Assembly (NCBI GenBank): GCA_017512425.1
Contig: JAFWGI010000014.1
Span: 62,001-126,000 of the forward strand
Reading direction: 5' to 3'
Length of the DNA stretch: 64,000 nucleotides
From: Hyphomicrobium sp.
Lineage (GTDB): Bacteria > Pseudomonadota > Alphaproteobacteria > Rhizobiales > Hyphomicrobiaceae
Positions within the stretch are counted from its first letter, which is position 1. Each line of letters begins with the position of its first letter. This document shows, one piece after another, positions 1 to 64,000 of this stretch. The notes under the pieces were generated by a model that had not been told where the DNA came from, did no database searches, and saw nothing but the letters and a program-made list of their open reading frames with translations. The translations under genes and the position numbers were made by a program.

Positions 1-1150
1 GTTCCTGCTCGACGATCTGCGCCGTCAGCATGTCCTGCGGATAAAGCGCCACGAGACGGCGGACGACGTTTTCGAGTTCGCGAACATTGCCCGGCCAGGC
101 ATGTGCTTTGAGCCGGTCGATCGCCGCTGTTTCGATGGATTTCTGGCCCATGCCCTCGCGCCCGGCCTGGCGCAGGAAGTGGCGGATCAAGTCGCCGACA
201 TCTTCCAGGCGCTCGCGCAGCGGCGGCAGGCGCAGCGGCACGACATTCAGCCGGTAGAACAAGTCCTCGCGGAACAGTCCCTGCTGGATCTGATTTTTGA
301 GATCGCGATGGGTCGCAGCGATAATGCGAACATTGGTCTTGATCGGCGTGCGCCCGCCGACTGTCGTATATTCGCCCTGCTGCAGCACGCGCAGCAAGCG
401 CGTCTGGGCTTCAAGCGGCATGTCGCCTATCTCATCGAGAAACAGCGTGCCGCCTTCGGCCTGCTCGAACCGTCCAGGCGTGCGAGACTGCGCTCCGGTG
501 AAGGCGCCCTTCTCGTGGCCGAACAATTCGCTTTCGATCAGCTCGCGTGGGATCGCGGCCATGTTGATCGCAACGAACGGACCCTGGCGGCGCTTGCCAT
601 AATCATGCAGCACGCGCGCGACGAGCTCTTTGCCTGTGCCGCTTTCGCCATTGATCATGACCGTCAGATCGCTCTGCGTCAGACGCGCGAGAACGCGATA
701 GATCTCCTGCATCGGCGGCGATCGCCCGATCAGCGGCAATTCTTCGGTATCGCGATCGCTCGCCGGCGCTGGGCGCTTCCGGCCGGGCTCCGACAGGGCA
801 CGCGAGACGACCGCGACGACTTCGTTCAGATCGAATGGCTTCGGAAGATATTCGAACGCGCCTTTCTCGGCCGCCGTCAGCGCTGTCATCAGCGTATTCT
901 GCGCGCTCATCACGATGATCGGCAGATCGGGACGCATCTTCTTGATGCGCGGGATCAGATCGAAGGCATTTTCATCGGGCATGACCACGTCCGTGATGAC
1001 GACGTCGCCTTCGCCTTGACTGACCCAGCGCCACAGCGTCGATGCGTTGCCCGTTGCGCGCGGCGCGTATCCGGCACGCGCCAGCGCCTGGTTGAGCACC
1101 GTGCGGATCGCCGTGTCGTCATCAGCAATGAGGACCGTACCTCGTGCCAT
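1..1150 (-). CDS. ntrC: Nitrogen regulation response regulator NtrC (3' end outside window)
   Basis: Sigma-54-dependent activator that is phosphorylated by NtrB and switches on nitrogen-assimilation promoters. Translating the minus strand from the ATG gives [12 protein letters not shown], a receiver-domain start with its acidic pocket, followed by the phospho-acceptor region [11 protein letters not shown]. The AAA+ domain begins near residue 145 with [12 protein letters not shown]. It carries a Walker A segment (GESGTGKE) and the sigma-54 contact loop GAFTGA (around position 500). The C-terminal Fis-type HTH lies beyond the window edge, so the gene is truncated only by the window. It follows ntrB after an 18-nt gap and is probably in the same transcript as dusB-ntrB. 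The order is the classic alphaproteobacterial nif/ntr order. Confidence 0.96.
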
Positions 1151-1168
1151 GAAGTTTCCTCTTACCTT

Positions 1169-2341
1169 TTACGGGGAAGTCGCGCGTTGGCGCTGCTGCA
1201 TGGGAAGCAGCACCCTGAAAATCGTGCGTTTTGGTTCGCTATCGCATTCAATAACGCCACCATGATCGGCAATGATCTTGGCAACCAGCGCGAGGCCGAG
1301 CCCTGTGCCTGACGGTTTCGTCGTCACGAACGGGTCGAACAGATGCGGCTTCAAATGATCGGCGATGCCGGTTCCATTATCTTCGATCTGGATCATCAAC
1401 GGCAGACTAACGCGCGTATCTGATCCGGCGATCGAGAGGCGCACGCCCGGCCGGAAAGCCGTCTGCATGATAATGCGTCCGCCTTCGCCGCGATCGCCGA
1501 TCGCTTCGGCAGCGTTCTTCACAAGATTGAGAAAGACCTGCACGAGCTTGTCGCGGTTGCCGAGCACCGGCGGCAGAGAGGGATCGTAATCCTCGACGAA
1601 CCGCACGCCGCGGCCAAAGCCGTTCTCGGCAATCCGCCGGACATGATTGAGGACGTCGTGAATGTTGACCGCATCCTTCACGATCGGGCGTTCGTCGCCG
1701 AACACTTCCATCCGGTCCACGAGGTTGCAGATACGGTCAGTTTCAGAGCAGATCAGCTGCGTCAGCGCGCGATCTTCATCCGAAAGGGACGGCTCTAACA
1801 GTTGCGCCGCCCCGCGAATGCCCGACAACGGATTTTTGATTTCGTGCGCAAGAACGCCGGCCATTCCCGACACCGAGCGCGCCGCCGCGCGATGCGTCAG
1901 CTGCCGCTCGATCATCTGCGCCATGCTGCGCTGCTGCATCATCAAGAAGATGTTGCGCGGATCGTCCGGCATGGGACCGCCGTAGACATCAATCAGTTTC
2001 GGCTGCGCGAGGCGCGGCGATGACACTTCGATGCCGTATTCATTGACAGTGGTCGAGGTCGTCTGCACCTGCTCGACCAGCGCGAGGAGCGGGCAGCCGA
2101 AGGCAACGACATCCTTGATCTGGCTGCGCTTGAGCATGGCAGCGCTCATCGAGAAAAACGATTCAGCCGCCGCGTTGGCGAAAATGATCGCGCCGTTACT
2201 GGCAATCATCAAAATCGGATGTGGTAGCGAAAACAGAAGGGTCTCGCTATTGATCTCTGTATCTGCGGTTTGCGGCGGCGGCGATGTTGCTGTCTTCAGC
2301 GTCGCTTTGCTGGGCGCTAGATGTGGGGCTTTGCTGGTCAT
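1169..2341 (-). CDS. ntrB: Nitrogen regulation sensor histidine kinase NtrB
   Basis: Cytosolic histidine kinase/phosphatase of the Ntr two-component system, normally controlled by PII. It is 390 aa. An N-terminal PAS domain (about residues 35-125) is followed by a HisKA dimerisation domain with the phospho-acceptor His166 in AHEIKNPLSG. The HATPase_c domain has an N box (NLVKNAAEA), a G1 box (IEDNGTGI) and a G2 box (GTGLGLAL). There are no membrane segments, as expected for NtrB as opposed to NtrY. The start overlaps the dusB stop as ATGA, indicating translational coupling. ntrC lies 18 nt downstream. Confidence 0.96.
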   Translation of the reverse strand: MTSKAPHLAPSKATLKTATSPPPQTADTEINSETLLFSLPHPILMIASNGAIIFANAAAESFFSMSAAMLKRSQIKDVVAFGCPLLALVEQVQTTSTTVNEYGIEVSSPRLAQPKLIDVYGGPMPDDPRNIFLMMQQRSMAQMIERQLTHRAAARSVSGMAGVLAHEIKNPLSGIRGAAQLLEPSLSDEDRALTQLICSETDRICNLVDRMEVFGDERPIVKDAVNIHDVLNHVRRIAENGFGRGVRFVEDYDPSLPPVLGNRDKLVQVFLNLVKNAAEAIGDRGEGGRIIMQTAFRPGVRLSIAGSDTRVSLPLMIQIEDNGTGIADHLKPHLFDPFVTTKPSGTGLGLALVAKIIADHGGVIECDSEPKRTIFRVLLPMQQRQRATSP

Positions 2342-3360
2342 GCGGCCATCGCGTCGGGCGAATTGTAGAATTCAGCGAGGCCGTCGAGTATTTTTCGCGG
2401 CTCCCATTCGGTGCACAGGCGGCGGCGCCAGGCTTTCATCTCCGCTTCGCTGCAGCCACTGCTCGCCAGATACCAACCGATGTGCTTGCGCGCGTTCTTA
2501 ATGCCGAGCGTGCCACCGTAATGGCTGAACATCGCCTCGACGTGCTCGAGTGCGAGGTCGCGCTGGGCATCGCGATCAGGATCGCCCGGATCGGCGCCCG
2601 TCGCCAAGTCGGCGGCGATACGGCCCGGCATCCACGGCGCACCATATGCGCCACGCCCAACCATGACGCCAGCAGCACCTGAAGCTTTCAACGCCGCGCG
2701 CGCATCAGCGGGAGTCATAATATCGCCGTTGACGAGCACCGGCAGCGAGGTGGCAGCGACCACTGGAGCGACGGCGTCCCAATCGGCCGTACCTGTAAAA
2801 AACTGGCAGCGCGTGCGACCATGCACCGTGAGGCGCGTAACGCCCTCCGCTTCGGCGCGGCGCGCAAGATCGGCTGCGTTGAGACTGCTGCGATCCCACC
2901 CGAGACGCATCTTGAGCGTCACCGGGACCGTGACGGCCGAAACGACCGCCTTGATCAAGGATTGCGCGTGATCGAGATCGCGCATCAACGCCGAGCCGGA
3001 CAGCTTGCCGGTCACTTCCTTTGCCGGGCAACCCATATTGATGTCGATGACTTCCGCGCCCTTGCCTTCGGCGATGCGCGCGCCCTCCGCCATCCAATGC
3101 GGCTCACGTCCCGCCAGTTGTATGACAAAGGGTGAGAGTTCGCGGCCCTCCGCACGGCGCACGACATCCGCCCGATTTTTGACCAGCTCTTCGCTGGCGA
3201 TCATTTCTGAGACAACGATAGGCGCGCCGAGCCTGTGCGCGATCCGCCGAAATGGTAAATCGGTGACGCCGGACATGGGTGCCAGCGCGACAAGCAGCTG
3301 CGCACGCGCATCGCTAAGATCGCGCTGCTGCACTGATTTTTTGACATCCGGCGGCGTCAT
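2338..3360 (-). CDS. dusB: tRNA-dihydrouridine synthase B (NifR3 family)
   Basis: FMN-dependent enzyme that reduces uridine to dihydrouridine in the tRNA D-loop. The protein is about 340 aa with a TIM barrel. Family motifs seen are LAPMSGVTDLPFRR near the N terminus, the active-site segment INMGCPAKEVTGKLSGSAL with the catalytic Cys, LKMRLGW, and VHGRTR. An in-frame GTG 15 nt upstream is possible, but its only purine-rich motif is too far away, so the ATG is preferred. It is the first gene of the dusB-ntrB-ntrC unit, which is the old nifR3-ntrBC arrangement of Rhizobiales, and is divergent from ispDF across about 180 bp. Confidence 0.95.
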   Translation of the reverse strand: MTPPDVKKSVQQRDLSDARAQLLVALAPMSGVTDLPFRRIAHRLGAPIVVSEMIASEELVKNRADVVRRAEGRELSPFVIQLAGREPHWMAEGARIAEGKGAEVIDINMGCPAKEVTGKLSGSALMRDLDHAQSLIKAVVSAVTVPVTLKMRLGWDRSSLNAADLARRAEAEGVTRLTVHGRTRCQFFTGTADWDAVAPVVAATSLPVLVNGDIMTPADARAALKASGAAGVMVGRGAYGAPWMPGRIAADLATGADPGDPDRDAQRDLALEHVEAMFSHYGGTLGIKNARKHIGWYLASSGCSEAEMKAWRRRLCTEWEPRKILDGLAEFYNSPDAMAA

Positions 3361-3538
3361 TGCCCGCTTGCCCACTTAATGGGCGACCCTCAAAGTTGCC
3401 CTATAGCTGTGCACAGTATGAGCAGCAATCCGCTTTCGCAAGCGCAAACAACAACATTGCTCGTTGCCGTTTTGCCGCGGCACCGCTAATTCGGGAGCAA
3501 TCGCTGGCATTTTTCCCAACCAACCCGGAGCGACAGCG

Positions 3539-4726
3539 TTGTCCACAGCCGCCCTGATCGTCGCCGCAGGCCGGGGCGCCCGCGCCGCAACCGCCGGGGG
3601 GCTGCCCAAACAATATACGTTGCTTGGCGGCGTCAGCATCTTGCGGCGAACCGTCGATGCCTTCCTGATGCATCCGGGCATCGACGCGATCGCCGTTGTC
3701 ATACATGGCGATGACCGCGATCTCTATGACACCGCGGTCGGCTCTGCCGGTGGCAAGCTGCAAAGACCAATCATCGGCGGCGCGACGCGGCAGGACTCCG
3801 TCCGGCTTGGGCTCCAGGCTCTCAGCCCCGGCGGCCACGGCGTCGTTCTCATCCACGACGCCGCCCGGCCATTCGTGAGCGACAGTATCATTACAAACGT
3901 GATCGCGGGCCTGCAGTCTTCACCCGCCGCGATCACCGCGATGCCGGTGACCGACACGCTCAAACACGCCGGCAGCGGACATACCGTCGACCGCACCATC
4001 GAGCGCACAGGTTTGTGGCGCGCACAAACGCCTCAGGGATTCCATTTCGGTCTGATTTTGGACGCACACGATCGCGCCCATTCCGAGCACGCCGTCGGCA
4101 TGACGGACGACGCTGCGATCGCCGAATGGGCCGGAATTCCGGTCATTTTGGTGGAAGGCGCCGAAAGCAATGTCAAACTGACGACGGCTGAGGATTTGAG
4201 GATGGCAGAGGCGAGGCTTCGCGCCGCGACGGCATCGGAAACGCGAACGGCGTCGGGTTATGACATCCATCGTTTTACCAGCGGCGACCACGTCTGGCTC
4301 GGCGGCGTCAGAATTCCGCACACCCAGCGCCTCGATGGTCACTCCGACGCCGACGTCGTTCTGCACGCTTTGACCGACGCGCTGCTTGGCACCATCGGCG
4401 ACGGCGACATCGGCCAGCACTTTCCGCCGTCCGACCCGCAATGGAAGGGTGCCGCCTCTATACTCTTCTTGAAGGATGCAGCCCGTCGCGTCGCGGAGCG
4501 CGGCGGACGTATCGTGAATGTCGATATGACGATCCTCGCGGAGGCTCCGAAAATCGGACCGCACCGCGCGGCCATGCAGGCGACGATCGGCGCCGTCCTT
4601 AATCTCGCGGCCGAGCGCATCGGCATCAAGGCGACGACAATGGAAGGTCTCGGCGCGGTCGGCCGCCAGGAGGGGATAGCCGCCCTTGCGACCGCGTCGG
4701 TCGAGCTGCCACGCACCGATAGCTAA
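3539..4726 (+). CDS. ispDF: Bifunctional IspD/IspF isoprenoid enzyme
   Basis: Fusion enzyme of the MEP pathway of isoprenoid synthesis. The IspD half (about residues 1-225) transfers CMP to methylerythritol phosphate and starts with the nucleotide-binding motif LIVAAGRGARAA. The IspF half (about 237-395) forms the cyclodiphosphate and starts with SGYDIHRF, carrying the metal-ligand segment DGHSDADVVLHALTDA. The fusion is typical of alpha- and epsilonproteobacteria. The start is a TTG with GGAG 8 nt upstream. The frame stays open further 5' to another TTG, but that stretch does not look like IspD. It is divergent from dusB. Confidence 0.93.
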   Translation: MSTAALIVAAGRGARAATAGGLPKQYTLLGGVSILRRTVDAFLMHPGIDAIAVVIHGDDRDLYDTAVGSAGGKLQRPIIGGATRQDSVRLGLQALSPGGHGVVLIHDAARPFVSDSIITNVIAGLQSSPAAITAMPVTDTLKHAGSGHTVDRTIERTGLWRAQTPQGFHFGLILDAHDRAHSEHAVGMTDDAAIAEWAGIPVILVEGAESNVKLTTAEDLRMAEARLRAATASETRTASGYDIHRFTSGDHVWLGGVRIPHTQRLDGHSDADVVLHALTDALLGTIGDGDIGQHFPPSDPQWKGAASILFLKDAARRVAERGGRIVNVDMTILAEAPKIGPHRAAMQATIGAVLNLAAERIGIKATTMEGLGAVGRQEGIAALATASVELPRTDS

Positions 4727-4791
4727 GCGATGCAGATCGGTCACGCCGTTCGCGTTGACCCGGCTGGCAGAATCGCGGCATCAAGGCGGAA

Positions 4792-4809
4792 CGTGGTTGT
4801 ATTGCCACG
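4792..4809. promoter_or_regulatory. Candidate operator upstream of the MarR gene
   Basis: Inverted repeat CGTGG-N8-CCACG lying 18 nt before the marR start codon, just ahead of its GGGAG ribosome-binding site. MarR proteins often bind palindromes of this size in their own promoters. Autoregulation is an inference; only the palindrome is seen. Confidence 0.3.
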
Positions 4810-4827
4810 ACCACTACGGGAGCCGAC

Positions 4828-5313
4828 ATGAACATCATGCCTCAAAACGTCGACAAACGGCCGTCAGATGTCGCCATCAGCGCCATAGCTGAAGCCACGT
4901 CCGAGACATGTCTCGCAACCCGTGTTCGCCAACTATCGCGTATCGTCACGCGCGTTTACGACGATGCCTTGCGCCCACTCGGCATCACCGGCAGCCAGTA
5001 CACTCTCCTGGCCCAACTCGCATCGCGTGACGGCATCACTGCTGTTGAGATCGGTCACGATCTCGACATTGAAAAGTCGACACTATCGCGCAATCTCAAG
5101 CGCCTTCTGGCGCTGGGTCATATCGTAATGGATCCGCCCGCCGGACGGCGCGGCCGCGGCTTGCATCTGACGCCCAAAGGTCAGGCCGTGCTCAAGGATG
5201 CGTTCCCGATTTGGCAGGATGCGCAGAAAAGGACCGTCGGGGCGATGGGCTCCGACAGTCGTACGGTGCTGGATGGCCTTCTCTCCCAGGCCGAGGCACT
5301 GATCGCGGCTTAA
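4828..5313 (+). CDS. MarR family transcriptional regulator
   Basis: A 161-aa winged-helix DNA-binding protein. The core (about residues 30-130) has the usual MarR order. A dimerisation helix (CLATRVRQLSRIVTRVYDD) is followed by GITGSQYTLLAQLA, a recognition helix in VEIGHDLDIEKSTLSRNLKRL, and a wing with the basic pair RRGRG followed by LTPKG. MarR regulators usually respond to small phenolic or oxidative ligands, but no ligand can be inferred here because neither neighbour is an obvious target (ispDF upstream, pncC downstream). GGGAG lies 6 nt before the ATG. A strong palindrome follows the gene, so it is probably monocistronic. Confidence 0.88.
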   Translation: MNIMPQNVDKRPSDVAISAIAEATSETCLATRVRQLSRIVTRVYDDALRPLGITGSQYTLLAQLASRDGITAVEIGHDLDIEKSTLSRNLKRLLALGHIVMDPPAGRRGRGLHLTPKGQAVLKDAFPIWQDAQKRTVGAMGSDSRTVLDGLLSQAEALIAA

Positions 5314-5369
5314 TCAGCGCCGCGATTGTGAAATACTTCCTCTCTCTAGATCTCTTCGCATGGTAACTA

Positions 5370-5400
5370 TCGGGGAGCGCTTCGCCCAAGCGCTCCCCGA
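5370..5400. terminator. Hairpin between marR and pncC
   Basis: Perfect 13-bp inverted repeat, TCGGGGAGCGCTT then CGCCC then AAGCGCTCCCCGA. It lies 57 nt after the marR stop. There is no long T-run on either side, so it is either a weak intrinsic terminator or an mRNA 3'-end stabiliser. Confidence 0.5.
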
Positions 5401-5454
5401 AATGTTTATGCTGCGCTTGTCCTGGCGCACGCGCTAAAGAGCAGAGCAAGGGTC

Positions 5455-5949
5455 ATGTTCACATCAGAGCTTTTAGCGTCCGCCGAAGCGGTTCTGGTGG
5501 CCTGCCGTCAGCGGGGATTGAAACTCGCAACTGCCGAGAGTTGTACCGGCGGGCTTGTCGCTGCGGCGCTGACGGAAATCGCCGGGTCGTCCGACGTCGT
5601 AGATCGGGGCTTCGTGACCTATTCCAATCAGGCGAAGACCGACATGCTTGGCGTCGCGCCGCCGGTCATCGATCGCCACGGCGCGGTGAGCGCCGCTGTC
5701 GCGCTTGCAATGGTTGAGGGCGCGCTCAGTCATTCGGCCGCGCATGTTGCGGTATCGGTCACAGGCATCGCTGGACCAGGTGGCGGCACCGAGCAAAAAC
5801 CTTTCGGCCTTGTCTATATCGCGGCGCATCGCTCCGGTGCGGAACCGGTGGTTCAACGCTTTCATTTCACGAGCGGCACGCGCGACGCCATCCGCCGCGA
5901 CGCGGTTCGCGAAGCACTCCGCCTTCTGAGCGAGGTCATCGAAGCATGA
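5455..5949 (+). CDS. pncC: Nicotinamide-nucleotide amidohydrolase, CinA C-terminal family
   Basis: A 164-aa stand-alone CinA C-terminal domain that deamidates nicotinamide mononucleotide to the nicotinate form in pyridine-nucleotide salvage. Family motifs are KLATAESCTGGLVAAALTE near residue 25, FVTYSNQAKTDMLGV, and SVTGIAGPGGGTEQKPFGLVYIA. The N-terminal COG1058 domain of full CinA is absent, which is the normal short form in this group. The stop overlaps the start of the next gene (ATGA). Confidence 0.93.
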   Translation: MFTSELLASAEAVLVACRQRGLKLATAESCTGGLVAAALTEIAGSSDVVDRGFVTYSNQAKTDMLGVAPPVIDRHGAVSAAVALAMVEGALSHSAAHVAVSVTGIAGPGGGTEQKPFGLVYIAAHRSGAEPVVQRFHFTSGTRDAIRRDAVREALRLLSEVIEA

Positions 5950-6740
5950 AGCCGCTTTGCACCGCCGCCTTGGCGAGTTTGGCTGTCCTGGCGGTGAGCG
6001 ATGCCGTCGCGGCAGCCGACATGACGGCGCGCGACGTGACAACCGAACTCTTTCAGGCACGCTCTGGTAACCCGCCCAACTTCAGCGGACGGCATTTGAA
6101 TGGTCTCGACCTGACCGGCCTCGATTTCAAGGCAGCAAAACTGACCAACGCTAACCTGTTCGGAGCAGACCTCAGCCAGGCCAATTTAACAGGTGCCGAT
6201 CTGAGCGGCGCCAATCTCGACCGCGTGACCATGACGTCCGCGCGCTTCAACGGTGCGAAGCTCGCCGGCGCGAGTTTGCTCCGACCCTCGGCCTATTCGA
6301 CGCTGACGCCGACCGCCAGCGAGGCGCCTAATTTTACGGGCGCCAACATGCGCGGCATCAAAATGTTCGGCCGGTTTTCGCGGGCGAGTTTCGCCAACGC
6401 CGATCTGACGGGCGCGACGTGCGCGCCGTTCGGCAAAACCGGCTTCATCGAAGAGATTTTCCGCTCGGAGTTCTCAGGGTCCGATCTCTCGGGCGCCAAT
6501 TTGCAGCGCGCCGATCTCACGCATGCGCTCTTTTCGTTCGCCAATCTGAAAGGCGCGAACCTGCGCGATGCGACGCTCAAGAACGCTGACCTGACCGGCG
6601 CCGATCTTTCAGGTGCGGACGTCACCGGAGCCGACGTCACAGGCGCCGACCTTGCAGGTGCCAAGCTCGCGGGCGCTAAAGGCTTCGACACCCTGCGCGG
6701 CCTGATGAATGCCCGCAATGCCGACAAAGCCATACGCTAG
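5946..6740 (+). CDS. Exported pentapeptide-repeat protein
   Basis: A 264-aa protein with an N-terminal signal peptide (cleavage probably after AVAAAD, residue 24 or so) followed by two blocks of A(D/N)LxG pentapeptide repeats, around residues 45-105 and 175-245. Such repeats fold as a right-handed quadrilateral beta-helix. Between the blocks is a non-repeat insert (about 105-170) containing TPTASEAPNFTGANMRGIKMFGR. Most pentapeptide proteins are cytosolic, so an exported one coupled by ATGA to pncC is slightly unusual. The function is unknown and no specific role should be inferred from the repeats. Confidence 0.88.
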   Translation: MKPLCTAALASLAVLAVSDAVAAADMTARDVTTELFQARSGNPPNFSGRHLNGLDLTGLDFKAAKLTNANLFGADLSQANLTGADLSGANLDRVTMTSARFNGAKLAGASLLRPSAYSTLTPTASEAPNFTGANMRGIKMFGRFSRASFANADLTGATCAPFGKTGFIEEIFRSEFSGSDLSGANLQRADLTHALFSFANLKGANLRDATLKNADLTGADLSGADVTGADVTGADLAGAKLAGAKGFDTLRGLMNARNADKAIR

Positions 6741-6752
6741 CTGTCGGCGCGA

Positions 6753-7217
6753 TCAGACAGCGCTCTCAGGTGCGCCATAAATCTTTCGCGCGCGCGCCTC
6801 GAACGCTTCGGTGAATTTGCGGAACGCCTGATCGAACACGCCGCCGACCAAAAGGCCGAGCATCGCCGATTTGAACTCGTACGAAATGTAGAAATCGACG
6901 ATTGTGCCGCCATCGGCTGCCGCGTCGAAGCGCCAGCGGTTGTCGAGCCGCTTGAATGGCCCGTCGAGGTACTGCGCATCGATGTGCAGCGCGACCGGGC
7001 GCAATTGCACCCGGGTCGTGAACGTTTCCGCGATCTGCTTATACCCGACGCTCATTTTCGCGATCAGGTTTTCGCCGTCCGGCACCGCTTCGCGCGAGGT
7101 CACGGTAAGACCCGTGCACATCGGCAGGAATTCCGGATAGCGCTCGACGTCGGCGACAACCGCATACATTCGCGCCGGCGTAAAAGGCACAGCGCGTTTG
7201 GTTGTGAATGTCGGCAC
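6753..7217 (-). CDS. RatA/Coq10-type START domain protein
   Basis: A 154-aa SRPBCC/START-like lipid-binding domain of the polyketide cyclase/Coq10 family. It begins MPTFTTKRAVPFTPARMYAVVADVERYPEFLPMC, the family signature, and ends in a helix FRKFTEAFEARARKIYG. In mitochondria Coq10 binds ubiquinone for respiration. The E. coli homologue has been called RatA, but the toxin naming is not relevant in this chromosomal setting. It is convergent with the pentapeptide gene (12 nt between stops). It lies directly downstream of two GlsB-type membrane genes. Confidence 0.88.
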   Translation of the reverse strand: MPTFTTKRAVPFTPARMYAVVADVERYPEFLPMCTGLTVTSREAVPDGENLIAKMSVGYKQIAETFTTRVQLRPVALHIDAQYLDGPFKRLDNRWRFDAAADGGTIVDFYISYEFKSAMLGLLVGGVFDQAFRKFTEAFEARARKIYGAPESAV

Positions 7218-7223
7218 AGGCCG

Positions 7224-7493
7224 TCAGCGCGCGATCAGACGGGCCAGAAGGATCACGAGAATGGCACCGAGCGTCGAAACGACGATTTGGTCACCAAGCT
7301 CGAAACCGGTCGTGAACGGCAGACTGAACAGACCTGATTTCAGCAAAAATGCGCCGACGAATGCGCCGATGATGCCGACGATCAAGTTGCGGATCAGACC
7401 GCCGCCGCCAAGCAGCAGCCCCGCCAGCCATCCGGCGACCAAGCCGTTCAGAGCCATGATGATGTACGGCATATAAGGTTGCAGATCGGCCAT
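7224..7493 (-). CDS. GlsB/YeaQ/YmgE family small membrane protein (copy 1)
   Basis: An 89-aa hydrophobic protein with three predicted membrane helices and the glycine-rich family motif GWLAGLLLGGGGLIRNLIVGIIGAFVGAFL. It ends in VILLARLIAR. The family is often labelled transglycosylase-associated, but no enzymatic activity is established. Members are frequently stress-induced. Two in-frame ATGs exist; the second is preferred because AAGGA lies 9 nt before it. A paralogue sits just upstream, giving a tandem pair. Confidence 0.85.
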   Translation of the reverse strand: MADLQPYMPYIIMALNGLVAGWLAGLLLGGGGLIRNLIVGIIGAFVGAFLLKSGLFSLPFTTGFELGDQIVVSTLGAILVILLARLIAR

Positions 7494-7532
7494 GCGCATG
7501 TGTCCTTGTTAGTCGCCCGTGTTAGTCGCCCG

Positions 7533-7787
7533 TCACGAGATCAGCCGCGCCAGCAGCACGACGACGATCGCGCCGATGGTTGCAGTCACGATCTGCGCTG
7601 CAAGCTCGTTCTTGATACCGAGATTGACGCCGAGGGCGTTGAGAAGGTAGCTGCCGACGAACGCGCCGATCACACCCGACAGCAGGTATTGAACGAGCCC
7701 GCCGCCGCCAACGAGGATCGACGCCAGAAAACCGGCAATGATGCCGATGGCCGCGAGAACGAGCAGGGCTTGGGTCTTGGCATCCAT
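7533..7787 (-). CDS. GlsB/YeaQ/YmgE family small membrane protein (copy 2)
   Basis: An 84-aa paralogue of the next gene, with the same layout of three membrane helices and the motif GFLASILVGGGGLVQYLLSGVIGAFVGSYLL, and a matching C terminus VVVLLARLIS. The start MDAKTQ has GGAG 8 nt upstream. The frame is open further 5', but that part lacks family similarity. The tandem pair probably arose by duplication. Confidence 0.85.
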   Translation of the reverse strand: MDAKTQALLVLAAIGIIAGFLASILVGGGGLVQYLLSGVIGAFVGSYLLNALGVNLGIKNELAAQIVTATIGAIVVVLLARLIS

Positions 7788-7895
7788 CGCTTCATCTCCG
7801 TCAAACCGAATTGAGTTTTCAACCGGGCGGGCTGCGCACCGGGTCGCGCCCGCGTGCCAGAGCATCGCGCTTGGGGCAGCCAATGATCTGAGCAA

Positions 7896-8192
7896 TCAAA
7901 CGTGGCAGCGCGCGCCGAGATACTGGCCGAGCAACTGATTATAGCGATCGGCATCGGCCTTCTGCGAGGCATTCAGCGAACCGCCGTTACTCGCCTTTTC
8001 GACGTAGGCCTGCACGCCGCGTGCATCGAGACGGTTCAACTCGCCGCGAATGGACTGGCATGATTGACCGAGCGGAAGCGATTTTGCGCCTGGATCGCCG
8101 CCAGCGCCTGCACCACCACAACCCTGCAGCGCAGACGACAACGCCACCACAGCAATGATTCCGCAAAGTCCCCGCATGCGCATCTCATCCAT
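7896..8192 (-). CDS. Small Cys-containing lipoprotein, function unknown
   Basis: A 98-aa predicted outer or inner membrane lipoprotein. A hydrophobic signal peptide ends in the lipobox L-Q-G-C, followed by a Gly-rich linker. The mature part contains GQSCQSIRGELNRLDARGVQAYVEKA and a C-terminal Cys (GARCHV), so one disulfide is possible. Several in-frame ATGs are close together near the start. The layout matches the next upstream lipoprotein (lipobox, single Cys, helical SIRGEL/SSQIDTL segment, C-terminal Cys). The two may therefore be distant relatives, which is an inference. Confidence 0.72.
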   Translation of the reverse strand: MDEMRMRGLCGIIAVVALSSALQGCGGAGAGGDPGAKSLPLGQSCQSIRGELNRLDARGVQAYVEKASNGGSLNASQKADADRYNQLLGQYLGARCHV

Positions 8193-8433
8193 CCGATTGC
8201 AGTGTCACGGGCGCGCGCGACCGGCGCAGCCCAACCTCTTGGTCTTTATGATCATAGAGTGTTTTGCTTCGCAACCCCCTGTGGCACAGGTGTGGCAGCA
8301 ATGTGCCAAGGCAAATCGCGGTTCCCATAAGCCCGGGATTCAGACGTGAACCCCGCGCGCAATCACATGAAAAAACGCCTGCCCGGCATGCGCAACCTTC
8401 TCCAGTTCGACCGGAAAAGGCTGCTTCTGCCGC

Positions 8434-8862
8434 TTATTGCCGTGCAGCCGCCGCTGCATTTGCCGTGGCCGTTGCTGCGGGTGCAGCTTGAGCCGCCTGC
8501 GCGTTTGGCTGCGGTGTTACCTGCGCCGTTTGAGCCGCCGGGATTTTCGGGCCGCAACGTGTCTGGAAATCGGCGTACACTTTGTTCAACTCAGCCTGCT
8601 TGGCGAGCGACGTGCGCTTGACCTGCACGCTCGACGACTTTCCTTCGGCAGCCTTTGCGAGGCGATCGACCGAGCCTTCATTGCGCAGCGTATCGATTTG
8701 GCTGGACAGCGCGATGCACGCCGGATCGACCTTGGATGCAACGGCCGTCTTCTCGGGCGTTACGGATGCCGTCGACAGGGCCGAATTGCCATCGGCCGAA
8801 CATCCGGCAGCCAAAGCTGCCACGGCCATCACGCTCAAAGATTTCAATATACGCGGTGTCAT
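8434..8862 (-). CDS. Lipoprotein with Ala/Gln-rich tail, function unknown
   Basis: A 142-aa predicted lipoprotein with signal peptide MTPRILKSLSVMAVAALAAGC and lipobox L-A-A-G-C. The mature core DPACIALSSQIDTLRNEGSVDRLAKAAEGKSSSVQVKRTSL continues to DFQTRCGPK, and the last 35 residues are low-complexity Ala/Gln/Pro. GGGGGA precedes the ATG. It shares the Cys-helix-Cys plan with the lipoprotein downstream. I do not recognise a named family. Confidence 0.75.
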   Translation of the reverse strand: MTPRILKSLSVMAVAALAAGCSADGNSALSTASVTPEKTAVASKVDPACIALSSQIDTLRNEGSVDRLAKAAEGKSSSVQVKRTSLAKQAELNKVYADFQTRCGPKIPAAQTAQVTPQPNAQAAQAAPAATATANAAAAARQ

Positions 8863-9102
8863 GTGTCGTCCCCCAGCCTAAGCGGCACCATTTTCGAACG
8901 CAGCACACTTCCCGGTCTTTTGCTTATCTTTGCTGCATTGGGCCGAGCAAGAGCCTAGGCCTTGATCATCCACGATCAAAGGATCGGCAGTGGCGGGATA
9001 CTGTGGAAACGGCGACGGTGATGCACATTCGCAACAATCAAGGCCTGACGAACGCCAGTTTGGCCCCAGAATTGCGCGCGCTGGTACCTGGTCCGAAAAC
9101 GC

Positions 9103-9432
9103 TCAGTGATTGACGCGGCCGCGAACCGAACCCGACATCGTTGGCTGTGCCGACAGCATCGCGGCATCAAAACCCTGACGGATGGCCTGCAGCGCCTCGT
9201 GCTCGTCCATATGGCCATTCAGCTTTGCAGAGCGGGCAATGTGATGCGCGACCTCGCCGAGGACACGACCCCAGTCGATCACCCTGTCTCCGAAAGCATC
9301 GCTATTGAGCGACAGCATCATCGCGCCGTCTGCGATCCACGTGCGCATGATCTCAACCGCCTGCTTGGCGTCCGGCACATCATCCGGGATATCCAGTTCG
9401 ACAGGATCGTCTTTGGCGACCTTTTTGCTCAT
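9103..9432 (-). CDS. DUF5076 domain protein
   Basis: A 109-aa small cytosolic protein. The family core DAKQAVEIMRTWIADGAMMLSLNSDAFGDRVIDWGRVLGEVAHHIA matches DUF5076, which is found next to ftsB and pyruvate dehydrogenase genes in many Rhizobiales. The start MSKKVAK was chosen because AGG lies 6 nt upstream; the longer frame adds a Cys-rich stretch unlike the family. The function is unknown. Confidence 0.8.
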   Translation of the reverse strand: MSKKVAKDDPVELDIPDDVPDAKQAVEIMRTWIADGAMMLSLNSDAFGDRVIDWGRVLGEVAHHIARSAKLNGHMDEHEALQAIRQGFDAAMLSAQPTMSGSVRGRVNH

Positions 9433-9534
9433 CACACACCTACGTTGAGGCTCGCACCCAAGCGTCACTCAGCGGGAAGAGATAGGCAAGACCAGATAAA
9501 AAGCAACGGGGAGCATGGATAGCGGCAGCGATAT

Positions 9535-9837
9535 TCAGCGCAGCGGAACGATCCGGTCGTTTGGGTAAACGTAGCCTAGAACGTCACGCGCCAACTCTTC
9601 GACGATGTCGGCGTTCGGCAATTCAGGCGACAGCAACGCGACGTCGCGTTCCAGTTTCGACCTGACGGCATTGAGACTTTTGATCTCGAAATCGAGCAGT
9701 GCGGCGCGCTCCAGCAACTGTGCGCGCGCTTCCCAGCCGTGGCGGCCATAGCGAGCATGATAGGCGAAATAAGCCGTCGCAGAGAGACAGGCAAGCAACA
9801 CAAAAACCTGCTTTATCCAATAGGATCGACGCCGCAT
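9535..9837 (-). CDS. ftsB: Septum formation initiator FtsB/DivIC family
   Basis: A 100-aa bitopic division protein. A short basic cytosolic N terminus (MRRRSYWIK) is followed by one membrane helix (QVFVLLACLSATAYFAYHA). A periplasmic coiled coil with leucines (LLERAALLDFEIKSLNAVRSKLERDVALL) then leads to the FtsB end motif EELARDVLGYVYPNDRIV. FtsB links FtsL and FtsQ in the divisome. The neighbourhood with DUF5076 is the usual alphaproteobacterial setting, but eno and pdhA are not adjacent here. Confidence 0.9.
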   Translation of the reverse strand: MRRRSYWIKQVFVLLACLSATAYFAYHARYGRHGWEARAQLLERAALLDFEIKSLNAVRSKLERDVALLSPELPNADIVEELARDVLGYVYPNDRIVPLR

Positions 9838-10003
9838 CGGCTTATTTCGCTGCACATTGGAAGGTTTGACGCGGCACGACGCACAGTCTCTCCGAAAGTA
9901 CACATGAGAGAATGTGGCGACCTTACGCGCTGAGACTTAAGCGTCGGTAAAGCCGCGTCCGTTTCCGGCATTTTGAGCGCAGGCCGCGGTGCACAATCGG
10001 GAT

Positions 10004-10447
10004 TTAAGGCCGGCGATATTGTACGAACGGCGAAAGCACACCGACGCGATCATAGAGCGCGCGCGCTGTCGCGTTGCTCTCCGCCGTCGCCCAATACGTA
10101 CGTGTCGCGCCGCGCGCGTCCGCTTCCGCGTAGACCGCTTCGATCAATGCGCGGCCGACGCCCGCGCCGCGCACTGCTGGATCAACAAACAGATCTTCGA
10201 GATAGCAGTACCACGTCGGCGACCAGCTCGACCTGTGAAGCACGGCAACCGCAATGCCTGAGATCGCACCGTCGCCGTCAACGGCAACGAGACTGAACAT
10301 GCCGTCGGCTTCAGCCAAAACCCGCTCGAACGTCAGTGCGATGATTTCCGCCGCGACCTCTTCCTCGTAAAACGCCACGTAAGCATCGAAAAGCTCACGC
10401 CAACGGGCTTCATCGCCCCGCGCAACCTTGCGCACCGTCACGGCCAT
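10004..10447 (-). CDS. GNAT family N-acetyltransferase
   Basis: A 147-aa single GNAT domain. The acetyl-CoA binding motif A is seen in YLEDLFVDPAVRGAGVGRAL (pattern R-G-x-G-V-G), and motif B in TRTYWATAESNATARALYDRVG. The substrate cannot be assigned. The start MAVTVRK has GGGGAGG 5 nt upstream. It lies 15 nt after mgtE and is probably co-transcribed with it. Confidence 0.88.
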   Translation of the reverse strand: MAVTVRKVARGDEARWRELFDAYVAFYEEEVAAEIIALTFERVLAEADGMFSLVAVDGDGAISGIAVAVLHRSSWSPTWYCYLEDLFVDPAVRGAGVGRALIEAVYAEADARGATRTYWATAESNATARALYDRVGVLSPFVQYRRP

Positions 10448-10462
10448 GACGCCTCCCCTCAA

Positions 10463-11857
10463 TTACAACAACCAGATCGAGGCCAGCCCCAAAAACGCGA
10501 AGAACCCGACGATATCCGTGACCGTCGTCACGAAGACACCAGATGCCGGCGCTGGGTCAAGATCGAGCGCGTCCATCGCGAGCGGTATCAGAATTCCGGC
10601 CAACGCCGCCGCGATGGCGTTGAAGACCATCGCCGCCCCTATAACCGCACCAAGCTTGCTAGAACCGAACCAGAAGAAAACGACGGTTCCTAAAATGATG
10701 GACAAGATCAACCCATTCGCGACGCCAACGAAGGCCTCACGCGCGACGACGCGCGGAGCATTGACGCGTCCGAGCTTGTTCGTCGCCAAGGCGCGCACCG
10801 TTACGGTCATGGTTTGCGTTCCCGCGTTGCCACCCATCGACGCGACGATCGGCATCAACACCGCGAGCGCCACCATCTGCTGGATGGTCGCGTCGAAATG
10901 CGCGATCACCGACGATGATAAAATTGCGGTGCCGAGGTTGACGATCAGCCACGGCACGCGCGAGCGGACGGTTTCCAGAACGCTGTCGGCCAGGCTCTCG
11001 TCGCCAACGCCGGCGAGCGCCTTCATGTCCTCTTCGGCTTCATCCTGAATAACCTCGACAACGTCGTCGACGGTGACGACGCCGACGAGGCGATTATTGG
11101 CGTCGACGACCGGCGCCGACATCAAGTCATAGCGCTGGAACTGGCGGGCAAGCGCCTCCTGGTCTTCGGTCGCCAGCACCATATGCCGGTCGGTATTCAT
11201 AATCTCGCTGACGGCCACATCGCGCTTGGTCCGCAGCAGCCGCGAGAGTTCCACCGAGCCCAATACGCGGAACGCCGGGTCGACGACGAAGATTTCGTTG
11301 AACTCATCGGGGAGATCATCGCTGTCGCGCATGTGATCAATGACGTTGCCGACCGTCCAATACGGCGCAACGGCAACGAAGTCCGCCTGCATGAGGCGGC
11401 CGGCCGAGTCTTCCGGATAATCGAGAGCCCGTTCCAGCGCCTCGCGATCGCCGGACGGCAACTGCGCAAGAATTTCCTGCTTATCACTCTCTTCGAGACT
11501 TTCGATGACGTAGGCGGCGTCGTCGGTATCGAGTTCGGTGACAGCGCGCGCCAGAAGATCGTTCGGCAACGCCTCAGACAGCTGATCGCGGACGGTCTCG
11601 TCGAGTTCGGACAGCACCTCGTAATCGAACGACGTGCCGAGCGCCTGGATGAGTGCGACGCGATTGTCGGGAGCCAATTGCTCGATGACGTCGGCGACGT
11701 CGGGCGCTTTCAGCGTGCGCACCAGATCGGCGGCCGCGCCCGGCGCATCATGCGCCAACGCTTCCGTCACCGCTGCGGCGATTTCGGATGCAATCAGCCC
11801 GGCGTCTTCGATGCCGTGTTTCGTTTCGCGTTGTTCGACCAAGTGCCCCGCCTTCAC
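10463..11857 (-). CDS. mgtE: Magnesium transporter MgtE
   Basis: A 464-aa Mg2+ channel/transporter. Cytosolic MgtE N domain of helical repeats (about residues 35-135), then paired CBS domains with SEIMNTDRHMVLATEDQEALARQFQRYDLMSAPVVDANNRLVGVVTVDDVVEVI shortened here by segments, then five C-terminal membrane helices with the pore region MPIVASMGGNAGTQTMT split across the end of helix 2. The start codon is GTG (MKAGHLVEQ); a TTG five codons later is an alternative. Binding of Mg2+ between the N and CBS domains closes the channel in studied homologues. Confidence 0.94.
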   Translation of the reverse strand: MKAGHLVEQRETKHGIEDAGLIASEIAAAVTEALAHDAPGAAADLVRTLKAPDVADVIEQLAPDNRVALIQALGTSFDYEVLSELDETVRDQLSEALPNDLLARAVTELDTDDAAYVIESLEESDKQEILAQLPSGDREALERALDYPEDSAGRLMQADFVAVAPYWTVGNVIDHMRDSDDLPDEFNEIFVVDPAFRVLGSVELSRLLRTKRDVAVSEIMNTDRHMVLATEDQEALARQFQRYDLMSAPVVDANNRLVGVVTVDDVVEVIQDEAEEDMKALAGVGDESLADSVLETVRSRVPWLIVNLGTAILSSSVIAHFDATIQQMVALAVLMPIVASMGGNAGTQTMTVTVRALATNKLGRVNAPRVVAREAFVGVANGLILSIILGTVVFFWFGSSKLGAVIGAAMVFNAIAAALAGILIPLAMDALDLDPAPASGVFVTTVTDIVGFFAFLGLASIWLL

Positions 11858-12198
11858 CTAGGGATAATTTCGTAGATATCGCAGCGGCGCCCTTAACCGC
11901 CTGTGTCCGCCATGACGGAGCACCTGCCCCGCCATAATGTGCGTTGCTACAATGACATGGATACAATGACACGGAACAGACGCGAGTCGCACTTGGTGCG
12001 CGGCCCTGCCACATCCTGTGTGGCCATCACGCGGCTGTTAAATGCCTTTTAGCCTCATTTACCAGCCAGATGTTGCCTATATTGCTGGCTTGGTTATGTA
12101 GGACTCGAAGCGGCCTTCAGTAGACTGGGGCGGCACCGGAAATCATGACCGCCGCGCCTGCGGGACTGCGGGACTGCGGTGCTGGGTGAGCGGGGACG
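11858..12198. other. Intergenic region, mgtE to deacetylase, divergent promoters
   Basis: There is no convincing gene in this 341-bp divergent spacer. It holds an imperfect direct repeat of 14 nt (TACAATGACATGGA and TACAATGACACGGA, near 11948-11975) and an inverted repeat AGCCAG-N15-CTGGCT (12064-12090) overlapping a TATATT box. The latter is a plausible promoter/operator for the deacetylase gene. Confidence 0.4.
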
Positions 12199-13320
12199 AT
12201 GAGATTGGCAGCACGACACGGACATCTGACCACAGCGTTCGCCCTGGCGCTCGCGACCGTATTGGCTGCTGCCGTCACGTTCGCAACCGGCCCGTCCGTG
12301 CGCGCGCAAGATTCGTCGGCCGAGCCGGCTGCGCGTGCTGAAGCCAACGCACTCAGCGAAAATGTCCGCGTCGACGCCTGCGCCAGCGATCCATCGCGGC
12401 TCGGCCTCTCGCGTATCGTCGAGATCGACAGCACCGATGGTCCGCAGTTCGGCGCCAATCACGGCGCGACGACGGACTTCCTGAAGGACGGCGAAGTCGT
12501 TCTGACGTTCGACGATGGCCCGTTGCGCCACAATACGCGCAACGTCCTTAAAGCGTTGGCCGATCACTGCACCAAAGCCACCTTCTTCATGGTCGGACGC
12601 ATGGCCGCTGCCGATCCGGCGATGGTGAAAGAAGTCGCAGAAGCCGGGCATTCGGTCGGGTCTCACACTTGGTCGCACAAGAACTTGCGCGCCAACAGCT
12701 TCGCCAAAGGCGAACAAGATTTCGAAATGGGCGTCAGCGCCGTCAATCGCGCGCTCGGCAAGGAAGCGACGCCGTTCTTCCGCTTCCCCTATCTCGGCGA
12801 TAACCGCCAGATCGGCGAGCACCTGAAGACGCGCCATATGTCGGCGTGGTGGGTCGATGTCGATTCCAAGGACTACCTGACGCGCGATCCGAACGTCATG
12901 GTCCGCCGCGTGATGTCGACTCTTGCCGTCAAGCGCAAGGGCATCATCCTGATGCACGACATTCAGCGCTCGACAGCGGGCGGCATCAGAATGCTGCTCG
13001 ACCAGTTGCACGATAAAGGCTTCAAGGTCGTGCACATCGTTCCCAAAGCGACGGTTCAGTCGCTGGCCGAGTACGATTCGATCGTCGCGAAGTCGTTCAG
13101 CACGAAAGCGGCAGCGGCGGCTGCCAATCCGCTCGCCGATCGCTCGATCGTATGGACCGCGCCTAAGCACGCAACGACCGACGAGACAGCAGCGGCACAA
13201 ACCAACGTACGCCCGGCGAAAGCCTCGCCGCAGGACGCCGCGCCCGCGAAAGCGCCTGCCAAAAGCAAGCCGCAGCCGGTTGAAATTCTGCCCTGGCAGC
13301 CGCAACCCTTCGGCTACTGA
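12199..13320 (+). CDS. Exported polysaccharide deacetylase (NodB/CE4 family)
   Basis: A 373-aa exported carbohydrate esterase family 4 protein. The signal peptide ends near VRAQD (residue 37). The NodB domain spans about residues 90-290. Motif 1 is TFDDGP (103-108) with the catalytic base and metal-ligand Asp pair, motif 2 is HSVGSHTWSH (151-160, ligands His156 and His160), and motif 3 is FFRFPYLG. The C-terminal 80 residues are a Lys/Ala/Pro-rich tail. It probably deacetylates peptidoglycan, chitin-like or exopolysaccharide GlcNAc in the periplasm; the substrate is not determined by the sequence. GGGGA precedes the ATG. Confidence 0.9.
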   Translation: MRLAARHGHLTTAFALALATVLAAAVTFATGPSVRAQDSSAEPAARAEANALSENVRVDACASDPSRLGLSRIVEIDSTDGPQFGANHGATTDFLKDGEVVLTFDDGPLRHNTRNVLKALADHCTKATFFMVGRMAAADPAMVKEVAEAGHSVGSHTWSHKNLRANSFAKGEQDFEMGVSAVNRALGKEATPFFRFPYLGDNRQIGEHLKTRHMSAWWVDVDSKDYLTRDPNVMVRRVMSTLAVKRKGIILMHDIQRSTAGGIRMLLDQLHDKGFKVVHIVPKATVQSLAEYDSIVAKSFSTKAAAAAANPLADRSIVWTAPKHATTDETAAAQTNVRPAKASPQDAAPAKAPAKSKPQPVEILPWQPQPFGY

Positions 13321-13446
13321 GACCCTGCTGCGTTAAGACAAGCTTGAGGACAAAAGCCTGAGCTGCGGCACCACGCTTGCGCGCGAATGCCGGGCTCAGC
13401 AGCTCTTTGACTTCGAAAATTCCCCGTTGGTAGTTTCGGGGACGTA

Positions 13447-13533
13447 TGGTGCGGTCGAAAGGACTCGAACCTTCACACCGTTTCCAGTGCTACCACCTCA
13501 AGGTAGTGCGTCTACCAATTCCGCCACGACCGC
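13447..13533 (-). tRNA. tRNA-Leu (anticodon GAG)
   Basis: On the minus strand the acceptor stem GCGGTCG pairs with CGACCGC, followed by discriminator A and an encoded CCA. The D-arm contains GGTAGACGC. The anticodon stem CTACC/GGTAG encloses the loop TTGAGGT, giving anticodon GAG (reads CTC and CTT). A long variable arm typical of class II Leu tRNAs is followed by the T-arm GGTTCGAGTCC. It is 87 nt including CCA. Confidence 0.97.
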
Positions 13534-13837
13534 AGTCCAGACGGCGTTTGCCGTCATCAGCTCCAAAGCGCTCAATGTGTGAGTGATTTGTGCTGAGGTC
13601 GCCCCAGGTAACAGAGCGTTCCGCCGAACGCAAGCGGCAGTTTGCCATCGGTCAATGAGAGGCCAGAAAACCAGCGCTTCTAGGCATTCGCGCACTGTAG
13701 CCAACATAATATTGACGCGGCCCGACGCCCCCAGCGTGGCCCTTATCCCATCCTGCTGCTAAGGTTCGCGGCGCGACGCCATCACCGCGCGTTCGCCATT
13801 GCCAAACAGCGTCGCACATCGACCGCCGGAAGTGCAC
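13534..13837. other. Intergenic region, tRNA-Leu to lipB
   Basis: A 304-bp spacer between divergent units. I see no supported gene. The tRNA promoter must lie here (minus strand), together with the lipB leader. No strong hairpin or repeat is seen. Confidence 0.4.
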
Positions 13838-14575
13838 ATGACACATCCCAACGCCTCATTGCAGCCGGTCATTGAATGGGCCGTCAGCGACGCGCGCGTT
13901 GCATACAGCGACGCGACGGCATTCATGACGGCGCGCGCCAGAGATATTGCCGACGGCAAGGCGCGTGAGTTGATCTGGCTTCTCGAACACCCGCCGCTCT
14001 ACACCGCCGGCACCAGCGCAAAACGAAGCGATCTCGTCGATCCGGATTTTCTGCCGGTATTCGACGCCGGGCGCGGCGGACAATACACCTATCATGGTCC
14101 CGGCCAGCGCATCGCCTACGTCATGCTGAACATCAAGCAGCGCGGCGGCGACGTGCGAGCGCTCGTCGCCAGTCTCGAGCACTGGGTCGTTACCGCGCTT
14201 GACCGTTTCAACGTCAAAGGTGAAACCCGCGACGGGCGCGTCGGCATTTGGGTGCGGCGTCCCGGCAAAAGTGGCGAACGCGAGTTCAAGATCGCGGCCA
14301 TCGGTCTTCGCGTGACGCGCGGCGTGACCACGCACGGCATCAGCCTGAACGTTGAACCAAACCTCGATCACTATCGCGGCATCGTCGCCTGCGGCATCCA
14401 TGAGCACGGCGTTACGAGCCTCGCCGACCTTGGCCTGCCGGTCACGATGGCCGACGCCGACATTGCCTTGCGTGCCGCTTTCGAAAAGACGTTTGGGCCT
14501 GTCCGTATGATTGCGGCGCCGGTCATTTCCACGTCCGCCACCGCATCGGAGCGCGCGCTCCGTGCGATGGGCTGA
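13838..14575 (+). CDS. lipB: Octanoyltransferase LipB
   Basis: A 245-aa enzyme that moves octanoate from acyl carrier protein to lipoyl domains in lipoate biosynthesis. Family motifs are [40 protein letters not shown] (thioester-binding region), [22 protein letters not shown] (with the catalytic Lys), and [14 protein letters not shown] (catalytic Cys in ACGI). The ATG at MTHPNAS has GGAAG about 5 nt upstream. The frame extends 13 codons further 5' but lacks family similarity. Confidence 0.95.
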
Positions 14576-14787
14576 ACGACAGTCCGCAGCCTAGCGCTCA
14601 TCGGCGCGACAAAACTGCAAACGTCAGAAAAAGCAGGATACTGCGGGAAATTCCGCGGTGCGAATGCCTTGCCGCCGCGGATCAGACTCAGCTACTGGTC
14701 ACCCTTCGCCAATACAGACCGGGCATTAGCAAACCGGATGGCGCTTCTCAGGAAAGAAGGTCCCCAGCGCCAGGCAGGCAGAAGAAA

Positions 14788-14816
14788 AGCCCGCCTCCGA
14801 GGGCCGGAAGCGGGCT
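14788..14816 (-). terminator. Intrinsic terminator of the following minus-strand gene
   Basis: The stem AGCCCGC/GCGGGCT is followed on the minus strand by TTTTCTTC. It lies 27 nt after the stop of the small exported protein gene. lipB on the plus strand ends further upstream and may share the hairpin. Confidence 0.75.
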
Positions 14817-14842
14817 CAAATTGAACCGCGATAGTTCCTCAA

Positions 14843-15190
14843 CTAATTCCGGCCGGGCCTCGCCGGTTGAACGGCACCGCCTTGCGGCGCGTTCCCAGAC
14901 TCAGAACCGTCGTAGTAGAGGAAACCCCCTTCAATAGAGACGACTTCCGGGCCTTCCAGCTCGTACTCGTCAGTCTCACCATCATTGAGGCGGATGATAC
15001 AGCCCTTCTCACAGACCCCACCGAGCGCCTTGCCACCCGCGAGGATGTGATCCTGCTTCGTGGCCCCCTCGATCACCGAGATTTTCATCTCGTTGACGTC
15101 GCGGTTGGTGATCGTGACCGCTGAAGCGGCCGAGGTCATTAGAAGAGCTGCGATCGAGCCAATTGCTGTAACCCATCCCTCTCGGGTCAT
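14843..15190 (-). CDS. Small exported protein, function unknown
   Basis: A 115-aa protein with a signal peptide (MTREGWVTAIGSIAALL, then MTSAASA and a likely cleavage site). The mature domain has a compact beta-rich pattern: VTITNRDVNEMKISVIEGATKQDHIL, then two cysteines close together (GVCEKGC), IIRLNDGETDEYELEGPEVVSIEGG, and a flexible Gly/Pro tail. The two Cys four residues apart could form a disulfide or bind metal. I do not recognise the family. An own terminator follows, so it is likely monocistronic. Confidence 0.72.
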   Translation of the reverse strand: MTREGWVTAIGSIAALLMTSAASAVTITNRDVNEMKISVIEGATKQDHILAGGKALGGVCEKGCIIRLNDGETDEYELEGPEVVSIEGGFLYYDGSESGNAPQGGAVQPARPGRN

Positions 15191-15230
15191 AGGCACACCA
15201 CAATCGATCCAGCGATCGCGGCCAGAGAAC

Positions 15231-15320
15231 TTATTTCTTCTTTGCAGCCTTCTTGGCAACCTTCTTCACGGCCTTCTTAGCCGGAGCCTTCTTGGCAACC
15301 TTCTTAGCAGCTTTAGCCAT
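15231..15320 (-). CDS. 29-residue Lys/Ala peptide resembling a histone H1 tail
   Basis: Very short ORF starting MAKAAKKVAKKAPAKKA and ending AAKKK, composed almost only of Lys, Ala, Val and Pro. It has a strong ribosome-binding site (GGAAGGA 8 nt before the ATG), which argues that it is translated. The AKKAPAKK pattern is that of histone H1/Hc1-like bacterial DNA-binding tails. DNA or RNA binding is an inference from composition. The frame extends 5' without another good start. It is divergent from a LysR gene over a promoter region rich in palindromes. Confidence 0.6.
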   Translation of the reverse strand: MAKAAKKVAKKAPAKKAVKKVAKKAAKKK

Positions 15321-15445
15321 TGTCGATCGTCCTTCCGTTTTGACCTTTGAACAAGCGCAAAGCACTTGTTGACCCGACTCGAGTCGAGACCACTTGACAT
15401 TGTGCAAGTTCAAGTCATTTCGCAAACGAATTTTGCTGTTTGTTA

Positions 15446-15464
15446 CTATCGAAAATTTCGATAG
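15446..15464. promoter_or_regulatory. Candidate LysR operator (19-bp palindrome)
   Basis: CTATCGAAA-A-TTTCGATAG is a perfect inverted repeat around a single central base, 36 nt before the lysR start codon. It contains a T-N11-A core as in LysR boxes. Further 5' are GACTCGAGTC (15376-15385) and ACTTG-N8-CAAGT (15392-15409). Binding by the adjacent LysR protein is an inference. Confidence 0.5.
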
Positions 15465-15500
15465 ATCAGATTCCGACGCCGCGCGCCGCTGGAGAGCATC

Positions 15501-16349
15501 ATGGATGTAAGCTTGGCACGAACGTTTCTGATTGTTGCCGAGACCGGCAGTTTCATCGACGCCGGCCGCAAGATGAACATCACGCAATCGACCGTGTCCG
15601 CGCGCATAAAAGGCCTAGAAGACCTTTTAGGACGGCCTCTTTTTACACGTTCGAAATTTGGCGCCGAGCTCACCGGCGCCGGTGAACTCTTCCAAAAGCA
15701 CGCGCTCGCGATGGTCCGAGTCTGGCAGCAAGCGCAGCTTCAAGTGTCGCTCGCCGACCAACATCCCGACCACATTTCTGTCGGCGCGCCTCTCAGTTTG
15801 TGGAACGGATTTCTGTTGAAATGGGTGTCGGGACTACGCACAGACACCCCCGGAGTGGCCGTTTCGGGCTCTCAAGGGCTCGCGCAAAGCCTCATGCAGC
15901 GACTCATCGAGGGCACTTTAGACATCGCGATTCTCTATCGCCCTTCGGTTCCGCCGGGTCTGACGATGGAGCATCTGTTCGACGAGGAGTTCGTTCTGGT
16001 GTCGTCGGCCAAGCCCGGCGGACGCCGCGGCGCCAACGATTATGCGCTGATCGACTGGGGTCAGGACTTCCTCCAGGACCATGCGGCGGCCTTTCCCGAG
16101 CTCTCCAACCCGGCGCTGAACCTCGATCTTGGGCCCATGAGCCTCGAATACGTCATCGCCAACCACTGTTCGGCCTATTTCCCGAGCCGCATGGTCCGCC
16201 ATCACGTGGCGCGTGGACGCCTGCGCCAGCCGAAACGGGCGCGGAAGTTCATCTATCCGGTCTACATGGTCTATCCTGAGACGCGCAACGAAGAGAGCTT
16301 CGAGCCTCTTCTTGAGCGCATGCGCACCGAAGCGGCACGCTTCAATTAA
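15501..16349 (+). CDS. LysR family transcriptional regulator
   Basis: A 282-aa regulator. The N-terminal winged HTH (residues 1-60) has LARTFLIVAETGSFIDAGRK and the recognition helix ITQSTVSARIKGLEDLLG. The effector domain follows from about residue 88 (DHISVGAPLSLW). The ligand is unknown. GGAGAG lies just before the ATG. It is divergent from the 29-residue basic peptide gene. The last codons of the gene are the first unit of a short tandem repeat. Confidence 0.9.
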   Translation: MDVSLARTFLIVAETGSFIDAGRKMNITQSTVSARIKGLEDLLGRPLFTRSKFGAELTGAGELFQKHALAMVRVWQQAQLQVSLADQHPDHISVGAPLSLWNGFLLKWVSGLRTDTPGVAVSGSQGLAQSLMQRLIEGTLDIAILYRPSVPPGLTMEHLFDEEFVLVSSAKPGGRRGANDYALIDWGQDFLQDHAAAFPELSNPALNLDLGPMSLEYVIANHCSAYFPSRMVRHHVARGRLRQPKRARKFIYPVYMVYPETRNEESFEPLLERMRTEAARFN

Positions 16350-16399
16350 AAAGTGCGGCACGCTTCAATTAAAAGGTTGCGGCACGCTTCAACTGAAAA
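16332..16399 (+). repeat. Tandem repeat of the lysR 3' end (period 23-24 nt)
   Basis: The sequence GCGGCACGCTTCAATTAAAA, which encodes the last codons and stop of the LysR gene, recurs exactly once 23 nt later. It recurs a third time 24 nt further on with two substitutions (AACTGA for AATTAA). A degenerate fourth copy, GCGGCGCGCTTCCAA, follows at about 16402. Confidence 0.85.
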
Positions 16400-16439
16400 A
16401 CGGCGGCGCGCTTCCAAGAACGAAGCGCCTATAAAGAAA

Positions 16440-16469
16440 AAGGCGCCGGAGCATCCACCCCAGCGCCTT
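16440..16469 (-). terminator. Intrinsic terminator of pccA
   Basis: The stem AAGGCGC/GCGCCTT is followed on the minus strand by TTTTTCTTTAT. It lies 23 nt beyond the pccA stop. Confidence 0.8.
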
Positions 16470-16491
16470 ACTGTTCAGAAATCGCCTCTGT

Positions 16492-18510
16492 TCAGGCGAA
16501 TTCGAGAATGACGGCGTCGACGGCGAGGCTGTCGCCCGCCTTCGCCGATACCTTCTTGATCTTGCCGTCGCGCTCGGCCTTCAGAATGTTTTCCATCTTC
16601 ATGGCTTCGACCATCGCGAGGCTATCGCCGGCCTTCACGTCCTGACCTTCGCTGACGTGAATTGCTTTGACGAGGCCCGGCATCGGGCAAAGCAGGAATT
16701 TCGACATGTCGGCCGCCGCCTTAACCGGCATAAGCGCGGCAAGCTCAGCTTCGCGCGCGGTGTAGACGTAGACCGGCGCCTGGATGCCCTGATAGTCCAG
16801 CTTGAGGCCGTTCGGAATGGCGCGCACCTGCACGGAGACCGGCTTGCCCGCCACTTCACCTTCCCAGACCGGCAGGCCTGGCCACCAGTCAGACGTGATC
16901 TCCATCGTCTGCGCCGGCTTCATGTCTTTATCTAGGATCGAAACGTAGAACGGTCCCGGCACCGCGCCCATCACTTCGAGCGCGACCGACGCCTCACCGA
17001 CCTTGACGATCCGGCGCTTTGCGAAGCGCACCGCCTGCCCGGCCATCTGGTGCGAGATGCCACGGCGGCGTTCGTTGCCGAGGTGATCCATGACGGCGGC
17101 GACGGCCGCCAGCGTCTTCAGTTCTTCGCCTTCCGCCTTGCGCGGCTGGAAGCCTTCCGGGAACTCTTCTTTGATGAAGCCGGTCGACAGCTTGCCCGAG
17201 CGCCAGCGCGGGTTCTGCATAACGGCCGACAGGAACGGCACGTTGTGCTGAAGACCGTCGATGTAGAAGCTGTCCAGCGCGATGGCTTGCGCGTCGATCG
17301 CGGCTTCGCGCGTCTTGGCGTGGGTCACGAGCTTGGCGATCATCGGATCGTAGAACATTGAGATTTCGCCGCCCTCGAAGACGCCTGTGTCGTTGCGCAC
17401 CGTGACGCCGTCCTTCACCGATTCAGCCGGCGGGCGGTACTTCACGAGGCGGCCGATCGACGGCAGGAAGTTGCGGAACGGATCTTCAGCGTAGACGCGG
17501 CTTTCGACGGCCCAGCCGTTCAGCTTGATGTCCGATTGTTTAAACGCCAGCTTTTCGCCGTAGGCGACGCGGATCATCTGCTCAACAAGGTCGATACCGG
17601 TGATCAGTTCGGTCACCGGATGCTCGACCTGCAGACGGGTATTCATTTCGAGGAAGAAGAACGAGCGGTCCTGACCGGCGACGAATTCAACGGTACCGGC
17701 GCTGTCGTATCCGACCGCCTTCGACAATGCGACGGCCTGCTCGCCCATCGCCTTGTGGGTCTTTTCATCGAGCAGCGGCGAGGGCGCTTCTTCGAGAACT
17801 TTCTGGTTGCGGCGCTGGATCGAACATTCGCGCTCGCCGAGATAGACGACGTTGCCGTGCTTGTCGCCGAGCACCTGAATTTCGATGTGCCGCGGGTTCT
17901 CGATGAACTTTTCGACGAAGCAGCGGTCATCGCCGAACGAGTTCTTGGCTTCCGACGCCGCAAGACCGAAGCCCTCTTCGGCTTCCTTAGCGTTGTAGGC
18001 GATACGCATGCCCTTGCCGCCGCCACCGGCCGATGCCTTGATCATGACGGGGTAGCCAATGCCGTTGGCGATCTCGACCGCGTGCTTGGCGTCGCGGATT
18101 TCACCCATGTAGCCGGGCACCGTCGAAACCTTGGCAGCGGCCGCCGCCTTCTTGGATTCGATCTTGTCGCCCATCGCCGCGATGGCTTTGGAATTCGGAC
18201 CGATGAACACGATGCCGTGCTTTGCGAGTTCCGTCGGGAAGCTCTCGCGTTCCGAGAGGAAGCCGTAGCCCGGATGCACCGCTTCAGCGCCGGTCTGCTT
18301 ACAGGCGGCGATGATCTTGTCCATCAACAGATACGACTGATTGGCCGGTGCCGGTCCGATGTGGATCGCTTCATCGGCCATTTCGACGTGCAGTGCGTCG
18401 CGGTCGGCATCAGAGTAAACGGCGACCGTCTTGATACCCATCTTGCGCGCGGTCTTGATGACTCGGCAGGCAATCTCACCGCGGTTCGCAATCAGGATCT
18501 TTTTGAACAT
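16492..18510 (-). CDS. pccA: Propionyl-CoA carboxylase biotin-carrying alpha subunit
   Basis: A 672-aa biotin-dependent acyl-CoA carboxylase subunit. The biotin carboxylase domain (about 1-450) starts MFKKILIANRGEIACRVI and has the Gly-rich ATP loop KASAGGGGKGMRIAY, followed by FLEMNTRLQVEHPVTE. A linker (BT domain) leads to a C-terminal biotinyl domain with the biotin attachment site AMKM (Lys638). The single-chain BC-BCCP layout and about 670 aa length fit PccA or methylcrotonyl-CoA carboxylase alpha. PccA is preferred because a PccB-like beta subunit lies nearby. The role would be propionyl-CoA to methylmalonyl-CoA, as used in the ethylmalonyl-CoA pathway and odd-chain degradation. Confidence 0.9.
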   Translation of the reverse strand: MFKKILIANRGEIACRVIKTARKMGIKTVAVYSDADRDALHVEMADEAIHIGPAPANQSYLLMDKIIAACKQTGAEAVHPGYGFLSERESFPTELAKHGIVFIGPNSKAIAAMGDKIESKKAAAAAKVSTVPGYMGEIRDAKHAVEIANGIGYPVMIKASAGGGGKGMRIAYNAKEAEEGFGLAASEAKNSFGDDRCFVEKFIENPRHIEIQVLGDKHGNVVYLGERECSIQRRNQKVLEEAPSPLLDEKTHKAMGEQAVALSKAVGYDSAGTVEFVAGQDRSFFFLEMNTRLQVEHPVTELITGIDLVEQMIRVAYGEKLAFKQSDIKLNGWAVESRVYAEDPFRNFLPSIGRLVKYRPPAESVKDGVTVRNDTGVFEGGEISMFYDPMIAKLVTHAKTREAAIDAQAIALDSFYIDGLQHNVPFLSAVMQNPRWRSGKLSTGFIKEEFPEGFQPRKAEGEELKTLAAVAAVMDHLGNERRRGISHQMAGQAVRFAKRRIVKVGEASVALEVMGAVPGPFYVSILDKDMKPAQTMEITSDWWPGLPVWEGEVAGKPVSVQVRAIPNGLKLDYQGIQAPVYVYTAREAELAALMPVKAAADMSKFLLCPMPGLVKAIHVSEGQDVKAGDSLAMVEAMKMENILKAERDGKIKKVSAKAGDSLAVDAVILEFA

Positions 18511-18708
18511 AGTCCGGCCTTGTCCTTACCGAGTTTCGCTTTGTTGAGGGGTGCTTTTTGCAGAAAACCTCCGTCCGTTCTAGTGGGTGCTTTGGGCTGC
18601 GTAAACTGCGATACCGGCCGAAACGGGGGGCTGCCCCGCGATGCCCTGACGCACGATTACCGGCCTAAAGTCGGAGATCACGCGGCAAGACACCGGCCCG
18701 AAGCAAGC

Positions 18709-18742
18709 GAAGGGCCCGAGGTGCTGATCCCTCGGGCCCTTC
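18709..18742. repeat. 13-bp hairpin in the 5' region of pccA
   Basis: GAAGGGCCCGAGG, an 8-nt loop, then CCTCGGGCCCTTC. It lies about 65 nt after the stop of the upstream minus-strand gene and 200 nt before pccA. It has no T-run. It could be a terminator or a stem in the pccA leader. Confidence 0.5.
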
Positions 18743-18809
18743 GGAGCTTTGTAGAGCGGGCGATGCTGGCACGATCCGCTAGCAGCGCTGGGGCAGTCTA
18801 TTCCGATTT

Positions 18810-19820
18810 TTAGGCGGCGAAGCCGGCGCGGCCGACGGCTTCGAGAAGCACCGGATGGATGTTCGGGCTTTCGTTCTTCAAGTAGGCGACGAGCGCATGT
18901 TCGCTCGGCGACAGGCGTCCATCGCGGCAGAGACGGTTGGCAAGCCAGGACGCCTCGGCTTCGGTGATGGCTTCGTTGGTGATGATCTCGATGCGCTGGT
19001 GTTCGAGTTGCGCCAAGGCACGCTCTTCCGCGGTCTGGCTATGATACGCGTCCTTTACCGACGACAGGTTCGATTGCACCATCGACAACAGGAACGCCAT
19101 GACGCTCGTCTGCTGCTCCGGCGCATCGAGGGATGCTTCCTGACGCAGCGCTTCCTCACGGCTTGGTACCGCATAGCCCGACGTCGCCATGATCACATTC
19201 GCGACCGCCTTGACGAACAAGTCGGTCCAAGCCGCGTTCGGCTCGGCGTCCTCAATGGCTTCGTCGATATCGAACAAGATGTCGGCTTCATCGCGCGTGA
19301 CAGCAACGTGTCCGTCGCCACCGAACGCGTAAAGCATGCGGCGCAGTAAATCGACTTCGCCGTCGCTGATCCGTCCGCCAACGAGGCCACGGCCTTCGCG
19401 CAGCACGCCCTCGCCGCTGATGACGGCGTGCTTGACCTGTTCAAGCGCAAATTTGACGAGGCTGACGGGTGCCCAGCGCGCTTTGTCGAGCACGTTGACG
19501 ACGAGTTCGAGGTCGGTACGGCTCGCGACGCGGCCGTTTTTCGACACGCGATCGATCAGCCAGTTGGCATTCGTCGCCGTCAAATACCCCTGCGGCAATT
19601 CCTGGAACACGACGTAGTCGGTGATGCCTTCGATGAACAGCGCGGCCCACGCCGGGTCTTTGACGGCGCATTCGGCGTTCAAACGGAACAGCATGTCGGC
19701 TTCGTGCGCCGAGATGACGCCATCCTCGTAGAGCACGCGGCGGAACTTCGCGATGTCAGCATCCTTGATGCTGCCGCGGCTCAAAATGTCGTCGACAGCT
19801 AGCGCCCCAAACCCACTCAT
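18810..19820 (-). CDS. Conserved protein with repeated DG-xIS-xxEAD modules, function unknown
   Basis: A 336-aa cytosolic, acidic, helical protein with no signal peptide or membrane segment. A module recurs along it: LYEDGVISAHEADMLFRL near residue 35, SKNGRVASRTDLELVVNVL near 100, GGDGHVAVTRDEADILFDI near 180, and LCRDGRLSPSEHALVAYL near 305. Each unit has D/N-G followed by a hydrophobic residue, Ser/Ala and an acidic helix, with conserved W(A/T)xLF segments after the first and third units. The shape recalls EF-hand or TerB-like helical repeats, but no such assignment is secure. The ATG is preferred over an upstream TTG. Confidence 0.75.
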   Translation of the reverse strand: MSGFGALAVDDILSRGSIKDADIAKFRRVLYEDGVISAHEADMLFRLNAECAVKDPAWAALFIEGITDYVVFQELPQGYLTATNANWLIDRVSKNGRVASRTDLELVVNVLDKARWAPVSLVKFALEQVKHAVISGEGVLREGRGLVGGRISDGEVDLLRRMLYAFGGDGHVAVTRDEADILFDIDEAIEDAEPNAAWTDLFVKAVANVIMATSGYAVPSREEALRQEASLDAPEQQTSVMAFLLSMVQSNLSSVKDAYHSQTAEERALAQLEHQRIEIITNEAITEAEASWLANRLCRDGRLSPSEHALVAYLKNESPNIHPVLLEAVGRAGFAA

Positions 19821-20173
19821 CCGTTTCCCACCCGCACTCAAAAATTGGCTGAGAGGGAGGGTAAGTGGCGGTGCTTAATCACCGATTAAATCGTGTCCCG
19901 CATGTGCGGCCCGCGCGCGACTTTCGCCGCTACTTGGGCGACCTGTGGCGCCCAAGTGACAGCGCGCAAGCTCCAGGCACGGCACAATAAAAAACCGCGG
20001 CGCCGACGGTGCGGTCCATAAAATGGAGCGCACATCGGCACCGCGGCCATTCAGTCTATCCGCGGCGCACTCCCGCAAGCGCACCGGGATAGGCTAAAAC
20101 AACGTATAACTAAGAGCTCCGGTTCCACCAGAGCGGCGCGCGCTTAGTGCCGGTTGCTATACCGCCACCACGC
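19821..20173. other. Intergenic region with three inverted repeats
   Basis: There is no supported gene here. It contains TTAATC-ACC-GATTAA (19875-19889), a likely promoter or operator element for the minus-strand gene downstream. It also contains a perfect 9-bp hairpin, ACTTGGGCG-N8-CGCCCAAGT (19932-19957), and the terminator listed separately. Confidence 0.45.
19995..20046 (-). terminator. Intrinsic terminator of the Gly/Tyr-rich protein gene
   Basis: Long stem with outer arms CCGCGG/CCGCGG, inner GCCGA/TCGGC and GTGCG/CGCAC, followed on the minus strand by TTTTTTATT. It lies about 128 nt after the stop of the upstream gene. Confidence 0.65.
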
Positions 20174-20455
20174 CTAGTGTCCACCACGCCAACGATTATG
20201 ATTGTAGCCGTAGCCGTAGCCATAACCCCCGCCGCCATTCCATCCGCCATTGTGAGGGCGGCCCCGGTTGTCGAAACGGCGGTAATTATTTGCGTAGCTG
20301 CGATGGCGACTGCCGTATTCGATACGGTTCGAGCCGCTCCACGAGCGGTCGCCTTGATAGTCGCGCGCACTTGCCATGCCGGCGCTACCTGCAAGCATCG
20401 CGACGGCGAGAGCACCGGCAGCCAACGTCATGGGTGATAAGCGATAGTTTTGCAT
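20174..20455 (-). CDS. Small exported Gly/Tyr/Arg-rich protein
   Basis: A 93-aa protein with a signal peptide (LAAGALAVAMLAGSAGMASA, cleavage near residue 31). The mature chain of about 60 residues is rich in Arg, Tyr, Asn and Gly, with a run of GYGYGYGY near the C terminus. This composition is common among small periplasmic or cell-surface proteins of Hyphomicrobiales. No function is known. Mature parts of this kind are likely disordered. Confidence 0.7.
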   Translation of the reverse strand: MQNYRLSPMTLAAGALAVAMLAGSAGMASARDYQGDRSWSGSNRIEYGSRHRSYANNYRRFDNRGRPHNGGWNGGGGYGYGYGYNHNRWRGGH

Positions 20456-20526
20456 CGGAGTTCCCGGTTCATGCTGCCGCTTGCACCATGCTGCGGTCTG
20501 CTGAACTTGGGGACACTTTACGCAGT

Positions 20527-20575
20527 CGGCTTTGAACCCAATCTGAAGCGCACGGTCACCCGCCGTTCATGTCGG
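20527..20575 (+). repeat. Copy 1 of a 49-50 nt conserved module
   Basis: CGGCTTTGAACCC-NN-TCTGAA-N16-CGTTCA, matching a second copy about 610 nt away with identical internal spacing while the N16 differs. It overlaps the last 9 nt of the YARHG gene and lies about 70 nt upstream of the Gly/Tyr-rich gene start. It may therefore be a regulatory site for that gene. Confidence 0.55.
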
Positions 20576-20905
20576 CGCGCGGCTGCTAAGCGCGCGAGCA
20601 GCTCTGGCGCGCGAGCAGCTCTGGCGGCGCTCTGACTTCTTAATCGCGCTCAGCGTTTCGCGGTCACGGCCCGACAGCGGAACATCGAATTCATCATCAT
20701 GCTGGCAACCGGCATTGCCGAATTGCTTGATCGCGCGCGGAGATTTGAAGCAATACCCGCCGGCTTTGAAAATCTCGTTGCGCATCGTCCAGAGTTCATC
20801 GCAGCCGTAGGCATCGCCCTGCACGTCGCCGGCCTTCGCCGGAACGGTTGCGGCGGCGCCAAGAGCGGTCAAAGCCGCGATCGCGAGTGTCATCGAGGTC
20901 TTCAT
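20567..20905 (-). CDS. Small exported YARHG-domain protein
   Basis: A 112-aa exported protein. The signal peptide ends at VPAKAGD (about residue 26). The mature domain has YGCDELWTMRNEIFKAGGYCFKSPRAIKQFGNAGCQ, which matches the YARHG family pattern (xxRNEIFARxGYCFxTxRAIxxFGNxxC) with conserved cysteines. These short domains occur in periplasmic proteins of Rhizobiales, and their function is unknown. The last codons contain a 17-bp tandem duplication (CGCGCGAGCAGCTCTGG twice), which should have shifted the frame and altered the C terminus (RARAARALSSRAPT). Confidence 0.78.
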   Translation of the reverse strand: MKTSMTLAIAALTALGAAATVPAKAGDVQGDAYGCDELWTMRNEIFKAGGYCFKSPRAIKQFGNAGCQHDDEFDVPLSGRDRETLSAIKKSERRQSCSRARAARALSSRAPT

Positions 20906-21007
20906 GGAAAGGATCCTTATGTTGAAAGCGGGTCGTGCCTGTTATCGGCAAGTTCAGTCGCGGTAGACCACGGAGAGGTTCATTTTCGCGCGGTAACGAT
21001 CAAAAAA

Positions 21008-21029
21008 AGCCGCCTCTTGCGAAGCGGCT
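21008..21029 (-). terminator. Orphan intrinsic terminator on the minus strand
   Basis: AGCCGC-N10-GCGGCT is followed on the minus strand by TTTTTTTG, a textbook rho-independent terminator. No minus-strand gene ends just upstream of it; the nearest one ends some 480 nt away beyond a plus-strand gene. It could mark the 3' end of a small RNA starting near 21100-21160, or insulate the YARHG gene. Confidence 0.65.
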
Positions 21030-21136
21030 CTGGGGGGGGGTGAGGTCGGGAATATAAACAGGAGAGGCAGTCATCCTGCACAGCTTGGAAGTCTGTAGAG
21101 GACGCAGTCATCGTCGACGATGCGACCCTAGAAGAG

Positions 21137-21186
21137 CGGCTTTGAACCCGTTCTGAATGCCCGTGTTATCTGGCGTTCAGTTTCGG
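21137..21186 (+). repeat. Copy 2 of the 49-50 nt conserved module
   Basis: CGGCTTTGAACCC-NN-TCTGAA-N16-CGTTCA, as in copy 1. It ends within the GGAAC box of the EcfG-type promoter of the small membrane protein gene, so it sits where an activator or second sigma factor would act. Confidence 0.55.
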
Positions 21187-21209
21187 AACCCGGCCAACGT
21201 TCATGCGTT
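21185..21209 (+). promoter_or_regulatory. EcfG (general stress response) type promoter
   Basis: GGAAC-N16-CGTT is an exact match to the consensus of sigma-EcfG promoters in Alphaproteobacteria. The CGTT box lies 31 nt before the ATG of the small membrane protein, with GGAGG as the ribosome-binding site. Predicted role: induction by the PhyR-NepR-EcfG cascade. Confidence 0.65.
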
Positions 21210-21240
21210 TTACGCGACATTGAAACTTTGGAGGCTGTTT

Positions 21241-21507
21241 ATGACCAACGACCAGAACGCAAGCTTCAACCTCATTATCTTGTCGATCATTGCAGCTCTG
21301 CTCGTGATCGGCGGGACGGTTTGGGCTATGCGCGCACCGGTAACCGAAAGCCGTTCGACGGTATCGGCGCCCGGCGTCGATGTTCAAACGCAGGGCAGCG
21401 ACGTCAAGATTAACGCGCCCTACACGTCCATCAAGAAGGACGACGGCGGCACCAGCATCAAGGCCCCAGGCGTCGACATCCAGCTGCCGCCATCCAAGGC
21501 CGACTAA
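21241..21507 (+). CDS. Small single-helix membrane protein, probably stress-induced
   Basis: An 88-aa protein with one N-terminal membrane helix (NLIILSIIAALLVIGGTVWAM, residues 9-29). A periplasmic tail follows in which the segment APGVDVQTQGSDVKINAPYTSIKKDDGG is echoed by SIKAPGVDIQLP. The tail thus has an internal repeat (APGVDVQ/APGVDIQ) and a VDV.T.GSDVKI beta-like pattern. GGAGG lies 6 nt before the ATG. The EcfG-type promoter suggests a general stress response role. Convergent with the SDR gene, 5 nt apart. The family is not recognised. Confidence 0.78.
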   Translation: MTNDQNASFNLIILSIIAALLVIGGTVWAMRAPVTESRSTVSAPGVDVQTQGSDVKINAPYTSIKKDDGGTSIKAPGVDIQLPPSKAD

Positions 21508-21512
21508 TCTCC

Positions 21513-22307
21513 CTACGCAATCGAACGTATGATGCCGCCTTCCACCCGGAGGGCGGCACCATTCGTTGCGGACGCCTCTTTCGATGCGGCGTAGACGACC
21601 ATGTTGGCGACTTCCTCGACCGACGCGAAGCGCTGAATGAGCGATGTCGGACGGTGCTGTTTGACGAACGTCTCCGACATGCTCTCGACGCTGACACCCG
21701 CGTCCTTTGCCATCGCGCCGATGAAGTCGACGACGCCATCCGACATCGTCGGACCCGGAAGAACCGAATTCACCGTTACGCCCGTGCCCACCGTCATCTC
21801 GGCAAGCCCGCGCGCAATCGCGAGCTGCGCCGTTTTCGTGAAGCCGTAGTGCACCATCTCGGGCGGGATATTCAGAGCTGACTCGGACGATATGAAAACG
21901 ATGCGTCCCCAATTCGCTTGCAGCATCTTCGGCAGATACGCGCGCGACAGCCGCACACCCGACATGACGTTCGTCTCAAAGAAGCGCGTCCAATCAGCGT
22001 CCGGTACATCGACGAAGGGCTTCGGTTCGAAGATGCCGGTATTGTTGATCAGAATGTCGACCGATGGCACGGCCTTGATCACCGCGTCGCATCCAGCCGC
22101 CGTCGACACGTCCGCCGCAACGCCGCTGATAGCGCCGCCTTGCGCGACGGCCTTCACGGCTGCGATCGCCTGATCGACGGTTGCCTGCTTGCGGCCATTG
22201 ACGACAACGCTTGCGCCCGCTGCTGCTAAGACCTTCGCGATCGCAAGCCCTATACCCGCCGTCGAGCCTGAAACCAGCGCCAACTTTCCGTTGAGATCAA
22301 TTTTCAT
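21513..22307 (-). CDS. SDR family oxidoreductase
   Basis: A 264-aa short-chain dehydrogenase/reductase. Rossmann motif TGxxxGIG appears as VSGSTAGIGLAIAKVLA, with Ser in place of Thr-Gly at the first position. The structural motif NNTG (usually NNAG) follows the coenzyme-binding strand. The catalytic triad is seen as Ser (VFISSES), Tyr and Lys in YGFTK, which is the YxxxK motif in the form Y-G-F-T-K. The substrate is unknown. The start MKIDLNGK is preferred because the longer frame lacks SDR similarity. Confidence 0.9.
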   Translation of the reverse strand: MKIDLNGKLALVSGSTAGIGLAIAKVLAAAGASVVVNGRKQATVDQAIAAVKAVAQGGAISGVAADVSTAAGCDAVIKAVPSVDILINNTGIFEPKPFVDVPDADWTRFFETNVMSGVRLSRAYLPKMLQANWGRIVFISSESALNIPPEMVHYGFTKTAQLAIARGLAEMTVGTGVTVNSVLPGPTMSDGVVDFIGAMAKDAGVSVESMSETFVKQHRPTSLIQRFASVEEVANMVVYAASKEASATNGAALRVEGGIIRSIA

Positions 22308-22474
22308 ACATCCGACCTTTGATTGAATGATGCTGCAATAAAAGCACGCCGCCGTGTCATTTCCAGCCCCCAATCCGCCTCTATGGATCGATTGCCTTAT
22401 TCGCGCGTTAGTTATCGGGTGGATTTGTTGAGGCCCAAGCGAAATCGGGTGGGAGCGCGTCAGCAAGGGTGGCC

Positions 22475-24241
22475 ATGAGCATTTCCGTTTTTGAAAAAAT
22501 ACGGCAGCGCGTCACAGGCGCCGGCAGTGCGGATGGACCGCGCCCGGACGTGGCGCCGGCGGCACCGCGCGTACCGCTGAAAGTTCGCGCTTCAAAAATG
22601 TCGGCGGCGCTGTCGCACGTCACCGTCATCGGCCTCGGTGCCATTGCGCTTCACACGCGCCCGGATTTGGTGACCGCGCTCATCGCGCCGTCTGGCCCAA
22701 AAGCGTTGCCGCTCGAAACCGCACGTCCTGCGACGGCGCTCGCAACCGCCAAGCGCGTTCCGCTGCAGAGTGTGCAGGTCATCCGATCTCCGGTCGAAGC
22801 CCTAACGAACGATCCCGCGACTGAACCGGCACAGCAGGTGCAGGCTCCTTTGCAGGCTATGGTCGCACCGGTCAAACGCGTGCTGCCGCCAACAGCGATC
22901 GCGGCAACAACAGCGGCACCGCACGAAATTGAGTCCGCGACTGCACCGACCGAAAAACAATTGAAGGCGCTGCCGCTGACCGTCGCGCGCGCCGTCGTCT
23001 TGCCGGAAGCCCGCCTTGTTCTCGCGGCTTCGGCACCGATCGCCGTACTGCCCGCATTGCCGATGTCGGAGCGTGGGCGTGACGTCATTCGCGACACGCA
23101 CCGCATGCGCACCGCCCGCGTGCGCGAACGCGAGGTGACCGCTCTTGCCGCCGCGGCAACGGCGCCACCCGCGACCGTGACACCCGCCAATAAATCCGTC
23201 GCCGCCGCAGTCGCGCCGCCGCTCGTCAAATGGGCGGCGATGACGCCGGAGCAACGCGCCGAAGCCAACACTCCTGTCAAAAAATCGACGCCGTATACGG
23301 TCGCCGTCACGTGGACGGAAGACCAGATCGCAGCCGCGCGCGCCGAGTGCGGCAAGCTGCTCAAATCGGCAGATATCGTGACCAGTAACGCCGAGCCGGT
23401 CAAGGAAGGCGCGTGCGGCGCGCCTGCGCCCGTCAACGTCAGCAGCGTCGGCAATCCGAAAGTTCAGCTTCATCCATCATCGATGATGACGTGCCCGATG
23501 GCCGCCGCGCTCGACAAATGGATGACGAGTAAAGTGCAACCCGCCGCAACCGCGTCGTTTGGATCACCTGTCGCGCGCTTGATTTCCGCATCGTCGTACT
23601 CGTGCCGCAACCGCTACGGCAGCGCCAACACGCCGCTCAGCGAGCACGCCCTCGTCAACGCTCTCGATCTCGCGGGATTCGTTCTCGCGGACGGCCGCAC
23701 AATCCGCGTTAAGCAGGACTGGGGTCCGGTTGCGCGCGACGCTGCGAAGAAGCCGATCGCGAACAATGACATTCCGATACCGGACAACAAAGACGCAACC
23801 GTCAAGGTCGCGATCGCTGTCGCTGCACCGGGCAAGACTGGCCTCTCCATGCTCGGCGGCGCGTCGCTTGCGAAGAAGACGAGCTTGAAAACCGAAACGA
23901 ACGACAAGGCAAAGCCGGCCACGTCGTCGGATGATACCGGCAAGGCCGGCAAATCGAAGACGGCGAAGTCGGCAGCGCCGGCCGCGGCCGGTGAAGCGGC
24001 CGACGACAAAAAAGCGGATGGCAAGAAAGGTCGGTCAGCGACACCGGCTTCAGCGACGCCAGCCAAAGACGCGGCGCCTGTCAAAGATATGACGGTGGCA
24101 CGCCGCGAATTTCTGCATCGCGTGCATGAAGGCGCGTGCGATGTGTTCGGAACGGTGCTCGGCCCCGAAGCCAACGACGCCCACCGCGATCACTTTCATC
24201 TCGACATGAAAGCCCGGCGGCACAGGGCGTATTGTCAGTAG
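22475..24241 (+). CDS. Extensin-like C-terminal domain protein with long Ala/Pro-rich regions
   Basis: A 588-aa envelope protein. It has a basic N terminus and one weak hydrophobic segment (about residues 45-62). A low-complexity Ala/Pro/Thr region runs to about 260. The extensin-like domain follows (PF06904 type), with cysteines in AARAECGKLL, EGACGAPAPV, MTCPMAAAL and SSYSCRNRYG, plus LSEHALVNALDLAGFVLADGR. A Lys/Ala-rich insert of about 110 residues then interrupts the domain before its ending HEGACDVFGTVLGPEANDAH and the HxHxD-like HFHLD. The zinc-peptidase-like HxH and SEHxxxNAxD pattern recalls D-Ala-D-Ala/LAS peptidases, so peptidoglycan hydrolysis is possible. The insert is unusual. 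Confidence 0.85.
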   Translation: MSISVFEKIRQRVTGAGSADGPRPDVAPAAPRVPLKVRASKMSAALSHVTVIGLGAIALHTRPDLVTALIAPSGPKALPLETARPATALATAKRVPLQSVQVIRSPVEALTNDPATEPAQQVQAPLQAMVAPVKRVLPPTAIAATTAAPHEIESATAPTEKQLKALPLTVARAVVLPEARLVLAASAPIAVLPALPMSERGRDVIRDTHRMRTARVREREVTALAAAATAPPATVTPANKSVAAAVAPPLVKWAAMTPEQRAEANTPVKKSTPYTVAVTWTEDQIAAARAECGKLLKSADIVTSNAEPVKEGACGAPAPVNVSSVGNPKVQLHPSSMMTCPMAAALDKWMTSKVQPAATASFGSPVARLISASSYSCRNRYGSANTPLSEHALVNALDLAGFVLADGRTIRVKQDWGPVARDAAKKPIANNDIPIPDNKDATVKVAIAVAAPGKTGLSMLGGASLAKKTSLKTETNDKAKPATSSDDTGKAGKSKTAKSAAPAAAGEAADDKKADGKKGRSATPASATPAKDAAPVKDMTVARREFLHRVHEGACDVFGTVLGPEANDAHRDHFHLDMKARRHRAYCQ

Positions 24242-24278
24242 CTGTCGAAAGCGGCCTGCCGCAATGTCCAATCGCGTC

Positions 24279-24366
24279 GTCATCCCGGCGCAAGCCGGGA
24301 TCCATCCAAGCCGCTACAGGGTCCGATCCTTAAACCTGGGTGGATCCCCGCCTCCGCGGGGATGAC
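24279..24366. repeat. Paired palindromic repeat (BIME-like)
   Basis: Two hairpins in inverted orientation. The left is GTCATCCCGGCGCAAGCCGGG followed by ATCCA shortened here. The right is TGGATCCCCGCC-TCC-GCGGGGATGAC. The outer ends GTCATCCC and GGGGATGAC are complementary over 36 nt of unique sequence. This is the widespread alphaproteobacterial extragenic palindrome type and it sits exactly between the extensin-like gene and a second copy of its 3' end. Confidence 0.8.
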
Positions 24367-24378
24367 GAAATGTGCGGG

Positions 24379-24450
24379 GCCAACGACGACCACCGCGATC
24401 ACTTCCACCTCGACATGAAAGCCCGCCGCCACCGCGCGTACTGCCAGTAG
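24379..24450 (+). pseudogene. Displaced second 3' end of an extensin-like gene
   Basis: A 72-nt stretch encoding 23 residues and stop, identical to the last 24 codons of the preceding gene except for one amino acid (Asp for Ala). Of the nine nucleotide differences, all but that one are synonymous (for example CGG to CGC, TAT to TAC). The copy has no start and no upstream domain. The pattern means both copies diverged while under coding selection, so this is a remnant of a paralogue or of an earlier gene end. Confidence 0.75.
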
Positions 24451-24465
24451 TTCGAACGACTGATC

Positions 24466-24960
24466 CTAGGCTTCGGCCTGCCGGCTTCTCGTCATGTCGT
24501 TCAGAATATCCAAAAATTGCCTGCAACGCGCAGAATATCTGAACACACTAACGATAAGCTTATAGGCGATGGGCGATCGGCACATCATCGAAACCACTGC
24601 GCAGACACACATGTTTCCGAACGCCGAATAGATAGCTGGCGGCAATCTCTCAATTTGTTTTAGCAAATCTGGAAACGCCGACGCGTTTTGCTGAGAATTT
24701 GATAGTTGCTGCCAAAAATATTGGCCGATAATACCCCACAACAAAAACGGACTACGAACCGAACGCTCTAGGTTCAGAGCAACGTTTCTGACGCGCGGAG
24801 GTGTCGATGCTGACCCAACGACGATAGCCAATTGCTCATAAAACCCTTGCTGCGCGCGCCGCGCCGCTCGGATGTTCTTGGCTTGCCATCTAATCGCCTG
24901 AGGAAGGAACCAGATTGCTGCGCCGCCCACGATTGCCAAGACTGTCCAAATGAGTTGCAT
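24466..24960 (-). CDS. Hypothetical membrane protein
   Basis: A 164-aa protein with an N-terminal membrane helix (LIWTVLAIVGGAAIWFLP), a basic stretch (RWQAKNIRAARRAQQ), and further hydrophobic segments around SPFLLWGIIGQYFW and FGNMCVCAVVSMMC. It has no recognised family. Base composition is lower in GC and codon use is more AT-rich than in neighbouring genes, suggesting acquired DNA. The start MQLIWT is uncertain (weak AGGGA upstream). It overlaps the next upstream gene by 71 nt. Confidence 0.55.
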   Translation of the reverse strand: MQLIWTVLAIVGGAAIWFLPQAIRWQAKNIRAARRAQQGFYEQLAIVVGSASTPPRVRNVALNLERSVRSPFLLWGIIGQYFWQQLSNSQQNASAFPDLLKQIERLPPAIYSAFGNMCVCAVVSMMCRSPIAYKLIVSVFRYSARCRQFLDILNDMTRSRQAEA

Positions 24961-25222
24961 CGTTGGAATGTCCCTGGAGAGCTGAAGAACCGTTTGTCTC
25001 GCTGCTCGTTTGGTTTTTGATCTGACTGCGCAGGCGAGCATGTTCTTGCTTATCGCGCCGACGCTGAGTCCAATAAAAAAGTATCTCGCGCGCTAATTGA
25101 GGCGACTTATAGGCCGCGATACTGCCCCAAATCAGCGGCAGGACGAGCCACGGATGGCTTGAAAAGACTTCAATCGCGACATCCTGTAATGCCGCAACAA
25201 TTGAAGTCCACGGGATTTCCAT
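24890..25222 (-). CDS. Hypothetical small membrane protein
   Basis: A 110-aa protein with a membrane segment (HPWLVLPLIWGSIAAY) after an amphipathic N terminus. A charged cytosolic stretch (YWTQRRRDKQEHARLRSQIKNQ) and a polar Ser/Asn-rich tail follow. GGGGGG precedes the ATG. Its 3' end overlaps the downstream hypothetical gene by 71 nt in another frame, so one of the two starts may be wrong. The local composition is more AT-rich than in the flanking core genes. Confidence 0.5.
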   Translation of the reverse strand: MEIPWTSIVAALQDVAIEVFSSHPWLVLPLIWGSIAAYKSPQLAREILFYWTQRRRDKQEHARLRSQIKNQTSSETNGSSALQGHSNDATHLDSLGNRGRRSNLVPSSGD

Positions 25223-25555
25223 TGGTACCCCCCGCGTTTGCGTTTGCCCGATGCGTTGTCGGACTTTTATCGGCACGCATGAGAGCGTCCCTCCGCCGAT
25301 AAACCCAAGTCCGCACCAGTCGATTCATTCGAATCACCTCAAGGATTGAACAGCGCGAGCTTGAACACAACTGCGTGGAAGCAGTTGTGCCCAGGTTTGT
25401 ATTTGGCGCTGTAATCGAATGTAGAGGGAGCGCTCTTCGGCCGAAGGCCGTGAGCGCGACTGCGTGACGGGCTGAGCCTGCCCCCGCGGAGGTCGCCCGC
25501 GCAATGTCCGCGCCTTCCGGCCGGCTCCGCGAAGCGGAGTCGGAAGGCGCAAACA
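25223..25555. other. Intergenic region downstream of pccB with nested hairpins
   Basis: No supported gene. It contains a nested hairpin GCGCTC-TTC-GGCC-GAA-GGCC-GT-GAGCGC (25430-25457) and, near pccB, copy A of the 41-nt nested hairpin family. Confidence 0.5.
25510..25550 (-). repeat. 41-nt nested hairpin, copy A (3' of pccB)
   Basis: In minus-strand orientation: outer arm GCGCCTTCCG, A, inner hairpin CTCCGC-TTC-GCGGAG, CCGGC, outer arm CGGAAGGCGC. It lies 5 nt beyond the pccB stop codon. It shares the exact 10-1-15-5-10 layout with four other copies in the window. Confidence 0.85.
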
Positions 25556-27088
25556 TCAGAGCGGAATGTTATCGTGCTTTTTCCACGGCGTTTCGACCTG
25601 CTTGTTGCGCAGCATGTTGAGCGCGCGGCAAAGCCGCTTGCGGGTGGCCGACGGCGTAATGACTTCATCGATGTAGCCGCGCTCAGCCGCAACAAACGGA
25701 TTGGCGAAGCGCTTCTGGTATTCGTCGATGCGCGCCTTGATCTTGTCGGCATCGCCCAGTTCCGAGCGATAGAGAATTTCAGCTGCGCCCTTCGCGCCCA
25801 TGACGGCGATTTCTGCCGTCGGCCAGGCGTAGTTCACGTCGCCGCCGATGTGCTTCGAGCTCATGACGTCGTACGCGCCGCCGTAAGCCTTGCGCGTAAT
25901 GACGGTCACCTTCGGCACTGTCGCCTCGGAGTAGGCGAACAACAACTTGGCGCCGTGCTTGATCAGGCCACCGTATTCCTGCGCGGTGCCCGGCAGGAAG
26001 CCCGGGACGTCGACGAAGGTCACGATCGGGATGTCGAAGCAATCGCAGAAGCGGACGAAGCGCGCGCCCTTGCGCGACGCGTCGCTGTCGAGCACGCCGG
26101 CGAGCATCAGCGGCTGGTTGGCGACGATGCCGACCGTGCGGCCTTCCATGCGCGCGAAACCGGTGATGATGTTCTTGGCGTAGGCTTCCTGGATTTCGAA
26201 GAAGTCAGCCTCGTCGACGACCTTCAGGATCATTTCCTTCATGTCGTACGGCTTGTTGGGATTATCCGGGATCAGCGTATCGAGCGAAGTGTCGATGCGG
26301 TCGGCGCTGTCGAGCGTGTCGATTTCCGGCACGCCGGTTTCGTTGCAGAGCGGCAGGAAATCCATCAGGCGCCGCATTTGCAGCAGGCCCTGCACGTCAT
26401 TCTCATACGAACCGTCCGCCACCGACGACTTCGACGTATGCACCTTGGCGCCGCCGAGTTCTTCGGCCGTGACGTTTTCGTTCGTCACGGTTTTAACGAC
26501 GTCCGGACCGGTCACGAACATATAGCTCGTGTCCTTCACCATGAAGATGAAGTCGGTCATCGCCGGCGAGTAAACGTCGCCGCCCGCGCACGGACCCATG
26601 ATGAACGAAATCTGCGGGATGACACCCGACGCCGCGACGTTGCGCGCGAAGACTTCGCCATAGCCGCCGAGCGCGTCGACGCCTTCCTGGATGCGGGCGC
26701 CGCCAGCATCGAACAGGCCGATGATCGGCGCGCGGTTACGCAGCGCCAGATCCTGAATCTTGGTGATCTTGCGGGCGTGGCTCTGCGACAGCGATCCGCC
26801 CATCACGGTGAAGTCCTTGGCGAACACATACACGACGCGGCCGTTGACCGTGCCCCAGCCCGTCACAACGCCGTCGCCCGGCACCTTGGTCTTTTCCATG
26901 CCGAATTCGGTGCAGCGATGCTCGACGTACATGTCGAACTCTTCAAACGAGTTCTCGTCGAGCAGCAGCTCGATGCGTTCGCGCGCCGTCAGCTTGCCCT
27001 TGGCGTGCTGACTATCGATGCGGGCCTGGCCGCCGCCGAGACGGGCATTGTCGCGGCGCTTCTCAAGCTCGTCGATAATATCTTTCAT
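25556..27088 (-). CDS. pccB: Propionyl-CoA carboxylase beta subunit (carboxyltransferase)
   Basis: A 510-aa carboxyltransferase that moves CO2 from carboxybiotin to the acyl-CoA. Two crotonase-like halves are seen. The N half has [14 protein letters not shown] and [14 protein letters not shown] followed by [14 protein letters not shown]. The C half has [18 protein letters not shown] and the oxyanion-type [10 protein letters not shown]. The length and sequence fit PccB. It is bracketed by two of the nested hairpins, A after its stop and B in its leader. pccA lies about 7 kb away on the same strand. The start [13 protein letters not shown] is the family N terminus. Confidence 0.93.
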
Positions 27089-27109
27089 GGGCGGAGAACT
27101 CTTTTCTGG

Positions 27110-27150
27110 GCACCTTGCGACTCCCCTCCGGGGAGCCGGCCGCAAGGTGC
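27110..27150 (+). repeat. 41-nt nested hairpin, copy B (5' leader of pccB)
   Basis: Outer arm GCACCTTGCG, A, inner hairpin CTCCCC-TCC-GGGGAG, CCGGC, outer arm CGCAAGGTGC. It begins 21 nt upstream of the pccB start codon, on the opposite orientation to copy A. Confidence 0.85.
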
Positions 27151-27239
27151 AGGTGGAGGCTGAAAAGGCTCCTTAGCATGGCCTATGCAGCACGCAAACG
27201 CCCTCCTAAGGATGGGCAAAGCCGATAACCATTTGCCGC

Positions 27240-27275
27240 AGCCTGTGCTTTAGCCTGGGCTTTAGCCCGGGCTTT
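27240..27275 (+). repeat. 12-bp tandem repeat, three units
   Basis: AGCCTGTGCTTT, AGCCTGGGCTTT and AGCCCGGGCTTT in a row. On the minus strand this would encode (K-A-R/Q-A) repeats in a weak short ORF, which I do not call as a gene. Confidence 0.6.
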
Positions 27276-27310
27276 TCGGCGGCTGACGCTGTGAACGCCG
27301 GTTGCATCGG

Positions 27311-27589
27311 CTAGAGCGGCTGACATTCCGTCGTGACGGTGCTCCCAGCCTTTGCCGGGATGTCGAAGCGCTTGAGGCACTGATCGAGCGATGCCTGCGA
27401 TTGCTCAAGTTCGCAGTAGCCGGTCTTCACTGTGACGTCGGCCGCGTCATCCGCCTGATGCATGCACCAGTATCCGCGTGTCACGGGTGCATCGCCGAAA
27501 CAGGCCTTATGGCATGCGTGTCGACGCACGCCTTGCTGGCGCCCCTTACGCACGCCGAGAGTTGCGCCATCGGCGTGCCGCGGCAGCTC
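27311..27589 (-). pseudogene. Out-of-frame continuation of the Cys-rich secreted gene
   Basis: A second open frame (minus strand) overlapping the 3' part of the Cys-rich gene. It encodes HACHKACFGDAPVTRGYWCM and later GYCELEQSQASLDQCLKRF and a C-terminal TTECQPL. Its cysteine spacing continues that of the upstream frame, and it has no plausible start of its own. The simplest reading is a frameshift, in the genome or in the sequence. Confidence 0.45.
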
Positions 27590-27756
27590 TCACGGACCGA
27601 ACGCACACATTTTGTCTTCGCGGTGCGGTTCGTATCGGCGCAGACGACGGCCGGCGTTTCGCAAGCGGCGATGCAGGCGGCCATGTCCGCCGCCGAAACC
27701 GCCGCCGATATGCCGAGCCATCCGATCAGCACAGCCAATACCCGAACCAAGTGCAT
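27481..27756 (-). CDS. Cys-rich exported protein (5' part, probably frameshifted)
   Basis: A 91-aa ORF with a signal peptide (VRVLAVLIGWLGISAAVSAAD) and a Cys-rich mature part: CIAACETPAVVCADTN, TKCVRSVRESCRG, LSACVRGASKACVD. It then ends in a poorly structured tail. The Cys-rich pattern continues in another frame downstream (see the pseudogene entry), so the annotated C terminus is likely not the natural one. No family is recognised. Confidence 0.55.
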   Translation of the reverse strand: MHLVRVLAVLIGWLGISAAVSAADMAACIAACETPAVVCADTNRTAKTKCVRSVRESCRGTPMAQLSACVRGASKACVDTHAIRPVSAMHP

Positions 27757-27914
27757 CCGATGCTCCTCGTCTCAATTCCCGAAAACCTACGGTCGGCAAC
27801 ACTACCTCCAATGCGCGGCGAACGGCGGATTGCTTTGGACAAAAGTAAAAGAGGAGGACAAGTCGTCAACCACGTTTCGCGCGCCCTCGCTTCGCTCATC
27901 GAGGCGCAAAAAAA

Positions 27915-27940
27915 CCGGCGCTGCGTTTCGCAAGCGCCGG
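27915..27940 (-). terminator. Intrinsic terminator of the coiled-coil membrane protein gene
   Basis: CCGGCGC-N12-GCGCCGG is followed on the minus strand by TTTTTTTG. It lies 38 nt after the stop of the gene that precedes it on that strand. Confidence 0.85.
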
Positions 27941-27978
27941 CCAATGGGACGTCGAAGCGTGTGACGTACCAGGATCGT

Positions 27979-28734
27979 TTAATCTGCCGCGTCGGGTGCG
28001 GGTTTCATGACCGGCGCCGCCGCTGCAGGCTCACTTGAGGGTGGCGCCGTTGCAGCCGGCGCTGCTGCCGGATCCGCCGCGGCATCAGCCGGCTTCGCTG
28101 TGCCGCTCGGCGCTACGGCCTCCGCGATGCCCGCAAGGGCCGCGCGAACATTCGCAACCGCCGTCTCCGCCGTCGTCAGCTTCGCCTGCGTGTCGGCCAG
28201 CGCCGCTTCGGCCGCCGTCTTCGCATCCGTCGCAGACTTCAACTGATCGGTCGCGATCGTCAATTTCGCACGCGCATCGTTGAGCGCTGCGACGGCATCT
28301 TCGCGGCCTGAATAATTCCACGCCGCTGCGATGACTGCGACGACGGCCGCCATAGCGAGCAACGGCACCTTTGGCGATCCGGGCAACGTTAGCGCCTCGG
28401 CGCTACTCGTCGCTGCAGCGGCGTCCGGTGCATATTCGACGCGCGCGGCGTCACTATCGTCTCCGTCTTTCGCTTTCGGCGCATCCGACGGTTTCGAGGC
28501 ATCCGGTTTCGGCGCATCTTTCGCCTTGGACACCTCATTTAGCTTAGCCGCATCGCTCAGCTTCGCCGTGTCTTGCAGTTTCGCAGCATCGCGTAGTTTG
28601 GCGGCGTCTTGCAGTTTGGAAACGTCTTTTGGCAGATCGAGAACCTTGGCGGCTTCGAGCGGCCGGGGCGGGTCTTGGATTTTCAAGGAGTCGTGGTGCT
28701 TCAAGCTTTCCTGCATCTTGGATGTTTCTTGCAT
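27979..28734 (-). CDS. Bitopic coiled-coil protein with K-L-x-D-A-A repeats
   Basis: A 251-aa protein. The N-terminal cytosolic half carries hexapeptide repeats (AAKLQD, AAKLRD, AAKLQD, TAKLSD, AAKLNE), followed by KAKDAPKP-type repeats. A single membrane helix (VPLLAMAAVVAVIAAAWNY, about 160-178) leads to a periplasmic coiled coil (AVAALNDARAKLTIATDQLK onward to about 235) and an Ala/Pro-rich tail. GGGAG lies 8 nt before the ATG. The layout suggests a structural envelope protein. The family is not recognised. Confidence 0.7.
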   Translation of the reverse strand: MQETSKMQESLKHHDSLKIQDPPRPLEAAKVLDLPKDVSKLQDAAKLRDAAKLQDTAKLSDAAKLNEVSKAKDAPKPDASKPSDAPKAKDGDDSDAARVEYAPDAAAATSSAEALTLPGSPKVPLLAMAAVVAVIAAAWNYSGREDAVAALNDARAKLTIATDQLKSATDAKTAAEAALADTQAKLTTAETAVANVRAALAGIAEAVAPSGTAKPADAAADPAAAPAATAPPSSEPAAAAPVMKPAPDAAD

Positions 28735-29173
28735 GGCGCTTTCTCCCAACGTCTTTTTGTGAGCACCGGCGCGCGCATGCGCAGGCGAATACTCGGGGGG
28801 ATTTTCAATGTCGTCGGCCAGTATCGTCAGGCAGTGACGTCGCGACTTGCTCTTGATGACATGGCGGACCGGCATGACGCTGGTCGTGAGCGAATGTCTG
28901 TCCGGCACCGTCCGTTGCGAAATTTGCGTCTAGGCCGCTGCGACCCGCAACCACCGCAGCTTGCATCGGCAATTATAGTTGCGGGCTGAGGCCTGTACAG
29001 ATTTCCGCCAACGTTCTGCAATCAACTTTTGCTCGCGGTTGTTACGTCCGGCGTTGGCAGCGGCCGCGAAAACACAAATCCGGTTTTTGATTGTCGAGCG
29101 AATACCGCCGCTTGCTGAGCTTCGCTCGCCTGACATCTGAGTTGCAGCAGCGGTTGTCGTTGACGACGCCCGC
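28735..29173. other. Intergenic region, no gene seen
   Basis: A 439-bp spacer. It carries the promoter region of the coiled-coil gene and an inverted repeat with arms CCCGCAAC and GTTGCGGG about 30 nt apart (near 28948-28988). Open frames here are short and lack ribosome-binding sites or coding features. Confidence 0.4.
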
Positions 29174-29854
29174 TCACACCGTCTGCAGGTGCCGCGTGAG
29201 GGTTTCAGCGGTCGTCTCGTACCCGCCCGCGCCGGGAATTGTTTCCATCACCACGGCATGGCCGCGCTCTGCCGCCCACGGCAACGTCGACGCGACGAAA
29301 TCGGCAATCGGATCGGCGATGATTTTGCGCGCGCCGGCTTTTTTCATGTACCGCTCGGCGTCGGCCCGCGCGCCGAAGATGTGGAGCAGATAGTCTTCCT
29401 TGCCGCGCCGCGTGATCGACTGCAGCAACGGACCGTCGTCTCCGGCGACGAGATAGACTTCGCCGCGGGCCGCGATCGCGCGCGCATAATTCGGCAGCGC
29501 GTCCGCCTTGAGACGCAACAATAGATCGGCCGGATCGACTTCCGCCTCGATCGGATCGGCGACCCAATCCGTTCCGGCCAGACCTTTGGCAGCGCGAATA
29601 CCGGGAAGAATATCGGCGGCAAACGTCGCCAGGGGAATCTCTTGTAGATTGGCGCTGCCGGTCAAAGCTTCCGCCCAGCGCTTGGCCTCGATTGGGCTCG
29701 ACCAAAACAGCTGCACGGTACGTCCGGGATATTTCTGCGACGGCACCGACGCCGTTTCCTCGTCGGCCAGCGTCAGCACGCGCCCCTCTTTGACCGCGCG
29801 GCGCACGAAGCGGTCGCGTTGTCCAAGTTCGGGAATGCGCGGCGCGGCCAGCAT
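29174..29854 (-). CDS. DUF2750-type protein, probably two domains
   Basis: A 226-aa cytosolic protein. The first half has the DUF2750 pattern (RDRFVRRAVKEGRVLTLADEE, then QLFWSSPIEAKRWAEAL, then IPLATFAADILPGI). The second half repeats the pattern in weaker form (ARGEVYLVAGDDGPLLQ, HIFGARADAERYMKKAG, DPIADFVASTLPW). The domain is small and has no known activity. GGAG lies 5 nt before the ATG. It is divergent from the CoA-transferase gene. Confidence 0.7.
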   Translation of the reverse strand: MLAAPRIPELGQRDRFVRRAVKEGRVLTLADEETASVPSQKYPGRTVQLFWSSPIEAKRWAEALTGSANLQEIPLATFAADILPGIRAAKGLAGTDWVADPIEAEVDPADLLLRLKADALPNYARAIAARGEVYLVAGDDGPLLQSITRRGKEDYLLHIFGARADAERYMKKAGARKIIADPIADFVASTLPWAAERGHAVVMETIPGAGGYETTAETLTRHLQTV

Positions 29855-30241
29855 CGGGTCTCCAGGCAAGCGGATCGAATCGTGGTCGGCAGTTTCGCAG
29901 GTGTCGCGATCAGAGCAAATGCTCGCACGTAGCGGAACGGGCTCCGGGTGGTGGAGTCGGTACACGCCGGCCTACCCACCCTGCCGCATTGCAGCAATCT
30001 GCGGCAAAGTTGCGAAACACCGGCTTAACGTCCGTTCTCGATCAAGTTTCCGCCTTACGGATAGGCCCCACTTACCCAGAGGAGGGGGGCTAATTTCGTG
30101 CCGCCCGCGTATGTCCAGTCGGATGATCGGCGCATCGCGCCGGACGTCACCGCCGCCTGAAAAAGCAAAGCCACCCGGTTGGCCGCCGGCTCCCCTGCCC
30201 GGCCTTCAAGAGCGTGGTCTACACCGGGGAAACGAACGCTC
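29855..30241. other. Divergent promoter region, no gene seen
   Basis: A 387-bp spacer between the DUF2750 gene and the CoA-transferase gene. It holds GGCCGCCGGCTCCCCTGCC, which recalls part of the 41-nt nested hairpin but lacks the paired arms, so it is not counted as a copy. Confidence 0.4.
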
Positions 30242-32206
30242 ATGAAGAACAAGGTCATTTCTGCGACTGAAGCGATAGCGCTGATCCGCGATGGCGACGT
30301 CGTCTGCACCACCGGCTTTGTTCAAAGCTGCATTCCAGAAGCGCTCCATGCGGCGCTCGAAAAACGCTTCGTCGACACCAAGGCGCCGCGCGACCTGACG
30401 CTGATCATGTGCGCGGGCGCCGGCGACAGCAAAGGCCTCGGCACCGGCCGCCTGCATCACGAAGGACTTTTGAAGCGCGTGATCGCCGCCAACTTCGGGC
30501 GCATGCCGAAGGTGGCGCAGGCCGCTCAGGAAAACAAAATCCAGGGCTACAATCTGCCGCAAGGCATCATCTCGAAACTCTACCGCAGCTGCGCATCTGG
30601 CCAGCCGGGCCTCTTCTCGAAAGTCGGACTGCAAACCTACGTCGATCCGCGTCTTGGCGGCGGCAAGGTCAATTCCGTCACAACCGAAGACATCGTCAAG
30701 CTCGAAGTCATCGATGGCCGCGAGTGGCTGTTCTATAAGGCGACGCCGATCGACGTCGCTCTGATCCGCGCGACGAGTGCCGATCCGTCCGGCAACCTCT
30801 CAATGGAAAAGGAAGCGCTGACCCTCGACTGCCTCGCGCAAGCGATGGCCGCACACAACAACGGTGGCGTCGTGATCGCGCAAGTCGAACGCATCGTCGA
30901 GCAAGGCTCGATCCGTCCGAAGGACGTCAAGGTGCCGGGCATTCTGGTCGATGCGGTCGTCGTCGCCGACAGCCCCGAAATGCACCGCATGAATTACGGC
31001 GTCATGTACGATCCGTCGCTATCGGGCGAAATCCGCGTTCCGACCGACGCGATCGCCAAAATGGAACTCGACGAGCGCAAGATCATCGCGCGCCGCGCCG
31101 CATTCGAATTGCCGATCAATGGCGCCATTAATCTCGGCGTCGGCGCACCTGACGGCGTCGCATCCGTCGCTGCCGAAGAAAAGGTTACGCCGTACCTGAC
31201 CATGACGACGGAAGCTGGCGCGGTTGGCGGCGTACTCGCGGGCGGATCGAGCTTCGGCTCGTCGGCCAACGCCCACTCGATCATCGACCAGAACGTCATG
31301 TTCGATTTCTACCACGGAGGCGGCCTCGATCTCACCTGCCTCGGCATGGCCGAATGCGACCAGCACGGCAACGTCAACACGTCACGCTTTGGCGGCCGTT
31401 TGAACGGCTGCGGCGGCTTCATCGACATCTCGCAAAACTCGCGCGCCGTCGTCTTCGCTGGCACGTTCACGGCCGGCGGCCTCGAAGTCGACATCGCCTA
31501 CGGCAAGCTGAAAATCGTGAAGGAAGGGCGCGCCCGCAAATTCGTAAAAGCGGTCGAGCAGATCACGTTCTCGGGCGACTACGCTGCAAACAAATCGCAG
31601 CCGGTCATCTACGTCACCGAACGCTGCGTGTTCCAGTTGACGCCCGGCGGCCTCGAACTGATCGAAGTGGCCCCCGGCATCGACATCGAGAAGCACATTC
31701 TCGCCCATATGGACTTCAAGCCGATCATCAATAAGCCTGTTCCAATGGATCGCCGCATCTTCGTCGACGAACCGATGGACCTCATGTCGGAATTGATGAA
31801 CCTCAAGCTCTCCGAGCGCATCAATTACGACAGCGACCGCAACATTCTGTTCGTCAACCTCGAAGGCTGGAGCGTCCGCAAGAAGAGCGACATCGACGAC
31901 CTGCGCAATGCGCTTGTGGCAGCCCGCATCGCGGCCGGCCGCCGCGTCAACTCGGTCGTCAACCATGACGGCTGCCGCATCGCCGACGACCTCTATGACG
32001 ATTATGCCGAGATGATCGCGTACATGTCGGAGAACCACTACGTTTCCACGGCCCGTTATTCGACGAGCACGTTCATGCGCATGAAGATGCAGGAAGCCCT
32101 AAATAAGCGCGGGCTGGCGCCACACATCTTCGAGCAGCCGGATGAAGCGCACGCAATCATCGAAGGGAAGCCCGCGCGCAAGAAATCAACGGTACCCGGG
32201 GAATAA
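30242..32206 (+). CDS. Acyl-CoA:acetate/3-ketoacid CoA-transferase (YdiF type) with C-terminal extension
   Basis: A 654-aa family I CoA-transferase with alpha and beta halves fused, as in E. coli YdiF and propionate CoA-transferase. The alpha half starts KVISATEAIALIRDGDVVCTTGF. The beta half has the catalytic Glu324 in TTEAGAVGG, followed by FDFYHGGGLDLTCLGMAE and SQNSRAVVFAGTFTAGGL. YdiF-type enzymes are near 520-530 aa. The last 130 residues (from about MDLMSELMNLKLS) form an extra domain whose alternating strand/helix pattern looks STAS-like, which is an inference. A role in propionyl- or acetoacetyl-CoA exchange near the pcc genes is plausible. Confidence 0.87.
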   Translation: MKNKVISATEAIALIRDGDVVCTTGFVQSCIPEALHAALEKRFVDTKAPRDLTLIMCAGAGDSKGLGTGRLHHEGLLKRVIAANFGRMPKVAQAAQENKIQGYNLPQGIISKLYRSCASGQPGLFSKVGLQTYVDPRLGGGKVNSVTTEDIVKLEVIDGREWLFYKATPIDVALIRATSADPSGNLSMEKEALTLDCLAQAMAAHNNGGVVIAQVERIVEQGSIRPKDVKVPGILVDAVVVADSPEMHRMNYGVMYDPSLSGEIRVPTDAIAKMELDERKIIARRAAFELPINGAINLGVGAPDGVASVAAEEKVTPYLTMTTEAGAVGGVLAGGSSFGSSANAHSIIDQNVMFDFYHGGGLDLTCLGMAECDQHGNVNTSRFGGRLNGCGGFIDISQNSRAVVFAGTFTAGGLEVDIAYGKLKIVKEGRARKFVKAVEQITFSGDYAANKSQPVIYVTERCVFQLTPGGLELIEVAPGIDIEKHILAHMDFKPIINKPVPMDRRIFVDEPMDLMSELMNLKLSERINYDSDRNILFVNLEGWSVRKKSDIDDLRNALVAARIAAGRRVNSVVNHDGCRIADDLYDDYAEMIAYMSENHYVSTARYSTSTFMRMKMQEALNKRGLAPHIFEQPDEAHAIIEGKPARKKSTVPGE

Positions 32207-32231
32207 GACCGGACGCGCGATACATGTCCTC

Positions 32232-32263
32232 AAGGCCGGACCGGTAACAGTTCGGCCTTTTTG
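32232..32263 (+). terminator. Intrinsic terminator of the CoA-transferase gene
   Basis: AAGGCCG-N14-CGGCCTT followed by TTTGC, 25 nt beyond the stop. It abuts the 3' end of the convergent ATP12 gene. Confidence 0.85.
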
Positions 32264-32264
32264 C

Positions 32265-33071
32265 TTACCCGATAAGTGTCAGGAAGCGGCTAGCGGCAGC
32301 AAACTCTTGCCCACGCGCCGCGCGCCGGCTCGCTGCTTCCTCGTCGAAACCCCAAAGTGCTGTCTGATAATCTTCGTCGACGTGCGCGGCGGCCCATGCG
32401 TCGTCCGCCGCAATCGCACCATTTGCGTGCGCGAGCGCGAGCAGCGCCGATCCGGTCAGCGTCGTCATGACGTGCAGCGCGGTCAACCGAAATGCATCGT
32501 GCGGCTTTAGCGCGGACGCAATCGCATCCAGCGCGTTTTCAGGCTGATCAACCGGCATGATACCGGCGACAACTATGAAGCGCGCGTCGCAGGTTTTCGC
32601 AGCCCAGTGGAGCACCGGGTCCCATTTTGCAGCTTGCGCGTGACTGAGCTCAGCCGGCGTATCGGCGCGATAGCACAGCAGGTCACGGCCGGCATACGCC
32701 ACGATGTCTGCAGCAACGGCGTCCGCCGTTTCCGAAACGGCATCGATCGCCGTGTTGGCAAAGCGTGTCAGCGGCATCGTCGCCGGATTGATCGTTGCGT
32801 CCTGAGCGTTCCATTCGTCGGCAATTGCACGGGCGGCGGCTTCGGTCGGCAAAGCCAGCGGACGTTTCGCCGGCGTCTTCACCGCGCGGCCATCAAGCAG
32901 AACGTGATAGGGCGCGGCGTCCGATACCGAAGCCGTCTTGTAGAACCGCTTCACGAGCGGTTTTTGCATCGTATCGGTGATCGGCCCCTTCGGCGCGCCA
33001 CTCGGCGGTGCCTGCAGATCATCGCGGATCATCGGCTCATCTTTATGCGGCTTGTCGTCGTCGGCCATCAT
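32265..33071 (-). CDS. ATP12 family F1-ATPase assembly chaperone
   Basis: A 268-aa protein of the ATP12 family, which in mitochondria and alphaproteobacteria helps assemble the F1 alpha subunit. Motifs include KRFYKTASV, LLDGRAVKTPAKRPLALPT, IADEWNAQDATINPATMPLTRFANTAID split here by commas in the family alignment, and DLLCYRADTPAEL. The start overlaps the HAD gene stop as ATGA. The rluC-HAD-ATP12 order is conserved in Hyphomicrobiales. It is convergent with the CoA-transferase gene. Confidence 0.93.
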   Translation of the reverse strand: MMADDDKPHKDEPMIRDDLQAPPSGAPKGPITDTMQKPLVKRFYKTASVSDAAPYHVLLDGRAVKTPAKRPLALPTEAAARAIADEWNAQDATINPATMPLTRFANTAIDAVSETADAVAADIVAYAGRDLLCYRADTPAELSHAQAAKWDPVLHWAAKTCDARFIVVAGIMPVDQPENALDAIASALKPHDAFRLTALHVMTTLTGSALLALAHANGAIAADDAWAAAHVDEDYQTALWGFDEEAASRRAARGQEFAAASRFLTLIG

Positions 33072-33748
33072 GCTGTGCGGCTCAATTCGGCAAACATGGC
33101 CTCGAGCGACTCAGGCAGCGCGCAATAGTCGTCGATGATGATGTGCGCGCCCGCGTCTTCGAGTTCATCGCGGAGATGATACCCCCAGGTCACGCCGATC
33201 GCGCCGACGTTCGCGGCCCGCGCCATTTCTACGTCGTATGTCGTATCGCCGACCATGATCGTATCGACGGCTGCGATGCCGGTTTCCAGCATCGCACGGT
33301 GGATCATCGACGGATGCGGTTTCGAGGGATGATCATCGGCCGTCTGGATCGTCGCGAAAATGCCCTCCCAACCTTCGTTCGCAATCAGCCTGTCGACGCC
33401 ACGGCGGGATTTGCCCGTCGCGATGCCGAGGATCAAATCCTCGCGCGCCGCCAATTCGGCAATGATCCGCTTGCAATCGGGGAACAACCCTTCGCTGTCC
33501 GAAGGGTCATGGTCGAGTTCGCGGAAGGCGTTCTTGTATTTCTCGGCGAGTTCGCGGCGCGTCTCGTATTCGGCTTCAGGCGCCAAAACCGAGAAGGCTT
33601 CCGGCAGCGATAGTCCCACCACCGACAGCGTTGCGGCGCGCGTCGGCGGAGTCATGTGCAGACTGCGAAAGGCATGATCCATCGACAGGACGATACCGGC
33701 CTGGCTGTCGACGATCGTGCCATCGCAATCGAAGATGACGAGCTTCAT
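33068..33748 (-). CDS. HAD family phosphatase (Gph-like)
   Basis: A 226-aa haloacid dehalogenase superfamily hydrolase. Motif I is VIFDCDGTIVDSQ with the nucleophile Asp near residue 7. Motif II is GIATGKSRRG, motif III the Lys in DHPSKPHPSM, and motif IV VGDTTYDVEMARAAN. Helical cap (subfamily IA). The substrate is likely a small phosphate ester such as phosphoglycolate, but specificity is not set by sequence. The start overlaps the rluC stop and the stop overlaps the ATP12 start, so translation is coupled on both sides. Confidence 0.92.
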   Translation of the reverse strand: MKLVIFDCDGTIVDSQAGIVLSMDHAFRSLHMTPPTRAATLSVVGLSLPEAFSVLAPEAEYETRRELAEKYKNAFRELDHDPSDSEGLFPDCKRIIAELAAREDLILGIATGKSRRGVDRLIANEGWEGIFATIQTADDHPSKPHPSMIHRAMLETGIAAVDTIMVGDTTYDVEMARAANVGAIGVTWGYHLRDELEDAGAHIIIDDYCALPESLEAMFAELSRTA

Positions 33749-34773
33749 TCGTCCGTGGCTCCGAACATTTCCGCATCGAAGCCAAGCGTCTCCCATGACC
33801 GGCGCATATGATCCGGCAGCGGCGCCGTCACGTCGATTTTGCCGCCCGTTTTCGGATGCGGAATGATCAACCGGCGGGCATGCAGGTGCAGCTTCTTGTC
33901 GATGTTTTCGGCGGGCATGTTGATGTCGCCCTCGTATTTGTTGTCGCCGACGATCGGGTGTCCGATCATGTGCATGTGTGCGCGTAGCTGATGCTGGCGG
34001 CCCGTCACCGGTTTCAGCGACACCCACGCGGCTTTGCGCGCAACCTGGTCGATCACCGAATAATGCGTCGTCGCGTGCATAGCCTCGGCCTGCTCACCGG
34101 GACGCGCCTTGCGCACGCGGTCGCCGTCAGGGCCCGACGCTTTGACAAGCGCAGCCTCGATTTTACCCTGCGGCGGTTTGGGGACGCCTTTGACGAGCGC
34201 CCAATAGGTTTTTGCCGCCGATCGCGTCTGGAATGTCTTGCCGAGGCGCGCTGCAGCCTCACGCGTTTTCGCGACTAGCAGGATGCCGGTCGTATCGCGG
34301 TCGATGCGATGCACGAGCCGCGGGCGCTCACCGCCGAAACGGTCGGCCATTCCTTCGAGCATTCCGTCGATGTGCTTTTTGGTTCCCGTACCGCCCTGCA
34401 CCGCAAGTCCGAACGGCTTGTTCAGCACCAGAACGTGATCATCTTCGAAGATGATCATCTTTTCGATGGCGTCGCGGTCACCCTTTGAGACGCCCATAGG
34501 CGCTTTGAGGCCTGGGACAGGCTTTTTCGGCTGCCGCACGATCGCCGGCACGCGCACTTCCATCCCGGTCGTCAAGCGGTCGTTGGCCTGCGCCCGCTTG
34601 CTGTCGACGCGCACCTGACCGGAGCGCAGCAACTTCTGCAGATACGTGTAACCGACTTCCGGAAAATGCACGCGGAACCAGCGGTCGAGCCGCATGTCGG
34701 CCTCGCTCGACTGGACGCGCAGTGTCTCGACTTTGGAACCGGCAGAGGCCGCCGGCTTGGCGGGCTCTGTCAT
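33745..34773 (-). CDS. rluC: Ribosomal large-subunit pseudouridine synthase, RluA/RluC family
   Basis: A 342-aa pseudouridine synthase. The N-terminal S4 RNA-binding domain is seen at RLDRWFRVHFPEVGYTYLQK. The catalytic domain has HRIDRDTTGILLVAKT with the catalytic Asp, TYWALVKG, GRQHQLRAHMHMIGHPIVGD. RluC converts 23S rRNA positions 955, 2504 and 2580 in E. coli. The start overlaps the crcB stop (ATGA). Confidence 0.92.
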   Translation of the reverse strand: MTEPAKPAASAGSKVETLRVQSSEADMRLDRWFRVHFPEVGYTYLQKLLRSGQVRVDSKRAQANDRLTTGMEVRVPAIVRQPKKPVPGLKAPMGVSKGDRDAIEKMIIFEDDHVLVLNKPFGLAVQGGTGTKKHIDGMLEGMADRFGGERPRLVHRIDRDTTGILLVAKTREAAARLGKTFQTRSAAKTYWALVKGVPKPPQGKIEAALVKASGPDGDRVRKARPGEQAEAMHATTHYSVIDQVARKAAWVSLKPVTGRQHQLRAHMHMIGHPIVGDNKYEGDINMPAENIDKKLHLHARRLIIPHPKTGGKIDVTAPLPDHMRRSWETLGFDAEMFGATDE

Positions 34774-35150
34774 GCGAGCACCGTCCGCGCCATCCACAGG
34801 CCCAGAAACACGGCGACGATCGATAGAACGACTGACGCAACCGCATAGGCGACAGCAGCACCTGCTTCTCCGCCTTCGGCCAACCGGGCGAAATCGATCG
34901 AGAACGCCGAGAACGTCGTGAAGCCACCCAGAATGCCTGTCGTCAGGAAGACGCGCAGTTCAGGCCCGAGGTGAGAACGCTCGGCGAACATTCCAGCCAG
35001 AAGCCCCATGGCCAGGCAACCGACCACGTTGACCGTCAGAGTGGCCCACGGAAACGCATGCAGACCGCGCACGGCGAACGCCTCGTTGACGAGATAGCGC
35101 AAGCCAGCGCCGATGGCACCGCCAGCGGAGGCTAAAAGGAAGAGCTGCAT
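34770..35150 (-). CDS. crcB: Fluoride ion exporter CrcB/Fluc
   Basis: A 126-aa four-helix dual-topology fluoride channel. The motifs are GGAIGAGLRYLVNE, FPWATLTVNVVGCLAMGLLAG (with conserved Asn), and the GxxTxFSTF-type segment GILGGFTTFSAFSIDF. I searched the leader for the fluoride riboswitch consensus and did not see it. It is the first gene of the crcB-rluC-HAD-ATP12 unit. Confidence 0.93.
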   Translation of the reverse strand: MQLFLLASAGGAIGAGLRYLVNEAFAVRGLHAFPWATLTVNVVGCLAMGLLAGMFAERSHLGPELRVFLTTGILGGFTTFSAFSIDFARLAEGGEAGAAVAYAVASVVLSIVAVFLGLWMARTVLA

Positions 35151-35665
35151 TGGGAACCCTGAGGTAATTCCCTGCTGCTATAGCGCCCCCGTTCGCCGGA
35201 AGGAAGCCTTGGCGCGACGATTAGCGGCTATCGAAACAGCGGCAAAACGTGGCTTGATCGGCGCGTTCTCGGCATCGAACGGCATGGTTAACCGCCGGCG
35301 CCTCTCGGCTGCTTGGCGGATGCGCCGCGCGGGAAGAACATTGCTCGGATAGTTCGCATTTGGCCCATCGTATTCACCAAGGCTTGCGAATGCAGACGCC
35401 ATAATGAACCGGCTGATGATATGCACGCGGACAATTCACATCACAACCGCTGAAACCAATTGGCGCGCATGACGTTCCTGCAACGCGCGGCGCACAAAAA
35501 AAGTGCACGCAGTTGTGTCTTGGCATCGGCGACTGCGAGATTAGTAATGGCTACCGAACATGTCTTTCTTCGCAGCCGAGACTTCGTCGCAACGCGCTGC
35601 CGTGCAATTGTTCCGTCGTGCTCCGCATGCTATGTCGCACACTGAATAATCCGTCGAGAATTTCT
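35151..35665. other. Intergenic region, no gene seen
   Basis: A 515-bp divergent spacer. Short open frames are present on both strands, but none has a convincing start site or protein-like pattern. No strong hairpin was found. Confidence 0.4.
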
Positions 35666-36475
35666 ATGTTGCGCGTACTTGGGAAATCATCGTTGGCGAT
35701 CGGCTGGAGGCAATGCGCCCTCTACGTTGTTGCCATGAGTACGATCAGCGTCGCTGCGATGTGCGCCGGCTACGTCGTGTCCGAGAGCATTTGGAAGGCC
35801 GCTGTCGACAACGCCTCCGATCAGCCGCGGGCGCTGTCGCGGGTCGAGAAATATTTCGCAGCCAAAGCCAACGCTGAGATGCGCGCCGAACCGGGCCCAT
35901 ATCGTCCGGTCGTTGCGCTCGTCCGCCCCGACATCCATCCAGCGGCTCTTGCGGCTGCTCTGGACCGCACCGAGTTGGCAAGCGCGCTTGAATATCCGGA
36001 GCACCATCCCGTCGAGACGGTCGACGCCGCGCCGGTTAACGCAGAACCCGTCGCTCAGATATACGATATCGCGTCGTGGCGCTTGCCCGCGGTTCAAGTT
36101 GCCGGCATCACATGCACGCAATCCGAATGCCACGATAGCGCCCAGCCGTCCGTTGTCACGGATGAGCGCGAACCTGTCGAAGTCGCGGCTGCCGAGATCA
36201 ATGCAACCGAGATCAATGCAACCGACATCGTTTTCGCAACGAGCAGCGCCGATGGCGAGACCTTCGCAACCGAGCCTTTGGTGAAGCCGCTGACCAAGTA
36301 CCGTGTCGGCAAGGGCCGCGCCAATGCGCGCCAGAAACCATCGCGCAAAGTCTTGACGCAATACGCCGATGAACCGGGTATCGTGAAATTCTTCGTCGGG
36401 CCGGGGGCGACCAGCTTGCGCGTTGCAGAAACTCCTGGCGACATCATTCGCCGGACGCTGCGCGGCACGATCTGA
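35666..36475 (+). CDS. Hypothetical bitopic protein
   Basis: A 269-aa protein with one N-terminal hydrophobic segment (CALYVVAMSTISVAAMCAGYVVS, about 18-40) and a long low-complexity acidic region. This includes a 15-bp tandem duplication giving EINATEINATDI (near residue 180) and two Cys close together (ITCTQSEC). The C terminus is basic (KYRVGKGRANARQKPSRK) and then SLRVAETPGDIIRRTLRG. No family is recognised. It precedes the L,D-transpeptidase by 50 nt on the same strand and may be co-transcribed. Confidence 0.65.
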   Translation: MLRVLGKSSLAIGWRQCALYVVAMSTISVAAMCAGYVVSESIWKAAVDNASDQPRALSRVEKYFAAKANAEMRAEPGPYRPVVALVRPDIHPAALAAALDRTELASALEYPEHHPVETVDAAPVNAEPVAQIYDIASWRLPAVQVAGITCTQSECHDSAQPSVVTDEREPVEVAAAEINATEINATDIVFATSSADGETFATEPLVKPLTKYRVGKGRANARQKPSRKVLTQYADEPGIVKFFVGPGATSLRVAETPGDIIRRTLRGTI

Positions 36476-36525
36476 TTACCATCTGACTGGCCTCCGTATC
36501 GAACGCCGTTGCTAGTTGAGTGCAC

Positions 36526-38412
36526 ATGATCAAGTCGTCCGCGTCCCGCCCAATCATCGCAAGTTTGTTTGCGGGCCTTGTCGTTCTCGGCGCATCGATT
36601 GCCGGCACGCGTACAGCTGCCGCCGATACCGGCCAGTCTGGAAACGGCCAGTCTAGCATATTCGCGACCACGCCAACCGTCGGAGACGCGCTCCGTCAAT
36701 CCTTCGCCAGCCCGGATACCGGGTTCATCAATCCGCGCCATCGCGATGTGCTGACCGCGTTCTACATGTCCCGCGATTTCCAACCCGTCTGGGTCGACCA
36801 GCACGGCCCGACACGCGCCGCCCAACAAATCCTCGACGTCCTCGAAGACGCCGCAAGCTGGGGTCTGACGGCGAGTGACTTCGTCCTCAGCGCCAATCGC
36901 GCGCCGAAGATGCTCGGCACCTGGACAGCTGACCAGGCCGCCGCCGCAGATGTCGAAATTTCGCAGCTCGTCATCGAATATGCGCTCCAGGCGCGCGGCA
37001 GCCGTATCCCTGAACCGGATACGATGTTGTCGACCTATCTCGACCGCCGCCCGCGCCTGCCGGACCGCGCCGAGGTTCTCGCGAGCGTTGCAATCGCGCC
37101 GGCACCCGATGCGCTGTTGCTGTCATATCAGCCCCAGCACGAGCAGTTCCGGAAGCTGCGCGAAGCCTATGCCGCGTTATCGGCTGAAGGCGCGAACGTT
37201 CATCAGGAACCTTTGCCACGCGACGGGCCGTTGATCATGCCGGGTGATGCGCATCCCGATGTGCGCGCACTGCGCGCCAGGCTCAAAGTGCCCGCCGCCG
37301 ATGAGACCCGGCCTTTCTTATTCGATGCACCGCTCGTGGCCGCCGTCCGCCAATTCCAGTCTGACGCGGGCTTGACCGCCGACGGCTATGTCGGATCGAA
37401 AACACGTCGCGCACTTAATGTCGTCAACAGTGCCAAGACCGACGTTATTCGGGCCAACATGGAGCAATGGCGCTGGATGCCGGACGATCTCGGCAGCAAC
37501 CACCTGTTCGTCAATATTCCGGCCTTCAACATTCAATACGTCCACAACGGGCAGACCATCGAGACCGAGCGCGTCATCGTCGGCAAGGAGACCACGCAAA
37601 CGCCGGTGTTCTCGAAGAACCTGTCGACCGTGGTGCTGCGGCCAGAGTGGTTCCTCCCGGACTCGATCAAGCTCGAAAAACTTTTGTCGTCGCAACGGCG
37701 CGGCAGCAATATCGAGGCCCAAGGCTATGTGATCCGCAAGGGCAGCCGGGTCGTGCCGAGCTGGAAGATCAATTGGGCGAAGGCCAACATCAGCCACTAC
37801 GAAATCTTCCAGCCATCGGGCGACGGCAACGCCCTCGGTGACGTCAAGTTCCTTTTCCCGAACAAGCATTCCGTCTATCTGCACGATACGCCGTCGAAGT
37901 CGCTGTTCTCATCGAACGAACGCCTCTTCAGCCACGGCTGCATCCGGTTGAACAACCCGCTGGCACTGGCCCAGACGCTTCTTGACGAAGACAAGGGACC
38001 GGGCGCATTTGACGTCAAACGGCTCGTGCGCCGCGGCCCGGGCAGCAACACGATCCAGATCGACAAGCCGCTGCCGATCCACGTCGGATATTTTACTGCG
38101 TGGGCCGAAGGCAACGGCGTCGTGCGCATCTATCGCGACTATTACAGCCACGAACAACGGATCAAGCTGGCGCTCGACGGCAAGTGGAAAGACATCGACA
38201 GAGGCAAAGATCATCTGGCGGCGGTCGATACCGTGCAGTTGAAAGCCGTGCGCGTCGTCCAAAAACGTACGGCGTCGGTTGTGCCGGGCGGCCTTGCTCC
38301 GCCATTCGGTGCAACGAAGAGCAAATCGTTCTTCGGTTCGAGCAGCGGCGGCTGGAAACGTGACCGCAACTCCGTCGGCGACATCATGCGCAACGCACTC
38401 GGCGGACCGTAA
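36526..38412 (+). CDS. L,D-transpeptidase (YcbB/LdtD type)
   Basis: A 628-aa exported peptidoglycan cross-linking enzyme. The signal peptide ends near TRTAAADT. The scaffold region has YMSRDFQPVWVDQHGPT and a peptidoglycan-binding domain near residue 240-295 (DVRALRARLKV onward, FQSDAGLTADGYVG). The YkuD catalytic domain has the active-site Cys472 in the motif HDTPSKSLFSSNERLFSHGC with C-terminal IRL. It makes 3-3 cross-links between meso-diaminopimelate residues in studied homologues, which are abundant in Hyphomicrobiales with polar growth. A Gly/Ser/Lys-rich tail follows. Confidence 0.93.
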   Translation: MIKSSASRPIIASLFAGLVVLGASIAGTRTAAADTGQSGNGQSSIFATTPTVGDALRQSFASPDTGFINPRHRDVLTAFYMSRDFQPVWVDQHGPTRAAQQILDVLEDAASWGLTASDFVLSANRAPKMLGTWTADQAAAADVEISQLVIEYALQARGSRIPEPDTMLSTYLDRRPRLPDRAEVLASVAIAPAPDALLLSYQPQHEQFRKLREAYAALSAEGANVHQEPLPRDGPLIMPGDAHPDVRALRARLKVPAADETRPFLFDAPLVAAVRQFQSDAGLTADGYVGSKTRRALNVVNSAKTDVIRANMEQWRWMPDDLGSNHLFVNIPAFNIQYVHNGQTIETERVIVGKETTQTPVFSKNLSTVVLRPEWFLPDSIKLEKLLSSQRRGSNIEAQGYVIRKGSRVVPSWKINWAKANISHYEIFQPSGDGNALGDVKFLFPNKHSVYLHDTPSKSLFSSNERLFSHGCIRLNNPLALAQTLLDEDKGPGAFDVKRLVRRGPGSNTIQIDKPLPIHVGYFTAWAEGNGVVRIYRDYYSHEQRIKLALDGKWKDIDRGKDHLAAVDTVQLKAVRVVQKRTASVVPGGLAPPFGATKSKSFFGSSSGGWKRDRNSVGDIMRNALGGP

Positions 38413-38438
38413 CCGCTCAGCCGACGTTTAGCTGCCCC

Positions 38439-39236
38439 TCAGCCAAAGGTCACCTGCATGCCATCGAACGCCGGCTCGACACTCGGCGGCAATTCCGCCT
38501 TGAGCGTCGCATAGTCCAGTTCGCTGGTCATGTGCGTCAAAATCGTGCGCTTCGGCTTAAATTTCTCGACCCAAGAGAGCGCTTGCTTGACGCTGAAATG
38601 GCTCTCGTGCGGCGTATACCGCAGCGAGTCGACGATCCATAGATCAAGCCCTCGAAGCAGCGGCAGTGATGCATCCGGAATGGCGTTGATGTCGGGCGAA
38701 TACGCGCAATTCGCAACGCGATAGCCGAGAGACGTAATATCGCCGTGCGTCTGCGGGATCGGCGTCGCACGGATTGTCCCGCCCGCACCTGTAATCTCAA
38801 TTGGCGTCACGCCGTCAATCAGGTGACCATTGAGGATCGGCTGATAATTGGAATGATCGGGCGTCTTGAAGCAGTACGCAAAGCGTTCCATCAGGCTTTT
38901 GCCCGTCATCGCATCGAAATAAACGTCGACGCGGCGCTTCATTGTAAAAGCGACCATGCGCAAATCATCGATGCCGTGGGTATGGTCGGCGTGATCGTGC
39001 GTATAAAGCACGCCATCGAGCGCCATGATCCGCGACCGCAGGATCTGCTCGCGGAAATCCGGCGAAGTGTCGACCAGCACAGCCGTCTGCCCGCCCGATC
39101 CGATGCGTTCGAACAACGCCGAGCACCTCAGGCGGCGGTTCTTGGGATTTTCGGGATCGCATGCCCCCCAATTCATGCCGATGCGCGGCACGCCACCCGA
39201 TGAGCCACAGCCCAGGATCGTGATGCGATAGCTCAT
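38439..39236 (-). CDS. MBL-fold metallohydrolase (PhnP-like)
   Basis: A 265-aa metallo-beta-lactamase fold hydrolase. The N terminus is ITILGCGSSGGVPRIG, with a Cys-containing segment WGACDPENPKNRRLRCS typical of PhnP-like phosphodiesterases. The metal-binding HxHxDH motif is seen in YTHDHADHTHGIDDLR, with further ligands in PQTHGD and LTHMTSE. The exact substrate is not set. Start overlaps the tatD stop (ATGA), the last gene of the dacF-to-MBL operon. Confidence 0.92.
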   Translation of the reverse strand: MSYRITILGCGSSGGVPRIGMNWGACDPENPKNRRLRCSALFERIGSGGQTAVLVDTSPDFREQILRSRIMALDGVLYTHDHADHTHGIDDLRMVAFTMKRRVDVYFDAMTGKSLMERFAYCFKTPDHSNYQPILNGHLIDGVTPIEITGAGGTIRATPIPQTHGDITSLGYRVANCAYSPDINAIPDASLPLLRGLDLWIVDSLRYTPHESHFSVKQALSWVEKFKPKRTILTHMTSELDYATLKAELPPSVEPAFDGMQVTFG

Positions 39237-40036
39237 ATGCCGGTCTCCGACGACACAGGCGGCCGCTTGGCCTTCGTGTAGTACCGGAAGAAGTTTTCCG
39301 TCGTCGCAGCGCCAAGGTCTGCTAGTGAAATGCCTTTGACGTCGGCGAGCGTCGCCGCCGTATGCACGACGTACGCCGGCTCGTTCAGTTTGCCGCGGTA
39401 CGGATCAGGCGCCAAAAACGGCGCGTCGGTTTCGATCAGCAGCCGGTCGAGCGGCACCTCGCGTGCGATATCGCGCAGCGCTTCCGATTTCTTGAACGTT
39501 ATGACGCCGGAAAACGAGACCATCAAACCCATATCGACGGCGCGCATGGCCAGATCGCGTCCCCCCGTGAAGCAATGCAACACGGCCGGAAACGCGCCCT
39601 TGGCGTGCTCGTCTTTCAGAATTGCAAGCGTATCGACGTCGGCTTCGCGCGTATGGATTTCGAGCGGCAGACCGGTTTCGCGCGCGGCGGCGATGTGATT
39701 GCGGAACCCTTCGGCCTGCGCCGCCGGTGTCGAGTGCTTATAGAAATAATCGAGGCCTGCTTCACCGATGGCGACGATCTTCGGGTGCCGCGATAGACGC
39801 ACGATCTCCGCGACTGGGATATCGAGTTCTTCGTCCGCCTGATGCGGGTGCGTGCCGACAGAACCGTAGACGCTGTCATAACGCTCGATCACCGCCTGCA
39901 CGTCGGCAAAGCGGCGGATGCGCGTCGAGATATTGACCATCACGCCAACGCCTGCCGCGTTGGCGCGCGCGACAACACCATCGAGATCGTTTTTGAATTC
40001 GTGGCGGTCGATATGGCAGTGATGATCGACGAACAT
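39233..40036 (-). CDS. tatD: TatD family metal-dependent deoxyribonuclease
   Basis: A 267-aa TIM-barrel hydrolase. Metal-binding motifs are FVDHHCHID at the N terminus, IGEAGLDYF, IHTRE, HCFTGG and ETDAPFLAP. TatD enzymes act as 3'-5' DNA exonucleases or D-tyrosyl-tRNA-like hydrolases in different reports. The start codon shares one base with the metG stop (TGATG). The usual alphaproteobacterial setting is metG-tatD-MBL, as here. Confidence 0.93.
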   Translation of the reverse strand: MFVDHHCHIDRHEFKNDLDGVVARANAAGVGVMVNISTRIRRFADVQAVIERYDSVYGSVGTHPHQADEELDIPVAEIVRLSRHPKIVAIGEAGLDYFYKHSTPAAQAEGFRNHIAAARETGLPLEIHTREADVDTLAILKDEHAKGAFPAVLHCFTGGRDLAMRAVDMGLMVSFSGVITFKKSEALRDIAREVPLDRLLIETDAPFLAPDPYRGKLNEPAYVVHTAATLADVKGISLADLGAATTENFFRYYTKAKRPPVSSETGI

Positions 40037-41697
40037 CACGACGGATCGCCCTGTTTCGGCTTAGCCTGCTTCGCAGCCTTGGCTTTCGATTTAGCGTCGA
40101 GCTTGGCTTGCATATCGGCCTTCTGCTGCGCCTGGGCCTCCGCTTCGCCCGGATCGACGTAGCGCGGGAAGACGCCTTGCGGTTCTGGGATTGCCGTTCC
40201 GCCAACGAGGCGTCCGCGCTCACCGAGGAACGCAAATGTCCGTGCGTCCGCCGGCACCGCCATCAGATCGAGCAGCTTGTTGCACGCTTCCGGCATCGCC
40301 GGCTGCGCAAGAATTGCAAACTGCCGCACGACCTCCGCCGTCACGTAGAGCGTCGTCGCCATGCGCTCGGGATCGGTTTTCTTTTTCGCCCACGGTTCTT
40401 CCGCCGCGAAATACTGGTTGGCATCCGAGACGACGCTCCACACCGCATCGAGATATTTGGTCAACGCCTGCCGGTCCATCTCGGCGCGCACCGTTTTGTA
40501 AAGGCCGTCGGTGCGCGCAAGGATCGCCTGATCTTCAGCCGTAAACGCGCCGGGCACCGGAATCTTGCCGTCGCAATTCTTGTAGATCATTGACAGTGAG
40601 CGCTGCGCAAGATTGCCGAGGTTATTTGCGAGGTCGGCGTTGATGCGGTTTGCGATCGCCTCCGGCGAATAGTTGCCGTCCTGCCCGAACATGACTTCGC
40701 GCAGGAAGAAAAAGCGCAGTTGCTCGCGCCCATAAGCTTTGACGAGATCGAACGGATCGACGACGTTGCCGACCGACTTCGACATCTTCTCGCCCTTGTT
40801 GAGCACGAACCCGTGCCCGAACACGCGCTTCGGCAACGGCAACCCAGCGCTCATCAAGAACGCCGGCCAGTAGACCGCGTGAAAGCGCACGATATCCTTG
40901 CCGATGACGTGGACGTCCGCCGGCCAGAAATCGGCGCGGGATTTGTCGCCCTCGTTCAGCAATCCGGTCGCGGTCACGTAATTCGTCAGCGCGTCGATCC
41001 AGACGTACATGACGTGCCCGGGCGCACCCGGAACGGGAATACCCCAGTCGAGCGTCGTGCGGGAAATCGACAGGTCTTCAAGACCCATCTTGACGAACGA
41101 AACGACTTCGTTGCGCCGCTCCGGCGGCAGCAGGAAATCCGGATTGGCATCGTAATGGGCGAGGAGCTTGTCCTGGTAAGCCGAGAGCCGGAAGAAGAAC
41201 GTCTCTTCCTCTTTCCACGCGACCTCTGTGCCGTTCTGCGTCTCGACGCGGACGCCATCGCGGACTTCGGTTTCGCTTTCGTTGAAATACGCTTCCTGGC
41301 GCACCGAATACCAGCCGCCGTAATTCTTCTTGAAAATATCGCCCGCCGCCTCCATGCGCCGCCACAGTTCGGCACACGCTTCATAGTGGCGCGGCTCGGT
41401 CGTGCGTATGAAGTCGTCATGCGATAGCCCGAGCACCTCGACCATCTCGATAAAGCGGGCCGCATTGCGATCGGCAAGCGCGCGCGGGGTCAGACCTTCC
41501 TTATCGGCGGTCTGCTTCATCTTCAGGCCGTGCTCGTCGGTGCCTGTCAGAAACAGCACGTCCTTGCCATCGAGGCGTTCGAAGCGCGCGATGGCGTCGG
41601 TCGCAATGGCTTCATAGGCGTGACCGATGTGCGGCACGCCGTTGGGATAGGAGATCGCCGTCGTGATGTAGAATTTGGGCTTCGAGGGCTGGGCCAC
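40036..41697 (-). CDS. metG: Methionyl-tRNA synthetase
   Basis: A 553-aa class I synthetase. The HIGH motif appears as [12 protein letters not shown] (residues 19-30) and KMSKS as [12 protein letters not shown]. The anticodon-binding helical domain follows, and the tail (about 530-553) is Lys/Ala rich. It lacks the C-terminal tRNA-binding dimerisation domain of E. coli MetG, as is normal for this group. The start is GTG with AAGGAAG about 10 nt upstream. Confidence 0.96.
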
Positions 41698-41744
41698 GTC
41701 GGGAAACTTCCTTGGTGAAAACGAGACGCCAACGCCGGCAAAGC

Positions 41745-42866
41745 TCAGCTCCGGCTGGCGGTCTCGAGTTTGGCGAGGCTCGCGAGGATCAGAGACTTGC
41801 GATCGAGATTGAGCGCCAGCGCGTCCGATTTATCGCGGGCCAGTGTTTCCCATAGGCCAGCGAATGTGGCAAGCCGAGGCGCCCCGATCAATCGCCGCGC
41901 CCGGCCGATATCGGCTTCGCTCCCCTGCCCTGTCGCCTGCGCTTTAACCAGGCGCTGCAGCGTGCCGAGAAACAGGTCATAGAACAGGGCGAACTTCTGT
42001 TCGGCGGCGGCCGGTGCCAGCTCATCCGAGAGCGTATGCGCGGCTTTGAGATCGCCTGCCGGGAGGCTCGCAATTAGCTTATCGATTTTGCTTTGCAGGC
42101 CAAGTCCGCCGCCTTCCTGCAGCGCCAGCAGCCGACGCACGCTACCGCCGCTCAAAGTTGCAAGGGCCGCAAAATCGGCGTCCGGGATCGGCGGTTTTTC
42201 AGCGGCCAGCAGCTCTGCGGCGACAGCGCGTTTCAGGTCACTGTCACTCAGTGGGCTCAGCGGCAGCGTTCGGCATCGCGATCGGATGGTCGGCAGCAGA
42301 CGGCCAGGCGCGCTCGCGATCAAAAAAAAGACCGTCCGCGGCGGCGGCTCCTCGAGCGACTTGAGAAGTGCGTTCGCAGCATTGATGTTCATTTCGTCAG
42401 CGCTGTCGACGATGACGACGCGGCGTCCGTCCTGCTCGGCGCTCAGCGCGAGAAAACTTTTCAAGCGGCGGACGTCGTCGACGGTGATGGTCGACGCCAG
42501 CCGTTTGGCTTTCTGATCGTAGGCGCGGCGAATGACGACGAGGCCCGGATGCGACAGCGCCGTCACTTGCCTGTAGGCGGCGGACTGCACATCGACAGCG
42601 AGACCCGCGCCGAACATGCCACGCTCATCTGGCCGGGCCAAAGCGGCGCGGGCCGCGCGGTACGCAAATGTCGCTTTGCCGATGCCTTCGGGGCCAGTGA
42701 TCAGCCAGGCGTGATGGTACTTATCGGATTGCAACGCTTCAGCGAGCGCTGCTTCGGCTGCTGCGTGGCCAAATACTTCAGCCGTCATGCGCGGATGCAG
42801 AAACCCATCGAGCCGGTCGGCCTCCGGCAGTTCGTCGGGTTGTGCGAGAATTTGCGCGCGGGCCAT
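41745..42866 (-). CDS. holB: DNA polymerase III delta' subunit
   Basis: A 373-aa clamp-loader subunit. The degraded Walker A is seen in [21 protein letters not shown]. The SRC-like sensor is in [16 protein letters not shown], and [19 protein letters not shown] carries the arginine finger region. ATPase activity is expected to be absent or weak as in E. coli HolB. It lies between tmk (18 nt) and metG, the conserved order. Confidence 0.93.
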
Positions 42867-42884
42867 AGCCGTCAGCTCCGCTCG

Positions 42885-43517
42885 CTACGCGACGACATTT
42901 GCGAGCAAACGCTCGTGGACCGCTTGCCAGACAGCCGTCGCGACGCTTTCGACCGGCAGATTGCCATCGATCAAAACGCACCGCTCAGGTTCGGCATCAG
43001 CAATTTCTAGGAACCCATCCCGCAGGAATTTATGCGTATCTACTCTAGCTGCATCGTAACGCGATAGCGTTCCACGAGTATGCGCGCGCTCCATGCTGGT
43101 TTCGGCAGGCAAATCGATAATCAAGGTCAGGGTTGGAAGATCGTGGCCTACAATGAATTTCTCAAGGCTCGCGAGCAGCTCCGGCTCTATACCGTAGAGC
43201 TTGCCCTGATAGACCCGCGTTGAATCGATGAAACGGTCGGAAATGACCCAGGTGCCATCGTCGAGCGCAGGCCGGATAACGGCCGTCATGTGCTCAGCGC
43301 GGGCGGCTGCGAACAACAGCAATTCGGTGAGCGGATCTTGCGGACGATCCTTGAGGATCAGCGCGCGGATGTCCTCGCCGAGCACAGTACCGCCCGGCTC
43401 GCGCGTCACGATCACCGATATACCCGCCGCCTCCAGCCGTTCAGCAAGCTTCCGCGCTTGCGTCGACTTGCCTGTTCCTTCGCCGCCTTCAAAAGTAATG
43501 AAACGTCCGCGTTGCAT
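42885..43517 (-). CDS. tmk: Thymidylate kinase
   Basis: A 210-aa kinase that makes dTDP from dTMP. P-loop FEGGEGTGKSTQARKLAE (residues 8-25), the DRX motif in VISDRFIDST, and the lid region RDGFLEIADAEP. The start MQRGRF is chosen over an upstream alternative because it matches the family N terminus. It lies 28 nt after dacF. Confidence 0.95.
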   Translation of the reverse strand: MQRGRFITFEGGEGTGKSTQARKLAERLEAAGISVIVTREPGGTVLGEDIRALILKDRPQDPLTELLLFAAARAEHMTAVIRPALDDGTWVISDRFIDSTRVYQGKLYGIEPELLASLEKFIVGHDLPTLTLIIDLPAETSMERAHTRGTLSRYDAARVDTHKFLRDGFLEIADAEPERCVLIDGNLPVESVATAVWQAVHERLLANVVA

Positions 43518-43545
43518 AGGCCTCACCTGTAATGACGCGGTGAGT

Positions 43546-44760
43546 TTAGAGCGCTAAGCGGCGAAGCGCCATGAGAACGAGAGAATCCAGGCCCTGACGC
43601 ACGATTCCGGCCTTTTTAATGTCCTCGGTGGCGTAGAGCGGCACCTCGGATTGAGCACTCGACGTGCTCGTAATGCGCAACGTCGCAACCTGATCGCCTT
43701 TTTTGACGGGCGGCTTCAGCGGCGCTTTGTAGACGATCTCAGCCGATAGGCGCTGGTTGGCCGGTTGTTTCGGCAGCGACAGCGTAATCTCGCCTTTGCC
43801 CGCGAGCGGGACATACATACTGCTACCACCCCAGACGCGGGCATGGCCGACGACCTCGCCATCATCGAAGACGCGGACGGTATTAAACGACTTGAAGCCC
43901 CATTCCAACAATTTGACCGCTTCGTCACGGCGCTGATTTTCATTTTCGAGACCCATGACGACGACGATCAGGCGTTTGCCCTGCTGCAGCGCTGAGGCGA
44001 CCAGTCCGAAGCCGGCTTCCTTCGTGTGACCCGTCTTCAAGCCATCCGCGCCGATCTCCAAAGACAGCAGCGGATTGCGATTGAAGAACTTGTGCTTGCG
44101 ATACAGAAATTCCTTCTGCCCGAACACCGGATACTGATCCGGATATTCGATGATCAAATGCCGCGCGAGGATCGCCAGTTCGCGCGGCGTCATGAGTTGC
44201 TGCGCGTTCGGCAGTCCGGTCGCGTTGCCGAACGTCGATTGCGCCATGCCGATGCGGCGCGCTTCTGCGGTCATCAGCTTTGCAAACGCCGCTTCGCTGC
44301 CTGCGATGCCTTCGGCAACCGAAATTGCAGCGTCGTTGCCCGACTGAACCGCGATGCCTTGAATCAGTTCGTCGACGCGCGCCTTGGTATTGATCGGCAC
44401 GAACATGGCGGACGTGCGCGAGGGCGCGCCGCCTGTGCGCCAGGCGTTCTCGCTCATCACGAATTCGTCCGACGCGTTGATCTTGCCGTCTTTCATCGCC
44501 TTGAAGAGCACGGCGAGCGTCATGAGCTTGCTCATGCTGGCAGGCGCAGCCAGTTCGTCGGCGCGCGCTTGAAACAGCACAGCGCCGGTTGCCGCGTCCA
44601 CCAGAATGGCGCGCGGTGCTCTGGTCGTGAAGCCTTGGGCATCCTGCGCCGCTGCAGGTGAACTAGAGCCGGCGAACACCGGCAGAAACGCAAGAAACAA
44701 ATAAACTACAAAAACACTCAACCAGTGGCAGCGGGGCATCGAATTCGGTCGCGGCAACAT
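43546..44760 (-). CDS. dacF: D-alanyl-D-alanine carboxypeptidase (DacF/PBP5 type)
   Basis: A 404-aa low-molecular-weight penicillin-binding protein. The signal peptide is FVVYLFLAFLPVFAGSSSPAAAQD. The catalytic motifs are SMSK (Ser75 and Lys78), SGN in VQSGNDAAI, and KTG in LKTGHTKEAGFG. The C-terminal PBP5 C domain follows. It removes the terminal D-Ala and so limits 4-3 cross-linking. Two starts are possible; neither has a strong ribosome-binding site. In related genomes rlpA precedes it; here only a fragment of such a gene does. Confidence 0.93.
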   Translation of the reverse strand: MLPRPNSMPRCHWLSVFVVYLFLAFLPVFAGSSSPAAAQDAQGFTTRAPRAILVDAATGAVLFQARADELAAPASMSKLMTLAVLFKAMKDGKINASDEFVMSENAWRTGGAPSRTSAMFVPINTKARVDELIQGIAVQSGNDAAISVAEGIAGSEAAFAKLMTAEARRIGMAQSTFGNATGLPNAQQLMTPRELAILARHLIIEYPDQYPVFGQKEFLYRKHKFFNRNPLLSLEIGADGLKTGHTKEAGFGLVASALQQGKRLIVVVMGLENENQRRDEAVKLLEWGFKSFNTVRVFDDGEVVGHARVWGGSSMYVPLAGKGEITLSLPKQPANQRLSAEIVYKAPLKPPVKKGDQVATLRITSTSSAQSEVPLYATEDIKKAGIVRQGLDSLVLMALRRLAL

Positions 44761-44932
44761 GACGGCTGTAGCGGGCCTCTTTGCAAAACGGAGTTCGTAC
44801 AATGTGCTGTCAAACTTGGCGGCAGTATCGGCCGCAGCCGCACGAGACGCAATGCGCAGCACACCCTAGTCCCGCGACAGTATCACTGGGAAACAATCCC
44901 GGGCGGCATCGATCCTTCGCGTACAAACACGG

Positions 44933-45412
44933 CTATTCGAAGTCGATCGATGGCGCCTGGACACCGCGACCGGCAATTTCGCTCGCTGCAACCTGGGCTT
45001 GCGACGGGGACATTGGCCCTAACCGGACACGATACGCGTCAGCGCCGTTGCTGCCCGACAGCGGCGCGACCTCGAACGGTCCGAGGTCGCCGAGATCACG
45101 GCGCCACTGCTCGGCGCTGACGCGGTCGCGGAAAATGCCGACGTTGACGAACGCGCGGCCAGATCGTGCGCTGCGGCTGTCGTCACTCCATGCGTCCGCA
45201 CCATCCCGCGGACGCGGTGCACCCACGTAGTAGGGCGGTGGCGCGACGCTTGCCGTCTGATAGCGCGGCTTCGCAGCGGGTTCCGGCTTGCCGGCGAGCG
45301 CTGCCCCTCCGCGCCTGCGACAGTCGTCGCGGCAAAAGGCAAGAGACGCGCAGACTTGCGGGCCGGGCGATAGACTTCTACATGACGCCTTCGACTGTAA
45401 GGAGATCGTCAT
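44933..45412 (-). pseudogene. SPOR-domain remnant of an rlpA-like gene, N terminus lost
   Basis: The last about 80 codons encode a SPOR peptidoglycan-binding domain (GRAFVNVGIFRDRVSAEQWR, then FEVAPLSGSNGADAYRVRLG, then ASEIAGRG), preceded by a linker PEPAAKPRYQTASVAPPPYYVGA typical of RlpA. The double-psi barrel domain that should come before it is absent. The frame runs backwards through non-coding-looking sequence into the 5' end of yqeY on the other strand. It sits upstream of dacF, where a full rlpA normally is. It could still be expressed as a short SPOR protein. Confidence 0.6.
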
Positions 45413-45848
45413 GAAGGCCCGGATTACGAGCGACATCAAAGAGGCGATGAAAGCCGGCGATAAAGCCAAGGTCGGCACGTTGCGGCTCGTCAATGCCGCG
45501 ATCCAGACGGCGGAGATCGAAAGCAAAGGTACGCTCGACGACGCGGCCGTGATCGCGGTCATGACCAAAATGGTCAAGCAGCGGCGCGATTCCATTGCGC
45601 AGTACACGAGCGGCGGGCGCGCCGACTTGGCCGCCGTCGAGCAGGCCGAAATCGCAATCATCGAAGCCTATCTTCCAAAGCAGATGGAAGAGGCTGCGGT
45701 CGCCGCTGCGATCGCCGACGCCATGAAGGAATCCGGCGCGGCCAGCCCCAAGGACATGGGGAAGGTCATGGCGATCCTTAAAGCCAAGTACGCCGGTCAG
45801 ATGGACTTCCAGAAGGCCAGCGCCGCCGTGAAGGCTGCGTTGGGTTAG
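45411..45848 (+). CDS. GatB/YqeY domain protein
   Basis: A 145-aa protein with the YqeY domain, related to the tail of the GatB amidotransferase subunit that binds tRNA. Motifs: TSDIKEAMKAGDKAKVGTLRL, TKMVKQRRDSIAQYTSGGR, and IIEAYLPKQMEE. AAGGAG precedes the ATG. In related genomes it stands divergent from carA and upstream of dnaG; here carA is missing, replaced by the rlpA remnant. Confidence 0.93.
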   Translation: MKARITSDIKEAMKAGDKAKVGTLRLVNAAIQTAEIESKGTLDDAAVIAVMTKMVKQRRDSIAQYTSGGRADLAAVEQAEIAIIEAYLPKQMEEAAVAAAIADAMKESGAASPKDMGKVMAILKAKYAGQMDFQKASAAVKAALG

Positions 45849-45855
45849 TGACGTC

Positions 45856-45961
45856 GCCTCTCCCCTTGGGGAGAGGCAGGAGCGCAGCGACGGTGAGGGG
45901 GCTGTCGCGGTGCTTTTTATGCTCGCCCCTCACCCCGACCCTCTCCCCAAGGGGAGAGGGA
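45856..45961. repeat. Compound inverted-repeat element between yqeY and dnaG
   Basis: A terminal hairpin GCCTCTCCCCTTGGGGAGAG-GC, an arm GGTGAGGGG, a loop, the complementary arm CCCCTCACC, and a second hairpin CCCTCTCCCC-AA-GGGGAGAGGG. The second half (CCCCTCACCCCGACCC onward) recurs at 50591. This is the common alphaproteobacterial palindromic repeat type. Confidence 0.75.
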
Positions 45962-46096
45962 GTCCGTGGCCTGTGGATAGCGGGCACGGGCAGGAATGCC
46001 ACGCTCAGGACTGTCCGAGGGTTGCGGCGAATCACTTACATGTTTGTCGAAGCGGTGATTCGGGAAACACTCCGATCATCCACGCTTTGAGGACAT

Positions 46097-48115
46097 ATGC
46101 GGTTCAACCCGAGCCTTCTTGACGAAATCCGTGCCCGATTGCCTGTCAGCCAGGTCGTCGGCCGGAAAGTCGCGCTCAAGAAGAAAGGCCGCGAGTACGC
46201 CGGACTGTCGCCGTTCAAAAGCGAAAAGTCGCCGTCGTTTTTCGTCAACGACCAAAAGGGCTTCTACCACTGCTTTGCGAGCGGTGAGCACGGCGACATT
46301 TTCACGTTCCTGATGAAGACCGAGGGGCTTGAATTTCCCGAGGCCGTCGAACGGCTCGCGGCCGAAGCGGGTGTGCCGCTGCCCAAGCCGACCGAGCGCA
46401 ACATCGAACAGGAAGATCAGCGCGACCGGCTCTATCGTCTGCTCGAAGCGTCCGCTGCATTTTTCGAAGACGCGTTGAAGGGCGGCGCCGGGACAGAGGC
46501 GCGGCGCTATGTACTCGAAAAACGCGGTCTGAAACGCGAAACGATTGCCGCGTTCCGCCTAGGCTTCGCGCCGAATTCCCGCTCCGCGCTGAAGGATAAT
46601 CTCAAAGCCAAAGGCTTTTCGATCCCCGACATGATCGCATCCGGCATGCTGATCGGCGGCGAGGATATCCCCGAACCCTACGACCGGTTCCGCAACCGCG
46701 TGATGTTTCCGATCCAGGATTTGAAGGGCCGCGTGATCGCGTTCGGCGGCCGTGCGCTCGATAAGGACGCGCCAGCTAAGTATCTCAATTCGCCAGAGAC
46801 ACCTCTTTTTCACAAAGGCGGCGTGCTGTTCAACGCGGCCCGCGCCCGTCCCCTCGCTCATGACCGCGACCGCATGATTGCTGTCGAAGGCTACATGGAT
46901 GTCGTCGCGTTGACCGAAGGCGGCTTCGGCGAAGCGGTCGCCCCTCTCGGAACCGCGCTGACCGAGGATCAGGTCAAGCTGATGTGGCGCGTCGTGCCCG
47001 AACCGATCCTCTGTTTCGACGGCGACAGCGCCGGACAGAAGGCGGCGTTCCGCGCCGTCGATACGGTGTTGCCGCATCTCAAACCCGGCATGAGCGTCGC
47101 ATTCGCGTTCCTGCCCGACGGCGCCGATCCCGACGATCTGATCCGCCAGCAGGGCGCGGCTGCGATGACGGAGGTGCTATCGAAAACCCGGCCGCTGATC
47201 GACATGCTCTGGGACCGCGAGATGAACGCCGGCCCGACCGCGACGCCCGAACAGAAGGCTTCGCTCGAAACCCGCCTGCGGGCCCTCGCGCAGACAATTG
47301 CCGATCCGACGGTGCGCAGCCACTACGACCGCGAGCTGCGGGACCGGCTTTACCAGTTCGGCCGCCAGAGCCGCGACAAGGCCTGGGCGAACCGCGAAAT
47401 GGGCCGCGAAAAAGGGACTTATCCCCCCACATCCCAGGCGGGCCAGAAAGGCACCTCCTACGCCCGTCCCGTTTTGGCGCCTGACTGGAAGGCGGACGAG
47501 CGCGCCCGCCTCCAGGGGCGCTCCCAGAAGCGCTGGCCACCATCCCAGCCCGGACTGGCCGTTCACGCCCAGCCGAGCGCCGAATTGTCCTCGCTCAGCC
47601 AGCCGGTGCCGCCAAGGGAAGCTTTGATTCTCAAAACCATGCTTAACCATCCCCATCTGATTGATGAGGATTGTGAGGTGCTTGCGGAGTTGGTCTTCAC
47701 ATCCAGCGCGCTTTCCGCCCTGCGTGATGAAGTCCTGTCGATCCACGCCCGGTCGATTTCACTTGACAGCGCAACATTGCACACCCAATTGACCAAATCT
47801 GGGGTTGCCAAGGTGGTGGACCTCGTCGCGAGAACGATGACGCACGCCAGCGACCGTTTCGCCGAACAGAATGCTTCCGCCACCGAGGTCGCAGCCGCTT
47901 GGCACCACATTCTCGCGCTTCAGCAGCGTGAGGGTAACCTCATGCACGCATTGAAGGCCGCTATGGATGTTTGGGACCGGGAAGGCTCAGAGGACGCTTG
48001 GGCACGGTTGCATGACATCAAATGCGAAATCGCACGTATCGACGCCATCGATCTCGATGGCCCGGAGAGTGCATCTTTGAGCGGCGCCGGCGACGGCGTC
48101 AAACGCGCCAGTTAG
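46097..48115 (+). CDS. dnaG: DNA primase
   Basis: A 672-aa replication primase. The N-terminal domain is the CHC2 type, but three of four zinc ligands are replaced (Ser38, Lys41, Cys59 kept, Ser62), as is usual in alphaproteobacterial DnaG. The RNA polymerase domain has a TOPRIM core seen in AVEGYMDVVAL and CFDGDSAGQKAA. The C-terminal helicase-binding domain starts near residue 500. GAGGA precedes the ATG. It is followed by rpoD, the conserved macromolecular-synthesis arrangement. Confidence 0.96.
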   Translation: MRFNPSLLDEIRARLPVSQVVGRKVALKKKGREYAGLSPFKSEKSPSFFVNDQKGFYHCFASGEHGDIFTFLMKTEGLEFPEAVERLAAEAGVPLPKPTERNIEQEDQRDRLYRLLEASAAFFEDALKGGAGTEARRYVLEKRGLKRETIAAFRLGFAPNSRSALKDNLKAKGFSIPDMIASGMLIGGEDIPEPYDRFRNRVMFPIQDLKGRVIAFGGRALDKDAPAKYLNSPETPLFHKGGVLFNAARARPLAHDRDRMIAVEGYMDVVALTEGGFGEAVAPLGTALTEDQVKLMWRVVPEPILCFDGDSAGQKAAFRAVDTVLPHLKPGMSVAFAFLPDGADPDDLIRQQGAAAMTEVLSKTRPLIDMLWDREMNAGPTATPEQKASLETRLRALAQTIADPTVRSHYDRELRDRLYQFGRQSRDKAWANREMGREKGTYPPTSQAGQKGTSYARPVLAPDWKADERARLQGRSQKRWPPSQPGLAVHAQPSAELSSLSQPVPPREALILKTMLNHPHLIDEDCEVLAELVFTSSALSALRDEVLSIHARSISLDSATLHTQLTKSGVAKVVDLVARTMTHASDRFAEQNASATEVAAAWHHILALQQREGNLMHALKAAMDVWDREGSEDAWARLHDIKCEIARIDAIDLDGPESASLSGAGDGVKRAS

Positions 48116-48222
48116 CGCGGACATTGAAATTTGAGGCCGTTGCCAAGAATAAGGGCGCGGCTGGAACTCAATATTGGCGTCCCTCGTACAAGAGTTGACG
48201 CCCGGAACTTGAAGGACAGCGG

Positions 48223-50214
48223 ATGGCACGCGCAACGCAGGCAAGTCAGAAGACCGAGGACAAGGAGCAGGCCGCGGCTGATGCGCCGGAGCGCGACAGC
48301 CCCCTGCTCGATCTTTCGGACCAGGCGGTCAAGAAGCTGCTGAAGTCGGCGAAGGCCAAGGGCTACGTCACGCTTGACCAGCTCAACGCCGTTTTGCCGT
48401 CGGAAGAAGTCTCGTCCGACCAGATTGAAGACATCTACGCGATGCTCTCGGATATGGGCATCAACGTCGTCGAAACCGACGACGCCGAAGAAAAGGAAGA
48501 AGGCGACGGCGAGGCCGACGAAGAGGAAGGCCGCGCGCTCGTTCCGCAAGGCGCACTCGCCAAGTCTGAAACCAAGTCGGAGCCGGCTGAGCGCACCGAC
48601 GATCCCGTCCGCATGTATTTGCGCGAAATGGGCTCAGTCGAGCTGCTGTCGCGTGAAGGCGAAATTGCGATCGCCAAGCGCATCGAGGCCGGCCGCGAAG
48701 CGATGATCGCGGGCCTGTGCGAAAGCCCGCTGACCTTCCAGGCCATCATCATCTGGCGCGATGAGTTGAACGAAGGCAAGATTTTGCTGCGTGACATCAT
48801 CGATCTCGAAGCAACCTATGAAGGCCCCGAAGGCAAGGAAGTGCCGAACGCTGGGCCGGACGGCATCGCGATTCACGAGAACCCCGGCGCTCCGCAAATT
48901 TCGGGCGCGCCCGAAGGCGACGTCGAGGACGACGACGAATTCGAGAACGCCATGTCGCTCGCAGCGATGGAAGCCGAATTGAAGCCGAAGGTCTTCGAGA
49001 TCTTCGACAACATCGCCGGCACCTACAAAAAGCTGCGCAAGCAGCAGGACAAGAAGCTTGAGCAGCAGGTCGCGGGCGAACAGGGCTCGCGTCAGCAGCA
49101 GAAGGCCTACGAAAAGCTGCACGACGAAATCGTCGCCGAGGTCAAATCGCTGTCGTTGAACAACAACCGCATCGAGAGCCTCGTCGAGCAGCTCTACTCG
49201 ATCAACAAGCGTCTTATCGGACTTGAAGGCCGGTTGATGCGCTTGGCTGACAGCTACGGCGTCGCGCGCCAGCTGTTCATCGACGAATACTACGGCAACG
49301 AGCTCGATCAGACGTGGCTCGATCGCATGTCGACCAACGGCAAGAAGTGGACCGGGTTCGTCAAAGCGGAACGCCCGCAGATCGAAGGCATTCGCAACGA
49401 CATTCATGCGCTGGCGACCGACACGGGCCTCGAAATCCCTGAGTTCCGCCGCATCGTCAAAGCCGTGCAGAAAGGCGAGCGCGAAGCCCGCCAAGCCAAG
49501 AAGGAAATGGTCGAAGCCAACCTTCGCCTCGTGATCTCGATTGCGAAAAAGTACACCAACCGCGGCTTGCAGTTCCTCGACCTGATCCAGGAAGGCAACA
49601 TCGGCCTGATGAAGGCCGTCGACAAATTCGAGTACCGCCGCGGCTATAAGTTCTCGACCTACGCGACGTGGTGGATCCGTCAGGCGATCACGCGTTCGAT
49701 CGCGGATCAGGCCCGCACCATCCGTATTCCGGTGCACATGATCGAGACGATCAACAAGATCGTCCGCACGTCGCGGCAGATGCTGCACGAGATCGGCCGC
49801 GAGCCGACGCCGGAAGAACTGGCCGAAAAGCTCGCGATGCCGCTTGAGAAGGTGCGCAAGGTTCTCAAAATCGCCAAGGAGCCGATCTCGCTTGAGACGC
49901 CGATTGGCGACGAAGAAGATTCACATCTCGGCGACTTCATCGAAGACCGCAACGCGGTGCTACCGATTGAGGCCGCAATCCAGTCGAACCTGCGGGAGAC
50001 GACAACGCGCGTTCTGGCATCGCTGACCCCGCGCGAAGAGCGCGTGCTGCGTATGCGCTTCGGCATCGGCATGAACACCGACCACACGCTCGAAGAAGTC
50101 GGCCAGCAGTTCTCGGTGACACGCGAACGTATCCGCCAGATCGAAGCCAAGGCGCTGCGCAAGCTGAAGCATCCGAGCCGGTCGCGGAAGCTGCGCTCGT
50201 TCCTCGATAACTAG
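48223..50214 (+). CDS. rpoD: RNA polymerase primary sigma factor RpoD (sigma-70)
   Basis: A 663-aa housekeeping sigma factor. Region 1.1 (residues 25-110) is followed by an acidic linker, region 1.2 ([21 protein letters not shown]), and a large non-conserved region rich in Gln/Lys. Region 2 has [27 protein letters not shown] split in family alignments, with the -10 recognition segment [17 protein letters not shown]. Region 3 and region 4 follow, with [12 protein letters not shown]-type [16 protein letters not shown] and the -35 helix [25 protein letters not shown] lies 7 nt before the ATG. A strong terminator follows. Confidence 0.97.
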
Positions 50215-50237
50215 GCGATTGCTTGCACTAAAACTAT

Positions 50238-50270
50238 AAAGGCCGCCTCACACGGGCGGCCTTTCGCTTT
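50238..50270 (+). terminator. Intrinsic terminator of rpoD
   Basis: AAAGGCCGCC-N6-GGGCGGCCTT followed by TCGCTTTT, 23 nt after the rpoD stop. Confidence 0.9.
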
Positions 50271-50319
50271 TGCAGCCTGCATGCCAAGCTCATTTTAGAG
50301 ATCACAGAGCTGGCCGCAT

Positions 50320-50586
50320 ATGTCTGACCTCCACATCATCATCGCCGAAAGCGGGATCATCCTGGCGCGCGGGGCGGACATGACGTTTCGCGAGTTCCAG
50401 GACATCTATCCGGATTTCATGACGTCACTCGGGCCGATGGACCGCGACGGCGTGTTCGATACATTCGAGATCGAGTGGCCCGACATTCTGGTCATCAATC
50501 ACGATACGATCCGCACTTTTGTCGATGCCCAGGGCAACGACCGCAAAGCCGAAGTCCGCCTCGCCATGAACGGCGGCCCTCCGTAA
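50320..50586 (+). CDS. Small conserved protein, function unknown
   Basis: An 88-aa acidic cytosolic protein with mixed strand/helix pattern: HIIIAESGIILARGADMTFREFQDIYPDFM, then DGVFDTFEIEWPDILVINHDTIRTFVDAQGN in two parts. No signal peptide or cysteines. The family is not recognised. It lies between the rpoD terminator and a palindromic repeat, so it is probably monocistronic. Its ribosome-binding site is weak. Confidence 0.6.
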   Translation: MSDLHIIIAESGIILARGADMTFREFQDIYPDFMTSLGPMDRDGVFDTFEIEWPDILVINHDTIRTFVDAQGNDRKAEVRLAMNGGPP

Positions 50587-50590
50587 CCGC

Positions 50591-50624
50591 CCCCTCACCC
50601 AACCCTCTCCCCAAGGGGAGAGGG
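50591..50624. repeat. Second copy of the CCCCTCACCC palindromic repeat
   Basis: CCCCTCACCC-AA-CCCTCTCCCC-AA-GGGGAGAGGG, differing from the 45926-45960 segment by one deletion and one substitution. It directly follows the stop codon of the upstream gene and could act as a terminator. Confidence 0.75.
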
Positions 50625-50687
50625 AGCGTCCCCGTTGTCGGCTTCCACCAAGGGCACAGCGCCATCGGCGGTCCGCAGTGAAACGCG

Positions 50688-51041
50688 TTACGAGACCAGC
50701 AGCACGACGGCCAGCGCCAGGATCGCCGGCAAAGCTTGTATGAAGAATATTCGCGGCTTCACGGTGAGCGCGCCGTAGATGCCGGCGACGATGACGCAAG
50801 CGAGGAAGAACACCGTCAGGTCAAGGCGCGCCGACCACAACGCCCAGATCAAGCCCGCCGCGAGAAAGCCATTATAAAGGCCCTGGTTTGCGGCCGGCAC
50901 GCGCGACGCCGCCGAGAACTCCGGCGTCAGGCGAAAAGTTTTCCGTCCGACGGGATGATCCCAAAAGAACATCTCCAAAATCATGAATCCGATGTGCGCA
51001 AGCGCGACAACGGCAATCAGAATTTGACCGAGCGGCTGCAT
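50688..51041 (-). CDS. DUF1304 family membrane protein
   Basis: A 117-aa protein with four membrane helices. The family pattern is seen in GQILIAVVALAHIGFMILEMFFW, then FRLTPEFSAASRVPAANQGLYNGFLAAGLIWAL split in two, and VKPRIFFIQALPAILAL. DUF1304 proteins are small integral membrane proteins without an established activity. The start MQPLGQ is preferred over a TTG four codons earlier. Confidence 0.88.
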   Translation of the reverse strand: MQPLGQILIAVVALAHIGFMILEMFFWDHPVGRKTFRLTPEFSAASRVPAANQGLYNGFLAAGLIWALWSARLDLTVFFLACVIVAGIYGALTVKPRIFFIQALPAILALAVVLLVS

Positions 51042-51083
51042 GGTCGCGTCCAAAGGCTCCCTTCGGCTAACCTGCCCACCTTT

Positions 51084-51551
51084 TCAACCGATCTTGACGA
51101 TCTCGGCTTCGCCGTTGCCGGCAACGACAACGTCGCCCAGCGCTTTTCCGAGCAATGCCTGCGCCAGCGGCGAGACGTAGGACAAAGTACCTTTCGACGG
51201 ATTGGCCTCGTCTTCGCCGACGATGCGGAAGGTCTGCTTGCGGCCGTCGTCGCGCGCGATTGTTACCGTCGATCCGAACTGCACCTCAGTTACATCGGCG
51301 GGCGGTGGCAATACCTCCGCCGTCGCGCGCCGTGCCGACCAGTAGCGCAGATCGCGGCTGGCGCGGGCGATGGCCGCGCGGTCGTTGATCGCCTGCGCCG
51401 CCGCCATGTCTTCGGCGGAACGCGACGCTTCGGCTTCGATCATCGCGAGGCCGTCCGCCGTCACGATGTTGCGGTGTTCCGAAATCAGCTTGTCGGGCAA
51501 GTCCTCGAAGGCTTCGAGGCCATCCGGCTCTTTGACGAAGGCTCTGCTCAT
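51084..51551 (-). CDS. GreA/GreB-type transcription elongation factor family protein
   Basis: A 155-aa protein related to GreA/GreB. An N-terminal coiled-coil-like region (LAMIEAEASRSAEDMAAAQAINDRAAIAR in two pieces) and a C-terminal FKBP-like domain (VQFGSTVTIARDDGRKQTFRIVGEDEANPSKG, then YVSPLAQALLGKALGDVV). The typical GreA signature LSYVSPLAxALLGK is present. The coiled-coil tip acidic pair needed for transcript cleavage is not clearly identifiable, so cleavage activity is uncertain. Confidence 0.85.
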   Translation of the reverse strand: MSRAFVKEPDGLEAFEDLPDKLISEHRNIVTADGLAMIEAEASRSAEDMAAAQAINDRAAIARASRDLRYWSARRATAEVLPPPADVTEVQFGSTVTIARDDGRKQTFRIVGEDEANPSKGTLSYVSPLAQALLGKALGDVVVAGNGEAEIVKIG

Positions 51552-51610
51552 CAACCGAGCCTATCCGCTGCGCGCCTCAAACGCAAAACGCACTCTGCTG
51601 TTTCAGGTCA

Positions 51611-51645
51611 AAGAAAAACCGCCCCAGCGCGCGGCCGGAGCGGTT
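51611..51645 (-). terminator. Intrinsic terminator of the IalB-like gene
   Basis: AACCGC-N17-GCGGTT followed on the minus strand by TTTCTTTG. It lies about 29 nt after the stop of that gene. Confidence 0.75.
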
Positions 51646-51673
51646 TCAATTGTCAGCGTCGGCTACGAAGCGC

Positions 51674-52594
51674 TTATGGCGCTGCCGGAGCGGCTGGCTT
51701 CGCGGCCGGAGCAGCAGCCGGCTTTGCAGCAGGCTTCGCAGCCGTCGAACCCGTCGTGGTCGGCGGTGCGCCTGGACCATCGAGCGGCAGGTTCTTCATC
51801 TGGTCGGCCTTCATCTTCTCGGCCATCTGAATCTGACGTTCGCGGATCTGCTTCATCAAAGCGCCGCGCGCTTCAGCGTACTTCTTGTTGTCGACCGGCG
51901 CGCCGGCGGTGGCTTCATTGTAGCCATCGAGCGGAACCGGGAACGCGACCGGCTGAGCCGCAGCGTTCATTGCGAGGACCATCAGACCACCGCCAGCTGC
52001 GAGCTGGTCGGTGATTTCCTTGGTCGCTTCGGTTTCAGCCGTGCAGCCTGCCGGGTGGCAGAGCGAGTATTTGAGTTCGATCGGCTTCAGCGTCTTTTCG
52101 TCGACCTTCTCGTTCTTCTGAACGGCGGCCCACTGCTCCTTTGTGTAGACGGCCGCGCGGATGCCCGGCGGGATCGCCATGCCCAGCGGAACCATGATCA
52201 TCAGCGACTGCTTGTCCTGGCCTTCGATCTGGCGGATCGCAGCCGAGACGAGCACCATCCCGGTGTTGCCGTCGAGACGTTCATGGTGCGTCAGGCAGAG
52301 GTTCTTCTCTTCCTTGACGTCCTTGCCGTCCTTGTCCTTTTTGACGAGCGGCGCCTTTTCGCAAAGCTTGACCCAGGCGCTCTTACCGGCTGCGTCGGCG
52401 GCGGCGCCACCGGCAGGTGCTGCGGCAGCTGGCTTCGCGGCAGGAGCCGCAGCCGGCTTTGCGGCGGGCTTTGCTGCCGGAGCAGCGGGCGCTGCGTCCT
52501 GCGCGAACGCGGCGCTCGAGAACATCATCACGGCCGCACATGCAGCAGCGGATAAAACCGACTGTGTGGCATCACGGAAAACTGCGTTTCTCAT
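51674..52594 (-). CDS. Invasion-associated locus B (IalB) family protein with Pro/Ala/Lys tails
   Basis: A 306-aa exported protein. The signal peptide ends near AAFAQD (residue 32). The IalB domain (about 68-225) has WVKLCEKAPLVKKDKDGKDV, KNLCLTHHERLDGNTG, IMVPLGMAIPPGIRAAVY, and KYSLCHPAGCTAETEAT, with conserved cysteines likely in disulfides. The mature chain is flanked on both sides by nearly the same low-complexity segment, AAKPAAKPAAAPAAKPA. The role is envelope-associated in studied relatives such as Bartonella, but free-living homologues are common and have no known virulence function. Confidence 0.88.
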   Translation of the reverse strand: MRNAVFRDATQSVLSAAACAAVMMFSSAAFAQDAAPAAPAAKPAAKPAAAPAAKPAAAAPAGGAAADAAGKSAWVKLCEKAPLVKKDKDGKDVKEEKNLCLTHHERLDGNTGMVLVSAAIRQIEGQDKQSLMIMVPLGMAIPPGIRAAVYTKEQWAAVQKNEKVDEKTLKPIELKYSLCHPAGCTAETEATKEITDQLAAGGGLMVLAMNAAAQPVAFPVPLDGYNEATAGAPVDNKKYAEARGALMKQIRERQIQMAEKMKADQMKNLPLDGPGAPPTTTGSTAAKPAAKPAAAPAAKPAAPAAP

Positions 52595-52997
52595 GAACTT
52601 AAAAATCCTCGCTACTTCGGGCCGGTCATGCCGGCTCCTGACCCCTCTGGACGCCGCGCTGGCCGCCAGGGCCTCTAGCGCAGGCGTGGCATTTAGCACA
52701 AACGTGTCCGGCGCTGCGGGCGCCGTTCAGATGCGCGAGTAAGGCTCGGATTGCGGCAATCCCGTGACCGCTTGCGCGCATCTCTGGTGGTGGCTGGCGT
52801 GGTTCGGTATGGCGTTGCGCAAACGCCACTGTGACAAGCCGTCTAACAGAGTTAAGCGCGCTTTTGAGAACCATCAGAACCAAAGGAGATGGGCACTCAA
52901 ACGGTGCGTCGGCTTTGCCATAGCCCGGCTTTTCCAGTGTGTTAGCAATCCGCGTTCAAGCCGGGTAGAACACGGCACGCGAGCGGAGCCTGAACGA
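52595..52997. other. Divergent intergenic region, no gene seen
   Basis: A 403-bp spacer between the IalB-like gene and the yejA-like gene. It carries GGCGTT-GCGCA-AACGCC (about 52812-52828) and no convincing ORF. Confidence 0.4.
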
Positions 52998-54800
52998 ATG
53001 CGCCGGATTTCGAAGTACCTTATCGCCCTGATTTTGTGCGGCGGTGTGAGCGGCGCGGTGCACGCCGAACCGAAAACCGCAATCGCGCTGCACGGCGCGC
53101 CAAGTCTTGGCGCCGATTTCGGGAATTTTCCCTATGCCAATCCCGCCGCGCCGAAAGGCGGCAGCGTGCGACTTGCCGTGCTCGGCTCGTTCGACAGCCT
53201 CAATCCGTTGATCGTAAAAGGCTCGGCCGCTTCGGGCGTCCGCGATTTTGCAATCGAAAGCCTGATGGCGCGCGGCCTCGATGAACCGTTCACGCTGTAT
53301 GGCCTATTGGCTGAAAGCGTCGAGATCGCCGACGACGGCACGGCGGTGACGTTCAACCTCAATCCGAAGGCAGCGTTTTCCAATCGCAAGCGCGTGACAC
53401 CGGACGATGTTTTGACGGCATTTGAATTGCTCAAGACCAAAGGGCGACCCAATCACCGGACGTACTTTGCGAAAGTGACGAAGGCGGAAAAGCTGTCTGA
53501 TACGGCGGTGCGCTTCACGTTTGCCGACGCAAGCGATCGCGAACTGCCATTCATTCTCGGGCTAATGCCGGTGTTTACGCTCGCCCCACCGCTGGATGAA
53601 AATTTCGACCGCACGTCGATGACGCCGCTAATTGGCTCTGGGCCATACACGATCACGCGCGTCGATGCCGGGCGCTCGCTCAGCTACACGCGCGATGACC
53701 AATATTGGGGCCGCGATCTGCCCGTCAATCGCGGGCGCTTCAATTTCAATGAAGTCCGCTACGACTATTTCCGCGATGGCTCGGTGATGCTCGAAGCTTT
53801 CAAGCGCGGCGCCGTCGATATGCGTCTCGAGGAAGACCCGGGCCGCTGGGCCGGCGCCTATGCCATCGACGCGGTGCGCGACGGACGCATTCTGAAAAAG
53901 GAATTCGACATCGGTATTCCGGCTGGCATGACGGCGCTCGTCTTCAACACGCGCCGCGCTGTCTTCGCCGATCCAAAAGTGCGGCAAGCGCTGATCACGC
54001 TCCTCGACTTCGAAATGATCAACCGCACGCTCTACAACGGTCTTTTCAAACGCACGGCGAGCTATTTCGAGCGCTCGTATCTCTCGTCAGCCGGTAAACC
54101 TGCGGATGACGAAGAGCGCCGCCTGCTCGCGCCGTTTCCGGACGCCTTGCGCAAGGAGTTTCTCGACGGCAGTTTCAAGCTGCCGGTCAGCGACGGTAGC
54201 GGACAGAACCGCGCCAACCAGAAAATTGCATTCGATCTGTTGAAAAGCGCCGGGTTTGAATTGCGCGGCGGAAAGTTGATACATACCGGCAGCGGTCAGC
54301 AGCTGACGTTTGAAATCCTCGCCAACAATAGCGCGCAAGAGGCGTTGCTGCTGACCTATGCACGAGGTCTCGAACCGCTCGGCATCGCAGCCCGCGTCCG
54401 CGTCGTCGATAGCGCGCAATATCAGGAGCGGATTTCGAGCTACGACTACGACATGATCCAGAACACCTGGTTCGCGTCGCTATCGCCCGGCAACGAGCAG
54501 TTGTTCCGCTGGTCGGCGGCAACGCGCGATCAAAAGGGCTCGTTCAATTTCGCAGGCGTAGCTAATCCGGCGGCCGACGCTATGATCGAAGCCATGCTGA
54601 AAGCGACGACGCAGGAGCAATTCGTCTCGGCCGTGCACGCGCTCGACCGTGTGCTGCTCTCTGGCGATTATGCCATCCCGCTTTTCCATGTGCCGAAGCA
54701 GTGGATCGCGCATTGGGCGAAGCTTAAACATCCTGATAAAACGCCGGTCTTCGGATACAGCTTACCGCCGGACACCTGGTGGATCGAGGACGCGAAATGA
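52998..54800 (+). CDS. Extracellular solute-binding protein family 5 (YejA-like)
   Basis: A 600-aa periplasmic oligopeptide-type binding protein of ABC importers. Signal peptide ISKYLIALILCGGVSGAVHA. SBP_bac_5 motifs: FNLNPKAAFSNRKRVTPDDV, SGPYTITRVDAGRSLSYTRDDQYWGRDLPV in two parts, and DYFRDGSVMLEAFKRGAVDMR. The LLTYARGLEPLGI segment and the YejA-like WNTWFAS-type ending QNTWFASLSPGNEQ are present. No permease or ATPase genes accompany it here, which is unusual for a yej operon. Stop overlaps the next start (ATGA). Confidence 0.9.
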   Translation: MRRISKYLIALILCGGVSGAVHAEPKTAIALHGAPSLGADFGNFPYANPAAPKGGSVRLAVLGSFDSLNPLIVKGSAASGVRDFAIESLMARGLDEPFTLYGLLAESVEIADDGTAVTFNLNPKAAFSNRKRVTPDDVLTAFELLKTKGRPNHRTYFAKVTKAEKLSDTAVRFTFADASDRELPFILGLMPVFTLAPPLDENFDRTSMTPLIGSGPYTITRVDAGRSLSYTRDDQYWGRDLPVNRGRFNFNEVRYDYFRDGSVMLEAFKRGAVDMRLEEDPGRWAGAYAIDAVRDGRILKKEFDIGIPAGMTALVFNTRRAVFADPKVRQALITLLDFEMINRTLYNGLFKRTASYFERSYLSSAGKPADDEERRLLAPFPDALRKEFLDGSFKLPVSDGSGQNRANQKIAFDLLKSAGFELRGGKLIHTGSGQQLTFEILANNSAQEALLLTYARGLEPLGIAARVRVVDSAQYQERISSYDYDMIQNTWFASLSPGNEQLFRWSAATRDQKGSFNFAGVANPAADAMIEAMLKATTQEQFVSAVHALDRVLLSGDYAIPLFHVPKQWIAHWAKLKHPDKTPVFGYSLPPDTWWIEDAK

Positions 54801-56377
54801 CGGCCGGCACGGAGCGCACGTTCAACCAGCGGCCTTTCAACATGGCGCGGTATTGCATCGCGGGCGCTGCTGCTTCGACGCCTAAGAAAACCGCGCTGCT
54901 CGTTTATAACGTGCCGGATGCACGCGAGCCGGTCGAAGAGTGGCGCTTTCAGGACATCGAGAAAGCGGTTCTCCAACTCGCAACCTCACTAAAGGAGCTT
55001 GGCCTGAAGCGCGGTGACCGCGTCGCGATCCGGCTTGGCAACTGCAGTTCGTCGGCCTTGTTGTTTTTTGGCGCGATTGCGGGCGGGTACGTCGCGCTGC
55101 CGCTATCCGATCAGCTGACCGATGGAGAATTGCGCGCGCTGCTCGATGACAGCGGCGCGGCCGTGATCGCAACATCAGAACCGCTGTCCGACGCGGCCGT
55201 GCCAACCGGCGTGCGCGTGCTGTCGCTCGACGACGTCGACCAGATGTTCTGGGACAAAGCGACGGGCGTGTATTGCGGCGGCGCAAGCGATTACGCCGAC
55301 ACGCGCGCCGACGATCCGGCTTATCTGATCTACACGTCGGGGACGACGGCGCGGCCGAAAGGCGTCCTGCATGCGCATCGCGTCGCCGAGGGCCGCGCGC
55401 CGACGTATCGCGGCTGGTACGGCATGACCGCCGACGATCGCGTGCTGCATGCGGGTGCGTTCAACTGGACGTACACACTCGGCACCGGCTTAATCGATCC
55501 GTGGGCCAACGGTGCGACAAGCATCGTCTACACCGGCCCCAAATCACCCGCGATGTGGCCGGAACTCATTCGCAATTCGCAAGCGACACTGTTTGCTGCC
55601 GTGCCGAGCCTCTTCCGGCAAATCCTGAAGTACGCGCCGCCAGGTCCGCTTGACCTTGGGCGATTACGGCACGGCCTCATGGCCGGCGAGCGCCCGCCTG
55701 TCGATCTCTTCGACGCCTGGACATCGCGCACGGGCACGCCGCTCTACGAAGCGCTCGGCATGAGCGAGATTTCGACCTATGTTTCGACGAGCCCAGACAC
55801 ACCCTACAAGCATGGCGTCACGGGCAAGCCGCAGCCCGGCCGCCGCGTCGCCATTCTGCCGCTCGACGGCGGGACCGAGCCTGTTCCAGCTGGCCAGGAA
55901 GGCATTATTGCTGTGCATCGTTCCGATCCGGGCTTGATGCTCGGCTATTGGAACCGCCCCGAGGAAGACGCCGAAGTCTATCGCGGCGATTGGTTCATCG
56001 GCGGCGACATCGGCGTCATCGATGCGGATGGATATCTGACGCATCTCGGCCGTGCCAATGACGTCATGAATGCCTTTGGCTATCGCGTGGCGCCGCAGGA
56101 AGTCGAAGCCGCGCTCGCGCACTATCCGGGCGTCGCAGAGGTTGCGTGCACGGAACTGCGCGTGCGTGACGATCTCTCGATCATTGCTGCGTTCATCGTG
56201 CCGGTCGCGGGCAAGACCATCGACACAGCGGCGGTGAAGGCTTTCGCAGCCGAGCGGCTCGCGGCCTACAAGTGCCCGCGCGAAGTGTTCGTCGTCGATC
56301 ACCTGCCGCGGACCGCCAACGGCAAAGTCAAGCGCAGCGCGCTTCGAGCGCCATCAGCCGATGTCACGACGGCTTAG
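54797..56377 (+). CDS. AMP-dependent acyl-CoA synthetase/ligase family
   Basis: A 526-aa ANL superfamily enzyme that adenylates a carboxylic acid and transfers it to CoA. The AMP-binding P-loop motif A3 is LIYTSGTTARPKGVLHAH. A5 is seen as YEALGMSEIS, A7 as YRGDWFIGGDIGVIDADGYL, A8 as GRANDVMNAFGYRVAPQEVE, and A10 Lys in ANGKVKRSALR. The substrate (short-chain or aromatic acid) is not set. Translational coupling with the yejA-like gene is odd for unrelated functions; it may indicate uptake plus activation of the same compound, which is an inference. Confidence 0.9.
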   Translation: MTAGTERTFNQRPFNMARYCIAGAAASTPKKTALLVYNVPDAREPVEEWRFQDIEKAVLQLATSLKELGLKRGDRVAIRLGNCSSSALLFFGAIAGGYVALPLSDQLTDGELRALLDDSGAAVIATSEPLSDAAVPTGVRVLSLDDVDQMFWDKATGVYCGGASDYADTRADDPAYLIYTSGTTARPKGVLHAHRVAEGRAPTYRGWYGMTADDRVLHAGAFNWTYTLGTGLIDPWANGATSIVYTGPKSPAMWPELIRNSQATLFAAVPSLFRQILKYAPPGPLDLGRLRHGLMAGERPPVDLFDAWTSRTGTPLYEALGMSEISTYVSTSPDTPYKHGVTGKPQPGRRVAILPLDGGTEPVPAGQEGIIAVHRSDPGLMLGYWNRPEEDAEVYRGDWFIGGDIGVIDADGYLTHLGRANDVMNAFGYRVAPQEVEAALAHYPGVAEVACTELRVRDDLSIIAAFIVPVAGKTIDTAAVKAFAAERLAAYKCPREVFVVDHLPRTANGKVKRSALRAPSADVTTA

Positions 56378-58173
56378 TTGAAGAGAAGTTCGAAGATCGA
56401 CTTTGGCTTTTGCTTTTTCTGCTGCGCCGTACGCTTCGCGGGCCGTTGACTGCCGACCGGCACGCCGAGCGGTTGGTCCCAAGGTGCCCAGACGGAGGAC
56501 GACGGCGCACCACTAGAGCTGATGCTGCGGCGTTGTCCGTATGCCGTGATAGGCGGTGCCGTTGAGGCTTCCGTGCGGATGGCGAATTCATCCGTGACGC
56601 CATCGACGCTCGCGATCTGAAGGCGGTCCGTATCCCAGACCCAGGATGCAACACGCACGCCCTGGCGATGCGGCTGGATCGCGATTAGTTTGCCGTTGTC
56701 GATATCGACGACGGCCGCGAGTTCGGTTTCTTCCGGACCCGTTTTTCCGGGGACCGTGCCACCGGCAAACCGCAGCACGCCATAACCTTTGTGCGGCGGC
56801 TCCTTCAGTTCCCAGCCGAGCAATTTCGGCTTGCCGTCGCCAATCATTTCGAGCGCGATGCGCAATTGCGGATAGTCCGGGTTGATCGCGAAGTAGTCGT
56901 CGCCGCGCGCTACGACCGTCCACTGATCGATGCCGAGACCCGGGACTTCGCGATCCTCGATGTCTGACGTGCCGGCGCCAAGCCGCGTCAAGCCTTCGCC
57001 GGCGAGACGCCACGACGGTTTGAGCTTCAGCGCCTTTTGATAGGCGGCGACGGCGATATCGGCTTGCCCGCGCGCTTCGGCGAGTTCGCCGCGCGCCCAG
57101 GCAACTTCGGCGGAGTCGGGATCGAGCTTCGCTGCGGTCTCGACGTCGCGCTCGCCGATATCGATTTGCGCGTTCTGCTTATAGACGTAGGCGCGATAAG
57201 CGAACGAAGCAGCCGATCGCGGATCGAGTTCGATCGCTCGATTGAGGTCGGCATATGCATCGTCGTAGGCCTCAGCGATGCCGTTCGCGAGACCACGCGC
57301 CTGATACGCACTGACCGAGCGGGCATCGAGTTCGATGGCGCGGGCGAAATCCTTGATGGCTGACGCGGTGTTGGCCGCTGCGAGATAGGCGTAGCCGCGG
57401 ACAACGTAGATTTCTGCGTTGCTGACGTCGAAGGCGATGGCGCGCGAGAGGTCTTCGACGGCTTCGTCGATCTGGTTGACGCTAAGGCGCGCTTCGGCGC
57501 GATTGCGGTAGGCGGACGCAAAACGCGCGTCGGCGTTGACGGCGCGTGAGAAGTCGCGGATCGCGGCGTGCGGCTTGCCGGTCGAGAGATGCGCGAGGCC
57601 ACGGCCAGACAACGGCGGCGCGCTTGAGGGCAGCAATTCGATCGCGCGGGTGAAGTCTGGGATGGCGTCGCGCGTCTGTCCGAGTTTGAGGCGGGCATTG
57701 GCGCGGTTCGAATAGGCGGCGGCATAGCCCGGCGCGAGCAGAATGGCGCGGTCGAAATCTTTGAGGGCTTCTGCGGGCTGGCCCAGCGCCACGAGCAGAT
57801 TGCCCCGATTGTTGTAAGCGGCCGGATATTCCGCGAAGAGCTGCACAGCGCGATTGTAGTCGTCGAGCGCAAGCTTTGGCTGATTGGCGCGAACGTAAGC
57901 GACAGCGCGATCGTTCAGGATCGAGGCGCGGCGGTCATTGGCGAGGCCCGTGTCTTTCAAGGCTTCGGTATAGTCGGCGATGGCCTGGCTCGGATTGCCG
58001 CGCACGAGCTGCTGCGCCGCCTGCTCCGTTCGGGTATCGGGCGCGACCGGCGCGGCGTCAGGTACCGCTTGCGGCGCGTCCTGCGCTTGAGCAGACGCTT
58101 GAAGCGCAATTTGCCCCGCCGAGGCAACGACGCAAATGATGATGTGCCGGCCAGCACGCATCGGGCGTGACAT
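56374..58173 (-). CDS. Exported TPR-repeat protein
   Basis: A 599-aa protein. Signal peptide (HIIICVVASAGQIALQASAQAQ). From about residue 50 to 400 it carries about ten tetratricopeptide repeats with the canonical W/Y-A-Y-A-P pattern, such as AVAYVRANQPKLALDDYNRA, YNNRGNLLVALGQPAEALKDF and YRNRAEARLSVNQIDEAVEDL. A C-terminal beta-rich domain (from about 410, GIDQWTVVARGDDYFAINPD) is followed by a basic tail (AKRTAQQKKQKPKSIFELLFN in two parts). It is likely a periplasmic scaffold. Its stop overlaps the convergent ligase stop. Confidence 0.88.
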   Translation of the reverse strand: MSRPMRAGRHIIICVVASAGQIALQASAQAQDAPQAVPDAAPVAPDTRTEQAAQQLVRGNPSQAIADYTEALKDTGLANDRRASILNDRAVAYVRANQPKLALDDYNRAVQLFAEYPAAYNNRGNLLVALGQPAEALKDFDRAILLAPGYAAAYSNRANARLKLGQTRDAIPDFTRAIELLPSSAPPLSGRGLAHLSTGKPHAAIRDFSRAVNADARFASAYRNRAEARLSVNQIDEAVEDLSRAIAFDVSNAEIYVVRGYAYLAAANTASAIKDFARAIELDARSVSAYQARGLANGIAEAYDDAYADLNRAIELDPRSAASFAYRAYVYKQNAQIDIGERDVETAAKLDPDSAEVAWARGELAEARGQADIAVAAYQKALKLKPSWRLAGEGLTRLGAGTSDIEDREVPGLGIDQWTVVARGDDYFAINPDYPQLRIALEMIGDGKPKLLGWELKEPPHKGYGVLRFAGGTVPGKTGPEETELAAVVDIDNGKLIAIQPHRQGVRVASWVWDTDRLQIASVDGVTDEFAIRTEASTAPPITAYGQRRSISSSGAPSSSVWAPWDQPLGVPVGSQRPAKRTAQQKKQKPKSIFELLFN

Positions 58174-58330
58174 CCTTCGTTCAGCGGACCCCAGAGCGAG
58201 TCAGCGTTAGCCTCGCATTATGGCCCGCGAACGGCGTGATTTGAAGGCGGGATCGGACGCCCGTCCCGTCTCGCGTGTAGGTCTCGCCTTCTCGCCCCGC
58301 AGGACGCGAAGGCAAAAGCCGCAGCAAAGC

Positions 58331-58360
58331 AAAACGCCCCGGCGCGGAGCACCAGGGCGT
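58331..58360 (-). terminator. Intrinsic terminator of the ribosomal operon
   Basis: ACGCCC-N15-GGGCGT followed on the minus strand by TTTGCTTTGC, 29 nt after the rplQ stop. It closes the spc-alpha cluster. Confidence 0.85.
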
Positions 58361-58389
58361 CGCAAAATGTGATGACGCTGCGCTTTCGC

Positions 58390-58812
58390 TTATTCAGCGG
58401 CGGCGGCAAGCTGTTCGGCGTGGCGGGCCTTGTCTTCGGCACCCTTAACCGCAGTATCGCGATCAACGAGTTCGATGACGGCGCGCGGCGACGCGTCACC
58501 GTAGCGGAAGCCAGCTTTGAGAACGCGCGTGTAACCGCCAGCGCGGTCCTTGTAACGCGGTCCGAGAACGTCAAACAGTTTCTTGACCATGTCCTCATCG
58601 CGCAGACGTGCAATCGCGAGGCGGCGCGAGTTCAAATCACCGCGCTTTGCGAGCGTGATGTACTTGTCGACGACGCGCTTCAGATCCTTTGCCTTCGGCA
58701 GTGTCGTGATGATCTGTTCGTGCTTGATGAGGGCAGCCGCCATGTTCGAGAACATTGCCTGGCGGTGACCTACGTGGCGGCCAAAGCGGCGGCCCAGTTT
58801 TCCGTGTCTCAT
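58390..58812 (-). CDS. rplQ: 50S ribosomal protein L17
   Basis: A 140-aa ribosomal protein. It begins [23 protein letters not shown] and contains [21 protein letters not shown] and [22 protein letters not shown]. The L17 C terminus has a short extension. It is the last gene of the alpha operon, 176 nt after rpoA; two nested hairpins lie in that spacer. Confidence 0.98.
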
Positions 58813-58879
58813 AGTCTCAAGTCCTTTTGGAGTGTTTGTTTAGTGATGGGAGGTTCTTCGGCCTCGCCTTTTTTCATTT

Positions 58880-58920
58880 GCGTTTGGCGACTCTCGTACC
58901 GAGAGCCGGCCGCCAAACGC
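58880..58920 (+). repeat. 41-nt nested hairpin, copy C (rpoA-rplQ spacer)
   Basis: Outer arm GCGTTTGGCG, A, inner hairpin CTCTCG-TAC-CGAGAG, CCGGC, outer arm CGCCAAACGC. It is followed by a T-run of 7. It lies 67 nt upstream of the rplQ start. Confidence 0.88.
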
Positions 58921-58936
58921 GGTAGTTTTTTTATTT

Positions 58937-58977
58937 GCGCTCGGCGACTCCGCTTCGCGGAGCCGGCCGCCGAGCGC
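58937..58977 (+). repeat. 41-nt nested hairpin, copy D (rpoA-rplQ spacer)
   Basis: Outer arm GCGCTCGGCG, A, inner hairpin CTCCGC-TTC-GCGGAG, CCGGC, outer arm CGCCGAGCGC. It ends 11 nt from the rpoA stop codon and is 16 nt from copy C in the same orientation. Confidence 0.88.
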
Positions 58978-58988
58978 GGTCGTCAAAC

Positions 58989-60014
58989 TTAGTATTGATC
59001 TTCGAACCGCTTCGCGAGTTCGTCGATGTTATCCGGCGGCCAGTTCGGCACTTCCATGCCGAGGTGGAGACCCATGGTCGCCAAAACTTCCTTGATCTCG
59101 TTGAGCGACTTGCGGCCGAAGTTCGGCGTGCGCAGCATCTCGGCTTCCGACTTCTGGATCAGGTCCCCGATGTAGACGATGTTGTCGTTCTTCAAGCAGT
59201 TTGCCGAACGGACCGACAGTTCGAGTTCGTCAACCTTCTTGAGAAGGGCGGCGTTGAACGCGAGTTCCGGATGACGCTGTTCTTCCTGCGCCTTCTTCGG
59301 CTCTTCGAAGTTGATGAAGACCGCGAGCTGGTCCTGCAGAATGCGCGCTGCGAGAGCGACAGCATCTTCAGCGCGAACTGAGCCATCGGTTTCGACGGTC
59401 ATCGTCAGCTTGTCATAGTCGAGGATCTGACCTTCGCGGGTGTTCTCGACCTTGTACGAAACCTTCTTGACTGGCGAGTAGAGGCTGTCGACCGCGATAA
59501 GGCCGATGGCCGCGTCTTCCGCGCGGTTGCGCTCCGACGGAACGTAGCCCTTGCCCATGTCGGCGGTGAATTCCATACGGATCGACGCGCCCTGGTCGAG
59601 ATGGCAGATGACGTGATCCGGGTTGAGCACTTCGACTTCGGACGAGCCTTCGATATCGCCCGCGCGAACCGGACCGGCGCCTTCCTTCTTGAGCACCATG
59701 CGCTTCACGCCTTCCGAGTGGATGCGGAGCGCGATTTCCTTGATGTTCAGAATGATATTCGTGACGTCTTCGCGAACGCCTGGTACCGACGAGAACTCGT
59801 GCAGCACGCCGTCGATCTGGACGGTCTTGATGGCAGCGCCCTGAAGCGACGACAGCAGCACGCGGCGGAGCGCGTTGCCGAGCGTCATACCGAAGCCGCG
59901 CTCAAGCGGCTCAGCGATCACCGTCGCGACGCGCGTGCGGTCACGGCCCGGCTGGATATCGAGCTTCGACGGCTTGATCAGGTCTTGCCAATTTTTCTGT
60001 AGAACATTCACCAC
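58989..60014 (-). CDS. rpoA: DNA-directed RNA polymerase alpha subunit
   Basis: A 341-aa RNA polymerase subunit. The N-terminal dimerisation domain has [22 protein letters not shown] and [22 protein letters not shown]. The C-terminal domain that contacts UP elements and activators has [20 protein letters not shown] and [19 protein letters not shown]. Full length for the family. Confidence 0.98.
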
Positions 60015-60144
60015 GGGGGCCTCGTCTCAGTTTGGGCACGGGAGGGGAGAACCCGCCAGCCCAGCCACAGGACAGCACTTCACATGCCGGCACATCAAAG
60101 TTGTAAAGGCGCCGCGTAATCTGCGGCGCCTATCGAAAAGCGCA

Positions 60145-60552
60145 TTAAACGCGGCGGCGCTTGCGCGGGCGGCAGCCGTTGTGCGGGATCGGCGTGACGT
60201 CGCGGATCGAGGTGATCTGGAAGCCGACAGCCTGCAGTGCGCGCAGTGCCGATTCACGGCCCGAGCCCGGACCAGTGACTTCGACTTCGAGCACCTTCAT
60301 GCCGTGATCCATCGCCTTCTTGCCGGCGTCTTCAGCAGCGACCTGAGCTGCATACGGCGTCGACTTGCGCGAGCCCTTGAAGCCCTTCGTGCCCGACGAC
60401 GACCAGGCGATAGTGTTGCCCTGCGCGTCGGTGATCGTGATCATGGTGTTGTTGAACGACGCGTTGACGTGCGCGACGCCAGACGTGATGTTCTTCTTCT
60501 CGCGCTTTTTGACTTTACCGCCGCGCCCGGCAGCTGCTGCTTCTTTGGCCAT
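60145..60552 (-). CDS. rpsK: 30S ribosomal protein S11
   Basis: A 135-aa ribosomal protein. Motifs: [59 protein letters not shown], and the C-terminal [18 protein letters not shown]. The start [11 protein letters not shown] is chosen over an upstream alternative. Confidence 0.98.
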
Positions 60553-60668
60553 CGTGTCCGTGCTCCTCACCCCGCGTACCGGGGCTCAATTCAACTGCCT
60601 GCACTGCAGGCGAAAACTCGAAGAGCGGCGGCGCTTGAAATAGCGCCGGCCGCTGAATTTCAAAACGA

Positions 60669-61046
60669 CTACTTGGTCGCCTTCTTCTTACCGGCGATCG
60701 CTACGGCCTTGCCCTTGCGGGTGCGTGCGTTCGTGTGCGTGCGCTGACCGCGGACCGGCAGACCCTTACGGTGGCGCAGACCGCGGTAGCAACCGAGGTC
60801 CATTAGGCGCTTGATGTTCTGCTGAACTTCACGGCGAAGATCGCCCTCGACGGTGTAGTCCTTGTCGATCGCTTCGCGGATCTGAAGCACTTCGGCGTCG
60901 GTCAATTGATTGACGCGGCGCTCTGCCGGGATGCCGACCTTCTCGCAAATTTCCTTCGCGAATTTCGGGCCGATGCCGTGAATGTACTGCAGCGCGATGA
61001 TGGTGCGCTTTGCCGTTGGGATATTGACGCCTGCGATGCGGGCCAC
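60669..61046 (-). CDS. rpsM: 30S ribosomal protein S13
   Basis: A 125-aa ribosomal protein with [44 protein letters not shown] and [13 protein letters not shown]. The C-terminal Lys-rich end contacts the mRNA/tRNA path. It is followed by rpsK on the same strand. rpmJ is not found between secY and rpsM here. Confidence 0.98.
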
Positions 61047-61300
61047 GATCGTCTCCTGCCGTAATGTTCTGCGATTGCAGAGAATGTCTGTCGTTTACCG
61101 TTTGACCGGTTGTGTATGCGTCTCCTGAGCCGGGCGGAACCGCCGCAATCCAGGTATTCAATGCCAAACGGCACAACGACCGCAGCCCTGGGCTTGCACC
61201 CCGGTCCGGATCAAGTTGAGCTGATCGCCTAGAAAAGTGCGGTGTTGTAGCGCGGCGGTTGCCCCCCGTCAATCAACACAATCGCCTTTAATTGGCGCAG

Positions 61301-61894
61301 CTAGGCGTTCTGGACTTCCCCCAGAACACCGTCGATTTGGCGCGTTACGTCAGCAATGGGTGCCATGCCATCAACCGTCTTCAATAGTCCGTGCGCGAAA
61401 TAATACCCCGTCAGAGGCGAAGTCTCGCGGTAGTAGGCCATAAGCCGCGTTTTCAGGGCGTCTGCGTTGTCGTCGGCGCGAACCGTGCCGCCAGCCGCCA
61501 GCGTTTCCTTGGCGCGCGTCTCGATGCGCGAGACCAGGATCGTGTCGTCAACCTTGAGTTCGACCACGCGGTCCAACTTTAACGATTTGGACGTGAGCAG
61601 AGCGTCGAGGGCCGCTGCCTGCGGCAATGTGCGCGGGAAGCCATCGAGAATAAATCCGCGCGCGCAGTCCGGTTCGGAAATCCGGTCGGCGATGATGCCG
61701 ACGACGATCTCGTCGGAGACGAGCCCGCCGGCTGCCATGATCTCTTTTGCCTTCAGGCCGACCGGTGTTCCGGCTTTGACGGCAGCGCGGAGCATATCGC
61801 CTGTCGAAAGCTGCGGAATTCCGTGCTTCTCCGCAATGATCTGCGACTGCGTACCTTTGCCAGCACCCGGCGGACCGAGAAGGATCAGTTTCAT
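61301..61894 (-). CDS. adk: Adenylate kinase
   Basis: A 197-aa kinase that interconverts ATP, ADP and AMP. The P-loop is [14 protein letters not shown], the AMP-binding region [14 protein letters not shown], and [23 protein letters not shown] in two parts. It lacks the long zinc lid (short LID), as in alphaproteobacterial Adk. The start overlaps the secY stop (ATGA). Confidence 0.97.
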
Positions 61895-63234
61895 CGTTTC
61901 GTCCCACGCAACTTGGCCTTTTTGATCAGGCCTTCATACTGCTGCGCGATCAAGTGGCTCTGCACTTGCGCGACCGTATCCATCGTGACGCTGACGGCGA
62001 TGAGCAGCGAGGTACCGCCGAAGTACAGCGGTATGCCGGCATACGACGTCAGAATTTCCGGAAGAACGCAGACCGCGGCGAGATAGATGGCGCCGACAAG
62101 CGTGATGCGCGTCAAGACGTAGTCGATGTATTCGGCCGTCTTCTCGCCCGGACGGATGCCAGGCAGGAACCCGCCGTATTTGCGTAGGTTGTCGGCCGTG
62201 TCCTTCGGATTGATGACGACGGCCGTGTAGAAGAACGCGAAGAACAGGATCAGCGCTGCGTAGACCGCCATGTGCAAAGGCTGGCCGGTGCCGAGCGCTG
62301 CAACGGCCGTGTTCAACCATTCCGGACCTTGGCCGGCTGAGAACTGCGCGACGGTGATCGGCAGCAGCAGCAGCGACGAGGCGAAGATCGGCGGGATAAC
62401 GCCCGAAGAGTTGAGCTTCAACGGCAGATGCGAAGCATCGCCCTGGAACATCTTGTTGCCGACTTGCCGTTTTGGATATTGCACCAACAAACGCCGTTGC
62501 GCGCGCTCGAAGAACACGATCGCGGCGATGACGGCAAGTGCCAGCACAAGGAAGAAGATCAGTACGAGCGGCGAGATGCTGCCCGTACGCGAGAGTTCGA
62601 AGAGCTGAACAAGGGCGCCCGGAAGACCGGCGACAATGCCGGCGAAGATGATCAGCGATGTACCGTTGCCGACGCCGCGCTGCGTGATCTGCTCGCCGAG
62701 CCACATCAGGAACATCGTACCGCCGACCAGCGTGATGACGGTCGTCGCGCGGAAGAACATGCCAGGTTCGATTACGACCGAACCGGCCGCGTTGCGCGAC
62801 CCTTCGAGACCAACGGCGATACCGTAGGCTTGCAGCGCTGCAAGAATAACCGTCAGATAGCGCGTGTACTGGTTGATCTGCTTGCGGCCCGCCTCGCCCT
62901 CTTTCTTCAAGGCTTCGAGCTTCGGATTGATCGAGCTCATGAGCTGCATGATGATCGACGCCGAGATGTACGGCATGATGTTCAGCGCGAAGATCGCGAG
63001 GCGCTCCAGCGCGCCACCGGAGAACATGTTGAACATGCCAAGAATGCCGCCAGCCTGCGATTTGAAGGCTTCGGCGAACGCCAGCGGATTGATGCCCGGC
63101 AGCGGAATAAATGTACCAAGACGGAAAATGACCAGCGCGCCGAGGGTGAACCACAGCCGCTTCTTCAAATCCTCCGCCTTCGCGAAGGCGCTGAGGTTCA
63201 GGTTAGAAGCAAGCTGCTCTGCAGCGGAAACCAT
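61891..63234 (-). CDS. secY: Protein translocase subunit SecY
   Basis: A 447-aa ten-helix protein-conducting channel. The plug and first helices are seen in [22 protein letters not shown], and family motifs in [19 protein letters not shown] and [15 protein letters not shown]. The start [13 protein letters not shown] has GGAGAG 7 nt upstream. It follows rplO by 143 nt and is coupled to adk. Confidence 0.98.
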
Positions 63235-63377
63235 CGTTCGTCTCTCCTGACCGTCACAGCGCGCAAAACGCGCGTCGCGACATCGTCCCAATGTTCAAGT
63301 ATCAGCCACGACTGGCCACCCCGACATTGGCATGTGCGAAGGGAGCTGCCTTTGCGCAACCCCCTCAGCGGTCTTGA

Positions 63378-63938
63378 TTATGCTTCTGCCTTGGCAGCTG
63401 GTGCAGGCTTGCCACCCGACTTCGCAGCTTTCTTGGCCGCCGACTTGGCGCGCTTCTTTTCGTCGGCTTCGAGAACCTTGACTTCGATGACCTTGACCGA
63501 CCCGCCAGCCTTTTCGACAGCAGCCTTGGCTTTGGCCGTCGCGTGGTTCACGGTGATCGAGACTTTCGCCTTGATTTCGCCGTCGCCGAGCAGGCGGAGA
63601 CCGTCCTTGGCGCGGCGCAGAACGCCAGCTTCGACGAGAGACGCGACGTCGATCGCCTTGCCGCCGTCGATGCGCTTGTCGTCGATCGCCTGCTGCAGCG
63701 CGCCGATGTTGATCTCGTTGTAGTTCTCAGGACGCCACTTATTGAAGCCGCGCTTCGGCAGACGGCGATGCAATGGCATCTGACCGCCTTCGAAGCCGCC
63801 GATGGCGACGCCCGAACGGGCCGTCTGGCCCTTGCCGCCGCGGCCACCCATCTTGCCCAAGCCCGAGCCGATGCCGCGTCCGATGCGGACCCGGCTCTTC
63901 TTCGCGCCGGCGTTGTCTTTGATACCGTTGAGCCGCAT
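63378..63938 (-). CDS. rplO: 50S ribosomal protein L15
   Basis: A 186-aa ribosomal protein. It begins [26 protein letters not shown] in two parts, then [15 protein letters not shown] and [20 protein letters not shown] Lys/Ala-rich tail of about 25 residues ([19 protein letters not shown]) extends beyond the E. coli length. Copy E of the nested hairpin lies 15 nt upstream of the start. rpmD, which usually precedes it, is outside the window. Confidence 0.98.
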
Positions 63939-63953
63939 GTGACTCTCCTTATT

Positions 63954-63994
63954 GCGTCCGGCGACTCCCCTGCGGGGAGCCGGCCGCCGGACGC
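63954..63994 (+). repeat. 41-nt nested hairpin, copy E (upstream of rplO)
   Basis: Outer arm GCGTCCGGCG, A, inner hairpin CTCCCC-TGC-GGGGAG, CCGGC, outer arm CGCCGGACGC. It begins 15 nt upstream of the rplO start codon, so in the mRNA it sits just before the ribosome-binding site. Confidence 0.88.
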
Positions 63995-64000
63995 GGATTG

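Follow-up and report, generated by a model that had tools for sequence, protein, structure and literature searches.

A displaced second 3' end behind an extensin-like gene of Hyphomicrobium as a probable relic of one-sided recombination between diverged alleles

In Hyphomicrobium sp., the end of an extensin-like gene is repeated downstream of its own stop codon, and this second gene end (copy 2) is probably a dead stub that goes back to one-sided (homology-facilitated illegitimate) recombination, in which two diverged alleles of one locus took part. The gene end is duplicated, both copies bear the mark of coding constraint, and no donor gene was found in this genome. The window, that is, the whole stretch of DNA that was analysed, comprises 64 kb of a 136.6-kb contig, in an assembly of 3.45 Mb (G000) with 16 contigs and 99.5% completeness; the features discussed are located in Table 1.

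Table 1. Features of the extensin-like gene and its two 3' ends (window coordinates)
Feature	Position	Strand	Remarks
Extensin-like gene, 590 aa	22469..24241	+	Pfam PF06904 Extensin-like_C, E 1.1e-52; ends in copy 1
Copy 1, functional 3' end (ANDAHRDHFHLDMKARRHRAYCQ, stop TAG)	24170..24241	+	
3' flank of copy 1, 35 nt	24242..24276	.	One 10-mer of note (CGGCCTGCCG) in common with the copy 2 flank
REP-type palindrome doublet, REPIN-like, outer tag CGTCAT...ATGACG	24277..24368	.	Arms 24277-24308 and 24337-24368
Joint between doublet and copy 2, 10 nt	24369..24378	.	
Copy 2, displaced, non-functional second 3' end (ANDDHRDHFHLDMKARRHRAYCQ, stop TAG)	24379..24450	+	
AT-richer flank of copy 2 with unclassified minus-strand ORFs	24451..25300	.	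G+C 0.52 vs 0.65 in the gene

The two copies align without gaps over 72 nt at 87.5% identity and with a spacing of 209 nt (E 5e-22), which bears out the second 3' end reported in the initial annotation of this DNA, whose "last 24 codons" are 23 sense codons and the stop. The sole amino-acid difference lies at codon 4 (GCC/GAC, A/D), and the remaining differences fall in 7 synonymous codons (8 nt, as AGG/CGC counts twice) among the 23 sense codons, again as first described. When copy 2 was given 9 random substitutions, no more than one amino-acid change resulted in a fraction of 2e-5 of 100,000 simulations. With a chance of about 2e-5 under unconstrained decay, the copies therefore diverged while both were coding, in agreement with the constraint originally proposed for copy 2, and the mainly synonymous divergence excludes that copy 2 has been decaying for long as non-coding DNA. 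Copy 2 has a C-ending codon at 7 of 7 synonymous sites and matches the codon usage of the window more closely than does any of the 24-codon stretches scanned in the gene (-0.67 per codon vs -0.78 for the best of these). Past the stops the two 3' flanks are almost unalignable, with little in common but the one 10-mer, and the distance between the copies is 137 nt, most of it REP doublet. Read-through from the gene into copy 2 was considered and rejected as out of frame, the spacing of 209 nt not being divisible by 3. Copy 2 is probably a scar and not a working device, and nothing observed points to a function. A frame of 26 codons that starts at an ATG upstream of copy 2 runs through it (window 24370-24450), probably by chance.

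The palindrome pair that was noted in the gap is real, its arms being 84% complementary and folding better than 200 of 200 shuffles (z -4.2). The doublet is dispersed, with 24 matches in this genome (both strands counted) and many elsewhere in the genus, and it consists of CGTC-tagged palindromic units in inverted pairs, as is characteristic of CGTC-tagged REPs and REPINs. The likeness to these families (PMC3733652; see also PMC3116915) extends to the CGTCAT outer tags, the inverted arms and the dispersed copies, and CGTC repeats are stated to predominate in alphaproteobacteria (PMC3733652). A conserved outer flank as part of the doublet element was rejected, with a weak A/T preference at most.

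A search for repeats in the flanks of 14 doublet sites of this genome returned gene-end repeats at the extensin-like gene and at nuoG, and the same search at 80 doublet sites in relatives returned one case of the same kind, cysI of G003 (1/80); no gene-end duplication was recognised at 12/14 sites here and at 79/80 in relatives. Controls with swapped flanks gave 0/240 pairs of at least 33 bits and 3/240 of at least 30 bits, and 1/200 pairs of at least 30 bits for the first 40 of the relatives' sites. Weaker flank repeats occur at doublet sites L013 and L031 of this genome, the latter with a 25-nt repeat at 1272-1296 and 1700-1724 around a doublet cluster. The other pairs at the relatives' 80 sites were those at L162 (another dispersed repeat family, 500-1500) and L188 (one weak pair), and L104, among five of the relatives' doublet sites, has short repeats of 16-18 nt.

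The clearest case of such a structure is that of cysI in G003, a one-contig genome, where two alleles that exist separately in other genomes follow one another, with stubs of the two flanking genes at the joint (L174 / L253). In G001, G020, G018 and G015 a shared flank with REP units (type I) lies alone between the cysI stop and the convergent tauE gene (assigned by Pfam), and in G013 a different, repeat-bearing flank (type II) lies alone directly after the cysI stop and is followed by tauE. In G003 the order is cysI, the type I flank with two doublets, a dead stub of the tauE end (26 nt, 92% to G020), a dead stub of the cysI end (23 nt, two synonymous changes), the type II flank and tauE. The second flank and tauE of G003 align with G013 over 816 nt (77%), unbroken at the stub.

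Another case was met at the 5' end of nuoG in the same genome as the extensin-like gene, where a segment has been stacked onto an allele that a sister genome also carries. On contig C6 (L010 1193-2165) the start of nuoG recurs at 1476 and 1635, ahead of the real start at 2140, and the copies, which are nearly identical, surround a REP doublet and a DUF559 gene that is itself flanked by CCTCTCCCC/GGGGAGAGG palindromes. The gap between nuoF and nuoG, measurable in 25 of 30 loci, is 12-19 nt in 12/25 and 79-976 nt in others. G021, whose NuoG piece is 96% identical, has the DUF559 insert and, immediately behind nuoF, a dead start of nuoG. With this allele G000 is collinear (69% over 597 nt) beginning at its second-last nuoG start, or about the nuoF stop. 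Before the G021-like part, G000 has a stacked segment with ORF92 that was found in none of the other 29 loci.

At sspB (PF04386) of G018, the last 69 nt recur 640 nt downstream at 91% identity (L314), with 3 synonymous and 2 other codon changes, and it is the stub that carries the codons of another species. The displaced end equals the real end of G003 over 49/49 nt, 6 of them past the stop, and that of G004 over 42/42, and the real end of G018 shares codons with the genomes closest to it (CGG with G013; CTC with both G013 and G015), so that here the displaced end looks foreign. At argC, whose ends were readable in 7/22 genomes, it is the older type that the displaced end appears to represent. 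G001 and G020 have a changed gene end and a palindrome-bearing insert, followed by a displaced end of the type found in G003 and G018, and from the displaced end onward G001 matches G003 at 95% over 750 nt, in the position of the real end of G003 (L345 / L375). Because 17 nt are exactly repeated around the insert of G001, an insertion with target duplication is equally likely at argC.

No REP half was found between the sspB copies of G018, and palindromes do lie at or near the joint at the extensin-like gene, nuoG, cysI and argC; the palindrome is thus a frequent neighbour of such scars and is not required. The initial annotation had suggested an exchange of the gene end by recombination at the repeat, and of this the recombination is supported in kind by cysI, nuoF/nuoG and sspB, where displaced ends correspond to alleles of relatives, while the placement at the repeat stands in part, given that no palindrome was found at sspB.

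The frequency of such gene ends exceeded chance in two surveys, in which 7/1686 gene 3' ends in total had a stop-anchored second match within 1.2 kb, three of them of this kind, as opposed to 1/5058 swapped pairs. The first covered 1.264 Mb (the window, two 200-kb stretches of G000 and 400 kb each of G003 and G018), of which three stretches (the window, C6 of G000 and G003) had been chosen for a known case and G018 for its REP density. It returned 4/1026 3' ends (extensin, cysI, sspB of G018 and a 23-24-nt tandem repeat) vs 1/3078 swapped, and 2/1028 5' ends (nuoG and a small gene of G003) vs 1/3084 swapped. The second, over 800 kb of G001 and G015, returned 3/660 3' ends vs 0/1980 swapped, namely two paralogue-like pairs and an antisense match that led to argC, and 0/664 5' ends vs 1/1992 swapped. 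The new cases from the survey were sspB and argC, the latter recognised by eye via the antisense match, its pair lying one base outside the anchoring rule on its own strand. The two gene pairs of G015 (69-73% identity) look like tandem paralogues and were set aside, and the tandem repeat that ends the ORF at 15501-16349 is not of this kind; it consists of four 23-24-nt units across the stop codon of that ORF (window 16332-16425). The small gene of G003 (C1, about 1524309-1524743; L285) has a second copy of its first 65 nt, at 91% identity, some 720 nt upstream, possibly a partial duplicate.

By analogy with cysI, sspB and nuoF-nuoG, we infer that the structure behind the extensin-like gene arose in the same manner. 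One allele would have ended in copy 1 with its 35-nt flank and the REP doublet, and the other in copy 2 with a flank of its own. DNA from a related lineage would have found homology on one side, either within the gene or in the flank downstream, and the other side would have been joined illegitimately within the last 69 coding nucleotides, which would place the two forms of the gene end, each with its intergenic region, in tandem. Such a product would have been tolerated because the gene kept one full reading frame. A larger merodiploid that lost its middle would be an alternative route; we infer a single event at the junction rather than such a later deletion. The joint is unrelated to the gene sequence upstream of the last 24 codons of copy 1. 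A diverged donor allele is seen at cysI and sspB; at the extensin-like gene the copies diverged under coding constraint, but no donor was found among the compared loci.

The drop in G+C lies past copy 2, where the minus-strand ORFs gave no Pfam or NCBIfam match and one of them was found in 1/22 genomes of the genus, its own. The tail ARRHRAYCQ, common to both copies, was found in no other gene among the loci scanned, and therefore the copies look like alleles of one gene and not like distant paralogues. To any compared locus from elsewhere, the longest exact match of copy 2 is 24 nt (L080). None of the compared relatives' loci has this extensin gene in this setting, and for this reason neither allele was seen alone; the neighbouring carboxylase gene has other neighbours in 10/10 relatives' loci, which is why the locus is not comparable with a parent. 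The initial annotation had held that absence of the copy 2 codons from every other extensin-like gene of the clade would refute its reading, and among the loci compared they were indeed in no other such gene, an absence with little power because no compared locus has this gene in this setting. A viral donor was rejected, with 13 pattern matches in viral contigs of which none is a relative and with a 27-nt piece of copy 2 that had no exact counterpart, as was a plasmid donor, with 24 plasmid records bearing extensin-like genes, all below 60% identity.

The loss of a tandem paralogue would lead to an identical final structure and to identical synonymous divergence: a gene A, the REP doublet and a gene B would have stood in a row, and a deletion beginning immediately to the right of the doublet would have spared the last 24 codons of B. 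Closely spaced extensin-like genes do occur in a genome from another family (G059, with two of them about 3 kb apart); in this genus, however, no two adjacent ones were seen among the matches listed. This genome has four extensin-like genes, and the other three are 31-39% identical; the end of copy 2 is in none of those whose ends were read (the C4 gene left out), no orphan 5' fragment of a second extensin gene was seen in the genome, and no full-length paralogue with the copy 2 codons was found in the genome or in the compared relatives' loci. Furthermore, the stubs at cysI and sspB come from the allele of another lineage and not from a paralogue. The lost paralogue, which had been among the initial suggestions, is thus not supported and is considered unlikely. 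Still less probable is an inserting element, either the REP doublet or a module bearing one, that entered the gene end with a long target duplication, the two ends being identical at first. The exact 17-nt repeat around the palindrome-bearing insert at argC and the near identity of the nuoG start copies agree with such an event, but a dead copy would decay regardless of codons, which the 9 differences with 1 amino-acid change at the extensin-like gene argue against, and nearly all doublet sites, here and in relatives, have no recognised gene-end duplication.

Site-specific elements such as phages that integrate in icd bring a replacement gene end and leave a displaced 3' end with synonymous changes, and an element of this type could once have lain between the copies and been almost wholly deleted. 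It is very improbable here, since the two downstream ORFs scanned had no Pfam match and thus offer no integrase, no viral contig was found that encodes this C-terminus, and the short interval between the copies is mostly REP doublet. An assembly artefact is just as improbable: the assembly is a draft in 16 contigs, but the feature is internal to a 136.6-kb contig, with about 50 kb between it and the closer contig end, and the same structure is present in the one-contig genome of G003 at cysI. One-sided recombination between diverged alleles remains the preferred reading of copy 2.

The mechanism itself is already known. Homology-facilitated illegitimate recombination has been proposed for displaced 3' ends in T6SS clusters of Vibrio cholerae, where one side is homologous and one illegitimate, as proposed here, and the 3' end of the resident gene is displaced downstream and persists as a stub (PMC5361080). 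These clusters gain new toxin/immunity modules, whereas at the extensin-like gene both ends encode nearly the same peptide and the gain is only an intergenic region with a repeat. The same mechanism has been proposed for dimorphic segments of E. coli (PMC2884548), although in such small variable segments or dimorphic loci one segment replaces the other, and here both stand in tandem with stubs at the joint. In merodiploids from transformation of Streptococcus pneumoniae, two alleles of one region are likewise in tandem after a genetic cross, but the duplications there span about 100-900 kb with long repeats at their borders (PMC3784515), as opposed to the doubling of gene ends and an intergenic region only. 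In the literature searched, no description was found of tandem stacking with gene-end stubs at core or housekeeping genes, which is no proof of absence.

It is tentatively proposed that intergenic regions of diverged lineages may have been stacked in tandem repeatedly at ordinary core genes of this genus, with a short dead stub of a gene end left behind every time, so that stubs would form a readable single-genome record of one-sided recombination, with REP doublets as hot spots or passengers. If this is true, displaced gene ends with mainly synonymous differences would mark the joining of foreign DNA by one-sided homology, and single genomes could yield the frequency with which intergenic regions and repeats spread at core genes, outside toxin clusters.

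A second family of intergenic hairpins (GGCGACTC...GAGCCGGCCGCC) was also seen in the window, at 25507-25561, 27099-27155, 58869-58983 and 63943-63999. It sits at both ends of the carboxylase gene and is in tandem at 58869.
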